Of a DNA stretch of 64,000 bases, positions 1 to 64,000 are shown piece after piece (position 1 is the first letter of the stretch; each line of letters begins with the position of its first letter). The notes under the pieces are model-generated. The model did not search any database. It was not told the DNA's origin and saw only the letters and a program-made list of their open reading frames with translations. The translations under genes were made by a program, and so were the position numbers. The stretch is from Adhaeribacter swui (GTDB taxonomy: Bacteria > Bacteroidota > Bacteroidia > Cytophagales > Hymenobacteraceae), in NCBI RefSeq assembly GCF_014217805.1, contig NZ_CP055156.1:5276585-5340584 (forward strand), in the 5' to 3' direction.

Positions 1-122
1 GTGCTTAGAAGTTAGACAAACCTTTACCCCCAAGAGGTTTCTTGTTTCCTATTCTAAAGAACAGCTTTTTATGAAATACTAAAAAAGTAAAATTTTAAAA
101 TTTAAAATTTTACAAGCCACCC

Positions 123-349
123 ATGCAACAAATAGCTTGAGCCAGGTGCAAAGAACGACGCTAAACTGTTCGAGCGTTCAGCGAGTTTTTAGCGTCTTGA
201 TTTTTTTGGTTCTTTTTGTATCAAGACAAAAAGAACAAGAAGCGAGCAATGAAACAACTCCAGTAAGCCATCAAAGCTGGTACAGCAGCTATGCGAACGA
301 TAATCCACTTTATAAATCGTAAGGCACAGAAGTAAATCCGCGCCATAGT
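123..349. repeat. Dispersed intergenic repeat, copy 1 of 2
   Basis: A stretch of about 230 bp that recurs at 18108-18340 in the same orientation. Both copies begin ATGCAACAA, share the block GCTAAACTGT-CGAGCGTTCAGCGAG, carry the hairpin GTTCTTTTTGT / ACAAAAAGAAC (209-236 here) and end with AAGTAAATCCGCGCCATAG. A 61-codon frame crosses it, but its only recognisable content is the repeat itself, so I do not call it a gene. The surrounding gene-free stretch 1-529 otherwise holds an AT-rich palindrome at 89-113 and the mtaB promoter. Confidence 0.8.
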
Positions 350-514
350 GTGAGAATAAACCAGCATCAGCCGCAACGAAGTAAAAGATAATTATATCAT
401 TATAATGCTAACTCCAGTACAAAAAACACGAAAATTCAAAATACAAACCATCTCTAAACATCAAAGGTTTAGATAAATGTACTCCGTAAACTAGGGTCTG
501 TCATCTAAAATAAG

Positions 515-522
515 TACCTTTG
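515..522 (+). promoter_or_regulatory. Bacteroidota-type -7 element (TACCTTTG) for mtaB
   Basis: TACCTTTG fits the Bacteroidota sigma-A -7 consensus TAnnTTTG. It ends only 7 bases before the mtaB ATG at 530, so the transcript would have almost no leader. I do not see a good -33 TTTG at the usual 19-base spacing. Confidence 0.45.
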
Positions 523-529
523 CGGCGCA

Positions 530-1855
530 ATGAAAAAAGTGGCCTTCTATACGTTGGGATGTAAACTGAATTTCTCGGAAACGTCGTCTATTTCCCGGAT
601 TTTTCAGGAGCGCGGTTTTGAAAAAGTGAATTTTGAAGACCGTGCGGATATCTATGTAATTAATACCTGTTCGGTTACCGACAACGCCGATAAAAAATGC
701 CGGAAAGTAGTTAAAGAAGCTTTAAAGCATTCTCCGGACGCTTTTATTACCATTGTGGGCTGTTACGCCCAGTTAAAGCCCGAAGAAATCTCGAATATTC
801 CGGGAGTAGATGCCGTATTAGGCGCTGCCGAAAAATTTCAGTTAGTAGATATTCTGGACGGTTTTGTAAAAAAAGACAAGCCACAAGTACACGCAAGCGC
901 TATTTCGGAAGCCAATACGTTTCATAATGCTTACTCCATTGGCGATAGAACGCGTACTTTTTTAAAAGTGCAGGATGGCTGCGATTATTCCTGTTCTTTT
1001 TGCACCATACCACTGGCTCGGGGCAAGAGCCGGAGCCAAACCATTAGTTCAGTAGTAAATTCGGCCCAGGAAATTGCGGCATCTGGCGTTAAAGAAATTG
1101 TGTTAACCGGCGTAAACCTCGGCGATTTCGGCATTTTGCCGGGGCAAGGCCGCCAGCAAACATTTTACCACTTAATCCAACAACTAGATCACGAAGTTAC
1201 CCAAATCGACCGGTTCCGGATTTCTTCCATTGAACCTAATTTATTAACCAACGAGATTATCCGTTTTGTGGCGCAATCGCAACGGTTTGTGCCGCATTTT
1301 CATATTCCCTTGCAATCCGGATCGAACAAAATTTTAAAATTAATGCGGCGGCGCTACCAGCGGGAATTATACCGCGAGCGGGTAATGGAAATTAAAAAAG
1401 TAATGCCGCACGCCTGCATTGGCGTAGATGTAATCGTGGGTTTTCCGGGCGAAACCGATGAAGATTTTATCGATACCTATAATTTTTTAAACGAACTCAA
1501 TATTAGTTACCTGCACGTTTTTCCGTATTCGGAGCGGCAAAATACCAAAGCCATCAACTTGCAAGGCAGCGTGCCCTTAGGCGAAAGAAACCGGCGAGCC
1601 AATATGTTGCGCATTTTATCTGAAAAGAAAAAGCGCTTTTTCTACGAACAACACGTGGGTTACGAAACTACCGTATTGTTTGAGGCCGATGTAACCAATG
1701 GCCTGATGGAAGGCTTTACCAATAATTATTTGCGGGTACAGGTGAAATATGATCCTATTCTGGTAAATGAGTTAAAACGGGTTCGTTTAACCGGGGTAAA
1801 CGCGGCAGGTTTAATGGAGGCCGAAGAAGTATACGCGGAAGTATATCAGCATTAA
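530..1855 (+). CDS. mtaB: tRNA t6A37 methylthiotransferase MtaB
   Basis: Radical SAM methylthiotransferase that converts t6A to ms2t6A at tRNA position 37. The N-terminal UPF0004 domain has the three cluster cysteines Cys11 (TLGCKLN), Cys47 (NTCSVT) and Cys78 (VGCYAQ). The radical SAM triad is Cys151-x3-Cys155-x2-Cys158, followed by GGxP-like core elements and a C-terminal TRAM-like region. The length of 441 aa is normal for the family. GCKLN and NTCSVTDNAD separate it from MiaB, which is encoded separately at 18550. Its stop codon overlaps the stop of the convergent gene at 1852. Confidence 0.93.
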   Translation: MKKVAFYTLGCKLNFSETSSISRIFQERGFEKVNFEDRADIYVINTCSVTDNADKKCRKVVKEALKHSPDAFITIVGCYAQLKPEEISNIPGVDAVLGAAEKFQLVDILDGFVKKDKPQVHASAISEANTFHNAYSIGDRTRTFLKVQDGCDYSCSFCTIPLARGKSRSQTISSVVNSAQEIAASGVKEIVLTGVNLGDFGILPGQGRQQTFYHLIQQLDHEVTQIDRFRISSIEPNLLTNEIIRFVAQSQRFVPHFHIPLQSGSNKILKLMRRRYQRELYRERVMEIKKVMPHACIGVDVIVGFPGETDEDFIDTYNFLNELNISYLHVFPYSERQNTKAINLQGSVPLGERNRRANMLRILSEKKKRFFYEQHVGYETTVLFEADVTNGLMEGFTNNYLRVQVKYDPILVNELKRVRLTGVNAAGLMEAEEVYAEVYQH

Positions 1856-2514
1856 TTAGTGAGTACCGGTAACGCAGATACCGGAGTTTCCGGAATTACA
1901 GGCTGTTTCTCCCGTTCTTTATGTAACCGAAAACGTACCCCAAAAGATAAACTGATTAAGCTGGGATAGCCGGGCACAAAGGTAGTCGAGAAATCCAGTT
2001 TATCGGTTAGTTGGTAATTGTACTCCAGCTCGCCGGCGTACGGAATAAACTTATACTGCCATTTAGCATCCGGTTTTCCGTTAAAAAAACCCGAATCCTG
2101 GTAGCCAGGCAAACTATACCAGTTGCGGCGGTAGATAAAGGTGGGCCCCATGCCCCCACTCAGCTCGTGTCGCTTATTTTTAAAAATCATGGCCCGGAAA
2201 CCAATGTGCGTAAACCCACCCAGGAGCGCTGCACAATCGGTATAAAGCGCCTGAATGCCTTTCACCGAAAATTTATCTGGTTTTATAAAGCTTTCGTAGG
2301 AGGCCATGCCGCCTAAGTTAAAAACAAAATACCCTTTATTATCGGGGTTAAGGGGCATTAACGGTGCATTAGGGTCTCCTTTGGGATGCAGGCTTAAACC
2401 AAAGTACTTAATGCCGAAATAGTTTTGGGAAAAGGTTTCTTGCGTTAACCCGACCGAAAGTAGTCCCACAACAACCCAAACTCGCTTAAACTGGTTACTT
2501 AAAGTACGCCGCAT
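1852..2514 (-). CDS. Exported hypothetical protein, probable outer-membrane beta-barrel
   Basis: A 220-aa protein with an N-terminal hydrophobic signal (about residues 12-29, ending near ETFSQ). The remainder has alternating aromatic/polar stretches and ends in a strand-like SLSFGVRFRLHK, typical of small outer-membrane beta-barrels. A Pro-rich tail (residues 203-217) follows. No enzymatic motif is visible. The gene is convergent with mtaB and the two stop codons overlap by three bases, with no room for a terminator between them. Function unknown; the barrel assignment is inference. Confidence 0.7.
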   Translation of the reverse strand: MRRTLSNQFKRVWVVVGLLSVGLTQETFSQNYFGIKYFGLSLHPKGDPNAPLMPLNPDNKGYFVFNLGGMASYESFIKPDKFSVKGIQALYTDCAALLGGFTHIGFRAMIFKNKRHELSGGMGPTFIYRRNWYSLPGYQDSGFFNGKPDAKWQYKFIPYAGELEYNYQLTDKLDFSTTFVPGYPSLISLSFGVRFRLHKEREKQPVIPETPVSALPVLTN

Positions 2515-2709
2515 CCCAAAAAATTTAAAAATTTGAATGTACTCGCTGCTGCAATTGTGGGTTTATAAATATATTATTCCAGAAAATCTTAAAACGTAAC
2601 GCTTCTCAAAATTCAGCAATCTAATCCGCTTTATTTCTAACCTAATAACCTGATTTATAACATAAAGTTTAACTTTTGGCAAGAAGCTTTTACCTACATT
2701 TTATTAAAA

Positions 2710-4284
2710 TCAGGCGATTGTTTCTTCCTCTATGGGGTATTGCATCATCCGGTCTAACCGTCCTTCTTTCAGGTAAAAGTAATTATTTACAAAATGCGGT
2801 ACTTCGTCGGCGTAATGCGATACCAGAATTAAAGTAGTATCGGGGGTGCAGTAATTTTTTAAAAGTTGGGTAGCCCGTTGGATGTACTCCCGGCTTAATC
2901 CCTGTAAAGGTTCGTCCCAGATTAACAAAGCCGGATTTTTAAGCACCGAACGGATAAGTAAAACCAATCGTTGTTCGCCCGCTGACATTTGCAGGAATGG
3001 TTTGGTGAGTAAATCTAACCGGTCAAAAAAAGCAAAATGATTCTGAATTTGCGCTTCCTGCTCGGTAGTTAAAGTTTTAGGCCGGGTTAGGGTATCGGTA
3101 TAACCGGTGGCCGCTACTTGCTGCCCCGATAAGGGTTGCCGGAAATACAAATGCAACTCCGGCGACACAAACCCCATGCGTTTTTTAATATCCCAGATGC
3201 TTTCGCCGGTGCCTTTCCGTTTATCAAACAAATAAATTTTATTCGCAAAAGCCTGCGGATTATCGGCATAAATTAAAGATAGAATGGTGGTTTTACCCGA
3301 ACCGTTAGGCCCGATTAAGGCCCACTTCTCCCCTTTCTGCACCGTCCAGGAAATGTTTTCCAGAATGGTTTTATTCTGATAACGCACAAATACGTTTTCA
3401 AACTTTACGGCAGTTGCAAAGTCAATTTTTGCTTTAGGTATAGTAGTTAATTGTAAATCTTGGCTTTGATCCGAATTCTCATCCTTTGCGGCGCCCTCTG
3501 TTTGTAATTTTTTAAAAAAGTCGGCGCGCGATAAGACAGCTTTTATTTTAAAATCGTCCAGCCAAAGCACTTGGGTAATGCTTTCGGGGATTTCCTGTTG
3601 GTTAGTGGCCAGTAAAATTTGCGTGCCCTGCTTTATTACATTGTTAATAATAGCGTTTAGTTGCTGTCGCGATTTTTCGTCTAAACCGGTAAAAGGATTA
3701 TCCAGGATGAGTAGTTTTGGTTTTTGCAGCAAAGCCCGCGCAATTTGCAACTTGCGGGTTTGGCCATTGGATAGTTTAATTAAGGTCTCGGGCAATAACT
3801 CTTTTAATTGTAGCAGGTCTATAATTTCTTCTATCTCGGCGTAAGTACAGGTTGTGGTTACATTGGCAAGTATTTCGCGCACGGTAGGTATGGCAATTTC
3901 ACTTTCCAAACTTTGGTAGCGTTGCTGGTAAAACGCCCGCTCGTAATTAAAAAAGGAGTTTTGCTGCTGAAAAGTAATTAAGGCCGAATGCGCCCGGAAG
4001 CTAGAACGATCCACGGTTTGCAGTTCAGCGTCCGTATTTACCCGTACCTTCAATTCATAATTACCCGACCGCAAAGGCAATTGCCCCGCTAGAGCCGACA
4101 AGAAAGTAGTTTTACCGGCCCCCACGGCTCCGTAAATGGCCCATTGTTCGCCGGGTTTAAATTGCCAACTCAAGTCAGAGAAAACTACTTGGTTTTGGCG
4201 GGTAAAAGTAGCCTGGCTCAAGGTAATGGCTACCGAACCAGCCGTATCATTTTTTAAATTATTCATGAATTTACAAGTACGCAA
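2710..4284 (-). CDS. Tandem ABC ATPase, ModF/PhrA-like
   Basis: Two ABC nucleotide-binding domains in one 524-aa chain with no membrane segment. Domain 1 has Walker A GAVGAGKTT (residues 52-60), signature LSNGQ and Walker B LLILDNP. Domain 2 has Walker A GPNGSGKTT (about residue 330), signature MSAGEQ and Walker B LLIWDEP. The architecture matches ModF/PhrA-type tandem ATPases, whose role is poorly defined. Walker B of domain 1 ends in Asp-Asn rather than Asp-Glu, so the usual catalytic Glu is Asn and the first site may bind ATP without hydrolysing it efficiently. No permease is adjacent. The start could be the ATG of MNNLK six codons in. Confidence 0.85.
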   Translation of the reverse strand: MRTCKFMNNLKNDTAGSVAITLSQATFTRQNQVVFSDLSWQFKPGEQWAIYGAVGAGKTTFLSALAGQLPLRSGNYELKVRVNTDAELQTVDRSSFRAHSALITFQQQNSFFNYERAFYQQRYQSLESEIAIPTVREILANVTTTCTYAEIEEIIDLLQLKELLPETLIKLSNGQTRKLQIARALLQKPKLLILDNPFTGLDEKSRQQLNAIINNVIKQGTQILLATNQQEIPESITQVLWLDDFKIKAVLSRADFFKKLQTEGAAKDENSDQSQDLQLTTIPKAKIDFATAVKFENVFVRYQNKTILENISWTVQKGEKWALIGPNGSGKTTILSLIYADNPQAFANKIYLFDKRKGTGESIWDIKKRMGFVSPELHLYFRQPLSGQQVAATGYTDTLTRPKTLTTEQEAQIQNHFAFFDRLDLLTKPFLQMSAGEQRLVLLIRSVLKNPALLIWDEPLQGLSREYIQRATQLLKNYCTPDTTLILVSHYADEVPHFVNNYFYLKEGRLDRMMQYPIEEETIA

Positions 4285-4466
4285 CTGCTCCTTATGGTGT
4301 TCACACCGGAATTTAAATGCGCAGTAGTTGTTTTTCTGTGGCAGTTTACCGGTTAAAAAATGCCGAACAAAGTGATTTTTTAAATTTTTGCCTGCGTAGC
4401 TTCCGGTTAAATACTATTTAAGCAAAACACTTCCAATTTAAACTGGCCGAAATAAGTGGCGGGTTT

Positions 4467-5330
4467 TTACTCGCGTCCGTAAAAGTAAAGCTTTACTTGC
4501 TGGGCTAAACCTTTCTCGCTTAAGGTAAAAAATCCGGAATTGTCTGTGGCAAAAGTAATAGCTTCGCCTTGCGGCTCAATATTATAAGGCAGGTTAGTGA
4601 AATCCCGCTGCAAGGCGTCGGCCAGTGTTTCGTTATTTGGCCGGGCATAATAGTACAGGCTGGTGTAGGTTTTTAGTAATAATTCTTTGCCATCCGGCGA
4701 AATGGCCGCGGCTACAATGCCACTGTATTTGGTAGTGCCTACCAACGTAGCCGTATTTACCGCGGCATAATTAAAAGGAGCAGTTAAGCGGTACAACTTA
4801 CCCGGGCTATCGCGCTTGGTTATAATGTAAATGTCCTGGGTGGTAGGGTCCACGAGAAAGGCTTCGGCATCGTGCGAGCCATCGGGGTATTTAAATTTTA
4901 TCTTTTTTACATTATCTACGGTGGTGGCGGTAGCGGCTGGTTCGGCAAACTGGTAAATGGTATACTCCGGGTATTTACTGTCGTTGTCGCCGATGTCACC
5001 AATAAAAACATCCGTGTTGCTTAAAGCCATTTCTTCCCAATCGCGGTTTACGGCCCCTTTTATGGTTATCTGTTTTACTACTGTTCCGTTATGGTCCAGT
5101 AAGTAAAGTTGGTTGGGGCGGCCACTATCTTCCTGCACCCACATTTTACCCGGGTTTGTTTTACTATCGGCAATGCCGGAGGCTTCTTCAATAATGGGGG
5201 TAACCGTTACTTCGGTAGGTGTTTTTTTAAATTTTTCCTTTTGGCTGAACGGCGACTGAATTTTGTCGTCGCAGGCAGTTTGGCTTACCAACAAAGCCAT
5301 TAAACCCCAACTTTTTACTACTGTTTTCAT
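4467..5330 (-). CDS. Hypothetical lipoprotein, possibly beta-propeller
   Basis: A 287-aa protein with a signal peptide and lipobox (VSQTAC, Cys20), so predicted to be lipid-anchored. The residues after Cys are Asp-Asp-Lys, a charged stretch of the kind that can act as a surface export signal in Bacteroidota. The mature part contains repeated blade-like units (GIADSKTNPGKMWVQED, DIYIITKRDSPGKLYRL, GIVAAAISPDGKELLLKTY), which suggests a beta-propeller. I recognise no catalytic motif. It stands alone between a tandem ATPase and a divergent glucan phosphorylase-like gene. Confidence 0.75.
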   Translation of the reverse strand: MKTVVKSWGLMALLVSQTACDDKIQSPFSQKEKFKKTPTEVTVTPIIEEASGIADSKTNPGKMWVQEDSGRPNQLYLLDHNGTVVKQITIKGAVNRDWEEMALSNTDVFIGDIGDNDSKYPEYTIYQFAEPAATATTVDNVKKIKFKYPDGSHDAEAFLVDPTTQDIYIITKRDSPGKLYRLTAPFNYAAVNTATLVGTTKYSGIVAAAISPDGKELLLKTYTSLYYYARPNNETLADALQRDFTNLPYNIEPQGEAITFATDNSGFFTLSEKGLAQQVKLYFYGRE

Positions 5331-5555
5331 GTACCAATAAGTATCGTTTTTACTTTAATCTTTTTTAAGCACAATAACTGTAATTTAAACTTTTCGGTTG
5401 ATTGTGTTCGGTGTTTTTCGCAAACTCAAAATTAAGGGTTGCTTTTAAATTACTTTATCTATATTTAACAAGTAACTGCTGCCACTTAAAAGAAAAGCGC
5501 GCATTTATTTTTTAAAAATTTAAAATCTAACGTTTTAAGAACCAAGGCCTATTCT

Positions 5556-7208
5556 ATGACATTCGCTGATTTACAACCTTCGCCCACCTACGCTAGCGCT
5601 TATAAAACCCGGGTAGCTTATTTTTCCATGGAATTCGCCATTCACCAGCCGTTAAAAATTTACTCCGGAGGCCTGGGCTTTTTGGCGGGCTCGCACATGC
5701 GCAGCGCCCACGAATTACAACAAAACTTAATTGGCGTGGGCATTCTCTGGAAGTTTGGTTATTACGATCAGATTCGCAAAGCCGACCAATCCATGAACGT
5801 ATTGTTTCAGGAAAAGCTGTATTATTTCGTAAAAGATACGGGTATTCGGTTTCAAATTGATATCAACAACTCACCGGTTACGGTAGCCGCCTATTACCTG
5901 GCTCCTGAAGTGTTTAACACGGTGCCGATGTTTTTTCTTTCTACGGATTTACCGGAGAATGATTACCTGGCGCGTACCACTTCTTATTACCTGTACAACT
6001 CCGATACGGCTGGCAAAATTGGCGCCAGTATTTTACTGGGCGTAGGGGGCGCCAAACTGCTGGACCTGCTCGAATACAACCCGGAAATCTATCATTTTAA
6101 CGAAGCCCACCCTTTGCCCGCGGCTTTTTACCTGTACAATAAATTTAAAAATTTAGCCGAAGTTAAAAAACGCGTGGTATTTACCACCCATACCCCCGAA
6201 GAAGCCGGTAACGAAAAAAACGACATTCATTTATTAAACAAAATGAGCTACTTCTGCGGTACCCCGCTCGAAGAAGTGCGGCAAATTACCGGCGAATGGG
6301 GCGAAATATTTAATCATACGCTGGTGGCTTTGCGCATGGCCAAAATTGCCAACGGGGTTTCGGAAATGCACGGCGAAGTGGCCCGCCAAATGTGGAATGC
6401 CTACCCCGATATTTGCCCGATTTTACACGTTACCAATGCCCAAAATTTTAATTATTGGGCTGACAGCCAATTGTACCAGACCTTAAAAACTAACGACAAT
6501 GAAGGCCTATCGAAAAGAAAAAAAGAATTAAAAATAGAATTGTTCGAAGAAGTTGCCAACCAGGTAGGCGATATTTATAAAGAAAATGTAATTACCATTG
6601 TGTGGGCGCGCCGCTTTGCCGGTTACAAACGGGCCGATTTGCTGCTCCGGGATTTGGCTCGTTTCGAGCGGTTGGTAACCAACACCCAATACCCAGTACA
6701 AATAATCTGGGCGGGCAAGCCGTACCCCATGGATTACGGCGCCATTGGCACCTTCGACCGTTTGGTGCAGGAATCTAAAAAGTTTCCGAATTGCGCCGTT
6801 ATGGTGGGCTACGAATTAAAACTATCTAAATTATTAAAAGGTGGCGCCGATATTTGGTTAAATAACCCCCGCATCCGCAAAGAAGCTTCGGGTACCAGCG
6901 GCATGACGGCGGCCATGAACGGTGCTTTAAATTTCTCGATACCCGACGGCTGGATTCCGGAATTTGCTCAACACGAGCACAACAGTTTTATCGTGCCGCC
7001 CGCCGAAGGCAACATGACCGAGTTTGAAATGGATGAATTTGACCACAGCAATATTTTGGACATGCTCGAAAACGTAATTTTGCCCATGTACTACGATGAG
7101 CCGGAAAAATGGCAGCAGATGGTAAAAAACAGCATGACCGAAATTATTCCCACTTTCGAATCAGGCCGGATGGCCGATGAGTATTACAAAAAGATTTATA
7201 ACGCTTAA
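5556..7208 (+). CDS. Alpha-glucan phosphorylase-like protein (GT35) lacking the PLP lysine
   Basis: A 550-aa protein of the short alpha-glucan phosphorylase type. It has the N-terminal YFSMEFAIHQPL-KIYSGGLG motif, the HFNEAH segment, the VVFTTHTPEEAGNE segment and the C-terminal EASGTSGM-AAMNGALN signature. Classical phosphorylases carry lysine in the GMK position, which forms the Schiff base with pyridoxal phosphate; here it is Thr451 (codon ACG at 6906). The protein may therefore not be a PLP-dependent phosphorylase and could be a related glycosyltransferase or non-catalytic. It is monocistronic, with a hairpin terminator at 7230. Confidence 0.8.
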   Translation: MTFADLQPSPTYASAYKTRVAYFSMEFAIHQPLKIYSGGLGFLAGSHMRSAHELQQNLIGVGILWKFGYYDQIRKADQSMNVLFQEKLYYFVKDTGIRFQIDINNSPVTVAAYYLAPEVFNTVPMFFLSTDLPENDYLARTTSYYLYNSDTAGKIGASILLGVGGAKLLDLLEYNPEIYHFNEAHPLPAAFYLYNKFKNLAEVKKRVVFTTHTPEEAGNEKNDIHLLNKMSYFCGTPLEEVRQITGEWGEIFNHTLVALRMAKIANGVSEMHGEVARQMWNAYPDICPILHVTNAQNFNYWADSQLYQTLKTNDNEGLSKRKKELKIELFEEVANQVGDIYKENVITIVWARRFAGYKRADLLLRDLARFERLVTNTQYPVQIIWAGKPYPMDYGAIGTFDRLVQESKKFPNCAVMVGYELKLSKLLKGGADIWLNNPRIRKEASGTSGMTAAMNGALNFSIPDGWIPEFAQHEHNSFIVPPAEGNMTEFEMDEFDHSNILDMLENVILPMYYDEPEKWQQMVKNSMTEIIPTFESGRMADEYYKKIYNA

Positions 7209-7229
7209 TTTCTATAAATTATACCTACG

Positions 7230-7290
7230 GCAGAGCTTCTGATAAATAAGTATGTATAAATCAGAAGTTCTGCATTTTTTAAATTTTTTC
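7230..7290 (+). terminator. Rho-independent terminator after the phosphorylase-like gene
   Basis: Imperfect inverted repeat GCAGAGCTTCTGAT / ATCAGAAGTTCTGC with a loop of about 16 bases, followed by a T-rich run (CATTTTTTAAATTTTTTC). Confidence 0.7.
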
Positions 7291-7409
7291 TTTTCCCGGA
7301 GCACCTAAAAACAAACCTGATCTGGTGAGATTGGCTAAAATTTTAAAAATTCAGTATAAACAATGTGCTTGATTGCCGTAAGATGAGTTAAAAGCAAACA
7401 AGTAATTGC

Positions 7410-7976
7410 ATGAGTGTAGAAAAAGGACCGGTGACGCCTCAACAGGCAACCTCCGGGATGGCGCAAATTGTAGAACGTAACATAAACGCGCTTTTAAAGC
7501 GCCGGCAGCATGAAGCCGCCAATCGAACCTGGCAAGATAAACTAGCGGATGGCGTCACAAAATTTGCCGGCAGCATGCTGTTCGTTATCATTCACCTGGT
7601 TTTATTTGGCACCTGGATTTTGTGGAATTCCAAGTTATTTCCGGTTAAACCTTTTGATCCATCGTTGGTAGTTTTGGCCATGTTTGCTTCGGTAGAGGCC
7701 ATTTTCTTGTCAACTTTTGTGCTGATTAGCCAGAACCGGATGGCCGCCATGGCCGATAAACGCGCGGATTTAGATTTACAGGTAAGTTTACTAGCCGAGC
7801 ACGAAATTACCCGCTTAGTTACTTTGGTCAGCCAAATCGCCAAAAAAATGGACATTCTGGAATCGCATAATCCGGAAATCTCGGAACTGGAACAAGATGT
7901 TCACCCGGAGAAAGTGTTGGATTCCATCGAAAAGTTTGAGGACAAGTACAACGCTGCACCTGGTACAGACCTGTAA
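7410..7976 (+). CDS. DUF1003 family membrane protein
   Basis: A 188-aa protein with the DUF1003 arrangement: a cytosolic N-terminus, two membrane helices (about residues 55-72 and 86-108) separated by a short loop with WNSKLFPVKPFDP, then the conserved NRMAAMADKRADLDLQV segment and a helical C-terminal tail. The biochemical role of DUF1003 proteins is unknown. The gene ends 8 bases before the stop of the convergent permease gene. Confidence 0.88.
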   Translation: MSVEKGPVTPQQATSGMAQIVERNINALLKRRQHEAANRTWQDKLADGVTKFAGSMLFVIIHLVLFGTWILWNSKLFPVKPFDPSLVVLAMFASVEAIFLSTFVLISQNRMAAMADKRADLDLQVSLLAEHEITRLVTLVSQIAKKMDILESHNPEISELEQDVHPEKVLDSIEKFEDKYNAAPGTDL

Positions 7977-7984
7977 TGCACTAC

Positions 7985-9223
7985 CTATTCGTAACGCAGC
8001 GATTCAATGGGATCTAATTTCGAAGCCCGGAATGCGGGATAATAACCCGAAATTAAGCCTACGCCCACGCAAACCATTAAACCCACAAATACCCACAACC
8101 AGGGCACTATAAAGCCCCCATTCCCAATTAAAGAAGCAACGGCATTGCCCATCAATACCCCGAAAAGTACGCCGGCTATGCCGCCCAAAAAGCAGATCAC
8201 AATGGCTTCAATTAAAAATTGCTGTCTGATTTGTTTGGCAGTAGCGCCCAAAGCTTTTCGGACGCCGATTTCCCGGGTACGTTCGGTTACCGAAACCATC
8301 ATAATGTTCATTAAACCAATAGAAGCACCCAGCAATGTAATAAACCCAACCAAGCCGCCGCCTACTTTTAAATAACCGGTTATTTCGTTCATGGATTTCA
8401 GCATGGAGTCGCTGCGGTTAATTTCAAAAGAATCTTCCTGTCCCAGTGGGTCGCGCCGTACTTTCCGCATAATGCCCGTAGATTCGGCCATGGCGTAAAA
8501 CAAGCTTTCTTTTGATAAAACTACCGTTTTAATTTCGTAGGTAAGTGCTTTTTGGCGAGGCATTTGGTTGCCGGTAACTAAAGGAATAATGATTAAGCGG
8601 TCCGCGCCACCGCCCCCCATGTTATTGCCGCTTTTTTCTAATTGGCCCACCACTTTAAACCGGCGCCCCAGCATAAATATGGAATGGCCCACCGGGCTTT
8701 TTCCTTTAAATAACTTTTCACTGATTTCGTTACCCACAATGGCTACATTGGCACCATTTTCTAACTCACTGTTAGAAAATGGCCGGCCCACTTCTACGTT
8801 GTAGTTTTCGTTGAGCAAATAATTTTCGTCGCCGGCCTGTACGTTAATGTTGGGGTTGGTTTTAACGTTACCGTTTTTAACAATGGTAGCGCCCGAAATA
8901 AAAGCCGATAAACTTACCCGGCCATTATCGCCGGTAAGTTCTTTGTACTGCCGGGCTTGCAAGTAAGTAATGGGCGGATAAATCCGGCCTTGCCGGCCAT
9001 TTTCGGAGTACCGGTTGGTATAGCCTTTGCTCACAATATCGTAAGAGTTGGCACCTAACGAAGAAAACGTTTGATCGATGGAGTATTTTATAGAATCTAC
9101 CGCCGTTAATATTCCCACCAACGACATAATGCCGATGGATACAATTAAAGCGGTTAAAATCGTGCGCAACAGGTTACTTTGAATCGAGCGTAAACCTTCT
9201 TTAATATTTTCAATTAAATTCAT
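7985..9223 (-). CDS. MacB-type ABC transporter permease (FtsX family)
   Basis: A 412-aa inner-membrane protein with one N-terminal transmembrane helix (about residues 21-42), a large periplasmic MacB-PCD domain (about 45-265) and three C-terminal helices of the FtsX domain containing the conserved TERTREIGVRKALGA motif. Such proteins pair with a separate ATPase for export or mechanotransmission. No ATPase gene is adjacent here, so the partner must be elsewhere or be one of the ATPases in this window. Confidence 0.9.
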   Translation of the reverse strand: MNLIENIKEGLRSIQSNLLRTILTALIVSIGIMSLVGILTAVDSIKYSIDQTFSSLGANSYDIVSKGYTNRYSENGRQGRIYPPITYLQARQYKELTGDNGRVSLSAFISGATIVKNGNVKTNPNINVQAGDENYLLNENYNVEVGRPFSNSELENGANVAIVGNEISEKLFKGKSPVGHSIFMLGRRFKVVGQLEKSGNNMGGGGADRLIIIPLVTGNQMPRQKALTYEIKTVVLSKESLFYAMAESTGIMRKVRRDPLGQEDSFEINRSDSMLKSMNEITGYLKVGGGLVGFITLLGASIGLMNIMMVSVTERTREIGVRKALGATAKQIRQQFLIEAIVICFLGGIAGVLFGVLMGNAVASLIGNGGFIVPWLWVFVGLMVCVGVGLISGYYPAFRASKLDPIESLRYE

Positions 9224-9340
9224 GCGTTTTCTACATTTAAGTAACCCACCTTTAAATTTTAATCGTTAAAACCAGTTCAGGTAAGTTTGTTTAAAATTAA
9301 GGGCAATTTCTGAAAAAGTACGCGTTTATAAGGTAAAAAT

Positions 9341-9353
9341 GTGTAAGTTACAC
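9341..9353. promoter_or_regulatory. Short palindrome upstream of the exported amidotransferase-like gene
   Basis: GTGTAAGTTACAC is a perfect inverted repeat with a one-base centre, 23 bases before the ATG at 9377. It could be an operator, but a chance palindrome cannot be excluded. Confidence 0.3.
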
Positions 9354-9376
9354 TAGTTTAATATTCCGGAAAGCAA

Positions 9377-10642
9377 ATGATTAATAAGTTTATAGGCACT
9401 TGCGTGCTGTTACTAGGTATCGCCTTAAAAAGCTTGGCGTCGCAGGTGCTCATACCCATGGATGCCACCCAGAAAGATCACTTAAAATCGTATGGTTTAG
9501 CTTACTGGGTGCTTAAAAACCAGGTGGAGGTAGATTGGCTGTTAAATTATAAAGGCGGGGCTTTTGCTTTTCCGCACAGTTCCCGGCTGGAAAACGAAAT
9601 GGTAGTGCGGGGTGTAAGTTACCAGGTTATTTCGGATGCGCAATACAATCAAATATTGGCGCAAATTGCGGCGCCGGAATCGAACATGGATGTTATGAAA
9701 TTGGAAAAAGTGCCGAAAGTAGCCGTATACTCCCCTAAAACCAAGCAACCCTGGGACGATGCCGTTACGCTGGTACTTACTTACGCCGAGATACCTTACG
9801 ACATTATTTACGACGAAGAAGTAATGGAAGGCGTGTTACCCAAGTACGATTGGCTGCACTTGCACCACGAAGATTTTACCGGGCAATACGGCAAGTTTTA
9901 CATGACTTACCGCAATTACCCGTGGTACATTGCCCAGCAACAAGAATCTGAAGCCACTGCCAAGAAAAATGGGTTTAATAAAGTATCTCAGTTAAAATTA
10001 GCGGTAGCAAATAAAATCAAAGAATTTTGCGCCGGCGGCGGTTTTATGTTTGCCATGTGTTCGGCCACCGATACCTACGATATTGCCCTGGCCGCCAACG
10101 GTGTTGATATTGTAGAGGCCATGTTTGACGGCGATGCTGCCGATCCCAATGCCCAGCAAAAACTGGATTACAGCAAAACATTTGCGTTTAAAGATTTTAT
10201 CATAAGCCGCAATCCCTACGATCCGGAGTTCTCTAACATTGATAACCAGCAGCACGAACGGGGTTTAATGGAAAGTAACGACTTTTTTCAATTATTTACT
10301 TTTTCGGCCAAGTGGGACCCAATCCCTACCATGCTTACCCAAAACCACGAAAAAACGGTAAAAGGTTTTATGGGCCAGACTACCGCTTTTAAAAAGCAAT
10401 TAGTTAAATCGGATGTGATTGTAATGGGCGAAACCAAATCGGCGAACGAAGTGCGCTATATGCACGGTACGTTGGGCAAAGGTACCTGGACTTTTTACGG
10501 CGGCCACGATCCGGAAGATTACCAGCACCACGTGGGCGAAGAACCCACCGACCTGGCCTTGCACCCAAATTCGCCGGGTTACCGCTTAATTCTAAACAAC
10601 ATTTTATTCCCGGCAGCTAAAAAGAAAAAGCTGAAGACGTAG
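9377..10642 (+). CDS. Exported class-I glutamine amidotransferase-like protein (often auto-named asparagine synthetase B)
   Basis: A 421-aa protein with a clear Sec signal peptide (MINKFIGTCVLLLGIALKSLAS). Automatic pipelines tend to call this Bacteroidota family asparagine synthetase B, but there is no Met-Cys N-terminus and no ATP-pyrophosphatase domain. What is visible is KVAVYSP, the conserved LHLHHEDFTGQYGKFY, and GGGFMFAMCSATDTYD, in which Cys228 sits in a nucleophile-elbow-like context as in class-I amidotransferase folds. It probably acts in the periplasm. Function unknown. Single gene, flanked downstream by an intergenic repeat. Confidence 0.75.
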   Translation: MINKFIGTCVLLLGIALKSLASQVLIPMDATQKDHLKSYGLAYWVLKNQVEVDWLLNYKGGAFAFPHSSRLENEMVVRGVSYQVISDAQYNQILAQIAAPESNMDVMKLEKVPKVAVYSPKTKQPWDDAVTLVLTYAEIPYDIIYDEEVMEGVLPKYDWLHLHHEDFTGQYGKFYMTYRNYPWYIAQQQESEATAKKNGFNKVSQLKLAVANKIKEFCAGGGFMFAMCSATDTYDIALAANGVDIVEAMFDGDAADPNAQQKLDYSKTFAFKDFIISRNPYDPEFSNIDNQQHERGLMESNDFFQLFTFSAKWDPIPTMLTQNHEKTVKGFMGQTTAFKKQLVKSDVIVMGETKSANEVRYMHGTLGKGTWTFYGGHDPEDYQHHVGEEPTDLALHPNSPGYRLILNNILFPAAKKKKLKT

Positions 10643-10770
10643 CAGTTGGTCGTTGTTACTCGTTATTCGTTTCTAGCTGCTAAATAAAATTTTAAAAATT
10701 TATTAATTTCAGATAGCGCCTAACGGACAACAACTAACATGAAAGCTGTTTCGCATTCTAAAATCAAATA

Positions 10771-10855
10771 ATTAAAGGTACCAACCAATAGCTTTTAGGA
10801 GTAGTATTTTGTGGAGCTATCCCGTTTTGGTGGTGGAGACACCCTCAAAGGCGAA
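10771..10855. repeat. 85-bp dispersed repeat core, copy A
   Basis: This 85-bp block matches 43111-43195 in the same orientation with about 8 mismatches. Both copies share AGCTTTTAGGAGTAGTATTT, GTGGAGCTATCCCGTTTTGG and the hairpin GGTGGAGACACC. Upstream, 10743-10755 carries AAGCTGTTTCGCA, which resembles the terminal repeats of the element at 42951-43235. Confidence 0.8.
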
Positions 10856-10883
10856 AAGATTAATAGACTTTGGTAAACGGTAC

Positions 10884-11495
10884 TTAATGCATTCGGTCGG
10901 GTCGGTGCTCCAGGTTATTAATGATATCGGCTTCAATCTTTAACAATTCTTGCAATCGGGCATCTACTACATCGGCGGGCATGTATTCTTTGGCTAGTTT
11001 CACAAAACTCACGTAATGCCCGGCTTCTGATGCCATTAATTCGTAGTAGAATTTTTGCAAACCCGGATCGGCAATGTTTTTCCAGAGCAATTTAAACCGT
11101 TCGCAACTGCGGGCTTCAATTAAGGCATTAATGAGTAAGTGATCCATTAATTGGCGTTCCCGCTTATCGCCCTTCCGGATGTGTTTACTTAACTCCACTA
11201 CGTATTCATCGGGCCGGTTACGGCCTAATTGGTAGCCTCTTTTTTTTAACTCTTCCAGTACCCGCTCAAAGTGTCCCCATTCTTCGGCCACTAAAGCCGT
11301 CATTTCGTCAACCAATTTGGTTTTGTCGGGGTATTTCACAATTAACGAAATAGCCGATGTAGCCGCTTTTTGTTCGCAGTAGGCGTGATCTACCAAAATT
11401 TCTTCGATGTTTTTCTCGGCAATATTTACCCACCTTGGGTCGGTCGGTAATTTTAATTTTAATATAGTTTTGCCCGGATTATTTATTTCTTCCAT
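10884..11495 (-). CDS. miaE: tRNA-(ms2io6A)-hydroxylase MiaE
   Basis: A ferritin-like di-iron monooxygenase that hydroxylates the prenyl group of ms2i6A37 in tRNA. Metal-ligand motifs are visible in order: EEILVDHAYCEQKAA (about 30-44), EEWGHFERV (about 71-79), EARSCERFKLL (about 131-141) and ASEAGHYVSF (about 155-164). The length of 203 aa is standard for the family. The substrate-forming enzyme MiaB is encoded 7 kb away at 18550. Confidence 0.92.
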   Translation of the reverse strand: MEEINNPGKTILKLKLPTDPRWVNIAEKNIEEILVDHAYCEQKAATSAISLIVKYPDKTKLVDEMTALVAEEWGHFERVLEELKKRGYQLGRNRPDEYVVELSKHIRKGDKRERQLMDHLLINALIEARSCERFKLLWKNIADPGLQKFYYELMASEAGHYVSFVKLAKEYMPADVVDARLQELLKIEADIINNLEHRPDRMH

Positions 11496-11518
11496 TGTGT
11501 AAAGTTACAGGTTATTTA

Positions 11519-11708
11519 GTTGAAAAGTTGGAAGGTTTTAAAGTTGAAAAGTTAACCTTCAACTTCTGTCTAGAAATGTTTTGTTTTCAACTCAAGTAAA
11601 TGTATCCCATTGGTCAGTTAGAATTAACGCACCAATCTTCTGAAAATCGGAGAACAACTAATACTAATTTTTAAATATTCAACCTTTTAACTTTCCAACC
11701 TTCCAACT
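11519..11708. repeat. Intergenic repeat with GTTGGAAAG-type inverted arms, copy 1
   Basis: The left arm (11519-11563) is built from short units such as GTTGAAAAGTTGGAAGG. The right arm (11678-11708) is its imperfect reverse complement (CCTTTTAACTTTCCAACC). About 115 bp lie between the arms. A repeat with the same arms but a different interior is at 21908-22083. It fills the gap between miaE and the porin gene. Confidence 0.75.
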
Positions 11709-11710
11709 CT

Positions 11711-13624
11711 TTAATCAAAAAACATCCAGCGGATGCCGAAGGTTAAGTTGCGGGGCTGGCCCAGGTAAATAGGCGTAGTAAAATAACCATCTGCCGGGAA
11801 GCCTTGGTTTACGTGCGCCATTTTCACGAAAATGTTAAAAGACTTTATATCCGCCGTTACAAAAACATCAACTAAAGGATAGGTTGGAATGGAAAAACCG
11901 TTTTGCAAATAGAACTGCTGGGTAGCAGGCATGTAGGCATCAGCAAAGTATTTGTCCTGCACGTACACTTCCCCTCCTACCTGACCGTACAAAGCTTTTT
12001 TAAACAAATGCCCTTGGAAATACACTTTGCTGTTCACCATCCATTGGGGTATTCTAATTACCTCGGCCTTGCTGTTATCGGTGTAGTTAAAATTGTTCTC
12101 CCAATGAAAATTCTTCAATGCTAAATGGTGCTTCAGGGTTAAAGTGTACAGCTGCAATTGGCCGGGAGCCTGCACCGGAATAGCTTTTTCGTTGTAGTAA
12201 ACAAAGTTTTGCAGGTTAGTCCGGGCAAATTCCAGGTTTACCGTATTCCGGAACAAAGTACCATCTACCCGAATAGCGGACCGGTCGGCCACCACATTCC
12301 GGTAGTCGTTTTTCCATTCAAAATGGTTAGAGATTACCTGCTGCTGGGTTAAAGTAGGCGAATAAGAAGTACGCGATTGCGATACGGTTAAAAACTTGAG
12401 CCGCAAGGCTGCATCCAAACGGTAATCGCGGAATAACTGATACTCGCCGTTAACGGTAATATTAAAAACATCCCGAAAAATAAATTCTCCGTGTCCGCCT
12501 AAAAAGTACTGCTTCAAATTCTTCTTGAATCCTACCTGAACGGAATCATTTAGCGGGCCTGGCAAAACCTGTTCCACGTTAAGCAACTGGTTGCGGTAAC
12601 TTACATTCCTGTTTTTAAAATATGCCTGAAAGAAATGCAGTTTGCTATCGCTCATTACTCCAATGGAGTTTTCGAACATCCGGAACTCACTCGCATCGGA
12701 AGTTCGAAGAGTATCGTAATAAACATTGGGGTAAAAATAGGTGCTGTCATTTTTTTTATTTACAGTAAAATAATTTAACCCGGTGTCTTTAAAGCGGTTA
12801 AACTGCGACCGGTAATCTAAAGTGTGGTACACTTTAAAGTAATCTTTGGCGATGCGATATACCTGACCCAAATGGGCATTTTTACGATATTCCTTGTTCG
12901 TGGCAGTGTTTAAAAATACCTGTACGTTATCGGTTTGGTATAAACTATCAACACTGCTTTCGGGATCATCCCGCTGAATCCCTCCGGACTCTACAATGGC
13001 ATGTTCAGCATAATTTACGTTGGCAAACAAATGATACCGGTTTTCTTTGGACTGAATATGCGTAAACAAAGTAAATCCGGTTCGTTCTACTTGCCGGGCC
13101 CCCCGGGTGGTGGCGGTGCCGTAAAACTTTTCGCTCGAAATCCGTTCGTATGTAAAACCTACGCTGGCATTTTCGTTCACGTTCCGGCTAAAAGTACCGT
13201 CGAAAATTTGTTGCCCGTTGCCCCCTTGCACGTAACTTAACCGAGAATAAGGCGATTTAGAGTCGAAATACGTTTGATTGGCCGGATTGTAGTTATACCG
13301 GTCGAAAATAGAACGGCCATACCGGGCACCAATCTGGTCGGGCAACGAAAAATGCAAGCGTTTAGCAGGCGTAGCCAGATTGCCTAAGTCCTGGTAAAAA
13401 GTAGTATCGTGGTACCAGTTCCGAATTTGTTGCAGGTTATTTAAGGTAGTATCTACTTGCCTCAATTCGTATTTACCCCGGAAAATATCATTTTCCTTAA
13501 TTATGCGGGTAGTTTTGGGGCTGTAAATGTTAACGGTTGAGTCGTTTAAGATTTGAGCCTGGGCATCAAACAAGCCGGAAAGGCAACAGGTTAGGGCTAA
13601 TACAACGGGCAGAATATACTTCAC
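11711..13624 (-). CDS. Putative outer-membrane porin
   Basis: A protein of about 637 aa with a signal peptide ending near LFDAQA. The rest is a long series of amphipathic beta-strands rich in Tyr, Asn and Phe, ending in the strand RNLTFGIRWMFFD with a C-terminal aromatic typical of outer-membrane barrels. It belongs to the family annotated as putative porin in Bacteroidota. I prefer the GTG start at 13624 (MKYILPVV); a TTG two codons upstream (13630) is also possible. The gene follows lpxK with a gap of 2-8 bases and is probably cotranscribed with it. Confidence 0.82.
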   Translation of the reverse strand: MKYILPVVLALTCCLSGLFDAQAQILNDSTVNIYSPKTTRIIKENDIFRGKYELRQVDTTLNNLQQIRNWYHDTTFYQDLGNLATPAKRLHFSLPDQIGARYGRSIFDRYNYNPANQTYFDSKSPYSRLSYVQGGNGQQIFDGTFSRNVNENASVGFTYERISSEKFYGTATTRGARQVERTGFTLFTHIQSKENRYHLFANVNYAEHAIVESGGIQRDDPESSVDSLYQTDNVQVFLNTATNKEYRKNAHLGQVYRIAKDYFKVYHTLDYRSQFNRFKDTGLNYFTVNKKNDSTYFYPNVYYDTLRTSDASEFRMFENSIGVMSDSKLHFFQAYFKNRNVSYRNQLLNVEQVLPGPLNDSVQVGFKKNLKQYFLGGHGEFIFRDVFNITVNGEYQLFRDYRLDAALRLKFLTVSQSRTSYSPTLTQQQVISNHFEWKNDYRNVVADRSAIRVDGTLFRNTVNLEFARTNLQNFVYYNEKAIPVQAPGQLQLYTLTLKHHLALKNFHWENNFNYTDNSKAEVIRIPQWMVNSKVYFQGHLFKKALYGQVGGEVYVQDKYFADAYMPATQQFYLQNGFSIPTYPLVDVFVTADIKSFNIFVKMAHVNQGFPADGYFTTPIYLGQPRNLTFGIRWMFFD

Positions 13625-13632
13625 GCTCAAAA

Positions 13633-14694
13633 TTAGTTATTTTCCGGTTTACTTTGGTTAGCTATATGGTTTAAAATAAGCGCATCAAAATCTTCCTGAT
13701 CTTTAATAAAAGCAACTTTTATGGGCAGGTAAAATAAAGGTACGTTTTGCCAGTTGGGTGCTGTTATTAAATTGGCGAGCTTCACCGCATCTTTCCGGGT
13801 GGTAATAATTGTTACCGGATTATTTTGGGAATAACGTTGCCAGTCCGCAAAAATTTTCTTTAAATCAGATTTGGTAAAAGCATGATGATCGGGAAATTGG
13901 TAATGGTGCAACACCTGATAACCTTGATCTTGTAAATACCCGATTAATGGTTTGGCATTAGCAATAGCCGTAATAACCAGTATTTGATTACTTACCGGCT
14001 GCTTTGCAATGCACGGAACTAAATTACCGTATTGGTAACGCGTAAAAAAAACGGGTATCTCTTTTTGGGCGTAAGAAACTGCCAATTTTTTAATTTTTTG
14101 CATTTCTGCGTTCGCTATAAACTCCGGGCACTTGGTAACAATAATAACATCGGCTCGGTTGGCGCCCGCCGGAAATTCCCGCAGCCGCCCGGCCGGTAAA
14201 ACCAAGTCCTGGTAAAACAAACGGGCGTAATCCGTTAACAAAATATTCAGCGAAGGCGTAACCCCCCGGTGCTGAAACGCATCATCCAGAACAATAACGT
14301 CTAAATCCGGTTTTTGATCCAGCAAGTTTTTAATGCCTAAGGCGCGGTCTTCTGAAACCGCTACGGTAACCTGCGGGTAATCTAAATAATATTGGTAAGG
14401 TTCGTCGCCTAGGCTTTCGGCGGAGGCAGAAGCATCGGCCAGGATATAGCCTTTGATTTTCCGTTTGTAACCGCGGCTTAGGGTTGCTGTTTTTTTATGA
14501 TTGAGTAAACGTAAAAGGTATTCTACGTGCGGGGTTTTGCCGGTGCCGCCCACCGTTAAATTACCTATACTAATTACGGGTACAGTAAAATGGTTGGATT
14601 TTAAAAAATTTTGATCGTACAAGGTATTGCGCACCCGCATGACACCACCGTAAAGCAGCGAAAAAGGATACAGTAAGCGCGCGATAACCTTCAT
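13633..14694 (-). CDS. lpxK: Tetraacyldisaccharide 4'-kinase LpxK
   Basis: Phosphorylates the 4' position of the lipid A disaccharide at the inner-membrane cytosolic face. The 353-aa chain has an N-terminal hydrophobic segment (LLYPFSLLYGGVMRVRN), the P-loop GNLTVGGTGKTPHVEYLL (about 43-60), the LSRGYKRK motif, the GDEPYQY motif, and LDDAFQHRGV with the catalytic-pair Asp and His. It lies in the same direction as the porin gene and just upstream of it, and is divergent from the NIF3 gene. Confidence 0.95.
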   Translation of the reverse strand: MKVIARLLYPFSLLYGGVMRVRNTLYDQNFLKSNHFTVPVISIGNLTVGGTGKTPHVEYLLRLLNHKKTATLSRGYKRKIKGYILADASASAESLGDEPYQYYLDYPQVTVAVSEDRALGIKNLLDQKPDLDVIVLDDAFQHRGVTPSLNILLTDYARLFYQDLVLPAGRLREFPAGANRADVIIVTKCPEFIANAEMQKIKKLAVSYAQKEIPVFFTRYQYGNLVPCIAKQPVSNQILVITAIANAKPLIGYLQDQGYQVLHHYQFPDHHAFTKSDLKKIFADWQRYSQNNPVTIITTRKDAVKLANLITAPNWQNVPLFYLPIKVAFIKDQEDFDALILNHIANQSKPENN

Positions 14695-14771
14695 GTTTCT
14701 GTAATTTTGGGCAAAAATAAACTATTTTCAAGCTTTCAATCTATTGGGCATCATTAATTCTGTTAACAAAA

Positions 14772-15869
14772 ATGACTAAAATTAAAGAGGTAATTGCTTT
14801 ATTGGAACAAATTGCCCCGCCGGCTTACCAGGAATCGTACGATAACGTGGGCCTGCAAACCGGCAACCCACAGGATGCAATAACGGGCGTATTATTAACC
14901 TTGGACTGCACCGAAGCCGTGTTGGAAGAAGCTATTGCGAATAATTGCAACCTGATTATTGCCCATCATCCGGTTATCTTTAAGCCTTTAAAAAAACTTA
15001 CCGGCCAAAACGCAGTAGAGAAAATAATCATTAAAGCCATTCAACATAATCTGGCTATTTATGCCTGCCATACCAACCTCGATAGCGTGTCTACGGGAGT
15101 AAACAATAAAATTTGTCAGAAACTGGGCTTGGTTAACACCCGTATATTGGCGCCAAAATCCGGATTATTTAAAAAATTAATCACTTTTGTGCCGCTCAAC
15201 GATACCAAAAAAGTGCTGCATGCATTACACCAGGCCGGGGCGGGCACTTTAGGGAATTACCAGAATGTGTCGTTTCAGGCAAAAGGCATTGGAAGTTTTC
15301 AGCCGGTGGCTGGCGCAAATCCGGCAATTGGGGAAATAAACCAGCAGGAATTTGTAGACGAAAACCGGATTGAAGTATTACTGCCGGGTTATTTAGAAAG
15401 TAAAGTAGTAGCGGCTTTACTGGCTGCTCACCCATACGAAGAAGTGGCCTACGATGTAATTTCTTTAGCTAACCTGAACCAACAAGTGGGCGCCGGCATG
15501 TTGGGCGAATTACCCGCTGGGCTTTCGGGACCAGAATTTATTGGTTACTTAAAAGAAAAAATGGCATTATCGGTAGTGAAGCATACCGAATTTTTAAAAA
15601 ATAAAATAAAGCGGGTAGCCGTTTGCGGCGGCACCGGTAGTTTTTTAATAAAAGACGCTATCCGGCAACAGGCCGATGTATTTGTAACCGCTGATTTAAA
15701 ATACCATGAGTATTTTGACGCCGAAAACAAAATTGTACTGGCGGATATTGGCCATTACGAAAGCGAAGTTTACACAAAGGAATTATTTTATGATATAATT
15801 AAAAATAATTTTTCTAATTTTGCAGTCTTGTTATCAAAAGTAAATACCAATCCTGTCAGATATAGTTAA
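14772..15869 (+). CDS. NIF3-like dinuclear metal-centre protein
   Basis: A NIF3/DUF34 protein of 365 aa with metal-binding motifs near the N-terminus (AHHPVIFKPLKKL, about 65-77; YACHTNLDSV, about 97-106) and near the C-terminus (GHYESEVYTKELFYDII). The central insertion (about 125-230, with HPYEEVAYDVI) is the PII/CutA-like domain of the longer YqfO-type members. Often linked to GTP cyclohydrolase-type folds, but the cellular role is not settled. Only 7 bases separate it from the next gene, suggesting an operon. Confidence 0.92.
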   Translation: MTKIKEVIALLEQIAPPAYQESYDNVGLQTGNPQDAITGVLLTLDCTEAVLEEAIANNCNLIIAHHPVIFKPLKKLTGQNAVEKIIIKAIQHNLAIYACHTNLDSVSTGVNNKICQKLGLVNTRILAPKSGLFKKLITFVPLNDTKKVLHALHQAGAGTLGNYQNVSFQAKGIGSFQPVAGANPAIGEINQQEFVDENRIEVLLPGYLESKVVAALLAAHPYEEVAYDVISLANLNQQVGAGMLGELPAGLSGPEFIGYLKEKMALSVVKHTEFLKNKIKRVAVCGGTGSFLIKDAIRQQADVFVTADLKYHEYFDAENKIVLADIGHYESEVYTKELFYDIIKNNFSNFAVLLSKVNTNPVRYS

Positions 15870-15876
15870 GCACTAC

Positions 15877-16611
15877 ATGGAAAGTACCGTAGCTAGTAAA
15901 TTAGAAGCCCTCATGAAGCTTCAGCAAATCGATTCTCAGTTAGATGAAATCAGACGTGTTCGGGGTGATTTACCGGAAGAAGTTAGGGACTTGGAAGATG
16001 AAATAGCCGGTTACGAAGTTCGGGTAAACAAATTTGATGAAGAGATTGAAAACTTAAATCAAACGATTGCTGCCCGGAAACAAGCCATTAAAGACTCCGA
16101 GAGCTTAATTCGTAAATACGAAGATCAGCAATCTAATGTGCGTAACAACCGGGAATACGATGCCATTACCAAAGAGATTGAATTACAAAAATTAGAAATT
16201 CAGATCTCGGAGAAAAAAATCAAAGAAGCTCACTACCAAATAGATCAAAAACACAACGAAATAGCCGGTACCAAACAAAAACTGGAAGAACGCCGCAAAG
16301 ATTTAGATTCTAAAACCGGTGAATTAAACGTAATTGTATCGGAAAGCGAAGAAGAAGAACGTGTACTGTTATCGGACCGGGAAAAAGCCGTTAAAAATAT
16401 TGAAGACCGTTTATTAAATGCCTATACCCGCATCCGCCAAAACGTACGCAACGGTTTAGCAGTTGTAACGGTTAAACGCGATGCCTGCGGCGGTTGCTTT
16501 AACACCGTTCCCCCGCAACGTCAGTCGGATATTGCTTCACACAAAAAAATTATTGTTTGCGAGCACTGCGGCCGTATTTTCGCTGATGTAGAACAAAAAG
16601 CAGTTATTTAA
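15877..16611 (+). CDS. Coiled-coil protein with C4-type zinc ribbon (DUF164 family)
   Basis: A 244-aa protein whose residues about 10-180 form a long charged coiled coil. It ends in a zinc ribbon with Cys-x2-Cys (CGGCFNTVPPQ) and Cys-x2-Cys (CEHCGRIF). This matches the DUF164 / C4-type zinc ribbon family, which commonly sits next to NIF3 genes as here. The molecular function is not firmly known; nucleic-acid or ribosome association is plausible. A terminator follows at 16631. Confidence 0.9.
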   Translation: MESTVASKLEALMKLQQIDSQLDEIRRVRGDLPEEVRDLEDEIAGYEVRVNKFDEEIENLNQTIAARKQAIKDSESLIRKYEDQQSNVRNNREYDAITKEIELQKLEIQISEKKIKEAHYQIDQKHNEIAGTKQKLEERRKDLDSKTGELNVIVSESEEEERVLLSDREKAVKNIEDRLLNAYTRIRQNVRNGLAVVTVKRDACGGCFNTVPPQRQSDIASHKKIIVCEHCGRIFADVEQKAVI

Positions 16612-16630
16612 TAAGATCAACAAAAATTTA

Positions 16631-16670
16631 AAACAAAAAAGGATGGCCGTTGGTCATCCTTTTTTGTTTT
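16631..16670 (+). terminator. Terminator after the zinc-ribbon gene
   Basis: Inverted repeat AAACAAAAAAGGATG / CATCCTTTTTTGTTT with a short loop and a T run on the descending arm; symmetric enough to work on either strand. Confidence 0.85.
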
Positions 16671-16724
16671 AAGCACCGGTATAAAAATTTAAAATTTTAA
16701 AAATTTAAAAATAGCGGCCCCATT

Positions 16725-18020
16725 ATGTACCAACTAGAAATATTACATATACACTTACCGGAACCTTTAACCGCTTTTAAAACAAAAGCTTTGGGATGGG
16801 CCAATAGCTTATATCAACAAGTAGCCTATTACGAATCCAACCAAATAGACTTTCCGCATCACGGATTTTTAAATTTTCTGGCCGCCAGTAATACGTTTCT
16901 ACCCATTCACTCAGATCAGGCTTTGGCATCCTTAGAAGCCGAAATGCGCCGGCAAAAACAGGTGCTTTGTTGCACATTGAGCTACGAACTTAAAAACCAA
17001 ATCGAACCGCTTCGCAGCGCTCATCCGGATTTTATTCAATTTCCAGTTATTCATTTTTTCAACCCGGAAGTACAAATACATTTTGCCGCGGATAAAATTA
17101 TAATTAACTCTCCTCAGGACAATTGTTTAAAAATTTATCAAGCCATTCTTGAATATCAGGAATCTAAAACACTAAATAATAGAAATTTAACAATAGAACA
17201 GCGCATTTCAAAAGAAGAATATATTAATCAGGTAAACAACATTAAACAGCGGATTATTGAAGGCGATGTATACGAGATAAACTATTGCCAGGAGTTTTAC
17301 GCGTCAGCGCCAGGGTTTGACCCGGTGAGTGCGTTTTTAGGTTTAAATGAATTATCGCCGATGCCTTTTGCTGGCTTTTATAAAGTGCACGATAAATACG
17401 TGATGTGCGCATCGCCGGAACGTTTTTTAAAAAAATCACAAAACATGCTGATTGCCCAACCTATAAAAGGCACCATCCGGCGCGGCAAAACTACCCCGGA
17501 AGACAATTTTTTAAAAAATGAACTGGCTACAAACGAAAAAGAAATCGCGGAAAACATGATGATCATGGATTTGGTGCGGAATGATCTGGCCCGTTGCTCT
17601 GTAACTGGTTCGGTGGTGGTAGAAGAAATGTTTGCCATATACAGTTTCAAGCAGGTGCACCAAATGATTACCACCATTCGATCGCAGGTGTCAAATCAAA
17701 CTTCTTTAACAGAAATATTAAAAAGTACCTTCCCGATGGGCAGCATGACCGGCGCGCCTAAAATTGCCGCCATGCGTTTGATTGAACAATACGAAGCTTT
17801 TGCAAGAGGTTTATATTCCGGGAGCCTGGGTTATATTTTGCCCAACGGTGATTTTGATTTTAACGTGGTAATCCGGAGTATGCAGTACAATGCCTCGACC
17901 AAGCACCTCAGTTTTGCGGTGGGCAGCGCCATCACCTACGATTCAGACCCGGAACAAGAATACCAGGAATGTTTACTAAAAGCCGCCGCCCTCCTGCAAG
18001 TCCTCCAACCTAAGCTGTAA
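16725..18020 (+). CDS. pabB: Aminodeoxychorismate synthase component I (PabB)
   Basis: A chorismate-binding enzyme of 431 aa that aminates chorismate to aminodeoxychorismate for folate synthesis. The C-terminal domain shows IKGTIRRGKTPEDN-like residues (about 246-260), IMDLVRNDLARC (about 282-293), the signature PMGSMTGAPKIAAMRLIE (about 339-356) and a GAIxYxxP-type end (YSGSLGYILPNGDFDFNVVIRS). PIKGT at the catalytic lysine position favours PabB over TrpE. No pabA or pabC gene is nearby, so the glutaminase partner is elsewhere. An AT-rich palindrome at 16684-16712 sits just before the ATG. Confidence 0.88.
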   Translation: MYQLEILHIHLPEPLTAFKTKALGWANSLYQQVAYYESNQIDFPHHGFLNFLAASNTFLPIHSDQALASLEAEMRRQKQVLCCTLSYELKNQIEPLRSAHPDFIQFPVIHFFNPEVQIHFAADKIIINSPQDNCLKIYQAILEYQESKTLNNRNLTIEQRISKEEYINQVNNIKQRIIEGDVYEINYCQEFYASAPGFDPVSAFLGLNELSPMPFAGFYKVHDKYVMCASPERFLKKSQNMLIAQPIKGTIRRGKTTPEDNFLKNELATNEKEIAENMMIMDLVRNDLARCSVTGSVVVEEMFAIYSFKQVHQMITTIRSQVSNQTSLTEILKSTFPMGSMTGAPKIAAMRLIEQYEAFARGLYSGSLGYILPNGDFDFNVVIRSMQYNASTKHLSFAVGSAITYDSDPEQEYQECLLKAAALLQVLQPKL

Positions 18021-18107
18021 TAAAGTACATAAGGTATATAACGTATACAAACACATACAACTCAACTTAGTAAATTTCCCATTCACCGGAAATTACCCTT
18101 GGACACT

Positions 18108-18340
18108 ATGCAACAAGTAGCTTTAGCCAGGTGCAAGAGTTTGACGCTAAACTGTCCGAGCGTTCAGCGAGTTTTTAGCGCCTTGACTTTTTTGGTTCTT
18201 TTTGTGTCAAGACAAAAAGAACAGAACCTGAGCAATGAAACAACTTCAAGTAGAAATTAAGTAACAGCCGCCGCTATGCGAACGATAACTATTACTGCTC
18301 CAATAAATAGTAAGTCACGGAAGTAAATCCGCGCCATAGT
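18108..18340. repeat. Dispersed intergenic repeat, copy 2 of 2
   Basis: The second copy of the element at 123-349, with the same block order and the hairpin GTTCTTTTTGT / ACAAAAAGAAC at 18195-18222. Divergence is concentrated between blocks. It lies in the 529-bp gap between pabB and miaB; apart from it and the miaB promoter I see nothing else in that gap. Confidence 0.8.
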
Positions 18341-18500
18341 AAGCCATAGTAGAGCAATTTTTAAAATTTCCAACTTTCCCCGTTGCTTCCGCAACTTTAT
18401 AACCCTATTTTCCACTTTCCTCATTACCCTGGCAAATAACTAATTAGATAATTACGTTTTTATAAGTAATTACCAAATTTAAATTAAGTATAACTGCCAT

Positions 18501-18531
18501 TCTGTCATTCAAAATTAAATTCGTAAATTTG
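18501..18531 (+). promoter_or_regulatory. Bacteroidota-type promoter for miaB
   Basis: TCTG (18501-18504, one mismatch to TTTG) lies exactly 19 bases before TAAATTTG (18524-18531), matching the -33/-7 arrangement TTTG-N19-TAnnTTTG. The miaB ATG is at 18550, giving a leader of roughly 12-15 bases. Confidence 0.6.
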
Positions 18532-18549
18532 CCTTTCAAAAATTAGTAT

Positions 18550-19980
18550 ATGAATAACTTAGTGGTAGATCTGGATTTTATCGATAATCGCACCGCCGAA
18601 CAAGCTGCTTGCGAAACTAAAATCAGCGCTGAAACCAATACCGGCCTTTCCCGAAAATTATATATTGAAAGTTACGGCTGTCAGATGAATTTCTCGGACA
18701 GTGAAATTGTAACCTCTATCCTGTACAAAGAAGGTTTTGACACCACCTCCGATATTGAAAAAGCTGATGTAGTTTTTCTGAACACCTGTTCCATTCGCGA
18801 AAAAGCCGAGCAAACCGTGCGGCACCGGTTAGTGCACATCAACGGATTGCGCAAACGCCGGCCCGGTTTAATTATAGGGGTTTTGGGTTGTATGGCCGAG
18901 CGATTAAAGAAGAACTTCCTGGAAGAAGAAAAAATTGTGGATTTGGTGGTGGGCCCGGATGCGTACCGCGACTTGCCTAACTTGATTAACGAAGTAGATA
19001 ACGGGCAGAAAGCGGTAAACGTGCTGCTATCACGGGAAGAAACTTACGCCGATATTAACCCAATCCGGTTAAACTCCAACGGCGTTTCTGCTTTTGTATC
19101 CATTATGCGGGGTTGCAATAACATGTGTTCTTTCTGTGTGGTGCCCTTTACCCGGGGCCGGGAACGCAGCCGCGATCCTTTTTCCATTATCCGCGAAGTG
19201 CAGGAGTTGGTAAACAACGGTTTTAAAGAAGTTACTTTACTGGGCCAGAACGTAGACTCATACCATTATGCTTCCGAAGATAACCTGGTGCAGGTAAACT
19301 TTGCCGGTTTGCTGGAAAAAGTGGCGCAGGTAAGTCCGGATTTACGCGTTCGTTTTTCTACCTCGCACCCCAAAGACATTACCGACGAGGTGTTATACAC
19401 CATTAAAAAGTACGACAACATCTGCAAATACATTCATTTGCCGGTACAAAGCGGCAATTCGCGCGTTCTGGAACTTATGAACCGGACCTATGACCGGGCC
19501 TGGTACCTGAACCGGGTAGATGCTATCCGGCGGATTTTAGGCGAAGACTGTGGCATTTCGTCGGATATGATTGCCGGCTTTTGCTCCGAAACCGAAGAAG
19601 AACACCAGGATACGCTTACTTTAATGGATTACGTGCAGTACGATTACTCCTACATGTTTTACTATTCCGAGCGTCCTGGTACTCTGGCTGCCCGTAAACT
19701 GCAAGACGACGTACCCCTGGAAGTTAAAAAACGCCGCTTAGCCGAAATCATTGAAAAACAAAGACAGCTTTCGTTACAGCGTAACCAATTAGCGCTCGGC
19801 CAGGTGCACCGGGTATTAGTCGAAGGTTTTTCTAAAAAATCAACGGAACATTTAAGTGGCCGCAACGACCAGAATAAAGTAGTGGTATTCCCTAAAAAGC
19901 ACTTTAAAAAAGGCGATTATGTGGATGTATTAATCACGGATTGCTCGGTAGGTACTTTAATGGGAGAAGCCATAAATTAG
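18550..19980 (+). CDS. miaB: tRNA-2-methylthio-N6-dimethylallyladenosine synthase MiaB
   Basis: A radical SAM methylthiotransferase of 476 aa forming ms2i6A37. The N-terminal cluster cysteines are in SYGCQMN (Cys44), [10 protein letters not shown] and LGCMAERL. The radical SAM motif is CNNMCSFC (C-x3-C-x2-C) followed by [12 protein letters not shown], diagnostic of MiaB. A TRAM domain closes the protein (about 410-470). The N-terminal extension of about 35 residues before the domain is common in Bacteroidota. It is the first gene of a collinear block running to groEL. Confidence 0.96.
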
Positions 19981-20132
19981 TCGATTGGCCAGTAGTCCAC
20001 TATTGATGGACTACCAACTGCTGATACTTCCTTACATGTTAGATTCTTGCAGGAACAGTTTAGGAAGGATCCTTTTTTAAAATTTTAAAAATTCTGTGGA
20101 CCATAGAATATGGTTCATGGACTTTATATTAA

Positions 20133-21395
20133 ATGAATCAATCAGAGATCCAAAGTATAAAACAACGGTTCGGTATAATTGGTAATTCGCCTTTGCTGAA
20201 CTACGCCATTCAGGTAGCCGTGCAGGTAGCACCTACCGATATGACGGTACTTATTACAGGCGAAAGCGGGAGCGGAAAAGAATCTTTTTCAAAAATTATT
20301 CATTCCCTTAGTCCGCGGAAGCACGGCCAGTTTATTGCTATTAACTGCGGCGCAATCCCCGAGGGCACCATTGATTCGGAATTGTTCGGGCACGAAAAAG
20401 GCTCGTTTACCGGTGCCCAGGAAGCCCGCAAAGGCTATTTTGAAGTAACCAACGGCGGTACCATATTTCTGGATGAGATTGGCGAAATGCCTTTAGGCAC
20501 CCAAGCCCGCCTGTTACGCGTACTTGAAAACGGCGAATTTATTAAAGTAGGTTCTTCAAAAGTACAAAAAACCGATGTTCGGGTGGTTGCGGCCACTAAC
20601 GTTAATTTATTAAACGCGGTACGCGAAGGTGCCTTCCGGGAAGATTTGTATTATCGTTTAAATACGGTGCCTATTACCGTACCGCCTTTGCGGGAACGGG
20701 GCGATGACGTTTATTTACTTTTCCGGAAATTTGCCGCCGATTTTGCTGAGAAATACCACGTAAAACCGGTTACTTTAACCCCTGATGCTGTAATAGAATT
20801 GCAGCGTTTCCGCTTTCCGGGTAATATCCGGCAGTTAAAAAATATTGCCGAGCAAATTTCGGTACTGGAGTACGACCGCGAGATTGACAGCTCCAAACTG
20901 CGCCACTACTTACCCCAGGAAGAAGTTAGCACCCTTCCCATGATACTGCCGGGCAGCCGCGCCACGGATCAAAACTTTTCGGAGCGCGACTTGCTGTACA
21001 AGGTTTTGTTTGACATGAAAAAAGATGTGACGGATTTAAAAAAACTAGTGTACGAGTTTATTAGTCCGCAATCGAACAAAGCTTCTATTTTGCAGGAACA
21101 TAGTCATTTATTCGAAAACCTGGATAATCTGGACCGACGCTCCTACCCTGCCGCCGAAGCCCCGGATAACCGCTTACTGCCCGTAGATCATCACACCGAT
21201 GATTACGATAAGGTAGAAGATATTCCGCATGAAACCGAAGAGGAAACTTTATCTTTAGAGAGTAAAGAAAAGGAAATGATTTTGAAAGCGCTTAAAAAAC
21301 ACAATAACAAACGGAAGTATGCGGCCCATGATTTAGGTATTTCGGAACGTACGCTTTACCGTAAACTTAAACAGTACGACATTGAAGAATTATAA
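20133..21395 (+). CDS. Sigma-54-dependent activator without a receiver domain
   Basis: A 420-aa bacterial enhancer-binding protein. The AAA+ domain starts almost at the N-terminus: Walker A GESGSGKES (about 49-57), the sigma-54 contact loop GSFTGA (a GAFTGA variant, about 92-97), Walker B GGTIFLDEIGEM (about 111-122) and the arginine finger region FREDLYYRLN. A linker of about 110 residues follows (280-380, acidic near its end), then a Fis-type HTH (KKYAAHDLGISERTLYRKLK-like). There is no N-terminal regulatory domain, so activity is probably controlled by expression level or a partner protein. It overlaps lptE by 14 bases. Confidence 0.92.
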   Translation: MNQSEIQSIKQRFGIIGNSPLLNYAIQVAVQVAPTDMTVLITGESGSGKESFSKIIHSLSPRKHGQFIAINCGAIPEGTIDSELFGHEKGSFTGAQEARKGYFEVTNGGTIFLDEIGEMPLGTQARLLRVLENGEFIKVGSSKVQKTDVRVVAATNVNLLNAVREGAFREDLYYRLNTVPITVPPLRERGDDVYLLFRKFAADFAEKYHVKPVTLTPDAVIELQRFRFPGNIRQLKNIAEQISVLEYDREIDSSKLRHYLPQEEVSTLPMILPGSRATDQNFSERDLLYKVLFDMKKDVTDLKKLVYEFISPQSNKASILQEHSHLFENLDNLDRRSYPAAEAPDNRLLPVDHHTDDYDKVEDIPHETEEETLSLESKEKEMILKALKKHNNKRKYAAHDLGISERTLYRKLKQYDIEEL

Positions 21396-21903
21396 TCTCA
21401 TTGCCTTCAACTTTATTCTTTTTTTAATTTTTGGTTTATCGGGCTGCGGCGTTTATTCATTTACGGGCACAAACATCGATCCTTCTATTAAAACCATGAG
21501 TGTGCTCAATTTTGAAAACAACTCCGGGCAAGGCCCTTCTAACCTGACGCAATTGGTAAGTGAAGAATTCCGGGATTATTTTCAACGGAACACCAACTTA
21601 AAACTGATTCCGCAAAACGGGGATTTACAGTTCGAAGGACAAATATTATCTTTTAATTTCAGCCCGGCGGCTTTGCAGCGGCAAGGCGAATTAGATGTAG
21701 CTTCGGTAAACCGGTTAACTATTAGTTTGCAGGTTCGCTACAAAAACAACAAAGATTCGAAGCAAGATTTTGAACAATCATTTTCAGCGTTCCGGGACTT
21801 TCCGCAGAACCAAAATATTTCCCAAATAAACGATGCGGATATCCGCCGCATTACTGAACAGTTAGTTATGGATGTTTTTAATAAATCCCTGGCTAATTGG
21901 TAG
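21382..21903 (+). CDS. lptE: LPS-assembly lipoprotein LptE
   Basis: A 173-aa lipoprotein with signal peptide and lipobox (FGLSGC), followed by GVYSFTGTNID, the typical start of Bacteroidota LptE proteins. LptE plugs the LptD barrel that places lipopolysaccharide in the outer leaflet. The start is a TTG lying inside the 3' end of the sigma-54 activator gene (14-base overlap), implying translational coupling. It is followed by an intergenic inverted repeat. Confidence 0.85.
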   Translation: MKNYNLIAFNFILFLIFGLSGCGVYSFTGTNIDPSIKTMSVLNFENNSGQGPSNLTQLVSEEFRDYFQRNTNLKLIPQNGDLQFEGQILSFNFSPAALQRQGELDVASVNRLTISLQVRYKNNKDSKQDFEQSFSAFRDFPQNQNISQINDADIRRITEQLVMDVFNKSLANW

Positions 21904-21907
21904 ATGG

Positions 21908-22083
21908 GTTGGAAAGTTTTAAAGTTGAAAGGTTAGAAAGTTCTCCTTATTTTCGATATTAAATTGATTCGAAAATAAGCTTGTAAATCTTGCTGCTTTC
22001 GTCTTCAATTTTTAAAAATATTAAGTTCAGCTAAACTTAATTCTTTCCAACCTTTCAACTTTCTAACTTTTCAATCTTCCAAC
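21908..22083. repeat. Intergenic repeat with GTTGGAAAG-type inverted arms, copy 2
   Basis: The left arm (21908-21941) GTTGGAAAGTTTTAAAGTTG continues with GTTAGAAAG units; the right arm (22043-22083) is its imperfect reverse complement (CTTTCCAACCTTTCAAC). The interior differs from copy 1 at 11519 and contains its own stem TTATTTTCG / CGAAAATAA. It lies between lptE and the TPR-like gene and probably forms a large RNA stem in the operon transcript. Confidence 0.75.
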
Positions 22084-22091
22084 TATATAAC

Positions 22092-23525
22092 ATGAATAAA
22101 TCAGCTTTACTCCACATGATACGCAACGTGTCGACTTTGTCGGATCAGGATGTGGAAGAAATGGAAAAGCTGGTGAACAATTTTCCGTATTGCCAAACGG
22201 CGCATTTACTTATTGCCAAAGCTTCCTACGACAAAGGCAGCATGCTGTCGAACCAAAAGTTGCGCAAAGCGGCTGCTTATGCCACCAACCGGCAATTATT
22301 AAAAAAACTTATTTATACCACCGATGCCGCTATTCCGGTAACGGCTATTGCCGAAACTACCAACGTAGCCAGCCACAATACCGATGGTACGGCTTTAGAC
22401 CAAGCTGCTTTTGTAGCAGAAAACCAAATCACGCATTTACCGGAAACTAAGACGGAACCAGATAAACCGGTTAGTGCCGAAATTTCGGAGCCAGAAACTC
22501 AAAATTTAGAAGGAGCTGAAGATACCGCAGTATCTGATTTGGTTGAGATGACACCTACTCCGACAGATGAAGCAATAGCAGCAGAGTATGAAATTTACGA
22601 GGGCGAAGCTGTTTCTGAGGATACAACAATCCAACCAGAGACCTTATCATTAGCACCAGCAGAGGTATTTATTCGGGATGAAGCCGTAAATCAAATTCCG
22701 GAACCTGAGCCTGCTATTACAGAAGAAACGATCCTGTTGCCTAGCTTTGAGCCGGCTTATACTTTAACGCTGTCGGAGTTAGAAGAAATGCTGCAGGTTG
22801 AAAAGTGGACGAGTACCTCCGAAACAACGCAACCAACAGAAGAAGCTGAACCCACTCCGGAAGACCAACCGACTACGGCTGAAGCAAGTAACACCGGGCA
22901 ACCAGCTTCGCCCGAAATTATTCGCTATGAGTTAGAAGTACCCGCCGAAACGGAAGAAAATACCCTGGATCAAACCTTGGCCAGCTTTGATTCTTATTTA
23001 TTTAAACCAGAATCGGACGAATATTTTAACAGCGAATTAAAACCTGCAACCAATGAGGAGTTTATCAAGGAAGTATACACCTCAAACCAGTTAGGCTACT
23101 GGATGGGCTCCAGCCGGTTAGGAGAATTGTTACAGGTAAAAGATGAGCTAACGCACCATACGCCGCTGCAGTTCTATCCGGATTTAATTCTGGAATACAG
23201 CAAACAAAATTACCTTACTCCTACCGATCCGCCGAAAGCCACTGCGGTAAACCGGCAGTTCGAGATTATTGACCAGTTTTTAAAAGCTAATCCAAAATTA
23301 AAAACATTTTCGAACGAAAAGCTGCGTTCGGAGCCACAAGATGATTTAGCTTTTAAAAGCACTAAAAACACGAAAAACCTGGCTTCCGAAAACCTCGCCA
23401 ATATTTTGGTGCAACAAGGAAAAATAAAAAAAGCGATTAAAATTTATGAGCATCTAATAGTGAAAATACCGGAAAAAAGAACTTACTTTGCAGCTCAAAT
23501 TGAAAAACTTAGAAATCAAATATAG
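22092..23525 (+). CDS. Conserved Bacteroidota protein with acidic linker and C-terminal TPR-like unit
   Basis: A 477-aa protein in three parts. The N-terminal helical segment (1-75) contains LVNNFPYCQTAHLLIAKASY. A long Glu/Pro/Thr/Ala-rich low-complexity linker (about 85-310) is probably disordered. The C-terminal helical region ends in ENLANILVQQGKIKKAIKIY, a TPR-like repeat. No signal peptide. The position between lptE and secG is a conserved neighbourhood as far as I recall, hinting at an envelope-assembly link, but the function is unknown. Confidence 0.8.
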   Translation: MNKSALLHMIRNVSTLSDQDVEEMEKLVNNFPYCQTAHLLIAKASYDKGSMLSNQKLRKAAAYATNRQLLKKLIYTTDAAIPVTAIAETTNVASHNTDGTALDQAAFVAENQITHLPETKTEPDKPVSAEISEPETQNLEGAEDTAVSDLVEMTPTPTDEAIAAEYEIYEGEAVSEDTTIQPETLSLAPAEVFIRDEAVNQIPEPEPAITEETILLPSFEPAYTLTLSELEEMLQVEKWTSTSETTQPTEEAEPTPEDQPTTAEASNTGQPASPEIIRYELEVPAETEENTLDQTLASFDSYLFKPESDEYFNSELKPATNEEFIKEVYTSNQLGYWMGSSRLGELLQVKDELTHHTPLQFYPDLILEYSKQNYLTPTDPPKATAVNRQFEIIDQFLKANPKLKTFSNEKLRSEPQDDLAFKSTKNTKNLASENLANILVQQGKIKKAIKIYEHLIVKIPEKRTYFAAQIEKLRNQI

Positions 23526-23528
23526 TTT

Positions 23529-23957
23529 ATGTACATTGCCCTGATTAGTATCATTATTTTTGTTTGTGTTCTGCTGATTTTGGTAGTATTATCTCAGAAT
23601 TCTAAAGGTGGGGGTTTATCTAGCCAGTTTGGTGCTGGCTCCAGCCAGTTAATGGGCGTAAAAAGAACCGGTGATTTACTGGAGAAATTAACCTGGGGTT
23701 TTGCCATAGGCTTAGTATTATTAACTTTAACCTCGCACATTATTTTAGATACTGCCGGCGGCGCCGTACAATCCAGAAGCGTGAACATTGAAAAAGCGCA
23801 ACAAGACCGACCAGCGGCTACCCAAGCACCTGCTATTCCGCCAGCTAGTAACGGTACTACTAATCCAGCTGGAACCAACGCGGCTCCAGGTGGTACTGCT
23901 CCGGCGCAACAGCCTGCCGTAAGCACTCCTGGTGTTACCATAGATTCAGCTAAATAA
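23529..23957 (+). CDS. secG: Preprotein translocase subunit SecG
   Basis: A 142-aa inner-membrane protein. Two transmembrane helices (about 1-22 and 52-73) flank the conserved SQNSKGGGLSSQFGAG-QLMGVKRTGD loop, which is diagnostic of SecG. It stabilises SecYE-dependent protein export. The C-terminal tail (about 90-142) is Ala/Pro/Gly/Thr-rich and low complexity. It starts 3 bases after the preceding gene and is followed by a terminator. Confidence 0.95.
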   Translation: MYIALISIIIFVCVLLILVVLSQNSKGGGLSSQFGAGSSQLMGVKRTGDLLEKLTWGFAIGLVLLTLTSHIILDTAGGAVQSRSVNIEKAQQDRPAATQAPAIPPASNGTTNPAGTNAAPGGTAPAQQPAVSTPGVTIDSAK

Positions 23958-23982
23958 AAGATATTACACCCGAATACGATTT

Positions 23983-24017
23983 ACCGGTATTGCCACCTGC
24001 AATACCGGTTTTTTTTT
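23983..24017 (+). terminator. Terminator after secG
   Basis: Perfect 11-bp stem ACCGGTATTGC / GCAATACCGGT with a 5-base loop and a run of nine T. It separates the miaB-secG block from groESL. Confidence 0.92.
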
Positions 24018-24065
24018 ACAGTAAAAATAAATTTTTAAATTTCACCTGTTTCACCAGTTTGGTGC

Positions 24066-24115
24066 CTGTCAGTTTTCATAAAGTATGACAGCGTAATTCT
24101 GACAATTATGGCAGA
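24066..24115. promoter_or_regulatory. Two inverted repeats upstream of groESL, possible heat-shock control region
   Basis: CTGTCA-N14-TGACAG (24066-24091) is followed by TCTGACA-ATTA-TGGCAGA (24098-24115). Both are inverted repeats on a CTGnCA theme. They lie in the 315-bp gap before groES. The classical CIRCE element (TTAGCACTC-N9-GAGTGCTAA) is absent, so if groESL is repressor-controlled here it is not by a standard HrcA site. Role inferred from position only. Confidence 0.4.
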
Positions 24116-24272
24116 GATACAAAATAGAAAACTGAAATTTTGACGATTATTAAGTGCTTTTGGCGCTTGGCACAGGAAATGTAGCAATGGTTCACGCAGG
24201 TTCTACCTGAAGCCTTTACTCCCAGAATTTAAATAAAAATTAACATATCTACTTTAAACTATAGAAAAACCT

Positions 24273-24563
24273 ATGGCAATTAACATTAAACCATTAGCAG
24301 ACAGAGTAATTGTTGCTCCTGCAGCAGCAGAAGAAAAAACCAAATCAGGTATTATTATTCCGGACACTGCCAAAGAAAAACCACAGCGCGGCGAAATAGT
24401 GGCAGTAGGCGAAGGTAAAGTTTCGGAGCAAGGCGTTTTGGTTAAACCGCAATTGCAAGTAGGCGACCAAGTGCTTTATGGTAAATATGCTGGTACTGAA
24501 ATCACCGTAGATGGCCAGGATTATTTAATCATGCGCGAGTCTGATATTTTTGCGGTAGTTTAA
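24273..24563 (+). CDS. groES: Co-chaperonin GroES
   Basis: A 96-aa protein that caps the GroEL chamber. It shows [12 protein letters not shown] at the start, the mobile loop [18 protein letters not shown] (about 21-38), [10 protein letters not shown] and the C-terminal [13 protein letters not shown]. The length is standard. It lies 63 bases before groEL and is surely cotranscribed with it. Confidence 0.98.
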
Positions 24564-24608
24564 GGTAACCGTACTTTTGTCAGTAATTTAATAACAAGAA
24601 CTTTTTAA

Positions 24609-26267
<1,659 letters not shown>

Positions 26268-26287
26268 TCCACTCCCATTATATAAAC

Positions 26288-26318
26288 AAAAAGCCCCTGA
26301 GTTTTCAGGGGCTTTTTT
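26288..26318 (+). terminator. Terminator after groEL
   Basis: Stem AAAAAGCCCCTGA / TCAGGGGCTTTTT with a GTTT loop; bidirectional, shared with the convergent lipoprotein gene. Confidence 0.95.
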
Positions 26319-26358
26319 ATTGGCATTATTTTTTAAATTTTATCTGTTCCACTTTTAT

Positions 26359-26955
26359 TTAGGGTAAATCCTTAATCTGAATAGTTATGGCATGAGGCGC
26401 CGTTTCATCGCCTCCAAAATAAGGGAACAACTTATATTTACTGGTATTACCGTTGCAACCACGTTCCATTTCTACGGTTTTTCCATCCAGTTTAAATATG
26501 TATTTGCTGTCCTGCGCTTCTAATTCATACTCGTACTCTTTATTAAAATCAACAGTTGTAATAAACTTGTCGGCCCGCACCTGATCTTTATAGGTGTATG
26601 CCAAAATCTCTAACCGGTTATTATACCAACGCCAGCCAAAACGCGCACTGTTACTCTGGTGGTCGGTGCCACAGTCCGAAAAACCATATAGCTTATTTAT
26701 ATCGGCTTGGTTTGCTTTATCGCGGGTAGTATACTCCGCCGATTCGTCGAATTTAACAATAAACTTAAGCTTGTTAGAGGTAACCAGGCCAATGTTATTG
26801 CTCGTAAAATGGTTGTTTTCCGGAATTACGTAGGAAGTAAAATTATCGGTACCTTTATCAATAACTTCTTTGGGTACTATTTTTTCGATTTTATCACAAC
26901 TGGTAAATACAAGACAGGCAACAGCATATGCCAGATAAAGAGTATATTTAAACAT
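26359..26955 (-). CDS. Hypothetical lipoprotein
   Basis: A 198-aa protein with a signal peptide and lipobox (VFTSC, Cys20) followed by Asp-Lys-Ile-Glu-Lys, so lipid-anchored and possibly surface-exposed. The mature region (about 40-198) appears beta-rich, with EYTTRDKANQ, FGWRWYNNRLEILAYTY and YIFKLDGKTVEMERGC, reminiscent of a jelly-roll domain. Internal Cys residues (CGTDHQ, GCNGN) could form a disulfide. No function can be assigned. Confidence 0.75.
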   Translation of the reverse strand: MFKYTLYLAYAVACLVFTSCDKIEKIVPKEVIDKGTDNFTSYVIPENNHFTSNNIGLVTSNKLKFIVKFDESAEYTTRDKANQADINKLYGFSDCGTDHQSNSARFGWRWYNNRLEILAYTYKDQVRADKFITTVDFNKEYEYELEAQDSKYIFKLDGKTVEMERGCNGNTSKYKLFPYFGGDETAPHAITIQIKDLP

Positions 26956-27111
26956 GAATCTGAGAAATTGTTTTTGATTTAATGTACCAACATAGTAGCG
27001 CTTAAACTAAGTTCTTTTGCCAATCCGCTAATTCAGTTTACAGGTGAATATACCATAGTAATCTTGGCTATATTATATTTATTTAAAATCTATTTGTAAA
27101 AAATTCTAACT

Positions 27112-27148
27112 AAAAAAGCCGGTGGTAATAATACCAACCGGCTTTTTT
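27112..27148 (-). terminator. Terminator after the POT transporter gene
   Basis: Stem AAAAAAGCCGGT / ACCGGCTTTTTT, lying just beyond the stop codon of the minus-strand transporter; the A/T tracts make it bidirectional. Confidence 0.9.
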
Positions 27149-27168
27149 GTTTATTTGGCTAGCTGTGA

Positions 27169-28671
27169 CTAAGCCGGTGCATTCATCATTTTTACCAATT
27201 TACGGTTCACCAAAAATAAGATTAAAGAAGCTATCGCCGCGGCAAAAACAAATACCATAAAGAAGCTGTACAAATCTGTAATCTCGAAACCTAGCAGTTT
27301 AGGACTAGGTTTACCGGCTTCCGGATATAAACTGCTCATAAAGCCCGCCAGGTAATTAGCGGCGGCGTTGGCTAAAAACCACACGGCCATTAACAACGAG
27401 CTAAATTTTAAAGGTGCCAGTTTATTTACCAGCGACAAGCCAATCGGCGACAAGCACAACTCCCCGATGGAATGTAAAAAGTACAAGGCCACTAAGAAAA
27501 ACATACTTACTTTAACGCCCGGTTGCAAATCGTTTACTCCGAAACACATTACCAAATAGCCAAATGCAAGTAAAGCTAAACCAATGGCCATCTTCATGGG
27601 CGATGGTGGTTCTTGTCCTCTTTTGCCGAGGGCGGTCCAGAGCATTGCCATTAAAGGAGCGCAGGTAACAATAAAAAAGGCATTTAAATTTTGAAAAATA
27701 CTGGCGGGCAAAGTATAACCCATAATGGTACGGTTCATTTGCTCGTCGGCGAAAAAAGTAAGGGAGGCCGGCGCCTGCTCAAAGGCGGCCCAGAAAAACA
27801 CCACGAAAAAAGCCACCGTAAAAATAACGTAAACCCGTTGCCGGTCGCCGTGCGTTAACGATTTATCCAGTAAAATCAGCGCCGCAATACCTACGGCCGA
27901 TAAAATTAACAAAGGCATAATTACCGGTAAAGTAGTAGAATCCAGCCACAAAAATCCTAGGGCCAGGGCCAGCATCACCGGTAAAATGGCAAACACACCT
28001 TTCACGCCGGGCGAATTAATGGGCGTATTACCCACCTGCTCGCCTTCGGGGGTATGCAGGTATTTGTTTTTACCCCACTGAAAAAGTCCGGTACCCAATA
28101 CCATCGCAATGCCGCAAGCTAAAAATGCCCACCTAAAATCTTCAGGCCGACCGGTATCGCCAATTAAGCTGGTAATGGTGTTACCAATAAAGGAACCTAA
28201 GTTAATGCCCATGTAAAAAATAGTATAAGCCGCATCGCGCCGTTTGTCGGTAGCCGAATATAAAGTACCCACCATCGACGAAATATTGGGTTTAAAAAAG
28301 CCGTTCCCGATAATCATGCTGCCCAGGCCCAAATAAAGTAAACCTTGCCCGAGCGGCGTACCATACGCACTACCGGCCGCGAATAATATAAACTGGCCTA
28401 CCGCCATTAAAATACCACCAACCAAAATAGACCGACGGTTGCCCCAGTACCTATCGGAAATATAGCCGCCAATTAAAGGCGTAAGGTAAATTAAACTGGT
28501 ATAACCCCCGTAAAATTTAGAAGCAAACGCTTTGTCCATCAGCATTGCTTTGGTTAGAAAAAGCACCAGCACCGCCCGCATGCCGTAATAGCTAAACCGC
28601 TCCCACATTTCTGTGGCAAAAAGCAGATATAAACCTTTAGGGTGCCCTGCGGCTTTTGTAGTTTGTTCCAT
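27169..28671 (-). CDS. POT family proton-dependent oligopeptide transporter
   Basis: A 500-aa inner-membrane protein of the PTR2/POT branch of the major facilitator superfamily, importing di- and tripeptides with protons. The N-terminal motif ATEMWERFSYYGMRAVL contains the conserved ExxERFxYYG. The second signature GNGFFKPNISSMVG is at about residues 122-135. Twelve or more hydrophobic segments are evident. Single gene, divergent from rsmE. Confidence 0.95.
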   Translation of the reverse strand: MEQTTKAAGHPKGLYLLFATEMWERFSYYGMRAVLVLFLTKAMLMDKAFASKFYGGYTSLIYLTPLIGGYISDRYWGNRRSILVGGILMAVGQFILFAAGSAYGTPLGQGLLYLGLGSMIIGNGFFKPNISSMVGTLYSATDKRRDAAYTIFYMGINLGSFIGNTITSLIGDTGRPEDFRWAFLACGIAMVLGTGLFQWGKNKYLHTPEGEQVGNTPINSPGVKGVFAILPVMLALALGFLWLDSTTLPVIMPLLILSAVGIAALILLDKSLTHGDRQRVYVIFTVAFFVVFFWAAFEQAPASLTFFADEQMNRTIMGYTLPASIFQNLNAFFIVTCAPLMAMLWTALGKRGQEPPSPMKMAIGLALLAFGYLVMCFGVNDLQPGVKVSMFFLVALYFLHSIGELCLSPIGLSLVNKLAPLKFSSLLMAVWFLANAAANYLAGFMSSLYPEAGKPSPKLLGFEITDLYSFFMVFVFAAAIASLILFLVNRKLVKMMNAPA

Positions 28672-28896
28672 GTACTAGATTTAGAAAATTTTAAAAAAAA
28701 TACGAAATTTGAATAAAGTAAATCTACAATCTGCCGCTCATTTCTACAACTTTAATAATTTTCTAATAAAAGAAAATGCTACATTTATTATATATACAAA
28801 GTGTAGGCGCAACTACAGGATCCTTTTTATATTGAAACGCCATTCTTAAAAAAGCAGAATACCGTTATCAAATTTTAAATTTTTTAAAAATAGTTC

Positions 28897-29616
28897 ATGC
28901 ACCTCTTCTACACGCCCGATATTAACCAGGATAATTATATTTTAACCGAAGACGAATCGAAACACAGTATCCGGGTTTTGCGGTTAAATAAAGGCGACAA
29001 AGTAAATTTAATAGACGGACAGGGTGGCTTTTACACCGCCGAAATTACGGATGCTAATCCTAAAAAATGTGCTCTACAAATTATTAATCAGGTACAACAT
29101 TTTGGAGAAAAGCCGTTTAAAGTACATATAGCCGTAGCGCCTACCAAAAATTTAGACCGGATGGAGTGGTTCGTTGAGAAAGCCGTGGAAATTGGCGTAG
29201 ATGAAATCTCATTTTTATTATGCGAGCATTCCGAACGGAAGCAGGTAAATATGGATCGGCTGCAAAAAATAGCCGTAAGTGCCATGAAACAATCGGTTAA
29301 AGCGTATTTACCGCAACTAAATGCGTTGCAACCCTTTCCGGCGTTTATAAAACAAACAAAACCCGGCAACACGTACATTGCCCACCTGGAAGAGCATCAA
29401 CAAATTGCGCTTTCCCAGGTAACTGTAAGCGAAAATATGTGTATATTAATTGGGCCGGAAGGAGATTTTTCGGCCAGGGAAATTGAAATGGCGTATCAGC
29501 AAGGCGTAAAACCCGTTACTTTAGGTACTTCGCGGTTGCGTACCGAAACTGCCGCCCTGGTTGCCTGCCATACCGTTCATTTATTACAAGAAATACATGC
29601 CGCATCACAAGCGTAA
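28897..29616 (+). CDS. rsmE: 16S rRNA m3U1498 methyltransferase RsmE
   Basis: A SPOUT-class methyltransferase of 239 aa. N-terminal PUA-like domain (about 1-70, with SKHSIRVLRLNKGD), then the knot domain with KNLDRMEWFVEKAVEIGVDEI, ERKQVNMDRLQKIAVSAMKQS, CILIGPEGDFSAREIE and LGTSRLRTETAAL. All family landmarks are present. An AT-rich palindrome ends just before the ATG. The DUF4159 gene follows by 7 bases. Confidence 0.95.
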   Translation: MHLFYTPDINQDNYILTEDESKHSIRVLRLNKGDKVNLIDGQGGFYTAEITDANPKKCALQIINQVQHFGEKPFKVHIAVAPTKNLDRMEWFVEKAVEIGVDEISFLLCEHSERKQVNMDRLQKIAVSAMKQSVKAYLPQLNALQPFPAFIKQTKPGNTYIAHLEEHQQIALSQVTVSENMCILIGPEGDFSAREIEMAYQQGVKPVTLGTSRLRTETAALVACHTVHLLQEIHAASQA

Positions 29617-29623
29617 TTATTAT

Positions 29624-30286
29624 ATGAAAACATTTTTCTGCTCCCTTTTAATGTTATTCGTGATAGCCGGGAGCATCCAGGCCCAGCAAGCCAGCTTTAA
29701 AGTGGCTAAATTAAAATACAACGGTGGCGGCGATTGGTACGCCAACAAAACTTCGTTGGGCAACTTAATTAAGTTTTGTAACCAAAATTTACGGATGAAT
29801 ATTTCGCCGGAAGAAGCGGTGGTAGAAGTGGGCAGCCCGGAGTTATTTTCTTACCCCTTTGTGCACATGACAGGCCACGGCAACGTGGTTTTTACGGAGG
29901 CCGAAGCCGAGAATTTACGCAAGTACCTGACCGGTGGCGGTTTTCTGCACATCGATGATAACTACGGACTCGATAAGTTTATCCGGACCGAGATGAAAAA
30001 AGTTTTTCCGGAACTGGAATTTGTGGAGTTACCTTTTAACCACCCGGTGTATCACCAGAAATTTGAGTTTGCCAAAGGTTTACCCAAAGTACACGAACAC
30101 GACAACAAAGCGCCGCAAGGTTTTGGCTTGATTTACCAGGGCCGTTTAGTTTGCTTTTATTCCTATGAATGCGATTTAGGCAATGGCTGGGAAGACCAGG
30201 AAGTGTACAACGACCCCGAAGAAATGCGGCAACTAGCCCTGCAAATGGGAGCCAATTTACTTTCGTACGCCCTCACGCAATTTTAA
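29624..30286 (+). CDS. Exported DUF4159 protein
   Basis: A 220-aa protein with a Sec signal peptide (MKTFFCSLLMLFVIAGSIQAQ); I chose this ATG because longer in-frame starts would place a hydrophilic stretch before the signal and overlap rsmE. The DUF4159 hallmarks are GGGDWYANKTSL, YPFVHMTGHGNVVF, GGGFLHIDDNYGLDKFIRTEM and FNHPVYH. The fold resembles class-I amidotransferase-like domains; the cellular role is unknown. Probably cotranscribed with rsmE. Confidence 0.88.
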   Translation: MKTFFCSLLMLFVIAGSIQAQQASFKVAKLKYNGGGDWYANKTSLGNLIKFCNQNLRMNISPEEAVVEVGSPELFSYPFVHMTGHGNVVFTEAEAENLRKYLTGGGFLHIDDNYGLDKFIRTEMKKVFPELEFVELPFNHPVYHQKFEFAKGLPKVHEHDNKAPQGFGLIYQGRLVCFYSYECDLGNGWEDQEVYNDPEEMRQLALQMGANLLSYALTQF

Positions 30287-30290
30287 AATT

Positions 30291-30770
30291 TTAAAAATCT
30301 ACCCGCCGGTTTAAAATCTCCGATAAGATAAAAGCGGTGCGCACATTCTGGGGGTTGCGCAGTAATTTGTTGTAATTAACCGTTGGCGGCACTATGGTAT
30401 TCTCGCTTTTTTTAGTTGGCCGCGCCATTTCTTTAGCCAAAGAAGTATTTACTTTTTGTTTGGGCGCTACCGCTAAACTTTCCAGGGAGCGGGCCGGAAT
30501 ATTTGTTTTCTCCAGACTGCGGGCCTCCTGGCTTTTACTTTCCCGGTTTACCGGCTGTTCTAAATTTTTGGCTCGTTTCTCGGCCGCTTGCATTTCTTTT
30601 AAAATATCCTGGTAAGAGGTAGCCGGCGGAGCGGGTACCGGGTAAGCATTTGGTTTTTGTGGTCGATTGCTGCTAGTGGATGTAGGCGAAGAAAAAGCCT
30701 TCAACCACATGCGCACCACCAAAACAATCACGGCCAGCAAAATAAAGAACAACCATTGTAACTCTTCCAT
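30291..30770 (-). CDS. Hypothetical single-pass membrane protein
   Basis: A 159-aa protein with one N-terminal transmembrane helix (about 5-23, FFILLAVIVLVVRMWL). It continues with a Ser/Pro/Ala-rich region, a charged helical patch (ILKEMQAAEKRAKNLEQ) and the C-terminal segment LLRNPQNVRTAFILSEILNRRVDF, which is the best candidate for a conserved motif. Function unknown. Convergent with the DUF4159 gene, with only 4 bases between stops. Confidence 0.7.
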   Translation of the reverse strand: MEELQWLFFILLAVIVLVVRMWLKAFSSPTSTSSNRPQKPNAYPVPAPPATSYQDILKEMQAAEKRAKNLEQPVNRESKSQEARSLEKTNIPARSLESLAVAPKQKVNTSLAKEMARPTKKSENTIVPPTVNYNKLLRNPQNVRTAFILSEILNRRVDF

Positions 30771-30933
30771 GCTTTAAGTTATTAATTTTAGTTGAATTTT
30801 TAAATTTATTCATTTTTCAAGGACCATTTACCGTTTATTATTCCTTTCATCTGATCTCGAATAAACCGCAATTAAATTCCCCTGGCCGGTAAATGCTCCT
30901 TCATCAATTCTTTTAATAAAAAGGAATAAATCG

Positions 30934-30941
30934 TATTTTTG
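30934..30941 (+). promoter_or_regulatory. -7 element (TATTTTTG) for smc
   Basis: TATTTTTG matches TAnnTTTG and lies 30 bases before the smc ATG at 30972. A TTTT sits at the -33 position instead of TTTG. Confidence 0.35.
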
Positions 30942-30971
30942 TTAAGCGAAGAAGAATCCACGAACGATTGA

Positions 30972-33900
30972 ATGCAGGTATCTAAATTAGAAATTAAAGG
31001 TTTTAAGAGTTTCGGCGATAAAGTATCCATAAATTTTAACGAAGGAATTACCGGCATTGTTGGCCCGAATGGCTGCGGTAAATCTAATATTGTAGATGCA
31101 ATCCGGTGGGTTTTGGGGGAACAAAAAACCCGGAACCTGCGCTCCGACAAAATGGAGAACGTTATTTTTAACGGCTCTAAAAACCGCAAACCCCAACAAC
31201 TAGCCGAAGTTTCCCTTACCTTCGACAATAACAAAAATATCTTACCCACCGAGTATTCCCAGGTAACGGTTACCCGCCGGTATTTCCGGAACGGCGATAG
31301 CGAGTATTTGCTCAACAATGTTACTTGTCGCCTGAAAGACATTACCGACTTATTTCTGGATACCGGTATTGGCTCCGACTCCTACGCCATTATAGAATTA
31401 AAAATGGTGGACGAGATTCTAAATGACAAGGATAACTCCCGCCGAACTTTGTTTGAGGAAGCAGCCGGCATTTCTAAATTTAAAGTCCGGAAGAAACAAA
31501 CTTTAAAAAAGCTGGAAGAAACGGACGCGGACCTGGAACGGGTGGAAGATGTACTTTTCGAAATTGGAAAAAATTTAAAATCGCTGGAACGCCAGGCTAA
31601 ATTGTATGAACGTTATGCCCGGTTAAAAGAAGAATACAAAAGCTTTAGCTTAGAATACGCCCGCCGGAACATTTCGCAATACCTGCAATCGCTGGACCGG
31701 CTAGATAAAGAATTAGTAAAAGAAGCGGATCAAAAGCAAAACATTGCCCGCGAAGCCGAAGAGCTGGAAGTGGCTTTGTTTGAACAAAAAACTATCCTGA
31801 ATTTAGTGCAGGAACAATTAGCCGGCGAACAACGCAATTTAAGTAACCAAACTGCCCAAATACGGCAACTGGAAAATGACTTGCGCTTAAAACTAGAACG
31901 GATTAATTACCTGAAAGAAAGATTGCGCACCTTGCGCCAGCAAATTAATCTGGATACTGTTACACTGGAACAAACCCAGGAAAGCATTTCGCAATTACAC
32001 GCGGAAGCCGAAAACCTGCAAATCGAATACAGCGAATCAGAACAGCAGGTAACCTATTTCCGGAAAGAACTGGAACAAGCTAACCAGCATAAAACGGTTA
32101 TTCAAAATACCGCGCAAAATACCACAAATCAGCACCGGGCCAAGCAAAACCTGGTTTTTCAAGTTCGCAAGGATATTGAAATTACCCAGATGCAGATCGT
32201 GAATTTAAATCGCGAAATCGAGCAAATTAGCCAGGCCCAGCAAAATAACCAGGTAAGCGGAGATAGATACCGGACCGAATTAAGTGATTTAGAAGAAAGT
32301 TTAGCCCGGAAAAACCAGGAACTGGAGTTGCTAATAGAGCAGGAAAATGAATTAACTGCCACCATTGCGCAAACCGAAGCAGATATGCAGGAAATGCGCA
32401 CGCAACTTCAGGACGTAAACCGGCAAATAGACGCTAAAAAAAACCAGTACTCGCTTACCAAGTCGTTAGTCGAAAACTTAGAAGGTTTTCCGGAAGCCAT
32501 TAAGTTTTTATATAAATCTAAAAACTGGCAAAAGCCAGCCCCACTCCTCTCCGACCTGATTGTGTGCGAGCAGGAATACAAAGCGGTAATTGAAAGCTAC
32601 CTGGAACCCTACATGAATTTCTTCGTGGTAGAAACGGTAGAAGATGCCCTGGAAGCCATTCATCTACTAAATAATCAAAACAAAGGCCGGGCAAACTTTA
32701 TTATTTTATCTGAGATTGAAGATTTAGAAGCCGAGCCTACCGTTTCTACCACCAAATTTAAAGCAGCTTACGAGGTAGTTTCGGTGGCCGAAAAATACCA
32801 CAACCTGGTCCGGTATATTTTACAGGAAGTTTACATTGTTACCGGCCCTGCGCCAGATTTTTACGGCCAGGATAATCGCACCTTGATTTTAAAAGATGGA
32901 TCCATTATTAAAAAACCCTTAAGTATTTCGGGTGGATCGGTGGGTTTATTTGATGGGAACCGCATTGGCCGGAAGCAAAATTTAGAAAATTTGGCGGCGG
33001 AGTTGCAAGAACTTACCCAACAGGCTGAGTTATTAAAAGTTAAAATTAATACCCAACAACAAGTTTTACTAAACCACCGGAATGCCACCCAGCAAGCGGT
33101 TATTAAGCAAGTAGAGAAAAGCATAACGGCGTTGCAGCAAGAGTTAGTGGCAGTAAGGGTTAGACATGAGCAGCACGAACTTTTAAAACATAACAGCCAA
33201 AACAAAATTGCAGAACTAACCCAGCAACTAGAAGAACTGCGGTATAAAAGCCACGAATTAGCGCCGCAAGTTGAAGAAGAACAAGCCGAATTAAAACGGC
33301 TCGAGAACGAGCTGGAGGCTTTTAACGATTCGTTAGCCCGCCAAAACGAGGTAATTCAGAATATTACGACCGGCTATAACCAGGAAAACATTAAATTTCA
33401 TCAACTGAAAAACCGCCTGGGCAGTATTCAGCAGGAAATTAACTACAAACAAAAATCCTACGATACCAACCTGGCCCGCCGCAATGCCCAGGAAGAAGAG
33501 CTAGCCCAATCGGAAGAAGAAATTTACAGCCTGGAAGAATTTGTGCAGGTAAATACCGGCTTGCTTGAGGAACTAAACGAGCAAAAACAACAAATTGCCC
33601 AACGTTTAGACCAAGTAGAAAAAGAGTTTTTTACGGTACGCGGCGAAATTGAAGCCAAAGAAAAAAACATCCGGGAGTTGCAGCGCAAACGTTTGAACGC
33701 CGACGAGATTGTAGCGAGCGTGCAGCAAGCAGCCAACGAAACAAAAATTAAGTTGGTTGCCGTAAGGGAGCGGTTGCTAGCCGAGTTCAATATTTCGGAA
33801 GAAGAAATTATGCAGACTCCCGACGAAGCTATTGAGCTGCCCACCGACGAGTTAAACAAGCAAATTGCGGAGATTAAAATTAAACTGGATAACCTGGGAC

Positions 33901-34499
33901 CGGTAAACCCCATGGCGGCCCAGGCTTACGATGAAATTAACGAGCGGCATAACTTTATAAAAGAACAACGCGCCGACTTGTTTCAGGCGAAAGAAGCGCT
34001 GCTGCAAACCATCAACGAAATAGATACCGTAGCTAAGCAAAAATACCTGGATTCGTTTGAGATGATTAAGAATAACTTTGTCCGGGTGTTTCAATCTTTG
34101 TTTTCGGAAGACGATACCTGCGATTTGGTAATTGCAGATCCGGCAAATCCGCTGGAGTCTAAAATAGAAATTATGGCCCGGCCCAAAGGCAAGCGTCCAT
34201 TAACCATCAATCAGTTATCGGGTGGCGAAAAAACCTTAACGGCCATTTCTTTACTGTTTGCCATTTACCTGTTAAAGCCGGCGCCTTTCTGTATTTTCGA
34301 CGAAGTAGATGCGCCCTTGGATGATGCCAACATTGATAAATTTAACAACATCGTGAAGAAGTTTTCGGGTGAGTCGCAGTTTATTGTAGTAACTCATAAC
34401 AAACGCACAATGGTTTCTACGGATATTATTTACGGCGTAACCATGTTGGAACCGGGTGTTTCCCGGGTTATTCCGGTTGATTTAAGACAACTGGCTTAA
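30972..34499 (+). CDS. smc: Chromosome segregation protein SMC
   Basis: A 1175-aa condensin ATPase. The N-terminal head has FGDKVSINFNEGITGIVGPN and Walker A GPNGCGKSNIVDAIRWVLGE (about 31-50). Two long coiled coils flank a hinge at about 515-660 (PAPLLSDLIVCEQEYKAVIESY; SIIKKPLSISGGSVG). The C-terminal head has signature LSGGEKTLTAISLLF (about 1080) and Walker B CIFDEVDAPLDDANIDKF. Length and architecture are complete. No scpA/scpB in the window. A large palindromic terminator follows. Confidence 0.97.
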   Translation: MQVSKLEIKGFKSFGDKVSINFNEGITGIVGPNGCGKSNIVDAIRWVLGEQKTRNLRSDKMENVIFNGSKNRKPQQLAEVSLTFDNNKNILPTEYSQVTVTRRYFRNGDSEYLLNNVTCRLKDITDLFLDTGIGSDSYAIIELKMVDEILNDKDNSRRTLFEEAAGISKFKVRKKQTLKKLEETDADLERVEDVLFEIGKNLKSLERQAKLYERYARLKEEYKSFSLEYARRNISQYLQSLDRLDKELVKEADQKQNIAREAEELEVALFEQKTILNLVQEQLAGEQRNLSNQTAQIRQLENDLRLKLERINYLKERLRTLRQQINLDTVTLEQTQESISQLHAEAENLQIEYSESEQQVTYFRKELEQANQHKTVIQNTAQNTTNQHRAKQNLVFQVRKDIEITQMQIVNLNREIEQISQAQQNNQVSGDRYRTELSDLEESLARKNQELELLIEQENELTATIAQTEADMQEMRTQLQDVNRQIDAKKNQYSLTKSLVENLEGFPEAIKFLYKSKNWQKPAPLLSDLIVCEQEYKAVIESYLEPYMNFFVVETVEDALEAIHLLNNQNKGRANFIILSEIEDLEAEPTVSTTKFKAAYEVVSVAEKYHNLVRYILQEVYIVTGPAPDFYGQDNRTLILKDGSIIKKPLSISGGSVGLFDGNRIGRKQNLENLAAELQELTQQAELLKVKINTQQQVLLNHRNATQQAVIKQVEKSITALQQELVAVRVRHEQHELLKHNSQNKIAELTQQLEELRYKSHELAPQVEEEQAELKRLENELEAFNDSLARQNEVIQNITTGYNQENIKFHQLKNRLGSIQQEINYKQKSYDTNLARRNAQEEELAQSEEEIYSLEEFVQVNTGLLEELNEQKQQIAQRLDQVEKEFFTVRGEIEAKEKNIRELQRKRLNADEIVASVQQAANETKIKLVAVRERLLAEFNISEEEIMQTPDEAIELPTDELNKQIAEIKIKLDNLGPVNPMAAQAYDEINERHNFIKEQRADLFQAKEALLQTINEIDTVAKQKYLDSFEMIKNNFVRVFQSLFSEDDTCDLVIADPANPLESKIEIMARPKGKRPLTINQLSGGEKTLTAISLLFAIYLLKPAPFCIFDEVDAPLDDANIDKFNNIVKKFSGESQFIVVTHNKRTMVSTDIIYGVTMLEPGVSRVIPVDLRQLA

Positions 34500-34532
34500 T
34501 TTCGTTATGTAGCCTTGGCAGTAAAGGTATCT

Positions 34533-34585
34533 AAAGTAAAAAGGGTAGAATTTTTAAAATTTAAAAATTCTACCCTTTTTACTTT
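34533..34585 (+). terminator. Long palindromic terminator after smc
   Basis: A nearly perfect inverted repeat of about 26 bp per arm: AAAGTAAAAAGGGTAGAA then TTTTTAAA, mirrored to TTCTACCCTTTTTACTTT. It serves smc and the convergent acyltransferase gene. Its centre is the AT-rich palindrome found between many genes in this window. Confidence 0.85.
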
Positions 34586-34625
34586 TTGCTCCTGAACAAC
34601 AGCTAAGCAATTACCACTAACGAAA

Positions 34626-35177
34626 CTAACGAACGCCGTTTTCGGGGAATTTAGCAGTTTTGGTGCGGTAAAAAGCGAGGATTTCTTCCAGGTCTTTTTC
34701 AATATTGCCGGTAGGGTAAAACATAGGTCCTACGCCGGCTTCTTTTTTAGCATAATCCAGGTAACCTAAACAAATAGGAACGTTTGCTCCCAGCGCAGCG
34801 TGGTAAAACCCCCGGCGCCAGCGCGGCTGGTATTTGCGGGTACCTTCCGGGGTAATCATAATCACCATTTTCTCGTTTTGGTTAAAAATATCCACCATGG
34901 CCTGCACCAAGCTGTTGTTCTTACTGCGGTCTACGGGTAACGCGCCCATGTATTTAATCCAGGCGCCCAATAAAGGCCAGCTTAACGCTTCTTTTTTTAT
35001 GGTAAACCGCACATCTACCCCCATAATATAAAAAGCGCAGCGCGCAAATAAAAAGTCCCAGTTGCTGGTGTGGGGTGCCGCAATCATAATGCACTTAGGT
35101 ACATCTTTAGGTATGCGCCCCACTACTTTCCAACCATAAATTTTAAAAATAATACGTGATATAAATTTAGCCAGCAT
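34626..35177 (-). CDS. Lysophospholipid acyltransferase family protein (PlsC-like)
   Basis: A 183-aa protein with the acyltransferase motif HTSNWD (H-x4-D, about 36-41), the block III motif TPEGTRKYQPRWRRGFYHAA (about 109-128) and an N-terminal hydrophobic segment. It probably transfers acyl groups to a lysophospholipid or related glycerolipid at the inner membrane; the exact substrate cannot be told from sequence. Shorter than canonical PlsC (about 240 aa) but typical of the short Bacteroidota subgroup. Confidence 0.85.
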   Translation of the reverse strand: MLAKFISRIIFKIYGWKVVGRIPKDVPKCIMIAAPHTSNWDFLFARCAFYIMGVDVRFTIKKEALSWPLLGAWIKYMGALPVDRSKNNSLVQAMVDIFNQNEKMVIMITPEGTRKYQPRWRRGFYHAALGANVPICLGYLDYAKKEAGVGPMFYPTGNIEKDLEEILAFYRTKTAKFPENGVR

Positions 35178-35358
35178 GTAAAAATAAATTTAATAAATAA
35201 CCAAAGGCTCTTTATTTAACCTCTGTTGCATGAACCCTTCAGGATAATTTTGTAAAAATAAGTTGTAGTAAAATTTTAAAATTTAAAAATCGGCACCTCC
35301 TTTGGCCTTACTCCGGGTAGTTGATAAAAATAGTAAATGCCTAGATGCTTAGATTTCT

Positions 35359-36117
35359 TTATTCTTTTAATTGCAGCAATTTATCGGCAAATTTTAAGGT
35401 TTGCTCATAACCGGCGTCAAACATCAGGCGCGCATTTTTAAGATCGGTTAAACTGTAATACTTTAAGCGGGGTGGCTCAATGAGTAAATCGCACAGCTTT
35501 AAACGCGGTTCCACGTTATTATTAATAGCCAAATGGGTAGTGCGCTCCAGTATACTCCTAAAAGTACGCAAAGGTGCCTGCGGGTTCATGGGATTAACGT
35601 GCACCGCAATGGTAAAATCCGTAATATCCTGTAAACACTCAATGGGTAAGTTATTGGTTAATCCGCCATCCACGAGTAAATAATCCTGGTACTCGTAAGG
35701 CGGACAAAGCAGCGGCACGGTGTTACTAGCTAATAAGGGCCTGATTAAATCACCCGACGAAAAGTATATACTGGTTCCTTGCCGTAAATCGGTGGTACCA
35801 ATAATTAACGGAACTCGGAGTGTTTCAAACGTGTGATTACCTAAATACTTCTGAAACTCTTGGGCCAATTTATCCAAAATAAATAAACCCCGTTTACTGA
35901 ACGCCAACCTAGCCAAGCGCCAGATTTTTACTTGCGCCACAATAGAAAAAATTTCTTCGGGTGCGTAACCAGCCGCGTAAAAAGCGCCCGCAATAGCCCC
36001 GGAACTTACCCCCGAAATAGCATGAATTGGAACAGCTAACTCCTCCAGGGCTTTTAGTGCGCCTAAATGTGCCACGCCGTGCACCGCTCCTCCCGACAAG
36101 GTAAGGCCTATTTTCAT
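35359..36117 (-). CDS. Patatin-like phospholipase (RssA type)
   Basis: A 252-aa patatin-domain hydrolase. The oxyanion-hole glycine motif is LSGGAVHGVAHLG (7-19), the nucleophile elbow is GVSSG with Ser38, and the Asp of the dyad is in LLVDGGLTNNLP (about 150-161). It probably hydrolyses phospholipids or acyl esters. No signal peptide, so cytosolic or peripheral. It lies 3 bases after the metallo-beta-lactamase gene and is almost certainly cotranscribed with it. Confidence 0.92.
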   Translation of the reverse strand: MKIGLTLSGGAVHGVAHLGALKALEELAVPIHAISGVSSGAIAGAFYAAGYAPEEIFSIVAQVKIWRLARLAFSKRGLFILDKLAQEFQKYLGNHTFETLRVPLIIGTTDLRQGTSIYFSSGDLIRPLLASNTVPLLCPPYEYQDYLLVDGGLTNNLPIECLQDITDFTIAVHVNPMNPQAPLRTFRSILERTTHLAINNNVEPRLKLCDLLIEPPRLKYYSLTDLKNARLMFDAGYEQTLKFADKLLQLKE

Positions 36118-36120
36118 CGT

Positions 36121-36969
36121 TTATAAATCTGCCAAGGAAAAAGCTTCGTGCAGGCGCACTCCTTTTTCTGTCTGCTTCACGGTGCAGCACTCCTGAACCG
36201 AATCATGCTCAAAAAACAACACGTATTGTTCCGGTTCAGCAGCAACTACATTTAAAAATTGTTCTTTTTCCTGTAAAGTAATCAATGGCCGGGTGTCGTA
36301 ACCCATCACATAAGGTAAAGGCAAGTGGCCCACGGATGGTAATAAATCCGCCACATAAACCAATTTTTTTCCTTTGTATGGAATTACCGGCAACATCATT
36401 TTATCGGTGTGCCCATCCACGTATAAAATATCAAACTGGGTAAAAGGCGAGGCTTGCTGCGGGTTAATGAGTTGCAAATGCCCACTTTCCTGCAGCGGAA
36501 AAATGTTTTCTTTTAAAAAACTTGCTTTTTCCCGGGCATTGGGTTGGGTGGCCCACTGCCAATGGTCTTGGTTGGACCAATACCTGGCCTTCGGGAAAGT
36601 TAGTTCCAGGGCCGTGCGGTTTTGGTTGTATTGCACCGCTCCCCCGCAATGATCAAAATGCAGGTGCGTTAAAAAAACATCGGTTATATCGGTAAACTGA
36701 AATCCTGCCTGGTGCAGGGATGTTTCTAAACTGGCCTCGCCGTGCAAATAATAATGCGACAAAAATTTGGCATCTTGTTTTGTTCCGATGCCGGTATCAA
36801 TTAAAATAAGCTGATTGCCATCTTCAATTAACAAACACCGCATGGCCCAGGTACACAAATTATTTTCGTCGGCGGGATTGGTGCGTTGCCAGATACTTTT
36901 GGGCACTACGCCAAACATGGCGCCACCGTCTAATTTAAAAAAACCAGTGTTAATTACGTGAAGTTGCAA
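36121..36969 (-). CDS. MBL-fold metallo-hydrolase
   Basis: A 282-aa metallo-beta-lactamase-fold protein with the metal motif LTHLHFDHCGG (H-x-H-x-D-H, about 109-119), the upstream LLIEDGNQLILIDTGIG strand-turn, a second histidine in YVDGHTDKMM and an Asp in VYVADLLPS. Substrate not predictable; quorum-quenching lactonases and other small-ester hydrolases share this layout. It forms a two-gene operon with the patatin gene. Confidence 0.9.
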   Translation of the reverse strand: MQLHVINTGFFKLDGGAMFGVVPKSIWQRTNPADENNLCTWAMRCLLIEDGNQLILIDTGIGTKQDAKFLSHYYLHGEASLETSLHQAGFQFTDITDVFLTHLHFDHCGGAVQYNQNRTALELTFPKARYWSNQDHWQWATQPNAREKASFLKENIFPLQESGHLQLINPQQASPFTQFDILYVDGHTDKMMLPVIPYKGKKLVYVADLLPSVGHLPLPYVMGYDTRPLITLQEKEQFLNVVAAEPEQYVLFFEHDSVQECCTVKQTEKGVRLHEAFSLADL

Positions 36970-37059
36970 ACGGCCTAAATTAATTTATGATACGTGCGTA
37001 TAACAAATTGTTTTAATTACTTGGGCTTAAACCAAAAACTTACTTTTATTCTTGGTTAT

Positions 37060-38010
37060 TTAACCTTGCTGGATAACTCCCATGCTCGAGAATTTCTCGA
37101 TCCGTTGCATGATGCGTTCTTCAGTTGGAATGTTATTTAGTTCGGCTAAGGTTTTTAAAATATGCTTCTTCACGGTCCGGATCATTTTTTCGGTTTCGGT
37201 ATGCGCCCCACCCAGAGGCTCTTTTATAATGCCGTCGATTAATCCGTTTTTTTGCATATCGGTGGCGGTAAGTTTTAATGCTTCGGCAGCTTGTTCTTTG
37301 TAATTCCAGCTACGCCATAAAATAGAAGAACACGACTCAGGCGAGATTACGGAATACCAGGTATTTTCGAGCATGTGCACCCGGTCGCCGATGGCAATAC
37401 CCAAAGCTCCACCCGAGGCACCTTCGCCAATAATAATGCAGATTACCGGCACCTTCAGCATAAACATTTCTTTCAGGTTGCGGGCAATGGCTTCGCCTTG
37501 CCCCCGTTCTTCTGCTTCCAGGCCCGGATAAGCGCCCGGGGTATCGATAAAGGTAACAATGGGTTTATTAAATTTTTCGGCCATTTTCATTAACCGCAAA
37601 GCTTTGCGGTAGCCTTCGGGGTTGGCCATGCCAAAGTTGCGTAATTGGCGTTGTTTGGTATTACGCCCTTTTTGCTGCCCGATAAACATAATGGTGTGCC
37701 CGTCTACTTCGCCAAAACCACCCACCATGGCCTTATCATCCGACACATTCCGGTCGCCGTGCAGTTCAATAAAATGGTTGGTGATCCCCTCTATGTAATC
37801 TAAAGTGTATGGGCGTTCGGGGTGGCGGGAAAGTTGCACACGTTGCCAACGGGTTAAATTAGCGTACGTTTCTTTTTTGAGCGACTTAATTTTATCCTCC
37901 AGCGCCTTTACAGCCTCTGATACATCAACCTGACTTTCAGCGGCCAGTTTTTTCATTTCTTGCAATTTGCCTTCGAGTGCTGCAATGGGCTGTTCAAAAT
38001 CTAATAGCAT
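37060..38010 (-). CDS. accA: Acetyl-CoA carboxylase carboxyltransferase subunit alpha
   Basis: Transfers CO2 from biotin to acetyl-CoA, giving malonyl-CoA for fatty-acid synthesis. The 316-aa chain begins [20 protein letters not shown] prefer this ATG to one nine codons upstream because AccA proteins conventionally start with this LDFE segment. Further landmarks: [77 protein letters not shown] and [11 protein letters not shown]. Complete. Divergent from tRNA-Asp. Confidence 0.96.
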
Positions 38011-38147
38011 ACATTCGGGATTAGTTCTACTACACAAAGTTAAAGGAATCCGCGAATTTAAATAAGTCTGATTTTATTTATCTGTAAAAGCCTTTAAAGC
38101 CAGCAATTTAGCTTGCAAACCGAATTTTTTTTAAAAAACTTACAAAT

Positions 38148-38174
38148 TTATTGTGCTTACCTCTTGCACAATAA
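38148..38174. promoter_or_regulatory. Inverted repeat between accA and tRNA-Asp
   Basis: TTATTGTGC-N9-GCACAATAA, a perfect 9-bp inverted repeat, lies between the divergent accA and tRNA-Asp genes and covers the -33 region of the tRNA promoter. Operator or chance symmetry; no family can be named. Confidence 0.35.
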
Positions 38175-38194
38175 AAATTAACCCTATACATTTG
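38164..38194 (+). promoter_or_regulatory. Bacteroidota-type promoter for tRNA-Asp
   Basis: TTG at 38164-38166 and TACATTTG at 38187-38194 (20-base spacing) fit the -33/-7 pattern. The tRNA begins 42 bases after the -7 element. Confidence 0.5.
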
Positions 38195-38235
38195 CATCAC
38201 TTTAACGGAAGAACAAAGCTTCAGATAAAGAAAAC

Positions 38236-38309
38236 GGTCCGGTAGTTCAGTTGGTTAGAATGCCGCCCTGTCACGGCGGAGGTCGCGGGTTCGAGTCCCG
38301 TCCGGACCG
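38236..38309 (+). tRNA. tRNA-Asp (GTC)
   Basis: A 74-nt cloverleaf with acceptor stem GGTCCGG / CCGGACC, discriminator G, D-arm beginning GTTCAGTTGGTTAGAA, anticodon stem CCGCC / GGCGG around loop CTGTCAC (anticodon GTC) and T-loop TTCGAGT. CCA is not encoded. G at the discriminator position and GTC agree with tRNA-Asp. Confidence 0.98.
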
Positions 38310-38310
38310 C

Positions 38311-38345
38311 AAAAAGCCCTTAGATTCACTTCTAAGGGCTTTTTT
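38311..38345 (+). terminator. Terminator after tRNA-Asp
   Basis: Stem AAAAAGCCCTTAGA / TCTAAGGGCTTTTT with loop TTCACT, starting two bases after the tRNA. Confidence 0.93.
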
Positions 38346-38416
38346 GCTTTTTGGGGTGGCAGATGTGGGTGCAGAATTTGTTATTTTGGTAAATCAATTG
38401 GAGAAATATATTAGGA

Positions 38417-39343
38417 TTACCAATTCCTATAAGGTATACTTGATGAAAGTACCCTTTCTTTTTTATCTTTAATTAATGCTTTACAAGCCAATACAGCTAA
38501 AGCACTATTTGGAGTAGGTCCAACAATCATTTCAGATATAAAAATTGGAGTTTCATCATTAGAGATTTGAAACTCCAAATAGGGTATTAAGAAATTTTTA
38601 CCAGGTCTAAACTTTAAATCTAAATCTTCAGCTGGAATATGAATATGATAGGGTTTAAACGTATAATTTTCACTTATATTTGCTCTGGTCGGAATTATCA
38701 ATGAATTAACATAATAATTAGCTACCATTCGCCATTCCTGCTCCTCTTCAAATGATGGATGTTTTATTAAAGGGGCATACTTCATTGTGTTACTTAAGAT
38801 TTTTGTATAACACTGACCAAGCCATTTCCCTAAACTTCCCTGCCGTAAAGCAGCTTCCCTTTCTATGACGAAATTTTCTGGGCTTAATTCAACAATTACC
38901 TCTTTTACAAACTCGTCGATTATTCCAGGATTATACACACATTTTCCTATATACATATTATGAGTTTTCATCATCAGATTCACTTGATCCTGATTATCAA
39001 AGTCAAAAAATGAAATTGAATATCCGCCATTTGGACAATATCCTCGCCATTGGCTTAGAGAATCTCCCTTCTCAGAAAGTGAAAATGAAAATATAGGCTC
39101 TATAGCATATCTATTAGGGAAAAACATTGAAAGATCTTTGCCAATACCATATAATCTGTGCAAGGTTTCTTTAATAACCTTTAAAGAATATGAATATTCA
39201 GTCGAATCATTCATGTAATAAATATTTGTAAACCATAACTTCTTATTATTAATTAAACCCAGAATTCCGATTTGAGAAGTATAATGATATAGCATTGGAA
39301 CTTCGGGTGTGATTTGAGTATAGATCTTAATTTTATTCTCCAT
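38417..39343 (-). CDS. DUF2971 family protein
   Basis: A 308-aa soluble protein with the DUF2971 pattern: YHYTSQIGILGLINNKKLWF (about 19-38), TNIYYMNDSTEY (about 39-50), then FSFSLSEKGDSLSQWRGYCPNGGYSISF (about 110-137), and later HPSFEEEQEWRM. The biochemical function of this family is unknown; in my recollection it recurs in accessory regions. The gene is visibly more AT-rich than accA or the AGCS gene. It starts 22 bases after the HTH/HicB-like gene on the same strand, so the two are probably one transcript. Confidence 0.85.
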   Translation of the reverse strand: MENKIKIYTQITPEVPMLYHYTSQIGILGLINNKKLWFTNIYYMNDSTEYSYSLKVIKETLHRLYGIGKDLSMFFPNRYAIEPIFSFSLSEKGDSLSQWRGYCPNGGYSISFFDFDNQDQVNLMMKTHNMYIGKCVYNPGIIDEFVKEVIVELSPENFVIEREAALRQGSLGKWLGQCYTKILSNTMKYAPLIKHPSFEEEQEWRMVANYYVNSLIIPTRANISENYTFKPYHIHIPAEDLDLKFRPGKNFLIPYLEFQISNDETPIFISEMIVGPTPNSALAVLACKALIKDKKERVLSSSIPYRNW

Positions 39344-39365
39344 GAAATGATGTTAAAGCAAATTA

Positions 39366-39809
39366 CTAATCAGTAGGACCATCGGCATAAATAGATACAA
39401 ATTGCAATGTTTGAGCTAATTTATGAATGGCATCTTCTAACTTCCGTGCTTGGTTAGCGGAAGGGTGTTTCACTCCGGAGGCGTATTGCCGCACTAAACT
39501 AGGATTTAGGCCGGCCAATTCGGCAATTTTAGATTGTTTTAAAAAACTAAATTCCTGAAAAAAGGCCTGCACATCGTACCTAAATTCAAATTTTAAATCT
39601 TTTACGTTTACCAGGTTCCAGGCCGGATCAACGGCTCCTTCATGCTGAATGTAATCGTTAATTAATAATTTTAAATTAGCCAGCACCTCTTCCGTGGTAT
39701 TGCCCACCGTAACAGGACTAAAATCTCCTATACCCTCAATACGAGCCCAAAGCTCATTTTCATTTTTCTCAATAATTACTTTAAGTTTCAAGACGCGAAG
39801 GTTAAGCAT
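39366..39809 (-). CDS. HicB-like antitoxin domain fused to an HTH domain; no HicA adjacent
   Basis: A 147-aa protein. Residues about 9-60 (VIIEKNENELWARIEGIGDF, then TVGNTTEEVLANLKLLINDY) fit the HicB-like partial RNase H fold. The C-terminal part (about 85-140) holds an HTH: KQSKIAELAGLNPSLVRQYA followed by GVKHPSANQARKLEDAIHKL. Such proteins are normally antitoxin/autorepressors encoded beside a HicA toxin of about 60 aa. I find no HicA-like frame within 350 bases on either side; the downstream partner is the DUF2971 gene. The true start could be a TTG six codons in (LKLKVIIEK). Confidence 0.8.
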   Translation of the reverse strand: MLNLRVLKLKVIIEKNENELWARIEGIGDFSPVTVGNTTEEVLANLKLLINDYIQHEGAVDPAWNLVNVKDLKFEFRYDVQAFFQEFSFLKQSKIAELAGLNPSLVRQYASGVKHPSANQARKLEDAIHKLAQTLQFVSIYADGPTD

Positions 39810-40105
39810 ACATTAACTTTCCTGTGAGTAATAGAATTGGCCGGCTAAGCCCTTGAGCAGTTGGATTCATTCGGGAATTACGAAATAGGCATTGTGCAAG
39901 GCTTCCGCCTAATCTTTACCATTTGCCATACAGCCGGGCAATTACGGCACTTCGGCAATTATTGCTTATCTTCCTAACTCCAGTAAAGTATAATTGTGTA
40001 TTTTGAATCCACATATCTAATATTAAAGATAGCTAAATTGTTACCTCCTTACAAGCATTTCCCTCCCTATTGTTAAGTAAGAACAAATTATTGCTTTGAC
40101 TAAAA

Positions 40106-40122
40106 GTTACATAAAATGTAAC
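40106..40122. promoter_or_regulatory. higBA operator palindrome 1
   Basis: GTTACAT-AAA-ATGTAAC, a perfect 7-3-7 palindrome, 56 bases before higB. The same arms recur at 40140-40156. The sites overlap a TTTG (40095-40098) and a TAACGATTTA, a plausible promoter, so binding would block transcription. The rest of the 368-bp gap 39810-40177 shows no gene. Confidence 0.75.
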
Positions 40123-40139
40123 GATTTACTTGCAAGTTC

Positions 40140-40156
40140 GTTACATCTTATGTAAC
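40140..40156. promoter_or_regulatory. higBA operator palindrome 2
   Basis: GTTACAT-CTT-ATGTAAC, arms identical to the site at 40106. Centre-to-centre distance is 34 bp, close to three helical turns, which would suit cooperative binding by a HigA dimer pair. It ends 21 bases before the higB ATG. Confidence 0.75.
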
Positions 40157-40177
40157 TTCAATTTAAATTAGAAGTAC

Positions 40178-40471
40178 ATGAATATTGTTACCGTTTCCCG
40201 GATAAAGAACTTCTACCTTAAACATGCGGACGCTAAATTACCGTTGCAAGTATGGATAGCTAGAATTACAGAGCTTAAGATTGATAGCCTACATGACTTG
40301 AAGCAGTTTGCCAATTCTGTAGATATAATCGGTAACAACCGGGTGATCTTTGACATTAAGGGCAATCGTTACCGCCTTATTACAGTAGTGTTGGTGCGCA
40401 ACCAAACCGTGTACATTCGCTGGATTGGTACCCATGCTGAATATGATAAAATAGATGCGCTCACCGTCTAA
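40178..40471 (+). CDS. higB: HigB family toxin
   Basis: A 97-aa RelE-superfamily mRNA interferase of the HigB_toxin type (Pfam family of that name). Landmarks: VSRIKNFYLKHADAKLPLQV-W near the N-terminus, FDIKGNRYRLITVV in the centre and VYIRWIGTHAEYDKID at the C-terminus, the last containing the conserved THxEYDKID end. Toxin-first order with the antitoxin downstream is the typical hig arrangement. Expression is probably repressed by HigA at the two upstream palindromes. Confidence 0.93.
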   Translation: MNIVTVSRIKNFYLKHADAKLPLQVWIARITELKIDSLHDLKQFANSVDIIGNNRVIFDIKGNRYRLITVVLVRNQTVYIRWIGTHAEYDKIDALTV

Positions 40472-40506
40472 AAAGTTAATTATAAAATCACAAAGCCACC
40501 AAAAAG

Positions 40507-40893
40507 ATGAATCAGATAGCAATTTCCCCCATACGAACTGAGCATGATTACCAAGAGGCCATAAAGCACTTGGATAAGCTACTAGACATGAACCCCGAAC
40601 CAGGTACCGAGTTGGATGATGAGCTAGAAGTTCTCACCACCTTAGTGCATGCTTATGAGAAAGTACATTACCCCATTGAACTTCCGGACCCTATTGATGC
40701 CATCAAGCAAATTATAGAAGAAAAAGGCTGGAGTAACAAAGATCTGGAGCCATTTATTGGGCCTAAATCACGGGTATCAGAGATATTAAACCGGAAGAGA
40801 TACTTTACCATCCCGCAAATCTACCGACTCCACAAGCATTTAGGCTTACCTTTAGAAGTTTTTATCAATGAATCGGTACTTAAGGCCGCCTAA
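40507..40893 (+). CDS. higA: HigA family antitoxin with XRE HTH
   Basis: A 128-aa antitoxin of the COG5499-like group. The N-terminal half (1-65) is the toxin-binding region; the C-terminal half holds the helix-turn-helix: DAIKQIIEEKGWSNKDLEPF then IGPKSRVSEILNRKRYFTIP. It lies 35 bases after higB. It should neutralise HigB and autoregulate the operon. A perfect stem-loop terminator follows at 40900. Confidence 0.93.
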   Translation: MNQIAISPIRTEHDYQEAIKHLDKLLDMNPEPGTELDDELEVLTTLVHAYEKVHYPIELPDPIDAIKQIIEEKGWSNKDLEPFIGPKSRVSEILNRKRYFTIPQIYRLHKHLGLPLEVFINESVLKAA

Positions 40894-40899
40894 TCTTTT

Positions 40900-40958
40900 A
40901 AGCTTGATAAAGTAAAGGCCCGGCTACAAAATAGTCGGGCCTTTACTTTATCAAGCTT
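40900..40958. terminator. Bidirectional terminator after higBA
   Basis: A perfect 23-bp stem beginning AAGCTTGATAAAGTAAAGG and ending in CCCG / CGGG, with a 13-base loop GCTACAAAATAGT. The stem is unusually long for a terminator. Confidence 0.85.
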
Positions 40959-41092
40959 GGAACGTTAAATATAAAATCAACTAGACCAAGTTAACTGCCA
41001 AATACTTTAAGCTTCCCCAAAATAGTCCTAAGTTGAGAAGAGCTAAACTTTACTCAGAATAGGATTTATAAATTATAATTCAATCATAACAG

Positions 41093-42541
41093 CTACCGTA
41101 CAACAGGCTCTTGCTCTGGCTTTTTCCATGCTTCGGCATTTTTAATTTTTAATTGCCTAGAATCAAACTCCGGATTTAAACCCGCATTTTTCTGGGTTTG
41201 GTAATCTTTGAGAGCCCGTAAGGCTGGTTTTTGCAACAGAAGAATGGCAATAATATTTAGCCAGGCCATAATGCCTACGCCAATATCGCCTAAGGCCCAA
41301 GCCGATTCAGCGGTTTTGATTGAACCATAAAAGGTAGCGCCCAAAATAAATGCCCGCAATAAGGCCAATAGTACTTTAGGAGTACCTTTCGCCATTAGGT
41401 AACTTAAGTTAGTTTCGGCAATATAGTAATAGGCCATAATGGTAGTAAAAGCAAACAATAACAACGCAATAGCCACAAACCCGCCCCCCAAAGCCGGAAA
41501 GTGGGTATTTACGGCTTGCTGGGTATATTCCGACCCGATAGGAATGCCAGGCACTTGCTCCACCAGGAATCCGCCGGCCGGGTTAAGTACGTTATATTGC
41601 CCCGTAAACAAGATCATAAAAGCCGTAGCCGTACAAACAAACAACGTATCGACGTACACCGAAAAAGCCTGCACCAGCCCTTGTTCCACCGGGTGACTTA
41701 CTTCGGCTGCTGCTGCTGCGTGCGGAGCTGTTCCCTGGCCGGCTTCATTTGAATAAATTCCTCTTTTTACTCCCCACGAGATGGCCATGCCAAATACTCC
41801 GGCAAAAGCCGGTTCCAGATCAAAAGCCGAGCGTATAATCAAACTTAAAACAGCAGGTATCTGGGTGATGTTCATCCCGATGATAATAATAGCCATTAAG
41901 ATGTAAGCGCCCGCCATAAACGGAACAATCCATTCGGCTACTTTGCCAATTCTTTTTATGCCGCCAAAAATAATCAGGGCCAGAACCAGCGTTATTGCCC
42001 CGCCTGTAATAGCCGGAGGAACCGCAAAAGCATTTCTTATGCCCAGGGCAATGCTGTTGCTTTGCACCCCAGGTAACAAGAAAACCATGCTGACGATGGT
42101 GGCCAAAGCAAATACCACCGCGTACCACTTCATGCCCAAACCTTTTTCGATATAAAAGGCCGGCCCACCCCGGTACTGTCCATCCTTTACCTCTTTATAA
42201 ATCTGGCCCAGGGTAGCTTCAATGAAAGCGGAGGCGCTGCCTAAAAAAGCAATTACCCACATCCAAAAAATAGCTCCGGGTCCGCCCATGGCTATGGCAG
42301 TGGCCACGCCGGCGATATTACCCGTGCCCACCCGGCCGGCAATAGCAATAGAAAACGCTTGAAAAGAACTAACGCCCGTCTGCGAGGATTGATTATTAAA
42401 AAGCAAACGAATCATGTCGCGTAAATAACGCACCTGCAAAAACCGGGTGATAACAGAAAAGTAAATGCCGGTACCCAGGCAAAGTAGAATTAAAGCGTTA
42501 CTCCAAACAATATTATTAATGTCAGTAATTAATTTTTCCAT
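41093..42541 (-). CDS. AGCS family alanine/glycine:cation symporter
   Basis: A 482-aa inner-membrane transporter for alanine or glycine coupled to Na+ or H+. Landmarks: QAFSIAIAGRVGTGNIAGVATAIAMGGPGAIFWMW (about 60-94), KDGQYRGGPAFYIEKGLG, and the signature GVKRGIYSNEAGQGTAPHAAAAA (about 257-279). Ten or more hydrophobic segments. The charged tail (about 445-482) is cytosolic. Single gene; no riboswitch is recognisable upstream. Confidence 0.94.
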   Translation of the reverse strand: MEKLITDINNIVWSNALILLCLGTGIYFSVITRFLQVRYLRDMIRLLFNNQSSQTGVSSFQAFSIAIAGRVGTGNIAGVATAIAMGGPGAIFWMWVIAFLGSASAFIEATLGQIYKEVKDGQYRGGPAFYIEKGLGMKWYAVVFALATIVSMVFLLPGVQSNSIALGIRNAFAVPPAITGGAITLVLALIIFGGIKRIGKVAEWIVPFMAGAYILMAIIIIGMNITQIPAVLSLIIRSAFDLEPAFAGVFGMAISWGVKRGIYSNEAGQGTAPHAAAAAEVSHPVEQGLVQAFSVYVDTLFVCTATAFMILFTGQYNVLNPAGGFLVEQVPGIPIGSEYTQQAVNTHFPALGGGFVAIALLLFAFTTIMAYYYIAETNLSYLMAKGTPKVLLALLRAFILGATFYGSIKTAESAWALGDIGVGIMAWLNIIAILLLQKPALRALKDYQTQKNAGLNPEFDSRQLKIKNAEAWKKPEQEPVVR

Positions 42542-42950
42542 ATTTTAATATAACCCCAAATAACAGGTACTGATAAATTAGTTATTGGGCTTTTGGTATT
42601 TGCCTCCTTTGTTTTGAAGGCAAGTTAAACAAAACTTTACAGGTATTTTGGTTTACCCATTCATTTAGTATCTTCTTAGGCGATTAAATAATTACAATTG
42701 TGAAGTTACTTGGAGCTAAAACAGGAGAGCAATAAAGTTTATATCTAATCTAAAATCAGGTACTTAAACTAATAAGCAGAATCGGGAAAATTTAAAAAAT
42801 TATTATCCTGGAGGAAGCTCACTTTAAAAGCTATTCTTTTTTGAGCTGCGTTTAAAAGATACCATTATAGCAAGAAAGACCTCATGCTACCCCTACCCGG
42901 TTTTTTACTATATCTTTTTTATTGTTTTCTGAGATGAAATCTTTTAAATC

Positions 42951-43235
42951 TATTTAAGAAGCTGTTTAGCATTTTAAAAGCTAACTGAGCCATCGCCCAA
43001 GTTGGTGTCTTCACCAACCTGCCATGCCTTCTTTGTCGGTTGGTTTACCGGTGAAAAAACGTGCCCGGGGTAACTTAGATCTTTATTTTAATAATTCAAA
43101 AACAGCTTCAATTAAAAGTACCAATTAGAAGCTTTTAGGAGTAGTATTTTGTGGAGCTATCCCGTTTTGGCGGTGGAGACACCCCTAAAGGCGAAGGTTA
43201 ACTCTATTTCTATAAATACGAAACAGCTTCTAAAT
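42951..43235. mobile_element. MITE-like element with terminal inverted repeats
   Basis: The left end TATTTAAGAAGCTGTTTAGC pairs with the right end, whose reverse complement reads ATTTAGAAGCTGTTTCGTAT. The sequence AAATC flanks both ends (42946-42950; 43236-43240) and may be a target-site duplication. Inside are the hairpin GTTGGTGTCTTCACCAAC (43001-43018) and the 85-bp core shared with 10771-10855. No transposase frame is present. Similar end fragments occur at 10743 and 60812. It occupies most of the 799-bp gap 42542-43340. Confidence 0.55.
43111..43195. repeat. 85-bp dispersed repeat core, copy B
   Basis: About 77 of 85 positions agree with 10771-10855. It contains the hairpin GGTGGAGACACC (43172-43183), which is the reverse orientation of a similar hairpin at 43003. 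It lies inside the MITE-like element. Confidence 0.8.
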
Positions 43236-43253
43236 AAATCTTTAATGATTTTT

Positions 43254-43271
43254 GCAGTTTAACTAAACTGC
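43254..43271. promoter_or_regulatory. Candidate operator upstream of the seven-gene import/radical SAM unit
   Basis: GCAGTTT-AACT-AAACTGC, a perfect 7-bp inverted repeat with a 4-base spacer, 70 bases before the first gene of the unit. Position suggests an operator; no regulator gene is next to it. Confidence 0.4.
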
Positions 43272-43340
43272 TCTGTTTATTATTAATTGCAAACAAAACG
43301 TTAAACTTGGGGTATATAATAAAAATTTAAAAAACTCTAA

Positions 43341-44030
43341 TTGAAAGCTGCCAGGGCGCATACGGCTGTTTTGCTTTTTACCCGCACTTCTACCGAAGAA
43401 GCTCGGGCAAAAAAATTTACCCCGGGTACCCGCCGAAACAAAGCCATCATCCGGCAGCTTATTAATCGAACCAAGCTTCTCGTTCAGCAGGCCGGGCTGC
43501 CCTTAATCGTTATAGATTCTGCCAAACAAAAAGGAGAAACCTTTGGCGAACGCCTGCAGCACGCTGTTCAGCAAGTAGTTAATGCCGGTTACGAACAAGT
43601 TATTTGTTTAGGCAACGATTCGCCCGGGTTAACTCCCGGACTTATACGCTTAGCAGCCGCTAAATTGCAGCACCAGGATTTTGTTTTTGGCAGAGCAGCG
43701 GATGGCGGAGTTTACCTCATTGGTCTGCGTCAGCCAACCTTATCTAAACTTAATTTTGCTACCATACCCTGGCATACCGCTCAGGTTTTTCAGGAGTTGT
43801 GCCGGCAAACCAACTTATGCCGGGTAACCCTACTGGCTCCAATCCTGGCCGATGCGGACGACCAGGCAGCACTCCAAGGTATAAGTAACACCTTTACCAC
43901 GGTTCGTTTTTTTAAAATTTTGCGTTCCTTACTTCAATTAGTAAGAGCGTTTGTGCCAAGTTTTACTCCGTTGTTTGTTGCCGCCCGGCTAACCTGCCAG
44001 GGCTTACGGGCGCCCCCCAGGGGAATATAG
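43341..44030 (+). CDS. DUF2064 / TIGR04282-type transferase
   Basis: A 229-aa protein of the CofC-like nucleotidyl/glycosyl-transferase family, known as rSAM/selenodomain-associated transferase 1. Landmarks: VLLFTRTSTEEARAKKF at the N-terminus, GETFGERLQHAVQQVVNAGY (about 66-85), CLGNDSPGLTPGLI (about 91-104), FGRAADGGVYLIGL (about 115-128). The start is TTG; no in-frame ATG is near. The C-terminal 45 residues (about 185-229) extend beyond the domain and are basic/hydrophobic. The first gene of a tight unit, 43 bases before the TonB receptor gene. Confidence 0.85.
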   Translation: MKAARAHTAVLLFTRTSTEEARAKKFTPGTRRNKAIIRQLINRTKLLVQQAGLPLIVIDSAKQKGETFGERLQHAVQQVVNAGYEQVICLGNDSPGLTPGLIRLAAAKLQHQDFVFGRAADGGVYLIGLRQPTLSKLNFATIPWHTAQVFQELCRQTNLCRVTLLAPILADADDQAALQGISNTFTTVRFFKILRSLLQLVRAFVPSFTPLFVAARLTCQGLRAPPRGI

Positions 44031-44073
44031 CTTTCGGCTTTATTCCTTTGTTCAACTGATTTATTCTATCAAC

Positions 44074-47000
44074 GTGAGAAAACTATTACTCTTGTTCGGG
44101 TATTTTATACCCATGGCCGCTGCTTGGGCGCAGGGCGCGATTGAAGTTACCGTACTTAACCCTAAACTTGAACCCGTTTCGGGCGTACCCTTAACCATAA
44201 CCAGTGAAGCTATTAGCTTTAGTGCCACCCGGAGCACCAACAGCAAAGGTTCTGTTACCTTTTCGGGCCTCAGCACTGCTGGCACTTATATTATTCTTTT
44301 TGCCGAAAACGAAACTTACAGTGCTGTTTCATCGGAACCGGTAAGTCCGCGTTCTAACTTTAACCGCACTGTTACCCTGGTACTCCCCCTGAAGCAAGAA
44401 CGGGTTTTAGAAGGTGTTACGGTGTACCCTAACAATACCACCCGGATTAACCGGTACAATGCCGAGGTATCTTCAGAAATGCGCATTTCCGAAATTCGGG
44501 AGTTGCCCGTAGAAGGCCGGGATCTTTCGCGGATGCTGTTCCGTCTGCCCAATGTTACGCAAGCCACGGGCTTTTTCCCGGAAGCGCCGAATGTGAGTAT
44601 TAACGGGGCCAATCCTTTATTCAATAATTATTTAATTGATGGCCTCGATAACAACGAACAATTTTTGGGAGGCGCCCGCTTTAGTGTTCCGATTGGCTTT
44701 GTGCAAAACGTATCGGTACTTACTAACAACTACTCGGCAGAGTTCGGGAATACCGGTAACGGCATCATCAACGTAACGTCTAAATCCGGCAGCAACGAAC
44801 TGCAAGGCGAAGCCTTTTTCCTGACCCGGCCCGGTTTTCTGGATGCTTCTTCGCCTTACGCACAGCGGGACCTTTCGGGAAATCAAGTAAAAGATGGTTT
44901 TCAGCGGTACCAAGGGGGCTTTGGTGTGGGGGGCGCCATCGTTAAAGGAAAAACTTTTTATTACCTCAATTACGAGCACACCACTGATTTAAAAGATAAT
45001 ATTTTGAGCAGCCCGGCTCTGGGCGTGAATGAAACCATCCGGGGTAAGAACTACTTCAATTATCTTTCGGGCAAGTTAGATCATTATTGGAGTGACCGAT
45101 TTCACTCCACCCTCCGTGCCAACACGGGCATTGTGGGCATTGGTCGCCAGGCCGGTGGTTTAACCGGCGGTTTAAATTTCCCTTCCTCCGCCAGCGACCA
45201 GGTGCGTAATTCCCTGAATCTGGCTAGTACCAATGTGTATACTTCCGGAAATCTTACCTTAACGACCAATGTACAGTACGCGCGTTTTCGCTGGGATTAC
45301 GCTGCCCCGGATAATCCCAGCAGCCCGGATGTAACCGTAGCCGGACCAACCGGCGAAACCGTGGCCGTGCTGGGACACCCAGGTTATGCTTTTGAGAGTA
45401 TTCAACACACGATACAAGCCCAGCAAAAAGCTTCCTGGTCGGTGGGGAGCCATAGCTTTAAAGCCGGAGCCGAAATATTGAGTACGGATCATGCGCTTTT
45501 TGGCGGGGGTAACCCCAACGGTAGCTACCGGGTACAGCTCACCCAAGCGCAATTAGATAACCTACGAGCAGCCAACCGGGGATCTGCCTTAAGCGTGACC
45601 GATATACCTACGGATGCTTTGGTAACAAACTACTCCGTTGAGTTACGCCCCACGTATTTTGGCAAACGCCAGAATATTTTTAGCGCTTACCTGGAAGACC
45701 AGGTGCAGGCAACCGAGCGGTTGAATTTGAACTTGGGCCTTCGATACGACTACGATAATCTTTCTCGGGGCGGCAATGCCAAAGGAGACTTTAATAACCT
45801 GGCTCCCCGCGTAAGTTTTAATTACCAGCTTACACCCAACAGCACTATCCGGGGCGGCTTTGGCTTGTTCTACGACAAAATTTTGTACACCGTTTACAGT
45901 GATGCCTTGCAGCAGAACAACAATTCCCCCGATTTCAAACAACAAATTGCCTACTACGTGGCACAAGGAATTTTACCGACCGATACCGACGTAGACCGGG
46001 TTACTTTTAACGGCAATCTATCGGTTGGGCAAAGCAATAATGCTGGTTTACCTTTTGCTTACCTGCAAGGTCCGCCGGCCGAAAATTTTTCCGATCAACG
46101 GAATCTGTTTAGCAACGAACGACGAATCTTAAACCCGAATGGTTATGATAATCCTTTTACCCGGCAATTTTCTTTGGGTTACCAGTTGCAGGTAGCACCT
46201 AGCAAGCTCTTCTACGTGGATTTAGTATATAATCAAGGCCGTAATTTGTTCCGCACCGTTAATCTAAACGCGCCGGCCGCCTGGGACTACAACCGCAGCC
46301 AGCAAAGCGGTATTGCCCGCAGCAGTGCCTGGGCCGATTCTACCCGGACCCTACCCATCTACGGGAACTATGCGGTAATTAACGGGAACCGGTTGGATGG
46401 GGTCGCGCGCAGTTTGGTCATGACGGAGTCCGAAGGTAAAAGTAACTACTACGCCGCCAGTTTTAATTTGCAGAAAGATAAAGCAGATGATAAGTTTTCT
46501 TACCGTTTGATTTACACTTTATCTTACCTGGAGAACAATACCGAAGATATTAATTTCCGGGCCATGGATGCTAACAACTTCCAGGCCGAATGGGGACCGA
46601 GTATCAACGACCGGCGCCATGTGATCAATGGCATTTACAATTACTATCCGGTTTCCAACTTAACGTTAACATTGGCGGCTTTACTGCAAAGCGGCCAGCC
46701 CATCAACCGGATTCCGGATGCTTCCCAATATAAAGTAATAGATAGCCGCGGCAATATTCTGCTGAATGCGGGCGGAAACTACATTTTTACGAATGATTTA
46801 AACGGGGATGGATCCGCTTTTGGGGATGCTTACGTGGGTAACTCCGACCGGTACCCGGACGAAAAACGTAATTCTGACCGGCTGCCGTGGTCCAATACTT
46901 TTGATGCCAGCGTGCAGTATTTTGTACCTTTTAGAACCACGAGCAAAAAAGGATTGGAAATACGGGCGGATGTATTTAATTTGTTCAATGCCGAAAACCT

Positions 47001-47130
47001 GAGCGGCTACAGCAATAATGCTACGCAAAGCAACCAGATTCAGGTTGGGCCCGCGAGCAGTGGCCTATTAGTTCGCCGCAATGCCGCCCCTCCCCGCCAG
47101 GTTCAATTTGGTCTCCGGTACATTTTTTAA
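44074..47130 (+). CDS. TonB-dependent receptor, Oar-like
   Basis: A 1018-aa outer-membrane active transporter with signal peptide (MRKLLLLFGYFIPMAAAWAQ), starting at GTG. Residues about 21-110 form a carboxypeptidase-regulatory-like beta domain (VTVLNPKLEPVSGVPLTITS). The plug follows (about 125-240: SEIRELPVEGRDLSRMLFRL, VSINGANPLFNNYLIDGLDN, NYSAEFGNTGNGIINVTSKS). A long barrel ends in the strand RQVQFGLRYIF. The region just after the signal contains no obvious SusC signature and no SusD partner follows; an ABC importer does instead. Substrate unknown. Confidence 0.92.
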   Translation: MRKLLLLFGYFIPMAAAWAQGAIEVTVLNPKLEPVSGVPLTITSEAISFSATRSTNSKGSVTFSGLSTAGTYIILFAENETYSAVSSEPVSPRSNFNRTVTLVLPLKQERVLEGVTVYPNNTTRINRYNAEVSSEMRISEIRELPVEGRDLSRMLFRLPNVTQATGFFPEAPNVSINGANPLFNNYLIDGLDNNEQFLGGARFSVPIGFVQNVSVLTNNYSAEFGNTGNGIINVTSKSGSNELQGEAFFLTRPGFLDASSPYAQRDLSGNQVKDGFQRYQGGFGVGGAIVKGKTFYYLNYEHTTDLKDNILSSPALGVNETIRGKNYFNYLSGKLDHYWSDRFHSTLRANTGIVGIGRQAGGLTGGLNFPSSASDQVRNSLNLASTNVYTSGNLTLTTNVQYARFRWDYAAPDNPSSPDVTVAGPTGETVAVLGHPGYAFESIQHTIQAQQKASWSVGSHSFKAGAEILSTDHALFGGGNPNGSYRVQLTQAQLDNLRAANRGSALSVTDIPTDALVTNYSVELRPTYFGKRQNIFSAYLEDQVQATERLNLNLGLRYDYDNLSRGGNAKGDFNNLAPRVSFNYQLTPNSTIRGGFGLFYDKILYTVYSDALQQNNNSPDFKQQIAYYVAQGILPTDTDVDRVTFNGNLSVGQSNNAGLPFAYLQGPPAENFSDQRNLFSNERRILNPNGYDNPFTRQFSLGYQLQVAPSKLFYVDLVYNQGRNLFRTVNLNAPAAWDYNRSQQSGIARSSAWADSTRTLPIYGNYAVINGNRLDGVARSLVMTESEGKSNYYAASFNLQKDKADDKFSYRLIYTLSYLENNTEDINFRAMDANNFQAEWGPSINDRRHVINGIYNYYPVSNLTLTLAALLQSGQPINRIPDASQYKVIDSRGNILLNAGGNYIFTNDLNGDGSAFGDAYVGNSDRYPDEKRNSDRLPWSNTFDASVQYFVPFRTTSKKGLEIRADVFNLFNAENLSGYSNNATQSNQIQVGPASSGLLVRRNAAPPRQVQFGLRYIF

Positions 47131-47188
47131 AAATTCTGTTGCCTTTCACTTTCGTAGGAAAAGGCAACGAATAACTTACCTAAAGCGC

Positions 47189-48415
47189 ATGAAATTTAAA
47201 TACCTCACTACTTCTGCCCTGATTCTATCCTTACTTTTCAGCAGTTGCGGAAACAATAATGGTCAGCTGGAACAATTAGACCTAGCAGAGGCAAACTGGT
47301 TCAACATAGAACAAGCGGCTAAGGGCACTACCGTACAAATGATGATGTGGCAAGGCGATCCGCTCATTAATAAGTACATGGAGGATTATGTTAAACCAAA
47401 GCTACAGGAACAATACAACATTACGCTCGATATTTCATCCGGTCAGGGGAAAGACATTGTGGGGCTTGCCCTGGCTGAAAAAGAGACCGGAAAAAAAACG
47501 AGTGAAATCGACGTGATCTGGATAAACGGCGAAACCTTTTACCAACTACGGCAGCTCGATGCGCTTAACGGCCCATTTACTGAGCGGCTACCCAGCAATC
47601 AATTCGTGAACTGGCAAAGCCCGTTTATTGCCCGCGACTTTCAACAGCCCGTTAAAGGCATGGAAGCGCCTTGGGGAAATGTACAATTAGCTTTTATTTA
47701 CCATACTGCTAAAGTACCGCAACCACCTGCTTCCTTCAGCGCTTTAGAAACGTACATCCAAAATAATCCCGGCACCTTTACCATACCCAATGAGTTTACC
47801 GGCATGACTTTATTAAAATCTTGGCTGATTGCCTTGGCCGGAAAAGAAGAACTAGCCGGAAAGTTTGATGCCGCCAAATATACAAAGTACAGCCAACAAC
47901 TATGGCAAAAGCTGAACCGCCTTAAACCCTACTTCTGGAAACAAGGCCAGACTTTCCCGGCTTCGCTCGCGCAACTGCACCAGCTTTACGCCAACGGAGA
48001 AGTAAATTTTACTTTCAGTAACAACGATGCCGAGGTAGACAACAAAATTTTGCAAGGCGTGTTTCCGCCGGAGTCCCGGGCCTACGTTCCCGAGCCGGGT
48101 ACTATTCAAAACACGCATTACTTGGGCATTATGAAACAAGCCGGCAATTTGCCCGGCGCCTTAGTAGTCATCAATTTTCTGCAGTCGCCGGAGGCACAGT
48201 ACCAAAAAGCCAGTCCGGAAGTTTGGGGCGACGGTACCATCCTAAACGTATCGAAACTACCCGGAGAATGGAGACAAAAATTTAAAAATATTCCCGCCCG
48301 CCGGCAAGCCCCTGATCGCACTAAAATACAAGACCGGGCTTTCGAAGAACTGGCTCCCGAATACATGATCCGCTTGTATGATGATTTCAGAACAGAAGTA
48401 ATTGAGCATAACTAA
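47189..48415 (+). CDS. YnjB-like ABC substrate-binding lipoprotein
   Basis: A 408-aa lipoprotein starting MKFKYLTTSALILSLLFSSC, with the lipobox LFSSC; I use this ATG because longer starts add a non-signal stretch overlapping the receptor gene. The mature part resembles E. coli YnjB (COG4134): GTTVQMMMWQGDPLINKYM, EIDVIWINGETFYQLRQ, NGPFTERLPSNQF, then EAPWGNVQLAFIYHTAKVP. It would bind the substrate in the periplasm for the permease pair downstream. Substrate of YnjBCD systems is unknown. Overlaps the next gene by 14 bases. Confidence 0.85.
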   Translation: MKFKYLTTSALILSLLFSSCGNNNGQLEQLDLAEANWFNIEQAAKGTTVQMMMWQGDPLINKYMEDYVKPKLQEQYNITLDISSGQGKDIVGLALAEKETGKKTSEIDVIWINGETFYQLRQLDALNGPFTERLPSNQFVNWQSPFIARDFQQPVKGMEAPWGNVQLAFIYHTAKVPQPPASFSALETYIQNNPGTFTIPNEFTGMTLLKSWLIALAGKEELAGKFDAAKYTKYSQQLWQKLNRLKPYFWKQGQTFPASLAQLHQLYANGEVNFTFSNNDAEVDNKILQGVFPPESRAYVPEPGTIQNTHYLGIMKQAGNLPGALVVINFLQSPEAQYQKASPEVWGDGTILNVSKLPGEWRQKFKNIPARRQAPDRTKIQDRAFEELAPEYMIRLYDDFRTEVIEHN

Positions 48416-49256
48416 GAAAACAACTGGTTTTTACTGGCGCTTCTTGTTCTTGTTGCTGGCAGCGTTACCCGTGGCTGGAGGACTAATGTATGGCTTAGCC
48501 AACAGCTTCGGCTTAACCGGGGTGCTGGCCACTGGTTTTACCCTTGAACATTGGCGCCAGATATTAGGGAGCGGTGCTTTGCTGCATTCGTTGGCTTACA
48601 GTATATACATTGCTTTGGTGGCCATTAGTATCGCTACTGCTTTGGCCTTGTTTTTATCTTTATATTTTAAAAAAAGTCTGGACCAGGGTGCGCTTAGCTA
48701 CTTATTATTCCTGCCGTTAACCATTCCGGCCATGATTATGGGTTTCCTGGTATTCGAACTGCTTACTAAATCCGGATTACTTTCCCGGATAGCGTATCAA
48801 GCCGGTTGGATAGTAGACTTACAAGATTTCCCAAACCTGGTTCATGACTCCTTAGGCTTTGGGATTATTCTGGCGCATGTAGGCATGGCCGTACCTTTTT
48901 TAACTTTGTTATTTCACGTTATTTACCAGGAGCAGGATCTTCATAAACTAAAAGCAGTTTCCGAAAACCTGGGAGCCGGTAAATCTTATTTTCTGCAACA
49001 CGTAGCCTTGCCCATTCTTTTAAAAACGGCAGCTCCTAACTTGCTGCTTTATTTTATTTTTATTTTGGGTTCTTACGAAATCCCGCTGCTCATTGGTAGC
49101 CAGCAACACCAAATGGTAGCCGTATTGGCGGTACAAAAATTTCAGCGCTTTAACCTGCTCGATATTCCACAGGGTTATGCCATTAGTGTAGCTTTTACCG
49201 GCTTGGTGCTGCTCTTACTTTTACTTTTTTTTAAAAATGTACGCCGCCATGTTTAG
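48402..49256 (+). CDS. ABC transporter permease 1 (YnjC N-half-like)
   Basis: A 284-aa inner-membrane protein of the binding-protein-dependent permease family with about six helices and the EAA-type loop AVSENLGAGKSYFLQHVALP (about 185-204). Start is a TTG inside the end of the binding-protein gene. In E. coli the two permease halves are fused in YnjC (about 511 aa); here they are separate genes (284 + 257 aa). Confidence 0.88.
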   Translation: MSITKKTTGFYWRFLFLLLAALPVAGGLMYGLANSFGLTGVLATGFTLEHWRQILGSGALLHSLAYSIYIALVAISIATALALFLSLYFKKSLDQGALSYLLFLPLTIPAMIMGFLVFELLTKSGLLSRIAYQAGWIVDLQDFPNLVHDSLGFGIILAHVGMAVPFLTLLFHVIYQEQDLHKLKAVSENLGAGKSYFLQHVALPILLKTAAPNLLLYFIFILGSYEIPLLIGSQQHQMVAVLAVQKFQRFNLLDIPQGYAISVAFTGLVLLLLLLFFKNVRRHV

Positions 49257-50010
49257 GAAAATACTGCTGTCAACCCCCATGGCCGCCATTTTGCTGCCGT
49301 ACCTGTTTTTCGGAATGCTATCGCTGGGCCAAAGGTGGTTTTACCCGGATATCTTGCCGCAACATTTTACCCTGGACAACTGGCAGCAACTATTCGTAAA
49401 ACAAGGGGAACTCCAGATAGGGTTGTTTCTTTCGCTGATTTTAGGTTTGGGAGTTGCTTTTTTATCTACCCTGATGGGGTTTGTGGTTAGTAAGGAAATT
49501 TCGTGGGCCAAACATAAAAACCGATGGTTGCTGCTGGCTTACTGGCCCTTCGTGTTGGCTCCCGTGGTGCTAGCCATACTGGTACAACGTTTTTTTCTGT
49601 TAACCAACATGAGCGGCGAAGTAATCGGGGTATTATTGGGGCAGCTCATTCTGGCTTTTCCGTACGCGGTTATTTTATTTCAAAGCTTCTGGAATAATCA
49701 GGTACTACAACTCGAACAGCAATCTTTAACCTTGGGCGCTCCGGCGGGCTATACTTTACGGCACATCCTGCTGCCATTGGCCAAACCCCTCCTGCTTATG
49801 TGTTTTTTTCAAACATTTTTAATTTCCTGGTTTGAATATGGCTTAACGCAATTTATCGGTTTGGGAAAAGTTAAAACCCTTACCATATTGGTGTTTAAAT
49901 ACGTGAACGAAGCCAATATCTTCTATGCTGCTTTGGCTTCCTTGCTCATCATGCTGCCACCCGCCTTATTATTGTGGTTCAACAAAAAATTTATCTTTAG
50001 AGGAATTTAA
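49237..50010 (+). CDS. ABC transporter permease 2 (YnjC C-half-like)
   Basis: A 257-aa inner-membrane permease with about six helices and the EAA-type loop QQSLTLGAPAGYTLRHILLP (about 161-180). It overlaps permease 1 by 20 bases if the ATG at 49237 is used, or 8 bases from the ATG at 49249 (MFRKILL). Its stop overlaps the ATPase start as TAATG. The two permeases are likely to form a heterodimeric channel. Confidence 0.88.
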   Translation: MYAAMFRKILLSTPMAAILLPYLFFGMLSLGQRWFYPDILPQHFTLDNWQQLFVKQGELQIGLFLSLILGLGVAFLSTLMGFVVSKEISWAKHKNRWLLLAYWPFVLAPVVLAILVQRFFLLTNMSGEVIGVLLGQLILAFPYAVILFQSFWNNQVLQLEQQSLTLGAPAGYTLRHILLPLAKPLLLMCFFQTFLISWFEYGLTQFIGLGKVKTLTILVFKYVNEANIFYAALASLLIMLPPALLLWFNKKFIFRGI

Positions 50011-50738
50011 TGCTGCAAGTAAACAACTTAACTAAAACGTATGCGCACCACCCGGTGCTGGACCAGGTTTCGCTGGAGTTACCGCTGGGGCAGGTTCTAG
50101 CGGTGCTGGGTCGATCTGGTTGCGGTAAAACCACTTTGCTTAAAGTTATTGCGGGTTTGCTCCCGGCCGAAACGGGTATCGTTAGTTGGGCCGGACAAAA
50201 CATGGACGCCGTACCCGCCCGTAACCGGGAAATGGTTTACCTGTTCCAGGAACCGTTGTTGTTTCCGCACTTAACGGTTTTTGAGAACCTTGCCTATGGT
50301 TTGCGTGTTCGTAAAGAAACCGAAATTGCTGTGCAGCAAAAGGTATCGCGTATGTTGGAGGAATTAGAACTACAGGAACACGCCCGGAGAATGCCGCATC
50401 AGCTTTCCGGTGGTCAGCGCCAACGGGTTTCTTTTGGCCGGGCCATTATCTTTTTACCACGAGTATTATTATTGGATGAACCCTTTGGTAACCTGGATGC
50501 ACAGACGCGCGCGACCATGCAAACCTTTTTTTTACGGTTAGCTAAAAATTTTAAAATTACGGCTTTGTTTGTAACGCATGATGTAAAAGAAGCCTTGCTG
50601 GTTGGAGATCAGTATGCCTATATGGTGGCCGGCAAGTTTCAAATTTATGCTTCCAAAGCTGCTTTTATGGCTGATCCGGTAACGGGTGTCCGGGAAGAAC
50701 TTGCCTTTTGGCAGGCTCAGGAACAAAACATTATATAG
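50010..50738 (+). CDS. ABC transporter ATP-binding protein (YnjD-like)
   Basis: A 242-aa ATPase. Walker A GRSGCGKTT (about 33-41), Q-loop FQEPLLFPHLTV, signature LSGGQRQRVSFGRAI (about 131-145), Walker B VLLLDEPFGNLD, H-loop VTHD. No C-terminal regulatory domain such as TOBE is evident. It energises the two permeases upstream and is followed by the radical SAM gene after 5 bases. Confidence 0.93.
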   Translation: MLQVNNLTKTYAHHPVLDQVSLELPLGQVLAVLGRSGCGKTTLLKVIAGLLPAETGIVSWAGQNMDAVPARNREMVYLFQEPLLFPHLTVFENLAYGLRVRKETEIAVQQKVSRMLEELELQEHARRMPHQLSGGQRQRVSFGRAIIFLPRVLLLDEPFGNLDAQTRATMQTFFLRLAKNFKITALFVTHDVKEALLVGDQYAYMVAGKFQIYASKAAFMADPVTGVREELAFWQAQEQNII

Positions 50739-50743
50739 TAATC

Positions 50744-51697
50744 ATGACGCAAGACTTTAACCATATCGAATCGGTGTACTGGGTTTTTACTCAATTGTGC
50801 AACGACGAATGTGACCATTGCTACAACAACTCCGGACCCCGGGGCGAGCGCATTTCGGAAGAAGAATGCATGGCCATTATTCAAAATCTGCCGGACCACA
50901 TGGACCGGCTGATTCTTTCCGGCGGCGAGCCTTTGGCCGATAAAAAACTGCTTTACCAAATCCTAGATCGTTTACAGGAGCGTTACCAGGGGCGCGTGCA
51001 AATTATGCTGCAAACCAACGGCGACTTACTGAATGAACAAATCCTGGATACTTTACTCGAAAAAGGGGTTACCCGCTTCGACATAGCCAGTATTGACCGG
51101 TATCACAAACACGCTGGTAGCCGCCTGATAGAGTTGGCCGATATATTTGCCAGCCGTGGCGTAAATGGCGATGACCATGACCCACTCGTTAGCAAAGAAA
51201 CCTACCTTACTCACCATAAAGCTAGTTGGGGTTATTGGGGTGCCACCATTGATATGTGGTTAGGCGGAAACTGGGCGCGCGGCCGGGCTTTTCAAAAAGG
51301 TCTTTGGAAACAAGATCCAGATCATAATTTTTGTGCGATTCTTTCGGGTGGGAAAGGCTTTTTAACCGGCGCCCCGGATATCCCGCAGGAAATATCCATT
51401 CAGCTTTGGAAAATCAATCCTTGTTGCCCCGGCACCAAAGTTCCCCTGGGAGACGCCCGTACCGAAAAAGTATCAGATGTTTTGCAGCGAGTCTCTAAAT
51501 CTGAAATCTGGCAAAAGATAAATGAGGGAAACCCTTTAGCTATGGGAGAAAGTATCGGCATCACCGAGGCGCATGCCAAAGCACGTACCGCCGAACTAAA
51601 GAACATTTGCCTCTGGTGCGATGAGTTTTTTGAAAAACATTATAAAGGTGAACAGTTAAAACAAGCTTGCCATAGTTGCTCGATTGGAGAATCCTAA
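50744..51697 (+). CDS. Radical SAM enzyme with SPASM/twitch-like C-terminal cysteines
   Basis: A 317-aa cytosolic enzyme. The S-adenosylmethionine cluster motif is Cys19-x3-Cys23-x2-Cys26 (LCNDECDHCYNN), followed by LILSGGEPLAD (the GGE motif) and MLQTNGD. Further cysteines lie at 197, 227, 228, 289, 292, 309 and 312, including two C-x2-C pairs near the end (ICLWCDEF, ACHSCSI), as expected for auxiliary Fe-S ligands. I do not recognise the subfamily. I chose the ATG 5 bases after the ATPase stop; an upstream frame start would overlap it. Last gene of the unit. Confidence 0.88.
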   Translation: MTQDFNHIESVYWVFTQLCNDECDHCYNNSGPRGERISEEECMAIIQNLPDHMDRLILSGGEPLADKKLLYQILDRLQERYQGRVQIMLQTNGDLLNEQILDTLLEKGVTRFDIASIDRYHKHAGSRLIELADIFASRGVNGDDHDPLVSKETYLTHHKASWGYWGATIDMWLGGNWARGRAFQKGLWKQDPDHNFCAILSGGKGFLTGAPDIPQEISIQLWKINPCCPGTKVPLGDARTEKVSDVLQRVSKSEIWQKINEGNPLAMGESIGITEAHAKARTAELKNICLWCDEFFEKHYKGEQLKQACHSCSIGES

Positions 51698-52053
51698 CCA
51701 AAGTAGCGCTACTAGCTCATGGTCTTGCTAAGTACACGTATGCAAAACCGTATCGGCTAATTTTTTTAAAAATTGTATTTTTTAACTTTTTATAAAAGGT
51801 AAATACTTTAAATAGCAGAATATGTAAATGCCTTTATTGTTAGCGCTGCTATCCCGCAGTAAAAACGTGGTGAACTGGCTGCCCCGGAGTTATGTTCAAC
51901 GAGCAATTACACGGTCAATTAAAATATCCAGGTTTCTACAACTTTTAAGCTCTACTTATTTGATTTATAGTTGTTTAATCCAGAGACTTACTTTTCTACC
52001 ATTTACTAAAATCCAATATACCTGCTGTTGATTTTAATGGTACTTTCGAGGAT
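51698..52053. other. Gene-free stretch between radical SAM and SulP genes
   Basis: A 356-bp gap between convergent genes. It contains the 12-bp palindrome AGTAGCGCTACT (51702-51713) but no convincing terminator. A 67-codon frame at 51828 has no recognisable content and I do not call it. Confidence 0.6.
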
Positions 52054-53589
52054 TTATTTATCGGCGGCAACGTGGTAGATGGGATCTTCTAAAATATTTA
52101 CGTCTATTACCGATTCCGCATTTTTTAATAACAAACGACAATCTTCGCTTAAATGCCGGAGATGTAGTTTTTTACCTACCTGGTGGTAACGCTCTGTCAG
52201 TTTGTTCAGGGCTTCAATGCCCGACATATCGGCTACCCGACAATCCTTAAAGTCAACAATTACTTCTTTCGGGTCAGTAGCAATCTCAAACTTTTCGTTA
52301 AAAGCGGTAACCGAACCAAAGAAAAGTGGCCCGTAAATTTCGTAGTGCTTCACCCCATTACCATCTACAAATTTTCTGGCCCGGATTCGCTTGGCGCTAT
52401 CCCAGGCAAACACCAGCGCCGAAATAATGACACCTATCAAAACCGCGAGGGCTAAATTATGCAGCCAAATTGTAATGGCAGCCACCAATATTCCTACAAA
52501 TACATCCTGTTGGGGCATTTTATTAATAATACGCAGGCTCATCCATTCGAAGGTACCTATGGCCACCATAATCATTACCCCGGTTAAGGCCGCCATTGGA
52601 ACTCTTTCTATTACAGGGGCGCCAATAAGAATAATTACCAAGATGGTAAGAGCCGCTATAATCCCCGACAGCCGCGCTCTGGCTCCGGCCGATAGGTTTA
52701 CTAAGGTTTGCGCAATCATGGGGCAGCCACCCATTCCGTAAAAAAATCCATTTAAAATATTGGCACCTCCCTGGGCCAAACATTCCCGGTTACTGTTGCC
52801 GCGGCTGGTAGTAATTTCGTCAACCAGGTTTAAAGTCAGCAAGCCTTCGGTTAAACCTACCCCGGCCATTATGAGGGCGTAAGGAAAAATTACGTTCAGG
52901 GTATCCAACGACAAAGGCACCTGGGGTATATGAAAAGGGGGAAACCCACCGCTTACCGAGGCGATATCTTTTACCGTTCGGGTATCAATATCGAAACCCA
53001 ATACCAACAAAAACACCACGATAATAGCGGCTAAAGACGACGGAACGGCTTTGGTGATTCGCGGGAAAAAGATAACGATAGCAATGGTTAAAGCAACTAA
53101 ACCGGCCATTATGAGCAACGGTTGACCACTCATCCAGGTTAAATGGCCGTTAACAACCGTTTTAAATTGCTGTAGCTGGGCCATAAAAATAATAACGGCC
53201 AAACCATTAACAAACCCGAACATAACGGGTTGCGGTACCAGACGAATAAATTTACCCAGCTTAAATATTCCCACCAAGATTTGAATTACCCCGGCCAATG
53301 CCACCGCGGCAAAAACGTATTCGATGCCATGCGATTGCATGAGCGCAATTAATACCACCGCCGTAGCTCCGGCCCCTCCCGATATTAAGCCCGGCCTTCC
53401 GCCAAAAACAGCGGTTATTAAACCCATAATAAATGCGGCATGTAATCCAACTAAGGGCGGGAACCCGGCCAGGATAGCAAAAGACAACGACTCGGGCATC
53501 ATGGTCATGGCCACCGTTAAACCTGCCAGAATTTCGTTTTTGTAATTAATTTTTTGAGAAAAGTCAAACAACCGGAAAAAAGGCTTCAT
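52054..53589 (-). CDS. SulP family inorganic anion transporter with STAS domain
   Basis: A 511-aa inner-membrane protein importing sulfate, bicarbonate or a similar anion. The SulP core begins KNEILAGLTVAMTMMPESLSFAILAG (about 17-42) with the PESLSFA variant of the family motif, continues with AAFIMGLITAVFGGRPGLISG and NFYGMGGCPMIAQT-like segments, and spans about 10-12 helices. The C-terminal STAS domain lies at about 405-505 (VIVDFKDCRVADMSGIEALN). No carbonic anhydrase gene adjoins, so the anion is uncertain. Confidence 0.93.
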   Translation of the reverse strand: MKPFFRLFDFSQKINYKNEILAGLTVAMTMMPESLSFAILAGFPPLVGLHAAFIMGLITAVFGGRPGLISGGAGATAVVLIALMQSHGIEYVFAAVALAGVIQILVGIFKLGKFIRLVPQPVMFGFVNGLAVIIFMAQLQQFKTVVNGHLTWMSGQPLLIMAGLVALTIAIVIFFPRITKAVPSSLAAIIVVFLLVLGFDIDTRTVKDIASVSGGFPPFHIPQVPLSLDTLNVIFPYALIMAGVGLTEGLLTLNLVDEITTSRGNSNRECLAQGGANILNGFFYGMGGCPMIAQTLVNLSAGARARLSGIIAALTILVIILIGAPVIERVPMAALTGVMIMVAIGTFEWMSLRIINKMPQQDVFVGILVAAITIWLHNLALAVLIGVIISALVFAWDSAKRIRARKFVDGNGVKHYEIYGPLFFGSVTAFNEKFEIATDPKEVIVDFKDCRVADMSGIEALNKLTERYHQVGKKLHLRHLSEDCRLLLKNAESVIDVNILEDPIYHVAADK

Positions 53590-53877
53590 CCTAAATTAGA
53601 TATTTTTAAAAAAATACGAGGCTATGCTTAGCCAGATAAATAGCAAAAGTTTAAAAAGAGAATATAGAAACTCAGGGTGGGGTTACTGGACTTGGATAAA
53701 CAGGGTTGCTCATTGCGTTGCAAAAGTAGCGGTTTACCTAGTTTTACTACAATTATTTAATAATAATATAATGTATGATCTTCCTTTTAGACTAACAATT
53801 GATCTTCGGGCAATAAGGTTGTGCTGGCGCAGCAAGTATTAAGTGCCTTGTTTAAACCTGCTTCAAGGGCTTATCCA

Positions 53878-53908
53878 TTTGATAGCGAAAAAGAAAATTT
53901 TAACTTTG
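53878..53908 (+). promoter_or_regulatory. Consensus Bacteroidota promoter (TTTG-N19-TAACTTTG)
   Basis: TTTG (53878-53881), exactly 19 bases, then TAACTTTG (53901-53908): a full match to the Bacteroidota sigma-A consensus. The ATG at 53917 lies 8 bases after the -7 element, so the message would be nearly leaderless. The rest of the gap 53590-53916 shows no gene. Confidence 0.65.
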
Positions 53909-53916
53909 CCTACGGC

Positions 53917-54333
53917 ATGTATAAAACTACCCCGAAATATAATTATCCTGTATTTCGACAATTTACGATTGTTGTAGTTTTGCTGTGGGCTTTTGCGTTG
54001 GTTTTTAATCAGGCTCCGGCTGCCTTCCCGGTTATTCCGGCGGCTTCTAAAACGCTGCACCAAGCAAATTTTAGCTTATCCCCCAAAAATGCAACCCTCG
54101 TAGTTGCTGCCAAAATAGCGAAAAGACGAAACGCCCTGGATGCGATCTTACCTTTTCCTCATTTTTGTGTTAAGTTGCCCTTGGCCACGTTTAAGCTGGC
54201 GGCGCCGGGCCATTTTTTTATTTTTCAGCAGTTTTACCGGCTACTTTCCAAAGCATTGCTCCTGGTTGGCGCTCCCGCTGAAAATGTAATTACCCGCATT
54301 TTTTCCGATTTTGTTCAGCCGAACGCTCCTTAG
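53917..54333 (+). CDS. Hypothetical small membrane-anchored protein
   Basis: A 138-aa protein. One hydrophobic segment (about 16-33, FTIVVVLLWAFALVFNQ) anchors it or serves as a signal; the remainder is basic and helical (AAKIAKRRNALDAILPFPHF; FYRLLSKALLLVGAPAENVI). I start at the ATG 53917 because a consensus promoter ends 8 bases before it; a GTG at 53821 would place that promoter inside the frame. It precedes a CPA2 antiporter gene by 162 bases. Function unknown. Confidence 0.5.
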   Translation: MYKTTPKYNYPVFRQFTIVVVLLWAFALVFNQAPAAFPVIPAASKTLHQANFSLSPKNATLVVAAKIAKRRNALDAILPFPHFCVKLPLATFKLAAPGHFFIFQQFYRLLSKALLLVGAPAENVITRIFSDFVQPNAP

Positions 54334-54495
54334 CTTTTCGCCTTTATTTAACCCCGGCACATCTTGCCGGCATATTAATCTCCGTTGTACTTACGCTGGC
54401 GTAGCTACTTATTTTTTTATTTTTTCTGTTGTAGCTTTTACCCCGGTAGTCTATAGCTTTTTACTGTAAAGGCTATTTTTAAATATTTACTTTAT

Positions 54496-56745
54496 ATGAT
54501 ACACGTACCTCAACTTATTATAGACTTAGCTTTTATTTTGGGAGTGGCGGGAGCAACTACGCTCCTGTTTAAATGGTTAAAACAACCCTTAGTATTAGGT
54601 TACATTATTGCGGGTTTACTGGTCGGCCCCAACTTTCCGTATCTTCCTTCTATTGCCGAAGTAGAATCTATTCAGATTTGGGCCGAGATCGGCGTTATTT
54701 TTCTTCTCTTTAGCCTCGGCCTGGAGTTCAGTTTTAAAAAATTAGCCAAAGTAGGTGGCACGGCTTCTATTACGGCCGTTACCGAAGTAGTGGGCATGCT
54801 CTTACTCGGCTACATTACCGGTCAATTACTAGGTTGGTCGTTTATGGACAGTGTTTTTCTGGGGGGCATTTTATCTATCTCCTCCACTACCATAATTATC
54901 CGGGCTTTTGATGAGCTGGGAGTTAAAAGCCAGAAGTTTGCGAGTATTGTATTTGGTATTCTGGTAGTAGAAGATTTAGTAGCTATATTGTTGCTGGTGT
55001 TACTTTCTACGGTAGCAGTGAGCCAACAGTTTGGCGGAACTGCCATGTTAAATTCGGTAGTAAAGCTGGCTTTTTTCCTTTCTGTGTGGTTTTTAGGGGG
55101 CATTTACCTGGTTCCTACTTTTTTAAGAAAAGCCAAGAAATTAATGAACGAAGAAACCCTGTTGGTTATTTCGGTGGCCCTTTGTTTATTAATGGTTATA
55201 CTGGCTACCAATGCGGGCTTTTCACCGGCTTTAGGCGCATTTATTATGGGCTCTATTCTGGCCGAAACCATTTATGCCGAAAAGATTGAACACCTGACCA
55301 AATCGGTAAAAGAGCTTTTTGGCGCAGTTTTCTTTGTATCAGTGGGCATGCTGATCGACCCTAAAATGCTGCTGGAATACGCGGGTCCGGTAGTCATTAT
55401 AACTTTCATCACTATTTTTGGCAAAGCTATTACCAGCGGGTTAGGTGCGCTAGCCTCCGGACAACCTTTAAAACAATCTATTCAAACCGGATTGAGTCTG
55501 GCGCAAATCGGGGAGTTTTCTTTTATCATAGCTACTTTAGGTTTAACCTTAAAAGTAACCAGCGACTTTTTGTACCCCATTGCCGTGGCGGTTTCGGCTA
55601 TTACTACCTTTACCACGCCTTTCCTGATTCGTTTTTCCGAGCCGTTTTACAATTGGTTAGAAAAAAAATTACCCGAAAGCTGGAAAAAATTCCTGATTAA
55701 TTACAGTTCCGATGCGCAGACCATCAGCAGCGTAAGCGACTGGCAAGTAGTTTTGCGTTCTTTCGCGCAGCCCATTATTACCAACTCGGTGGTACTGATC
55801 AGTATTATTTTGCTCACCACCAATTTTCTGGTGCCTTTTATCACCAATGCTATTCCGGTAGAACCTTGGGGACGTTTGGCGGCCGCTATTATCTCGTTGT
55901 CGGTAATGGGGCCGTTTATTTACGCCTTAGCTATTAAAAGAATAAGAAACCGGGCTTACTCCCGGTTGTGGCAAGATAAAATATACTCCCGGGGGCCGTT
56001 GGTTGCCCTGGAAATAGCCCGTATTGTGCTGGCTTTGCTGCTGGTAGGTTTTATGCTGGACCAGTTGTACTCCATCCGGGTAGCCTTGCTCATGGCCATT
56101 ATTTTAATTGGGGTTATTTTTCCTTTATTCCGGCAACGGTTACGCAAAACTTACGAACGCATTGAACAACGTTTTATTTCTAACTTAAATGCGCGCGAAG
56201 CCGAAGAACCCACAAATAAACTTTTGCCCTGGGATGCGCACCTCGCGCATTTTGTAGTAAGCCCTGAATCGGATTTTGTGGGTAAAACTTTGATTGAACT
56301 GGGTATCCGGGAGAAATTTGGGGTAAGCATTGCCCAAATTGAACGAGGCCGGCTGACTATTCCCATTCCGGAAGGCAGGGAACGTTTGTTTCCGGCGGAT
56401 AAAATTACGGTTATAGGCACGGATGAGCAACTTAGCCAGTTTAAACCCTTTATTGAAGTAAGCATGCCACCCGAAGACCCTACGGCTACCCAGGCTGCAG
56501 TGGGGTTACGCCAGTTAATAGTAGATAAAAAGTTTCCGTACTTGGGATTAACTATCCGGGATTCGCACATCCGCGAAAAAACCCATGGTTTAATTGTGGG
56601 CATCGAGCGCAACGGCGAACGAATCCTGAACCCGGCCCCAACTACTATTTTTCAGTTAGGCGATATTGTCTGGCTTGCCGGCGACCAACGGTTAATCCGG
56701 GGAGTGGAACAACCTTCTTTTGCTACCACCGAAATTTTATCTTGA
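54496..56745 (+). CDS. CPA2 cation:proton antiporter with two RCK_C (TrkA-C) domains
   Basis: A 749-aa inner-membrane protein. The Na+/H+ exchanger domain (about 1-400) contains KQPLVLGYIIAGLLVGPN, FLLFSLGLEFSFKKL and ISSTTIIIRAFDELG, as in KefB-like antiporters. A second group of hydrophobic segments follows (about 420-560). Two TrkA-C-like domains end the protein (about 575-655, LAHFVVSPESDFVGKTLIEL; about 660-740, LRQLIVDKKFPYLGLTIRDS). The nucleotide-binding TrkA-N domain usual in KefB is missing, so gating by NAD(H) or glutathione adducts is unlikely. A strong terminator follows. Confidence 0.9.
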   Translation: MIHVPQLIIDLAFILGVAGATTLLFKWLKQPLVLGYIIAGLLVGPNFPYLPSIAEVESIQIWAEIGVIFLLFSLGLEFSFKKLAKVGGTASITAVTEVVGMLLLGYITGQLLGWSFMDSVFLGGILSISSTTIIIRAFDELGVKSQKFASIVFGILVVEDLVAILLLVLLSTVAVSQQFGGTAMLNSVVKLAFFLSVWFLGGIYLVPTFLRKAKKLMNEETLLVISVALCLLMVILATNAGFSPALGAFIMGSILAETIYAEKIEHLTKSVKELFGAVFFVSVGMLIDPKMLLEYAGPVVIITFITIFGKAITSGLGALASGQPLKQSIQTGLSLAQIGEFSFIIATLGLTLKVTSDFLYPIAVAVSAITTFTTPFLIRFSEPFYNWLEKKLPESWKKFLINYSSDAQTISSVSDWQVVLRSFAQPIITNSVVLISIILLTTNFLVPFITNAIPVEPWGRLAAAIISLSVMGPFIYALAIKRIRNRAYSRLWQDKIYSRGPLVALEIARIVLALLLVGFMLDQLYSIRVALLMAIILIGVIFPLFRQRLRKTYERIEQRFISNLNAREAEEPTNKLLPWDAHLAHFVVSPESDFVGKTLIELGIREKFGVSIAQIERGRLTIPIPEGRERLFPADKITVIGTDEQLSQFKPFIEVSMPPEDPTATQAAVGLRQLIVDKKFPYLGLTIRDSHIREKTHGLIVGIERNGERILNPAPTTIFQLGDIVWLAGDQRLIRGVEQPSFATTEILS

Positions 56746-56750
56746 TACAA

Positions 56751-56786
56751 AAAGAACGGGTTGTTACCAGTAACAACCCGTTCTTT
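56751..56786. terminator. Terminator after the CPA2 antiporter
   Basis: Perfect 17-bp stem AAAGAACGGGTTGTTAC / GTAACAACCCGTTCTTT with a two-base centre. It lies six bases after the stop codon and faces the convergent kinase gene. Confidence 0.85.
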
Positions 56787-57024
56787 ACATACCTGGATTT
56801 TAAAATTTTAAAATTCTGTAGCTGCTGATGAAGTTAAGAACATTGCATGCGGTATAAGTTATCTGGCTTATCTCTGTCATTCCGGAGAAAACTCACCAAC
56901 AGGTAATTGATTTGATTCTTTTGGAATGGCGGAACCAGCTAGTAAGACACCAGCGGAATATGGTTTTAGTTTTTTTAACAAATAACTCCATCGTACTTCA
57001 TAAAATTTTTTAAATTTTTAAAAT

Positions 57025-58947
57025 TTAAACTAATACAGAAGCGGCCTTTACCGGCAGGTTTATCTGGAAAATGGTACCGTGCGGGGTGGCAGAAGAGATG
57101 GTCCAATTGCCCGCTAAAATATTCAGTCGTTCCTGGATGCCGCGCAAGCCAAAGCCGTGTTTTAAAGTAGAGTTCGTCGGGGTAGATTTCATGCCTATGC
57201 CGTTATCTTGAATGATAATGTTTACCAGCTGTTCTGCCCGCGTAAGGGTAATTTGAGCTTGGCTGGCCCCGGAGTGTTTTACAATGTTATTTAAACATTC
57301 CTGCACAATGCGGTACACATTTATTTCCTGCTCCTTCATAAATACCCCATCAATTAAATCGGCGTTTACCCGCACATCAATGCCGCTGGCTTCGGCCACT
57401 TCTTCGGCTAAGCCTTTAATAGATTGCGTGAGGCCCAGCATATCTAACTGAAATGGGCGAAGACCGTAGGAAATTCCCCGGATTTCGCTGATGGTGTGCG
57501 CTACGGTTTCCGTTAAATCCTCGGAATAGCTCTTTACTTTTTCCGGATGATGTACTTGCTTTTGCAGCAGCAACAAACGGTTTTTTATTAAAATTAAACT
57601 TTGTCCCACGCTGTCGTGTAGTTCAGCGGCAATGCGTTTGCGTTCGTGTTCCTGCGATTGAATAAGCTCCTGCGAAAAAATAATGGCTTGCTGCATGGCC
57701 TTGGCCTGCACTTCTTCTTTTTCTTGCCGGTAAATGTTAAACTTACTGGTAAGCGCGTAAGATAAAACCACGGCTTCGATAAAGGAGCCTAACTGCAAAC
57801 TGCTTTCGGTAAAAGTTGTTTCGGGGAGTAGGTTATTGTCTTTAGCAATGTAAATCACAATGCCGATGCCCAGGGCCGCCAAACCCAAGGTATAATATAA
57901 AGCCGGCTTAAAGCCTTTCCGGTAAATTAGGATGCCCGCCGAGTAAACGTATAAATAAGTAGGAATAAAAGTGAGCAACACCCAAGTAAAGCTCCAAACA
58001 TAAAACCCGGTTAGGTTCAGCAGTAAAACTATCACCAACGAGGCTACAATAATCCAGCGCAACCGGTAAAGCTGAGGCAAATAATGCTTGACCTGTAATA
58101 TGGCGTTGGTAAATAACAGAGAAAGTAAAATAGCTAAGCCTAAAAAGAAACGGGTGTTTACCAACCACAACAAGGGTTCCGGCAAAAACTCCAGAAAATA
58201 CCCCCGGATGCAGGCTAAATCGGCGGCTACCGAAAAGATAAACAACACATAAAATAAATAAGCTTTATCGCGCAGCGAAAAGTAAACGAATAAGTTGTAC
58301 ATCATCAGCGCGAATAGCAAACCAAAGTAAATGCCGTTTACCAAATCTACACGGTGGTTAGCTTCGTAGAGTGCCGGCATGGTGGCAATTCGCAATGGAA
58401 ACCGCAAAATGCTCCGGCTCCGAAACCGCACGTAAAAAGTACGCTCGGCATTGGTCGGCAAATGTAAAGGCAAAATCAGCCGGTTGGTTTTAATGGTCCG
58501 GTCCTGAAAAGAGCGTCCTGCTCCCGTCTGAATTAATTCAAATTCACCATTGGCTTTTTGGTGGTACAAGTCTACTTCGTGTAAGAACGAGCTGCCAATT
58601 TCTAAGTACCATTTAGTTTCCTGACTGGCATTACGTACCCGAAACCAACACCACACCGCCGAAGAAGATGGGCCATACACGGGTGCTTCCTGCTGGCTTT
58701 TTTTAAATTTTTGATTTTGCTGCCGAATTTGGTCAAAGGTTAAACTGCCCGAAGCATCTTCGAACAAGTACACGGCGCTGCCAATATCATAAGTATTTGG
58801 TTTGTTCTGCAAAGTAATAATTGGATCGGCGGCAACGCAGGCAGGTAAGCTTACTAAGTATAAAACCCAACTCAGCCCCAAAACCAAGCCCACTCTGGTA
58901 AATCGCGGCATATACAAAATTTTAAAAAAGCGAGATAAAGCTTTCAT
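57025..58947 (-). CDS. Orphan 7TMR-DISM sensor histidine kinase
   Basis: A 640-aa membrane kinase. After a signal-like helix comes a periplasmic 7TMR-DISMED2 sensor domain (about 45-185, with WCWFRVRNAS and WYLEIGSSFLHEVDLYHQ), then a seven-helix 7TMR-DISM block (about 205-405), a short coiled coil, the HisKA_3 phosphoacceptor (ERKRIAAELHDSVGQS, His444) and an HATPase_c domain (NNIVKHSGASQAQITL; DNGIGMK; GFGLRGIQERL). HisKA_3 kinases normally pair with NarL-type response regulators, but none is adjacent. The ligand is unknown; DISMED2 domains often bind carbohydrates. Confidence 0.93.
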   Translation of the reverse strand: MKALSRFFKILYMPRFTRVGLVLGLSWVLYLVSLPACVAADPIITLQNKPNTYDIGSAVYLFEDASGSLTFDQIRQQNQKFKKSQQEAPVYGPSSSAVWCWFRVRNASQETKWYLEIGSSFLHEVDLYHQKANGEFELIQTGAGRSFQDRTIKTNRLILPLHLPTNAERTFYVRFRSRSILRFPLRIATMPALYEANHRVDLVNGIYFGLLFALMMYNLFVYFSLRDKAYLFYVLFIFSVAADLACIRGYFLEFLPEPLLWLVNTRFFLGLAILLSLLFTNAILQVKHYLPQLYRLRWIIVASLVIVLLLNLTGFYVWSFTWVLLTFIPTYLYVYSAGILIYRKGFKPALYYTLGLAALGIGIVIYIAKDNNLLPETTFTESSLQLGSFIEAVVLSYALTSKFNIYRQEKEEVQAKAMQQAIIFSQELIQSQEHERKRIAAELHDSVGQSLILIKNRLLLLQKQVHHPEKVKSYSEDLTETVAHTISEIRGISYGLRPFQLDMLGLTQSIKGLAEEVAEASGIDVRVNADLIDGVFMKEQEINVYRIVQECLNNIVKHSGASQAQITLTRAEQLVNIIIQDNGIGMKSTPTNSTLKHGFGLRGIQERLNILAGNWTISSATPHGTIFQINLPVKAASVLV

Positions 58948-59259
58948 GTATATAAGTAAAATCTAGATAACTGCAGCTACCAACCATGCTGCTAAAGCCG
59001 GCCTTTACTCATCCGGTATTTTAAAAATTTAAATAATAACTACCGAATTAATGTGCAACCTGCCGGAAAGTTGAACCGGATCTTTTTACTTTTATTTATC
59101 CGGCAGAAAGTTAAAAATTTGATTTTCAAAGAATTAATATCTTTTAAAAGAGCCGCAATTTTGTGTTTGGGGCCTTGAAAATAGAAAATTTTAAAATATG
59201 AGCAGTACTACCTAAATAATTAAGTAGTAACACTTATTCACTTCGGAGGGGTGTGCTAT

Positions 59260-59267
59260 TACCTTTG
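59260..59267 (+). promoter_or_regulatory. -7 element (TACCTTTG) upstream of the beta-barrel gene
   Basis: TACCTTTG matches TAnnTTTG, giving a leader of about 100 bases before the ATG at 59373. No clear -33 TTTG. The remainder of the gap 58948-59372 shows no gene. Confidence 0.35.
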
Positions 59268-59372
59268 TCATATCAAGAACAACTAATAAAAAATTACAAG
59301 CTAAAATTAATACCAATCAAATTCTAACCTAAACCAATTTAACAACCACCTAACCTCAAAATTTAAACAATT

Positions 59373-59909
59373 ATGAAAAAAATCTCCGTACTCCTGTTCT
59401 GTTTAGTAGCATTATTTACTTTCTCGCAAGCCCAGGCGCAAACGCCCGTTAAAAATAAATACCTGAACGCCGGTATTGGTTTGGCGGCTTATACCGCAGG
59501 TGGCGTACCCATTGGCGCTTCGTTGGAAGTAGATTACAAAAACAACATCTCGATTGGTGGCTTTGTGGATTATGCCCGCTACGGCTACAAAGCGGCCGGT
59601 TACCGCTGGAACTATAACTTTCTTTATTTTGGTGCCCGGGGCTCTTACCACTTAGGCGAATTAATGAAAGATTTAGACATTAACGACAGCAAATTTGACC
59701 CGTACGTAGGCGCTTCGTTAGGGGTAAGAACAGCTTGGTACAGCGATAACGACGAGTACGATAATGATTTTAATAGCCCTTACAACAGTGGCTTATTTTT
59801 AGGTATTCACGTGGGTAGCCGCTACATGTTCTCCGAAAAATTAGGCGGTTTTGCCGAAGTAGGTTACGGCGTATCGGCTTTACGTTTGGGAATTACCGCC
59901 AAGTTCTAA
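59373..59909 (+). CDS. Outer-membrane beta-barrel protein, hypothetical
   Basis: A 178-aa protein with a signal peptide ending at FSQAQAQ. The mature part reads as an eight-stranded small barrel: alternating aromatic strands (YLNAGIGLAAYTAGGVPIGA, ISIGGFVDYARYGYKAAGYR, FDPYVGASLGVRTAWYSD), polar acidic loops (NDEYDNDFNSPYNS) and the C-terminal strand SALRLGITAKF ending in Phe. No function can be assigned. It precedes a lipoprotein gene by 94 bases, possibly the same transcript. Confidence 0.85.
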   Translation: MKKISVLLFCLVALFTFSQAQAQTPVKNKYLNAGIGLAAYTAGGVPIGASLEVDYKNNISIGGFVDYARYGYKAAGYRWNYNFLYFGARGSYHLGELMKDLDINDSKFDPYVGASLGVRTAWYSDNDEYDNDFNSPYNSGLFLGIHVGSRYMFSEKLGGFAEVGYGVSALRLGITAKF

Positions 59910-60003
59910 TCCTTTAAACATCAGCCATTAGTCAAAATAAAACTTTTAAAATTTCTTTTGCAACTCCATCCTTCACCCACATCAATTAATCCAATCTAAA
60001 ACC

Positions 60004-60648
60004 ATGAAAACTTTATTTAATTTAAAATTAGTTGCTTTTATTCTGTCAATAGGTTTGTTCGCCACTTCTTGCAAAGAAGATGATGACCCCGGAGCAGCGC
60101 CTAATACCAACGGCAACACCGAGTACAATGGCCAAAAGTACACCATTAAAAACGGGTACTATGCCGTAGGCGACGGCATTAAATTGTACGGCAATGCCAA
60201 TACCCACCACCTCGACTTTTTATTTATAACTGATGGTACGCCGCAGTTTTCGAATGATGGCGATATAACCAGTATGAAAGATGGGAAGATTGCTATTTTA
60301 GGAGCTACTATCTCCCCGGACGGAAATAGCTTTAAGCCCGGCACTTTTGAATACAACGACTTGGCCGCTGACGTAAATTTAACCCCGGCGCAAATTGAAG
60401 CCAAATACAAAAATAAAGCTTTCTTCTACGAGTCGATTGTGCGGATAGACACCGATGGTGATAATAACTGGCAAGAAGAAGCCGATATTAAAATTACCGG
60501 CGGCACCATTAAAGTAACTGGTGCTTTACCAGCCATAACCACCGAGTACAACCTTAATTTAGAAAATGGTAAAACCATAAAAGGCAACTTTGGAGGTACT
60601 TTCAACAAATTAAACTTAGACCTGGATTTAGACGAAGATGGCGAATAA
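60004..60648 (+). CDS. Hypothetical lipoprotein with acidic post-Cys signal
   Basis: A 214-aa lipoprotein with lipobox FATSC (Cys23) followed by Lys-Glu-Asp-Asp-Asp, a pattern close to the Bacteroidota lipoprotein export signal, so probably displayed on the cell surface. The mature part is beta-rich (YTIKNGYYAVGDGIKLYGNA, ADIKITGGTIKVTG, YNLNLENGKTIKGNFGGTF) and ends in an acidic tail LDLDLDEDGE. No family recognised. A terminator follows at 60734. Confidence 0.8.
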   Translation: MKTLFNLKLVAFILSIGLFATSCKEDDDPGAAPNTNGNTEYNGQKYTIKNGYYAVGDGIKLYGNANTHHLDFLFITDGTPQFSNDGDITSMKDGKIAILGATISPDGNSFKPGTFEYNDLAADVNLTPAQIEAKYKNKAFFYESIVRIDTDGDNNWQEEADIKITGGTIKVTGALPAITTEYNLNLENGKTIKGNFGGTFNKLNLDLDLDEDGE

Positions 60649-60733
60649 TACCGCCCGTTTTATCCGGAGTTAATCAGAAGCAAAAACTTCCAATTTTCAG
60701 AAATTGAATCAGAACAAATAATCTAATCCAACC

Positions 60734-60779
60734 AAAACGCCCTGTTTGCTTTTAGCGGCAAACAGGGCGTTTTTTTTTT
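60734..60779 (+). terminator. Terminator after the lipoprotein gene
   Basis: Stem AAAACGCCCTGTTTGC / GCAAACAGGGCGTTTT with an 8-base loop and a T9 run. Confidence 0.95.
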
Positions 60780-60861
60780 AAAATTTTAAATTTTGGTGAC
60801 AGCGCTTACTAAGAAGCTGTTTCGTATTCCAGCCAATTAGCACATTATGGTGCAAATTTAC

Positions 60862-61029
60862 TTACCTGACTTGCTTTGCTGCCACCTTAAGCTGGCGGGC
60901 TAAAGCTCCAATTAAATCGGATAATAAAGGCAAAACAGTTTCCAAATAACCAGCATAATCTCCCCCACCCCGACTTTCCTGCTTATTTACTCGCAAAGTA
61001 AATCCAATCGAGGTTAAACTAATTTTGGT
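60862..61029 (-). pseudogene. Possible gene remnant in the 585-bp gap 60649-61233
   Basis: An open frame of 55 codons on the minus strand, ending at a TAA at 60862, reads like the C-terminus of a protein (includes RVNKQESRGGGDYAGYLE and LPLLSDLIGALARQLKVAAK). It has no convincing start and is interrupted upstream by a stop. A 17-base sequence similar to the MITE-like terminal repeat lies next to it at 60812-60827. It could be a decayed transposon gene, but I cannot name the family and chance is not excluded. Elsewhere in this gap I see nothing but the terminator. Confidence 0.25.
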
Positions 61030-61233
61030 TTAGCTGCTTGGGGTTGATAAAGGTAAAATGGTAAATAAGCGCATACAGGTTGTGAGAAAAGAGACGAGCA
61101 AGGATTGATTAATATAAATTTTTTTCAACTAGCCCTATTAGCCCTTGCTTTAGCTTCCGATGGATTTTGTTATTATTCTTAATGCTATTTCGGATTCTCC
61201 AAAAGAGATTTAAAAACAAAATTTTTTAAAATT

Positions 61234-62940
61234 TTACGATTTTGGCCAGTGTGTTTCGATGCCTTGCGAGCGAATTGTTTTTTGAAACTCCTGCAGTAAG
61301 TTGAGTTTTTCGCGAACAGCGCGGGGAATCACTTTTTTTTGTAAAGCAAAAGCCGTTAACATGCCTACGGCTTCGCCAATACTCCACTCTACCGGGTGCA
61401 GCCGGTAACAGCCATTGGTAATATGCGTGGTACCGATATTTTTGTTGGCGGGCAACAGGTTTTCCATGCGTTGGGGCAACAAGGCGCCCAAGGGAATTTG
61501 AAAAGGCAAGGAAGCAAAATCGATGTAGTTATCGCCCTGGCTGCTGGGGTGCAAATCAATGTGGTAATAGCCAATACCAACGCTGTCGTAAAAATTGGCG
61601 GCAAGTTTATTTTCTTTTTGGCCGGTGACTAAAGCGCGGTTTTCGGCACCCACGTGTTCTTCCAGCACGGTAAACAGCGCTTTAATGCGCCGCGATTCCC
61701 GAATGTACGGGTACTTAGCTAAACCATCCGAAGTGCCCAATAAATCACCGCGCAGCCGTAAGCCCGGCCAGCCTTGCCCGCCGTCCGGGCGGGGAGCTTC
61801 GGTTTGCAGCCAGTAAAAAAGCGACAAACTTAATTGTTTGGCTCGTTGCACTTGTTTATCAAAATCTGCGGAAGTGCCACCTATCAGGTTACCCAGAAAA
61901 TAATCGTTTTGGGGCCAGTTTAAGATGCTGCTATCGCCGGCATACGTACCCGGAACAAAGTTATTTTTAAAAATAATGCGCCGGTAGTTCCATAAATTAA
62001 GCATTTGGCCGGTAGCAATTCCTTCCGGGTGAAAGCCCAAAGCTTTGGGCTTTAAAGTTTTCGGATCGGAATAATTTAAATCCAGCAAACGGCCACTCCA
62101 AGGCGAATGCATCTCGGGCTGGAAGTTGCGCCAGAAGTTGTATTCGGCGGGTTTATCTATCAGGTTGTTAGAATTGGGAACATAATCCATGGCCAGGCAC
62201 ATGGTAAAAGCTTGCTGGTTCTCCGGATTAGCTTTTTCCGGGGCGTGCAGTTCCCGGGTTTCCCTCCGTGATTCGGTGCCCGTAACGAATTCTGTTTTGG
62301 TTAAAGGCAGCAGATCACCCAACTCGGTAGCATCTACAAAATAAGGCGCTATTAACGTTAGCTCGCGGTTTTCCCGTAAATTCTGCGCTTGCAAAGCTTT
62401 TACTTTATGCTGGCTTACTTCGGCCCTACTGATTTTATGCTCTAACAACAGAGTTAGTTTTTGATTGCTTAGGTATGGGGCAAAAAGCTGATACAAAGCC
62501 GCTAAAGCTACCCGGGGCTCATGCGCCAACCGCGATACGGAACCTTCGCCGGGATTTAAGAATTTTTGTGATTTAGCTTCGGTGGTTAAGGGGTAATGTT
62601 GTTGGTAATACTCCCGGATAGCCGTCCGGAAATCGCGGTAAAGTTGGGTGGCCCCGTGGGTTTCAATCCAGGGGTGCTCATCCGGAGGTACGCCTTGCTG
62701 GGTTAGCTGCCCGCCAATCCAATCGGTTTCTTCAGTTAAAATTACGCTTAAGCCATTGCGTAAAGCAGCTAAGGCCGCTGCACAACCGCCTAAGCCGCCG
62801 CCAGCAATTACTACATCGGCCCTCAGTTCCCGCGCAGCTAAAAGGTTAGCCTTTGTTTTAGCAGGTAATACTAATCCGCTACTGGTTAAAACTACGCTAC
62901 TGCCTAGAGTTACATATTGCAAAAAATTACGCCGGTTCAT
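61234..62940 (-). CDS. Tat-exported FAD-dependent oxidoreductase (FAD_oxidored family)
   Basis: A 568-aa protein. The N-terminus MNRRNFLQYVTLGSSVVLTS is a twin-arginine-type signal. The dinucleotide-binding motif VVIAGGGLGGCAAALAALRN (about 44-63) is followed by the family's EETDWIGGQLTQQGVPPDEH segment. Near the C-terminus are the conserved NLLPANKNIGTTHITNGCYR and HPVEWSIGEAVGMLTAF. Proteins of this class fold with FAD in the cytosol and are exported to the periplasm. Substrate unknown; polysaccharide or uronate oxidation is one guess. Single gene. Confidence 0.9.
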   Translation of the reverse strand: MNRRNFLQYVTLGSSVVLTSSGLVLPAKTKANLLAARELRADVVIAGGGLGGCAAALAALRNGLSVILTEETDWIGGQLTQQGVPPDEHPWIETHGATQLYRDFRTAIREYYQQHYPLTTEAKSQKFLNPGEGSVSRLAHEPRVALAALYQLFAPYLSNQKLTLLLEHKISRAEVSQHKVKALQAQNLRENRELTLIAPYFVDATELGDLLPLTKTEFVTGTESRRETRELHAPEKANPENQQAFTMCLAMDYVPNSNNLIDKPAEYNFWRNFQPEMHSPWSGRLLDLNYSDPKTLKPKALGFHPEGIATGQMLNLWNYRRIIFKNNFVPGTYAGDSSILNWPQNDYFLGNLIGGTSADFDKQVQRAKQLSLSLFYWLQTEAPRPDGGQGWPGLRLRGDLLGTSDGLAKYPYIRESRRIKALFTVLEEHVGAENRALVTGQKENKLAANFYDSVGIGYYHIDLHPSSQGDNYIDFASLPFQIPLGALLPQRMENLLPANKNIGTTHITNGCYRLHPVEWSIGEAVGMLTAFALQKKVIPRAVREKLNLLQEFQKTIRSQGIETHWPKS

Positions 62941-63115
62941 TCTTGGTTTTTAAAATAAGTAGCAGTAAAAATGCTTAACACAACTTGTATATTTACTTCA
63001 TATCACTAAACATAAAACATTGTATTAATGCAACTTAAATACTATATCATAGATTGAAATTTAAAAATTTAAATTTAAAAGGTATTGATTCAAGAAGTAC
63101 TTCTCCTGGTCTTAT

Positions 63116-63158
63116 AAAAGCAAAATGCCTCCCGAATAACCGGAGGCATTTTGCTTTT
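63116..63158. terminator. Terminator between the gluconate-dehydrogenase-like and FAD oxidoreductase genes
   Basis: Stem AAAAGCAAAATGCCTCC / GGAGGCATTTTGCTTTT with a 9-base loop. It suggests the two minus-strand genes are separate transcripts. Confidence 0.88.
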
Positions 63159-63233
63159 GCTGATGTATTTTATTTTAAAATTCTGATCAAACCTCTTAAA
63201 AGTTACAAATAAAAATCACATCAATTTTAAAAA

Positions 63234-63935
63234 TTAAGCGTCCCAGGTCATCATTTTACCCCGGTCTTCATTTTTCAAGCACTCGTCTAAAGTCTTTTTA
63301 TCGTACTCTAAACCGTATTGCTTCAGCACGTCTTCCGGTACGCCATCCCAAGCGTTGGGTTGATTGCCTTTGTATTCAATATCTTCGATGCCGATTTTGC
63401 TGGAGAAAAAGCCGGTAGCGGTAAGGTTACGCATTTGATTAAAGAAGGCTACACCTTGCGCATTTTCTTTAGCTGCTTTATCCGGATAAGCAATTAAATC
63501 AACTAATTGAATTTGCTGCTCTTTACTGGCATCGCGGAAAGGCTTTTCGAACATTTTATTTGATTTGATGTCCAGCCAACGCAAGCCGCCGCGCAAAGGT
63601 GTTTGGTAGCTGGGTTGGTCTTTGGCCATAAACTCGATAAACTCCGGCACTTTCGCATCCGAAGCGCTCCCCGACCGGTCGTCGGCCGGAATGATAATAT
63701 CGCTCAGTATGGTTATGGTGGCCATTTCTTCTTTCGTGAAGAATTGCTCTTTCATGAGCTTGGCGTCGCGTTCTTTTTCTTCCGGCGTGCGGCCGTATAG
63801 ATCATTTTTCGCTTCGTCTTTTACGTTTTCGGTACTTACCTCATCGGTTTTTTTATCTTTATCGCAACCTACTATTAAGGCACTGGCTCCTAACGAACCA
63901 ATCGCCAAAAATTTCAGGGATTCTCTTCTGTCCAT
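63234..63935 (-). CDS. Gluconate 2-dehydrogenase subunit 3 family lipoprotein
   Basis: A 233-aa protein. The N-terminus MDRRESLKFLAIGSLGASAL combines a twin-arginine-like motif with a lipobox (LIVGC, Cys24) followed by Asp-Lys-Asp-Lys-Lys. The mature part carries the Gluconate_2-dh3 pattern: FFTKEEMATITILSDIIIPAD (about 68-88), DAKVPEFIEFMAKD, TPLRGGLRWLD and the C-terminal DIEYKGNQPNAWDGVPEDVL. The family normally partners a GMC oxidoreductase; none follows downstream, so it may lie upstream beyond the window edge. Composition typical of neighbours. Confidence 0.88.
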   Translation of the reverse strand: MDRRESLKFLAIGSLGASALIVGCDKDKKTDEVSTENVKDEAKNDLYGRTPEEKERDAKLMKEQFFTKEEMATITILSDIIIPADDRSGSASDAKVPEFIEFMAKDQPSYQTPLRGGLRWLDIKSNKMFEKPFRDASKEQQIQLVDLIAYPDKAAKENAQGVAFFNQMRNLTATGFFSSKIGIEDIEYKGNQPNAWDGVPEDVLKQYGLEYDKKTLDECLKNEDRGKMMTWDA

Positions 63936-64000
63936 ATTAGCTTACAGTTATAGAAATTTATTTCCAGGTTAGATATTTTGCTTTTTAAGTTGATCCACAA

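Follow-up and report, generated by a model that had tools for sequence, protein, structure and literature searches.

A run of seven genes at positions 43341-51697 of the analysed stretch of Adhaeribacter swui DNA (64,000 nucleotides, referred to below as the window) is a real, widely inherited set of genes. Conserved synteny, parallel divergence and the replacement of enzymes behind one clade of transporters are established; the substrate class, the direction of transport and all chemical steps are what we infer. We give about even chances to the proposal that the operon takes up and then processes a ribonucleoside or riboside, which would most likely be 5'-modified (methylthioadenosine, 5'-deoxyadenosine or arsenosugar type). 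New here is a predicted substrate class for this clade of YnjBCD-type importers: ribonucleosides or ribosides, probably 5-substituted ones. The seven open reading frames (ORFs), whose positions were checked in the window, are:

43341..44030, + strand: divergent DUF2064 protein (CofC/GT-A-like), 229 aa, TTG start; PF09837, 83 bits (gathering cut-off 25.8)
44074..47130, + strand: Oar-like TonB-dependent outer-membrane receptor with plug, 1018 aa; PF25183, PF07715, PF00593
47189..48415, + strand: YnjB-like substrate-binding protein with a lipobox-type Cys20, 408 aa; NF008633, 374 bits
48402..49256, + strand: ABC permease 1; PF00528, 29.3 bits (cut-off 26.4)
49237..50010, + strand: ABC permease 2; PF00528, 32.7 bits
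50010..50738, + strand: ABC transporter ATPase, YnjD-like by position; PF00005, 122 bits
50744..51697, + strand: radical SAM enzyme, 317 aa from its ATG; PF04055, 54.5 bits (cut-off 29.5)

The starts listed for the YnjB-like protein and the radical SAM enzyme are ATG codons; their longest ORFs begin at 47081 and 50708, respectively. The junctions are, in order, a 43-base gap, a 58-base gap, a 14-base overlap, a 20-base overlap (longest ORFs), TAATG and a 5-base gap, and the positions, gaps and overlaps all agree with the original prediction of seven collinear, tightly spaced genes. A promoter scan across the region found 13 promoter-like sites against a shuffle mean of 14.5 (no excess), so co-transcription is suggested by spacing and synteny only. 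A SulP-like anion transporter gene, recognised by eye, adjoins the unit at 52054-53589.

Regarding conservation, the comparison covered 80 loci that carry the radical SAM gene, 60 of which were evaluable (at least 9 kb of upstream sequence). The complete set lies on one strand in 47 of these 60 related loci, and the radical SAM gene shares its strand with the receptor in 52/60, with YnjB in 54/60 and with DUF2064 in 49/60; radical SAM gene and receptor are thus not consistently apart. At least one gene is missing from the same strand in the other 13 loci, and in five of them (L045, L061, L062, L066 and L071) at least DUF2064, receptor, YnjB and permeases are absent from it; L062 carries receptor, YnjB and permeases on the opposite strand. 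Pairwise distances of the radical SAM, receptor, YnjB, YnjD and DUF2064 proteins are correlated (r 0.80-0.92; none of 500 permutations as high). Within a sample of 296 genomes, the radical SAM gene occurs in 7, YnjB in 16 and both in 6 (Fisher p 6e-8). The idea of a dedicated system that links uptake through the outer membrane to ABC import and to enzymes in the cytosol has good support. As to its being a single unit, the synteny bears this out, but the unit is more modular than originally predicted, the radical SAM gene being replaceable by nucleoside-processing genes.

This replacement was observed in the ten sampled genomes with YnjB and no radical SAM gene, nine of which carry a hydrolase or phosphorylase after YnjD: a nucleoside hydrolase at L131-L134 and a PNP-superfamily phosphorylase (MTAP-like where scanned) at L135, L136 and L138-L140. 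The tenth, L137 (a 7.8 kb contig), shows neither. A methylthioribose-kinase-like (MTRK-like) gene was seen in six of the ten loci and not in the other four. The profile scan covered a subset of these proteins and placed the scanned phosphorylases and kinases below the family cut-offs (phosphorylases 85-107 against 275 for MTAP, kinases 74-118 against 275 for MTRK). Among the 80 radical SAM loci, the kinase occurs in two only (L072 and L074) and the hydrolase in one only (L074). L074 is a hybrid that combines hydrolase, kinase, receptor, YnjBCD, radical SAM gene and both GAT genes (described below), and L072 one with a kinase fragment, radical SAM gene, DUF2064 and a SusC-like gene. One further lineage aside, strict PNP genes are near radical SAM loci at L007, L050 and L056 only; those near L066-L071, a single lineage, are separated from the unit by at least about 3.6 kb and by other genes and were deemed incidental. 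The window's genome gave no match to the kinase in a search run without a positive control. On the YnjB tree (midpoint root) the window falls within a 41-row branch (100/99) separate from that of E. coli YnjB. Radical SAM and nucleoside-enzyme types are interleaved in one clade (100/99), with at least five changes required for the radical SAM label, which argues that enzymes were swapped behind one transporter and hence that the imported substrate is probably a ribonucleoside or riboside.

The receptor has both plug and beta-barrel (PF07715, 32.6 bits, cut-off 23.9; PF25183, 190 bits; PF00593, 41.3 bits); the barrel matches are OMP_b-brl_4 and TonB_dep_Rec, and an N-terminal CarboxypepD_reg match is under its cut-off. 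The binding protein belongs to the YnjB family (NF008633, also PRK11622; curated cut-off 203), and its lipobox-type C20 is invariant across 22 rows (alignment A2). The best structural matches of its AF2 model (pLDDT 91) are glycoside-binding proteins (Z 28.6), with polyamine-binding proteins matching about as well. Permeases and ATPase show family-level likeness to importers of AEP, molybdate, sulfate and polyamines.

The last gene encodes a member of the radical SAM superfamily with a CX3CX2C motif at C19/C23/C26, conserved in 79/79 rows with letters at those positions. C42 is also invariant, and C197, C227, C228, C289 and C292 are present in 81/81 rows; these C-terminal cysteines are candidate ligands of an auxiliary 4Fe-4S cluster of the Twitch/SPASM kind. 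Regarding named families, the best 25 of 43 matches are all under cut-off; the top-scoring one is NirJ1 (TIGR04054, 43.8 bits against 650), and ArsS (TIGR04167, 24.7 bits against 300) was likewise rejected. Selenocysteine was also rejected, the in-frame TGA of G045 being an ordinary stop. Plasmid relatives (6 records) gave core-domain matches to other families only. The top structural matches of the AF2 model (pLDDT 85) are EpeE (Z 17.9, rmsd 3.8, 258 aligned) and BtrN (Z 16.0, rmsd 3.5, 219 aligned), which share with the window enzyme extra C-terminal cysteines but only 17-18% identity in those alignments and no known substrate relation; the model is also close to viperin. The substrates of BtrN and viperin are sugar-like or nucleotide.

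The first gene product was originally assigned to DUF2064 (TIGR04282). The first part of this stands; the second does not, since 93 bits are below the TIGR04282 cut-off of 134. The N-terminal K[TS]RL motif, found in 5/5 canonical TIGR04282 rows and 0/9 variant rows (alignment A5), is absent from the window protein, which has AKKF there; its C-terminal tail is LRAPP, and 7/9 aligned variant rows have the form LR[AG]PP. By these sequence features the protein forms a divergent subfamily. Its gene accompanies both the radical SAM and the nucleoside-enzyme route. No paper on DUF2064 was found in the literature searched, which omits most subscription journals.

A paired accessory, GATa and GATb, is weakly ThuA-like and occurs at 30/80 radical SAM loci. 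The ThuA profile matched 2/12 GATa members under cut-off (best E 0.01), and no Pfam family matched more than 1/14 GATb members; GATa is related to GATb (E 3e-8). Comparison of both with solved structures gave chance-level matches only, and the window's genome gave no match to GATb in a search run without a positive control.

In the proposed pathway, the TonB-dependent receptor would pass the ligand over the outer membrane to the lipid-anchored YnjB-like protein for capture, and the YnjC1/C2/D importer would deliver it into the cytosol, where the radical SAM enzyme and the DUF2064 protein would work on it. Related genomes would use a nucleoside hydrolase or an MTAP-like phosphorylase, in many cases together with an MTR-kinase-like kinase, to free and then phosphorylate the ribose. 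In the window type the radical SAM enzyme takes the place of hydrolase or phosphorylase and would probably abstract a hydrogen from the sugar ring and so dehydrogenate or epimerise it; GATa/GATb, where present, may finish the opening of the ribosidic bond, and the DUF2064 protein may act after either route, perhaps on the sugar phosphate. A more specific version holds jointly that bacteria gave up nucleoside hydrolase or phosphorylase plus kinase and took a radical SAM enzyme in exchange, in many cases along with the ThuA-like pair, that imported ribosides are opened via radical oxidation of the ribose ring and not by hydrolysis or phosphorolysis, and that environmental organoarsenic ribosides are among the natural ligands; this combination we consider improbable.

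Organoarsenic ribosides are plausible substrates, and it is possible, if tentatively so, that the operon salvages or detoxifies such a compound (an arsenosugar or a 5'-deoxy-5'-dimethylarsinoyl nucleoside). Arsenic-family genes were found at 8/80 radical SAM loci: a divergent ars operon with ArsR, ArsI C-As lyase, an ArsN1a-like gene and an ACR3 fragment (L017); an arsenosugar cluster flanking the unit, with ArsS, TIGR04282, ArsM, PNP, rhodanese, DUF547 and a TIGR04283-like gene (L050); ArsS (L053 and L055); TIGR04282, two ArsM-like genes and an ArsR-like gene (L058); an ArsM-like gene (L033); PNP with a TIGR04282-like fragment (L056); and TIGR04283 (L079). L099, outside the 80, has the radical SAM gene with TIGR04283 and a DUF547-like gene. 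TVP38, FAD oxidoreductase, DUF547, AhpD-like and sterol desaturase genes are common to YnjBCD loci elsewhere and ArsS loci (9/82 YnjB and 4/51 ArsS plasmid records viewed). However, no arsenic-family gene was found at 72/80 loci in the available locus sequence with the queries used, and ArsN1a, the ACR3 fragment and 2/3 generic ArsM-like matches are under cut-off. ArsS was seen twice in 50 loci against 0.08 expected by chance (p 0.003); L053 and L055 are near relatives. ArsS is present in 20/50 host genomes (a selection from the 80 that favoured long contigs), which equals the base rate (120/296) and leaves the organoarsenic reading a sub-hypothesis; ArsS as an obligatory partner was rejected on the same figures. 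ArsS is absent over cut-off from the window's genome and was found in 0/7 sampled radical SAM genomes and 0/16 sampled YnjB genomes (p 2e-4, depletion); mutual exclusion of YnjB and ArsS was set aside given the 20/50.

Another reading, with perhaps one chance among several, is that the unit supplies carbon and sulfur by salvaging ordinary methylthioadenosine, methylthioribose or 5'-deoxyadenosine: these are common metabolites, and of the named families MTAP-like phosphorylase and MTRK-like kinase come closest to the scanned replacing enzymes, but all those scores are far under cut-off, no mtnA-type isomerase or aldolase was recognised by eye among the neighbours displayed, and the DUF2064 and ThuA-like genes would be left unexplained. 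Scavenging of an unrelated nutrient (chelated metal, phosphonate or sulfur compound) with fortuitous nucleoside-gene neighbours would fit the family-level likeness of permeases and ATPase noted above and the SulP-like gene beside the unit, but is unlikely given that the replacement by nucleoside enzymes after YnjD is repeated and phylogenetically scattered.

Of known systems, the E. coli ydjXYZ-ynjABCDE run has the same order of binding protein, permease and ATPase, and its YnjB, used as a control, is likewise over the NF008633 cut-off. It has one permease gene instead of two, and the stretch viewed contains no gene for a TonB receptor, a DUF2064 protein or a radical SAM enzyme; around it lie DedA-family, AhpD-like, sulfurtransferase and CDP-alcohol phosphatidyltransferase genes. 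Arsenosugar biosynthesis clusters (ArsS/ArsM, TIGR04282, TIGR04283, PNP, DUF547) likewise combine radical SAM, DUF2064-family and nucleoside-processing genes and sometimes physically adjoin a window-type unit (L050, L053, L055), but the window's radical SAM enzyme is not ArsS and its DUF2064 protein not TIGR04282, and the four plasmid ArsS regions viewed are without a YnjBCD importer. The ribose/nucleoside utilisation operon (RUS) of Bacteroides couples outer-membrane import to a nucleoside hydrolase and a kinase; the window unit differs from it by a YnjBCD ABC importer and by a radical SAM enzyme in place of hydrolase and kinase.

Even in E. coli K-12 the annotation of the YnjBCD importer goes no further than 'putative', and one clade of this importer gains a first testable predicted substrate class. 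If the radical SAM enzyme does replace nucleoside cleavage, this would be a new way of riboside breakdown, and if the ligand is organoarsenic, the unit would give bacteria a dedicated means of taking up organoarsenic compounds.

The operon at 43341-51697 (+) comprises, in order, genes for a DUF2064 protein, a TonB-dependent receptor, a YnjB-family binding protein, two permeases, an ATPase and a radical SAM (rSAM) enzyme. ORF calls in the window bore out the seven genes, their order and their spacing as originally predicted (in order, neighbouring genes are 43 and 58 bases apart, overlap by 14 and 20 bases, meet at TAATG and are 5 bases apart), and Pfam and NCBIfam searches yielded the family assignments, with both plug and barrel detected in the receptor and 374 bits (cut-off 203) for the binding protein. 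The predicted membership of the first protein in DUF2064 held; that in TIGR04282 did not (93 bits, cut-off 134). In an alignment with five canonical proteins the K[TS]RL motif was absent from the window's DUF2064 protein and eight other variants, and seven of these nine, the window's included, end in LR[AG]PP. Convergent with the operon lies a SulP-like transporter gene (by eye) at 52054-53589 (-); ORFs resembling it occupy the same position in the Hymenobacter loci L015, L018, L019, L024 and L065. The window's genome, which has no ArsS over the cut-off, carries another DUF2064 gene, canonical-looking and above the PF09837 cut-off, about 170 kb upstream of the operon; it is overlapped by a rhodanese-like gene (by eye; L086:8938-10096).

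Relatives were found by a scan with the rSAM protein, with one genome per species (94, of which 80 were kept), and profiles built from the seven window proteins were run against their ORFs to determine gene content. The closest relatives were Pontibacter (85-88% identity); by record title, many being metagenome bins, the rSAM locus occurs in Bacteroidota, Chlorobiota, Ignavibacteria, Kapaibacterium, Salinibacteraceae, Chthoniobacterales, Acanthopleuribacter and others. Sixty loci were evaluable, with 9 kb or more of sequence before the rSAM gene; the full set was on one strand in 47 of them, and the same-strand counts were 49 for DUF2064, 52 for the receptor, 54 for YnjB and for each permease, and 55 for the ATPase. 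The 13 incomplete loci were L014, L043, L045, L047, L049, L060, L061, L062, L063, L066, L071, L074 and L080; in L062 receptor, YnjB and permeases are encoded opposite to the rSAM gene, the L074 stretch starts within the receptor ORF, with the DUF2064 position outside it, and L080 has a further ORF that is TonB receptor-like by eye. Pairwise distances of five operon proteins correlated at r 0.80-0.92 (host relatedness included), which was reached in none of 500 permutations. The unit is a real, co-inherited, predicted import-and-processing operon. In a Haliscomenobacter-type lineage (L066-L071) the rSAM gene, without importer in the available sequence, lies directly 3' of a glycoside hydrolase-like gene.

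Among 296 genomes of the phylum, drawn independently of the operon and including the window's own, the rSAM gene was found in seven and YnjB in 16, with both in six (Fisher p 6e-8), one of these being the window's genome; G045, G275 and G283 are probably identical records to those behind L029, L047 and L051, an overlap of the sample with the loci. The seventh rSAM genome keeps rSAM, DUF2064 and receptor together (L098), with no importer in that stretch and no YnjB match in the genome. In G239 the two genes are adjacent, both divergent, with YnjB outside the main clade; in G276 they are on separate short contigs. At L099:2128-5263, the neighbours of the G276 rSAM gene are a second radical SAM gene, a DUF547-like gene (by eye) and a glycosyltransferase gene that scores over the TIGR04283 cut-off.

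Two adjoining, mutually related small genes (GATa and GATb) were present in 30 of the 80 loci. In many Hymenobacter loci, though not L017, L028 or L036, they separate permease 2 from the ATPase; in L039 and L040 they separate the receptor from YnjB, and elsewhere they lie beside or after the ATPase or rSAM gene. GATa showed a weak ThuA likeness in two of 12 members. G276 has a GATb-like gene between YnjB and permease; a search without positive control gave no GATb match in the window's genome.

The rSAM protein reached no named family at cut-off among the best 25 of the 43 NCBIfam families matched (top match NirJ1, 43.8 bits vs 650). Its predicted model (pLDDT 85) matched EpeE (Z 17.9), BtrN (16.0) and viperin-like enzymes (14.7). 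Besides the cluster motif, C42, C197, C227, C228, C289 and C292 were present in 81 of 81 rows; we infer an auxiliary cluster, and one cysteine is perhaps hydrogen-donating. The radical chemistry itself is putative.

Published studies (PMC12159101, PMC8552651) connect radical SAM enzymes with the making of the C-As bonds of arsenosugars and arsinothricin. Organoarsenic ligands, as a special case of a riboside ligand, were considered. Arsenic-family genes occur in eight of the 80 rSAM loci:

L017: divergent ArsR-type regulator (61, cut-off 55; about 56 bases between longest ORFs), followed by ArsI (140, cut-off 116) and ArsN1a-like gene below cut-off (138, cut-off 170); ACR3 fragment cut by the locus end (114, cut-off 283)
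L033: ArsM-like gene below cut-off
L050: ArsS before the unit (436, cut-off 300); after it rhodanese, TIGR04282 (216), nucleoside phosphorylase superfamily (PNP) gene and ArsM (576, cut-off 400)
L053: ArsS (422)
L055: ArsS (419)
L056: TIGR04282-like fragment and PNP (phmmer only)
L058: TIGR04282 (196), ArsR-like gene, two ArsM-like genes (one over cut-off)
L079: TIGR04283 (226, cut-off 182)

Within 50 loci ArsS was observed twice vs 0.08 expected; however, 20 of 50 host genomes carry it vs 120 of the 296 sampled, none of the seven rSAM or 16 YnjB genomes among the latter does, and the window's genome has no ArsS over cut-off. An organoarsenic ligand, a sub-hypothesis here, appears rather unlikely. 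Outside this clade, in nine plasmid regions viewed and E. coli, frequent YnjBCD neighbours were TVP38/DedA, FAD oxidoreductase, rhodanese, AhpD-like, DUF547 and CDP-alcohol phosphatidyltransferase genes (not so in the Sinorhizobium region), and several of these families also lay beside ArsS in four ArsS regions viewed. On a Klebsiella plasmid a TVP38/FAD-oxidoreductase fusion gene adjoins YnjBCD (L110:3692-10991), and on an Acinetobacter plasmid such a fusion adjoins ArsS (L113:8935-11876); YnjBCD and arsenosugar neighbourhoods are linked by this fusion, common to both settings.

Regarding the ten sampled YnjB genomes without rSAM gene (L131-L140), all of which were compared, a nucleoside hydrolase (L131-L134) or PNP-superfamily phosphorylase (L135, L136, L138, L139, L140) directly followed the ATPase or lay within about 1.5 kb in nine; L137 had neither on its 7.8 kb contig. 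A kinase-like gene was present in L131, L132, L133, L135, L138 and L140 and not seen in L134, L136, L137 and L139 (which ends at a contig edge), and L131-L134 and L140 also carry the variant form of DUF2064. Family scans, covering a subset of these enzymes, gave IU_nuc_hydro for the L131 hydrolase (112 bits, cut-off 34.2) and PNP_UDP_1 for L135 and L140 (89 and 77 bits, cut-off 25.1). The nearest families were MTAP for the L135, L136 and L140 phosphorylases (85-107 vs cut-off 275), MTRK for the L131, L132, L135 and L140 kinases (74-118 vs 275) and RihC for L134 (78 vs 382); the L138 kinase matched APH (65, Pfam scan only). Resemblance alone identified the L133 kinase and the hydrolases of L132 and L133, and weak phmmer matches (20-29 bits) the phosphorylases of L138 and L139. 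Two loci are hybrids: in L074 (Pedobacter) receptor, importer, rSAM and GAT genes stand together with kinase, hydrolase and DUF547 genes, and L072 has a kinase fragment, rSAM, DUF2064 and a SusC-like gene, the fragment (at the contig end) matching the L131 kinase with 114 bits in phmmer and nothing in Pfam or NCBIfam.

In a YnjB tree of 52 rows (31 of the 63 rSAM-linked rows and all others), a single branch (100/99), separate from E. coli and other YnjBs, united the rSAM-, hydrolase- and MTAP-linked rows, G239 excepted. The four hydrolase rows formed one branch, next to the Pedobacter rSAM rows (100/99). The rSAM label required at least five changes; well supported branches force three of these. 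The predicted YnjB model (pLDDT 91) best matched glycoside-binding proteins (Z 28.6, rmsd 2.9, 333 aligned), with sulfoquinovosyl-glycerol-, glycerophosphocholine- and polyamine-binding proteins just below; on this model, the fold by itself cannot pick the ligand. Because the tree mixes rSAM, hydrolase and MTAP types, the transporter is stable and the processing enzymes are exchanged behind it, and mainly for this reason a nucleoside or riboside ligand is predicted. A ribonucleoside or riboside is the best-supported reading of what the importer would carry, and one to which we give about an even chance.
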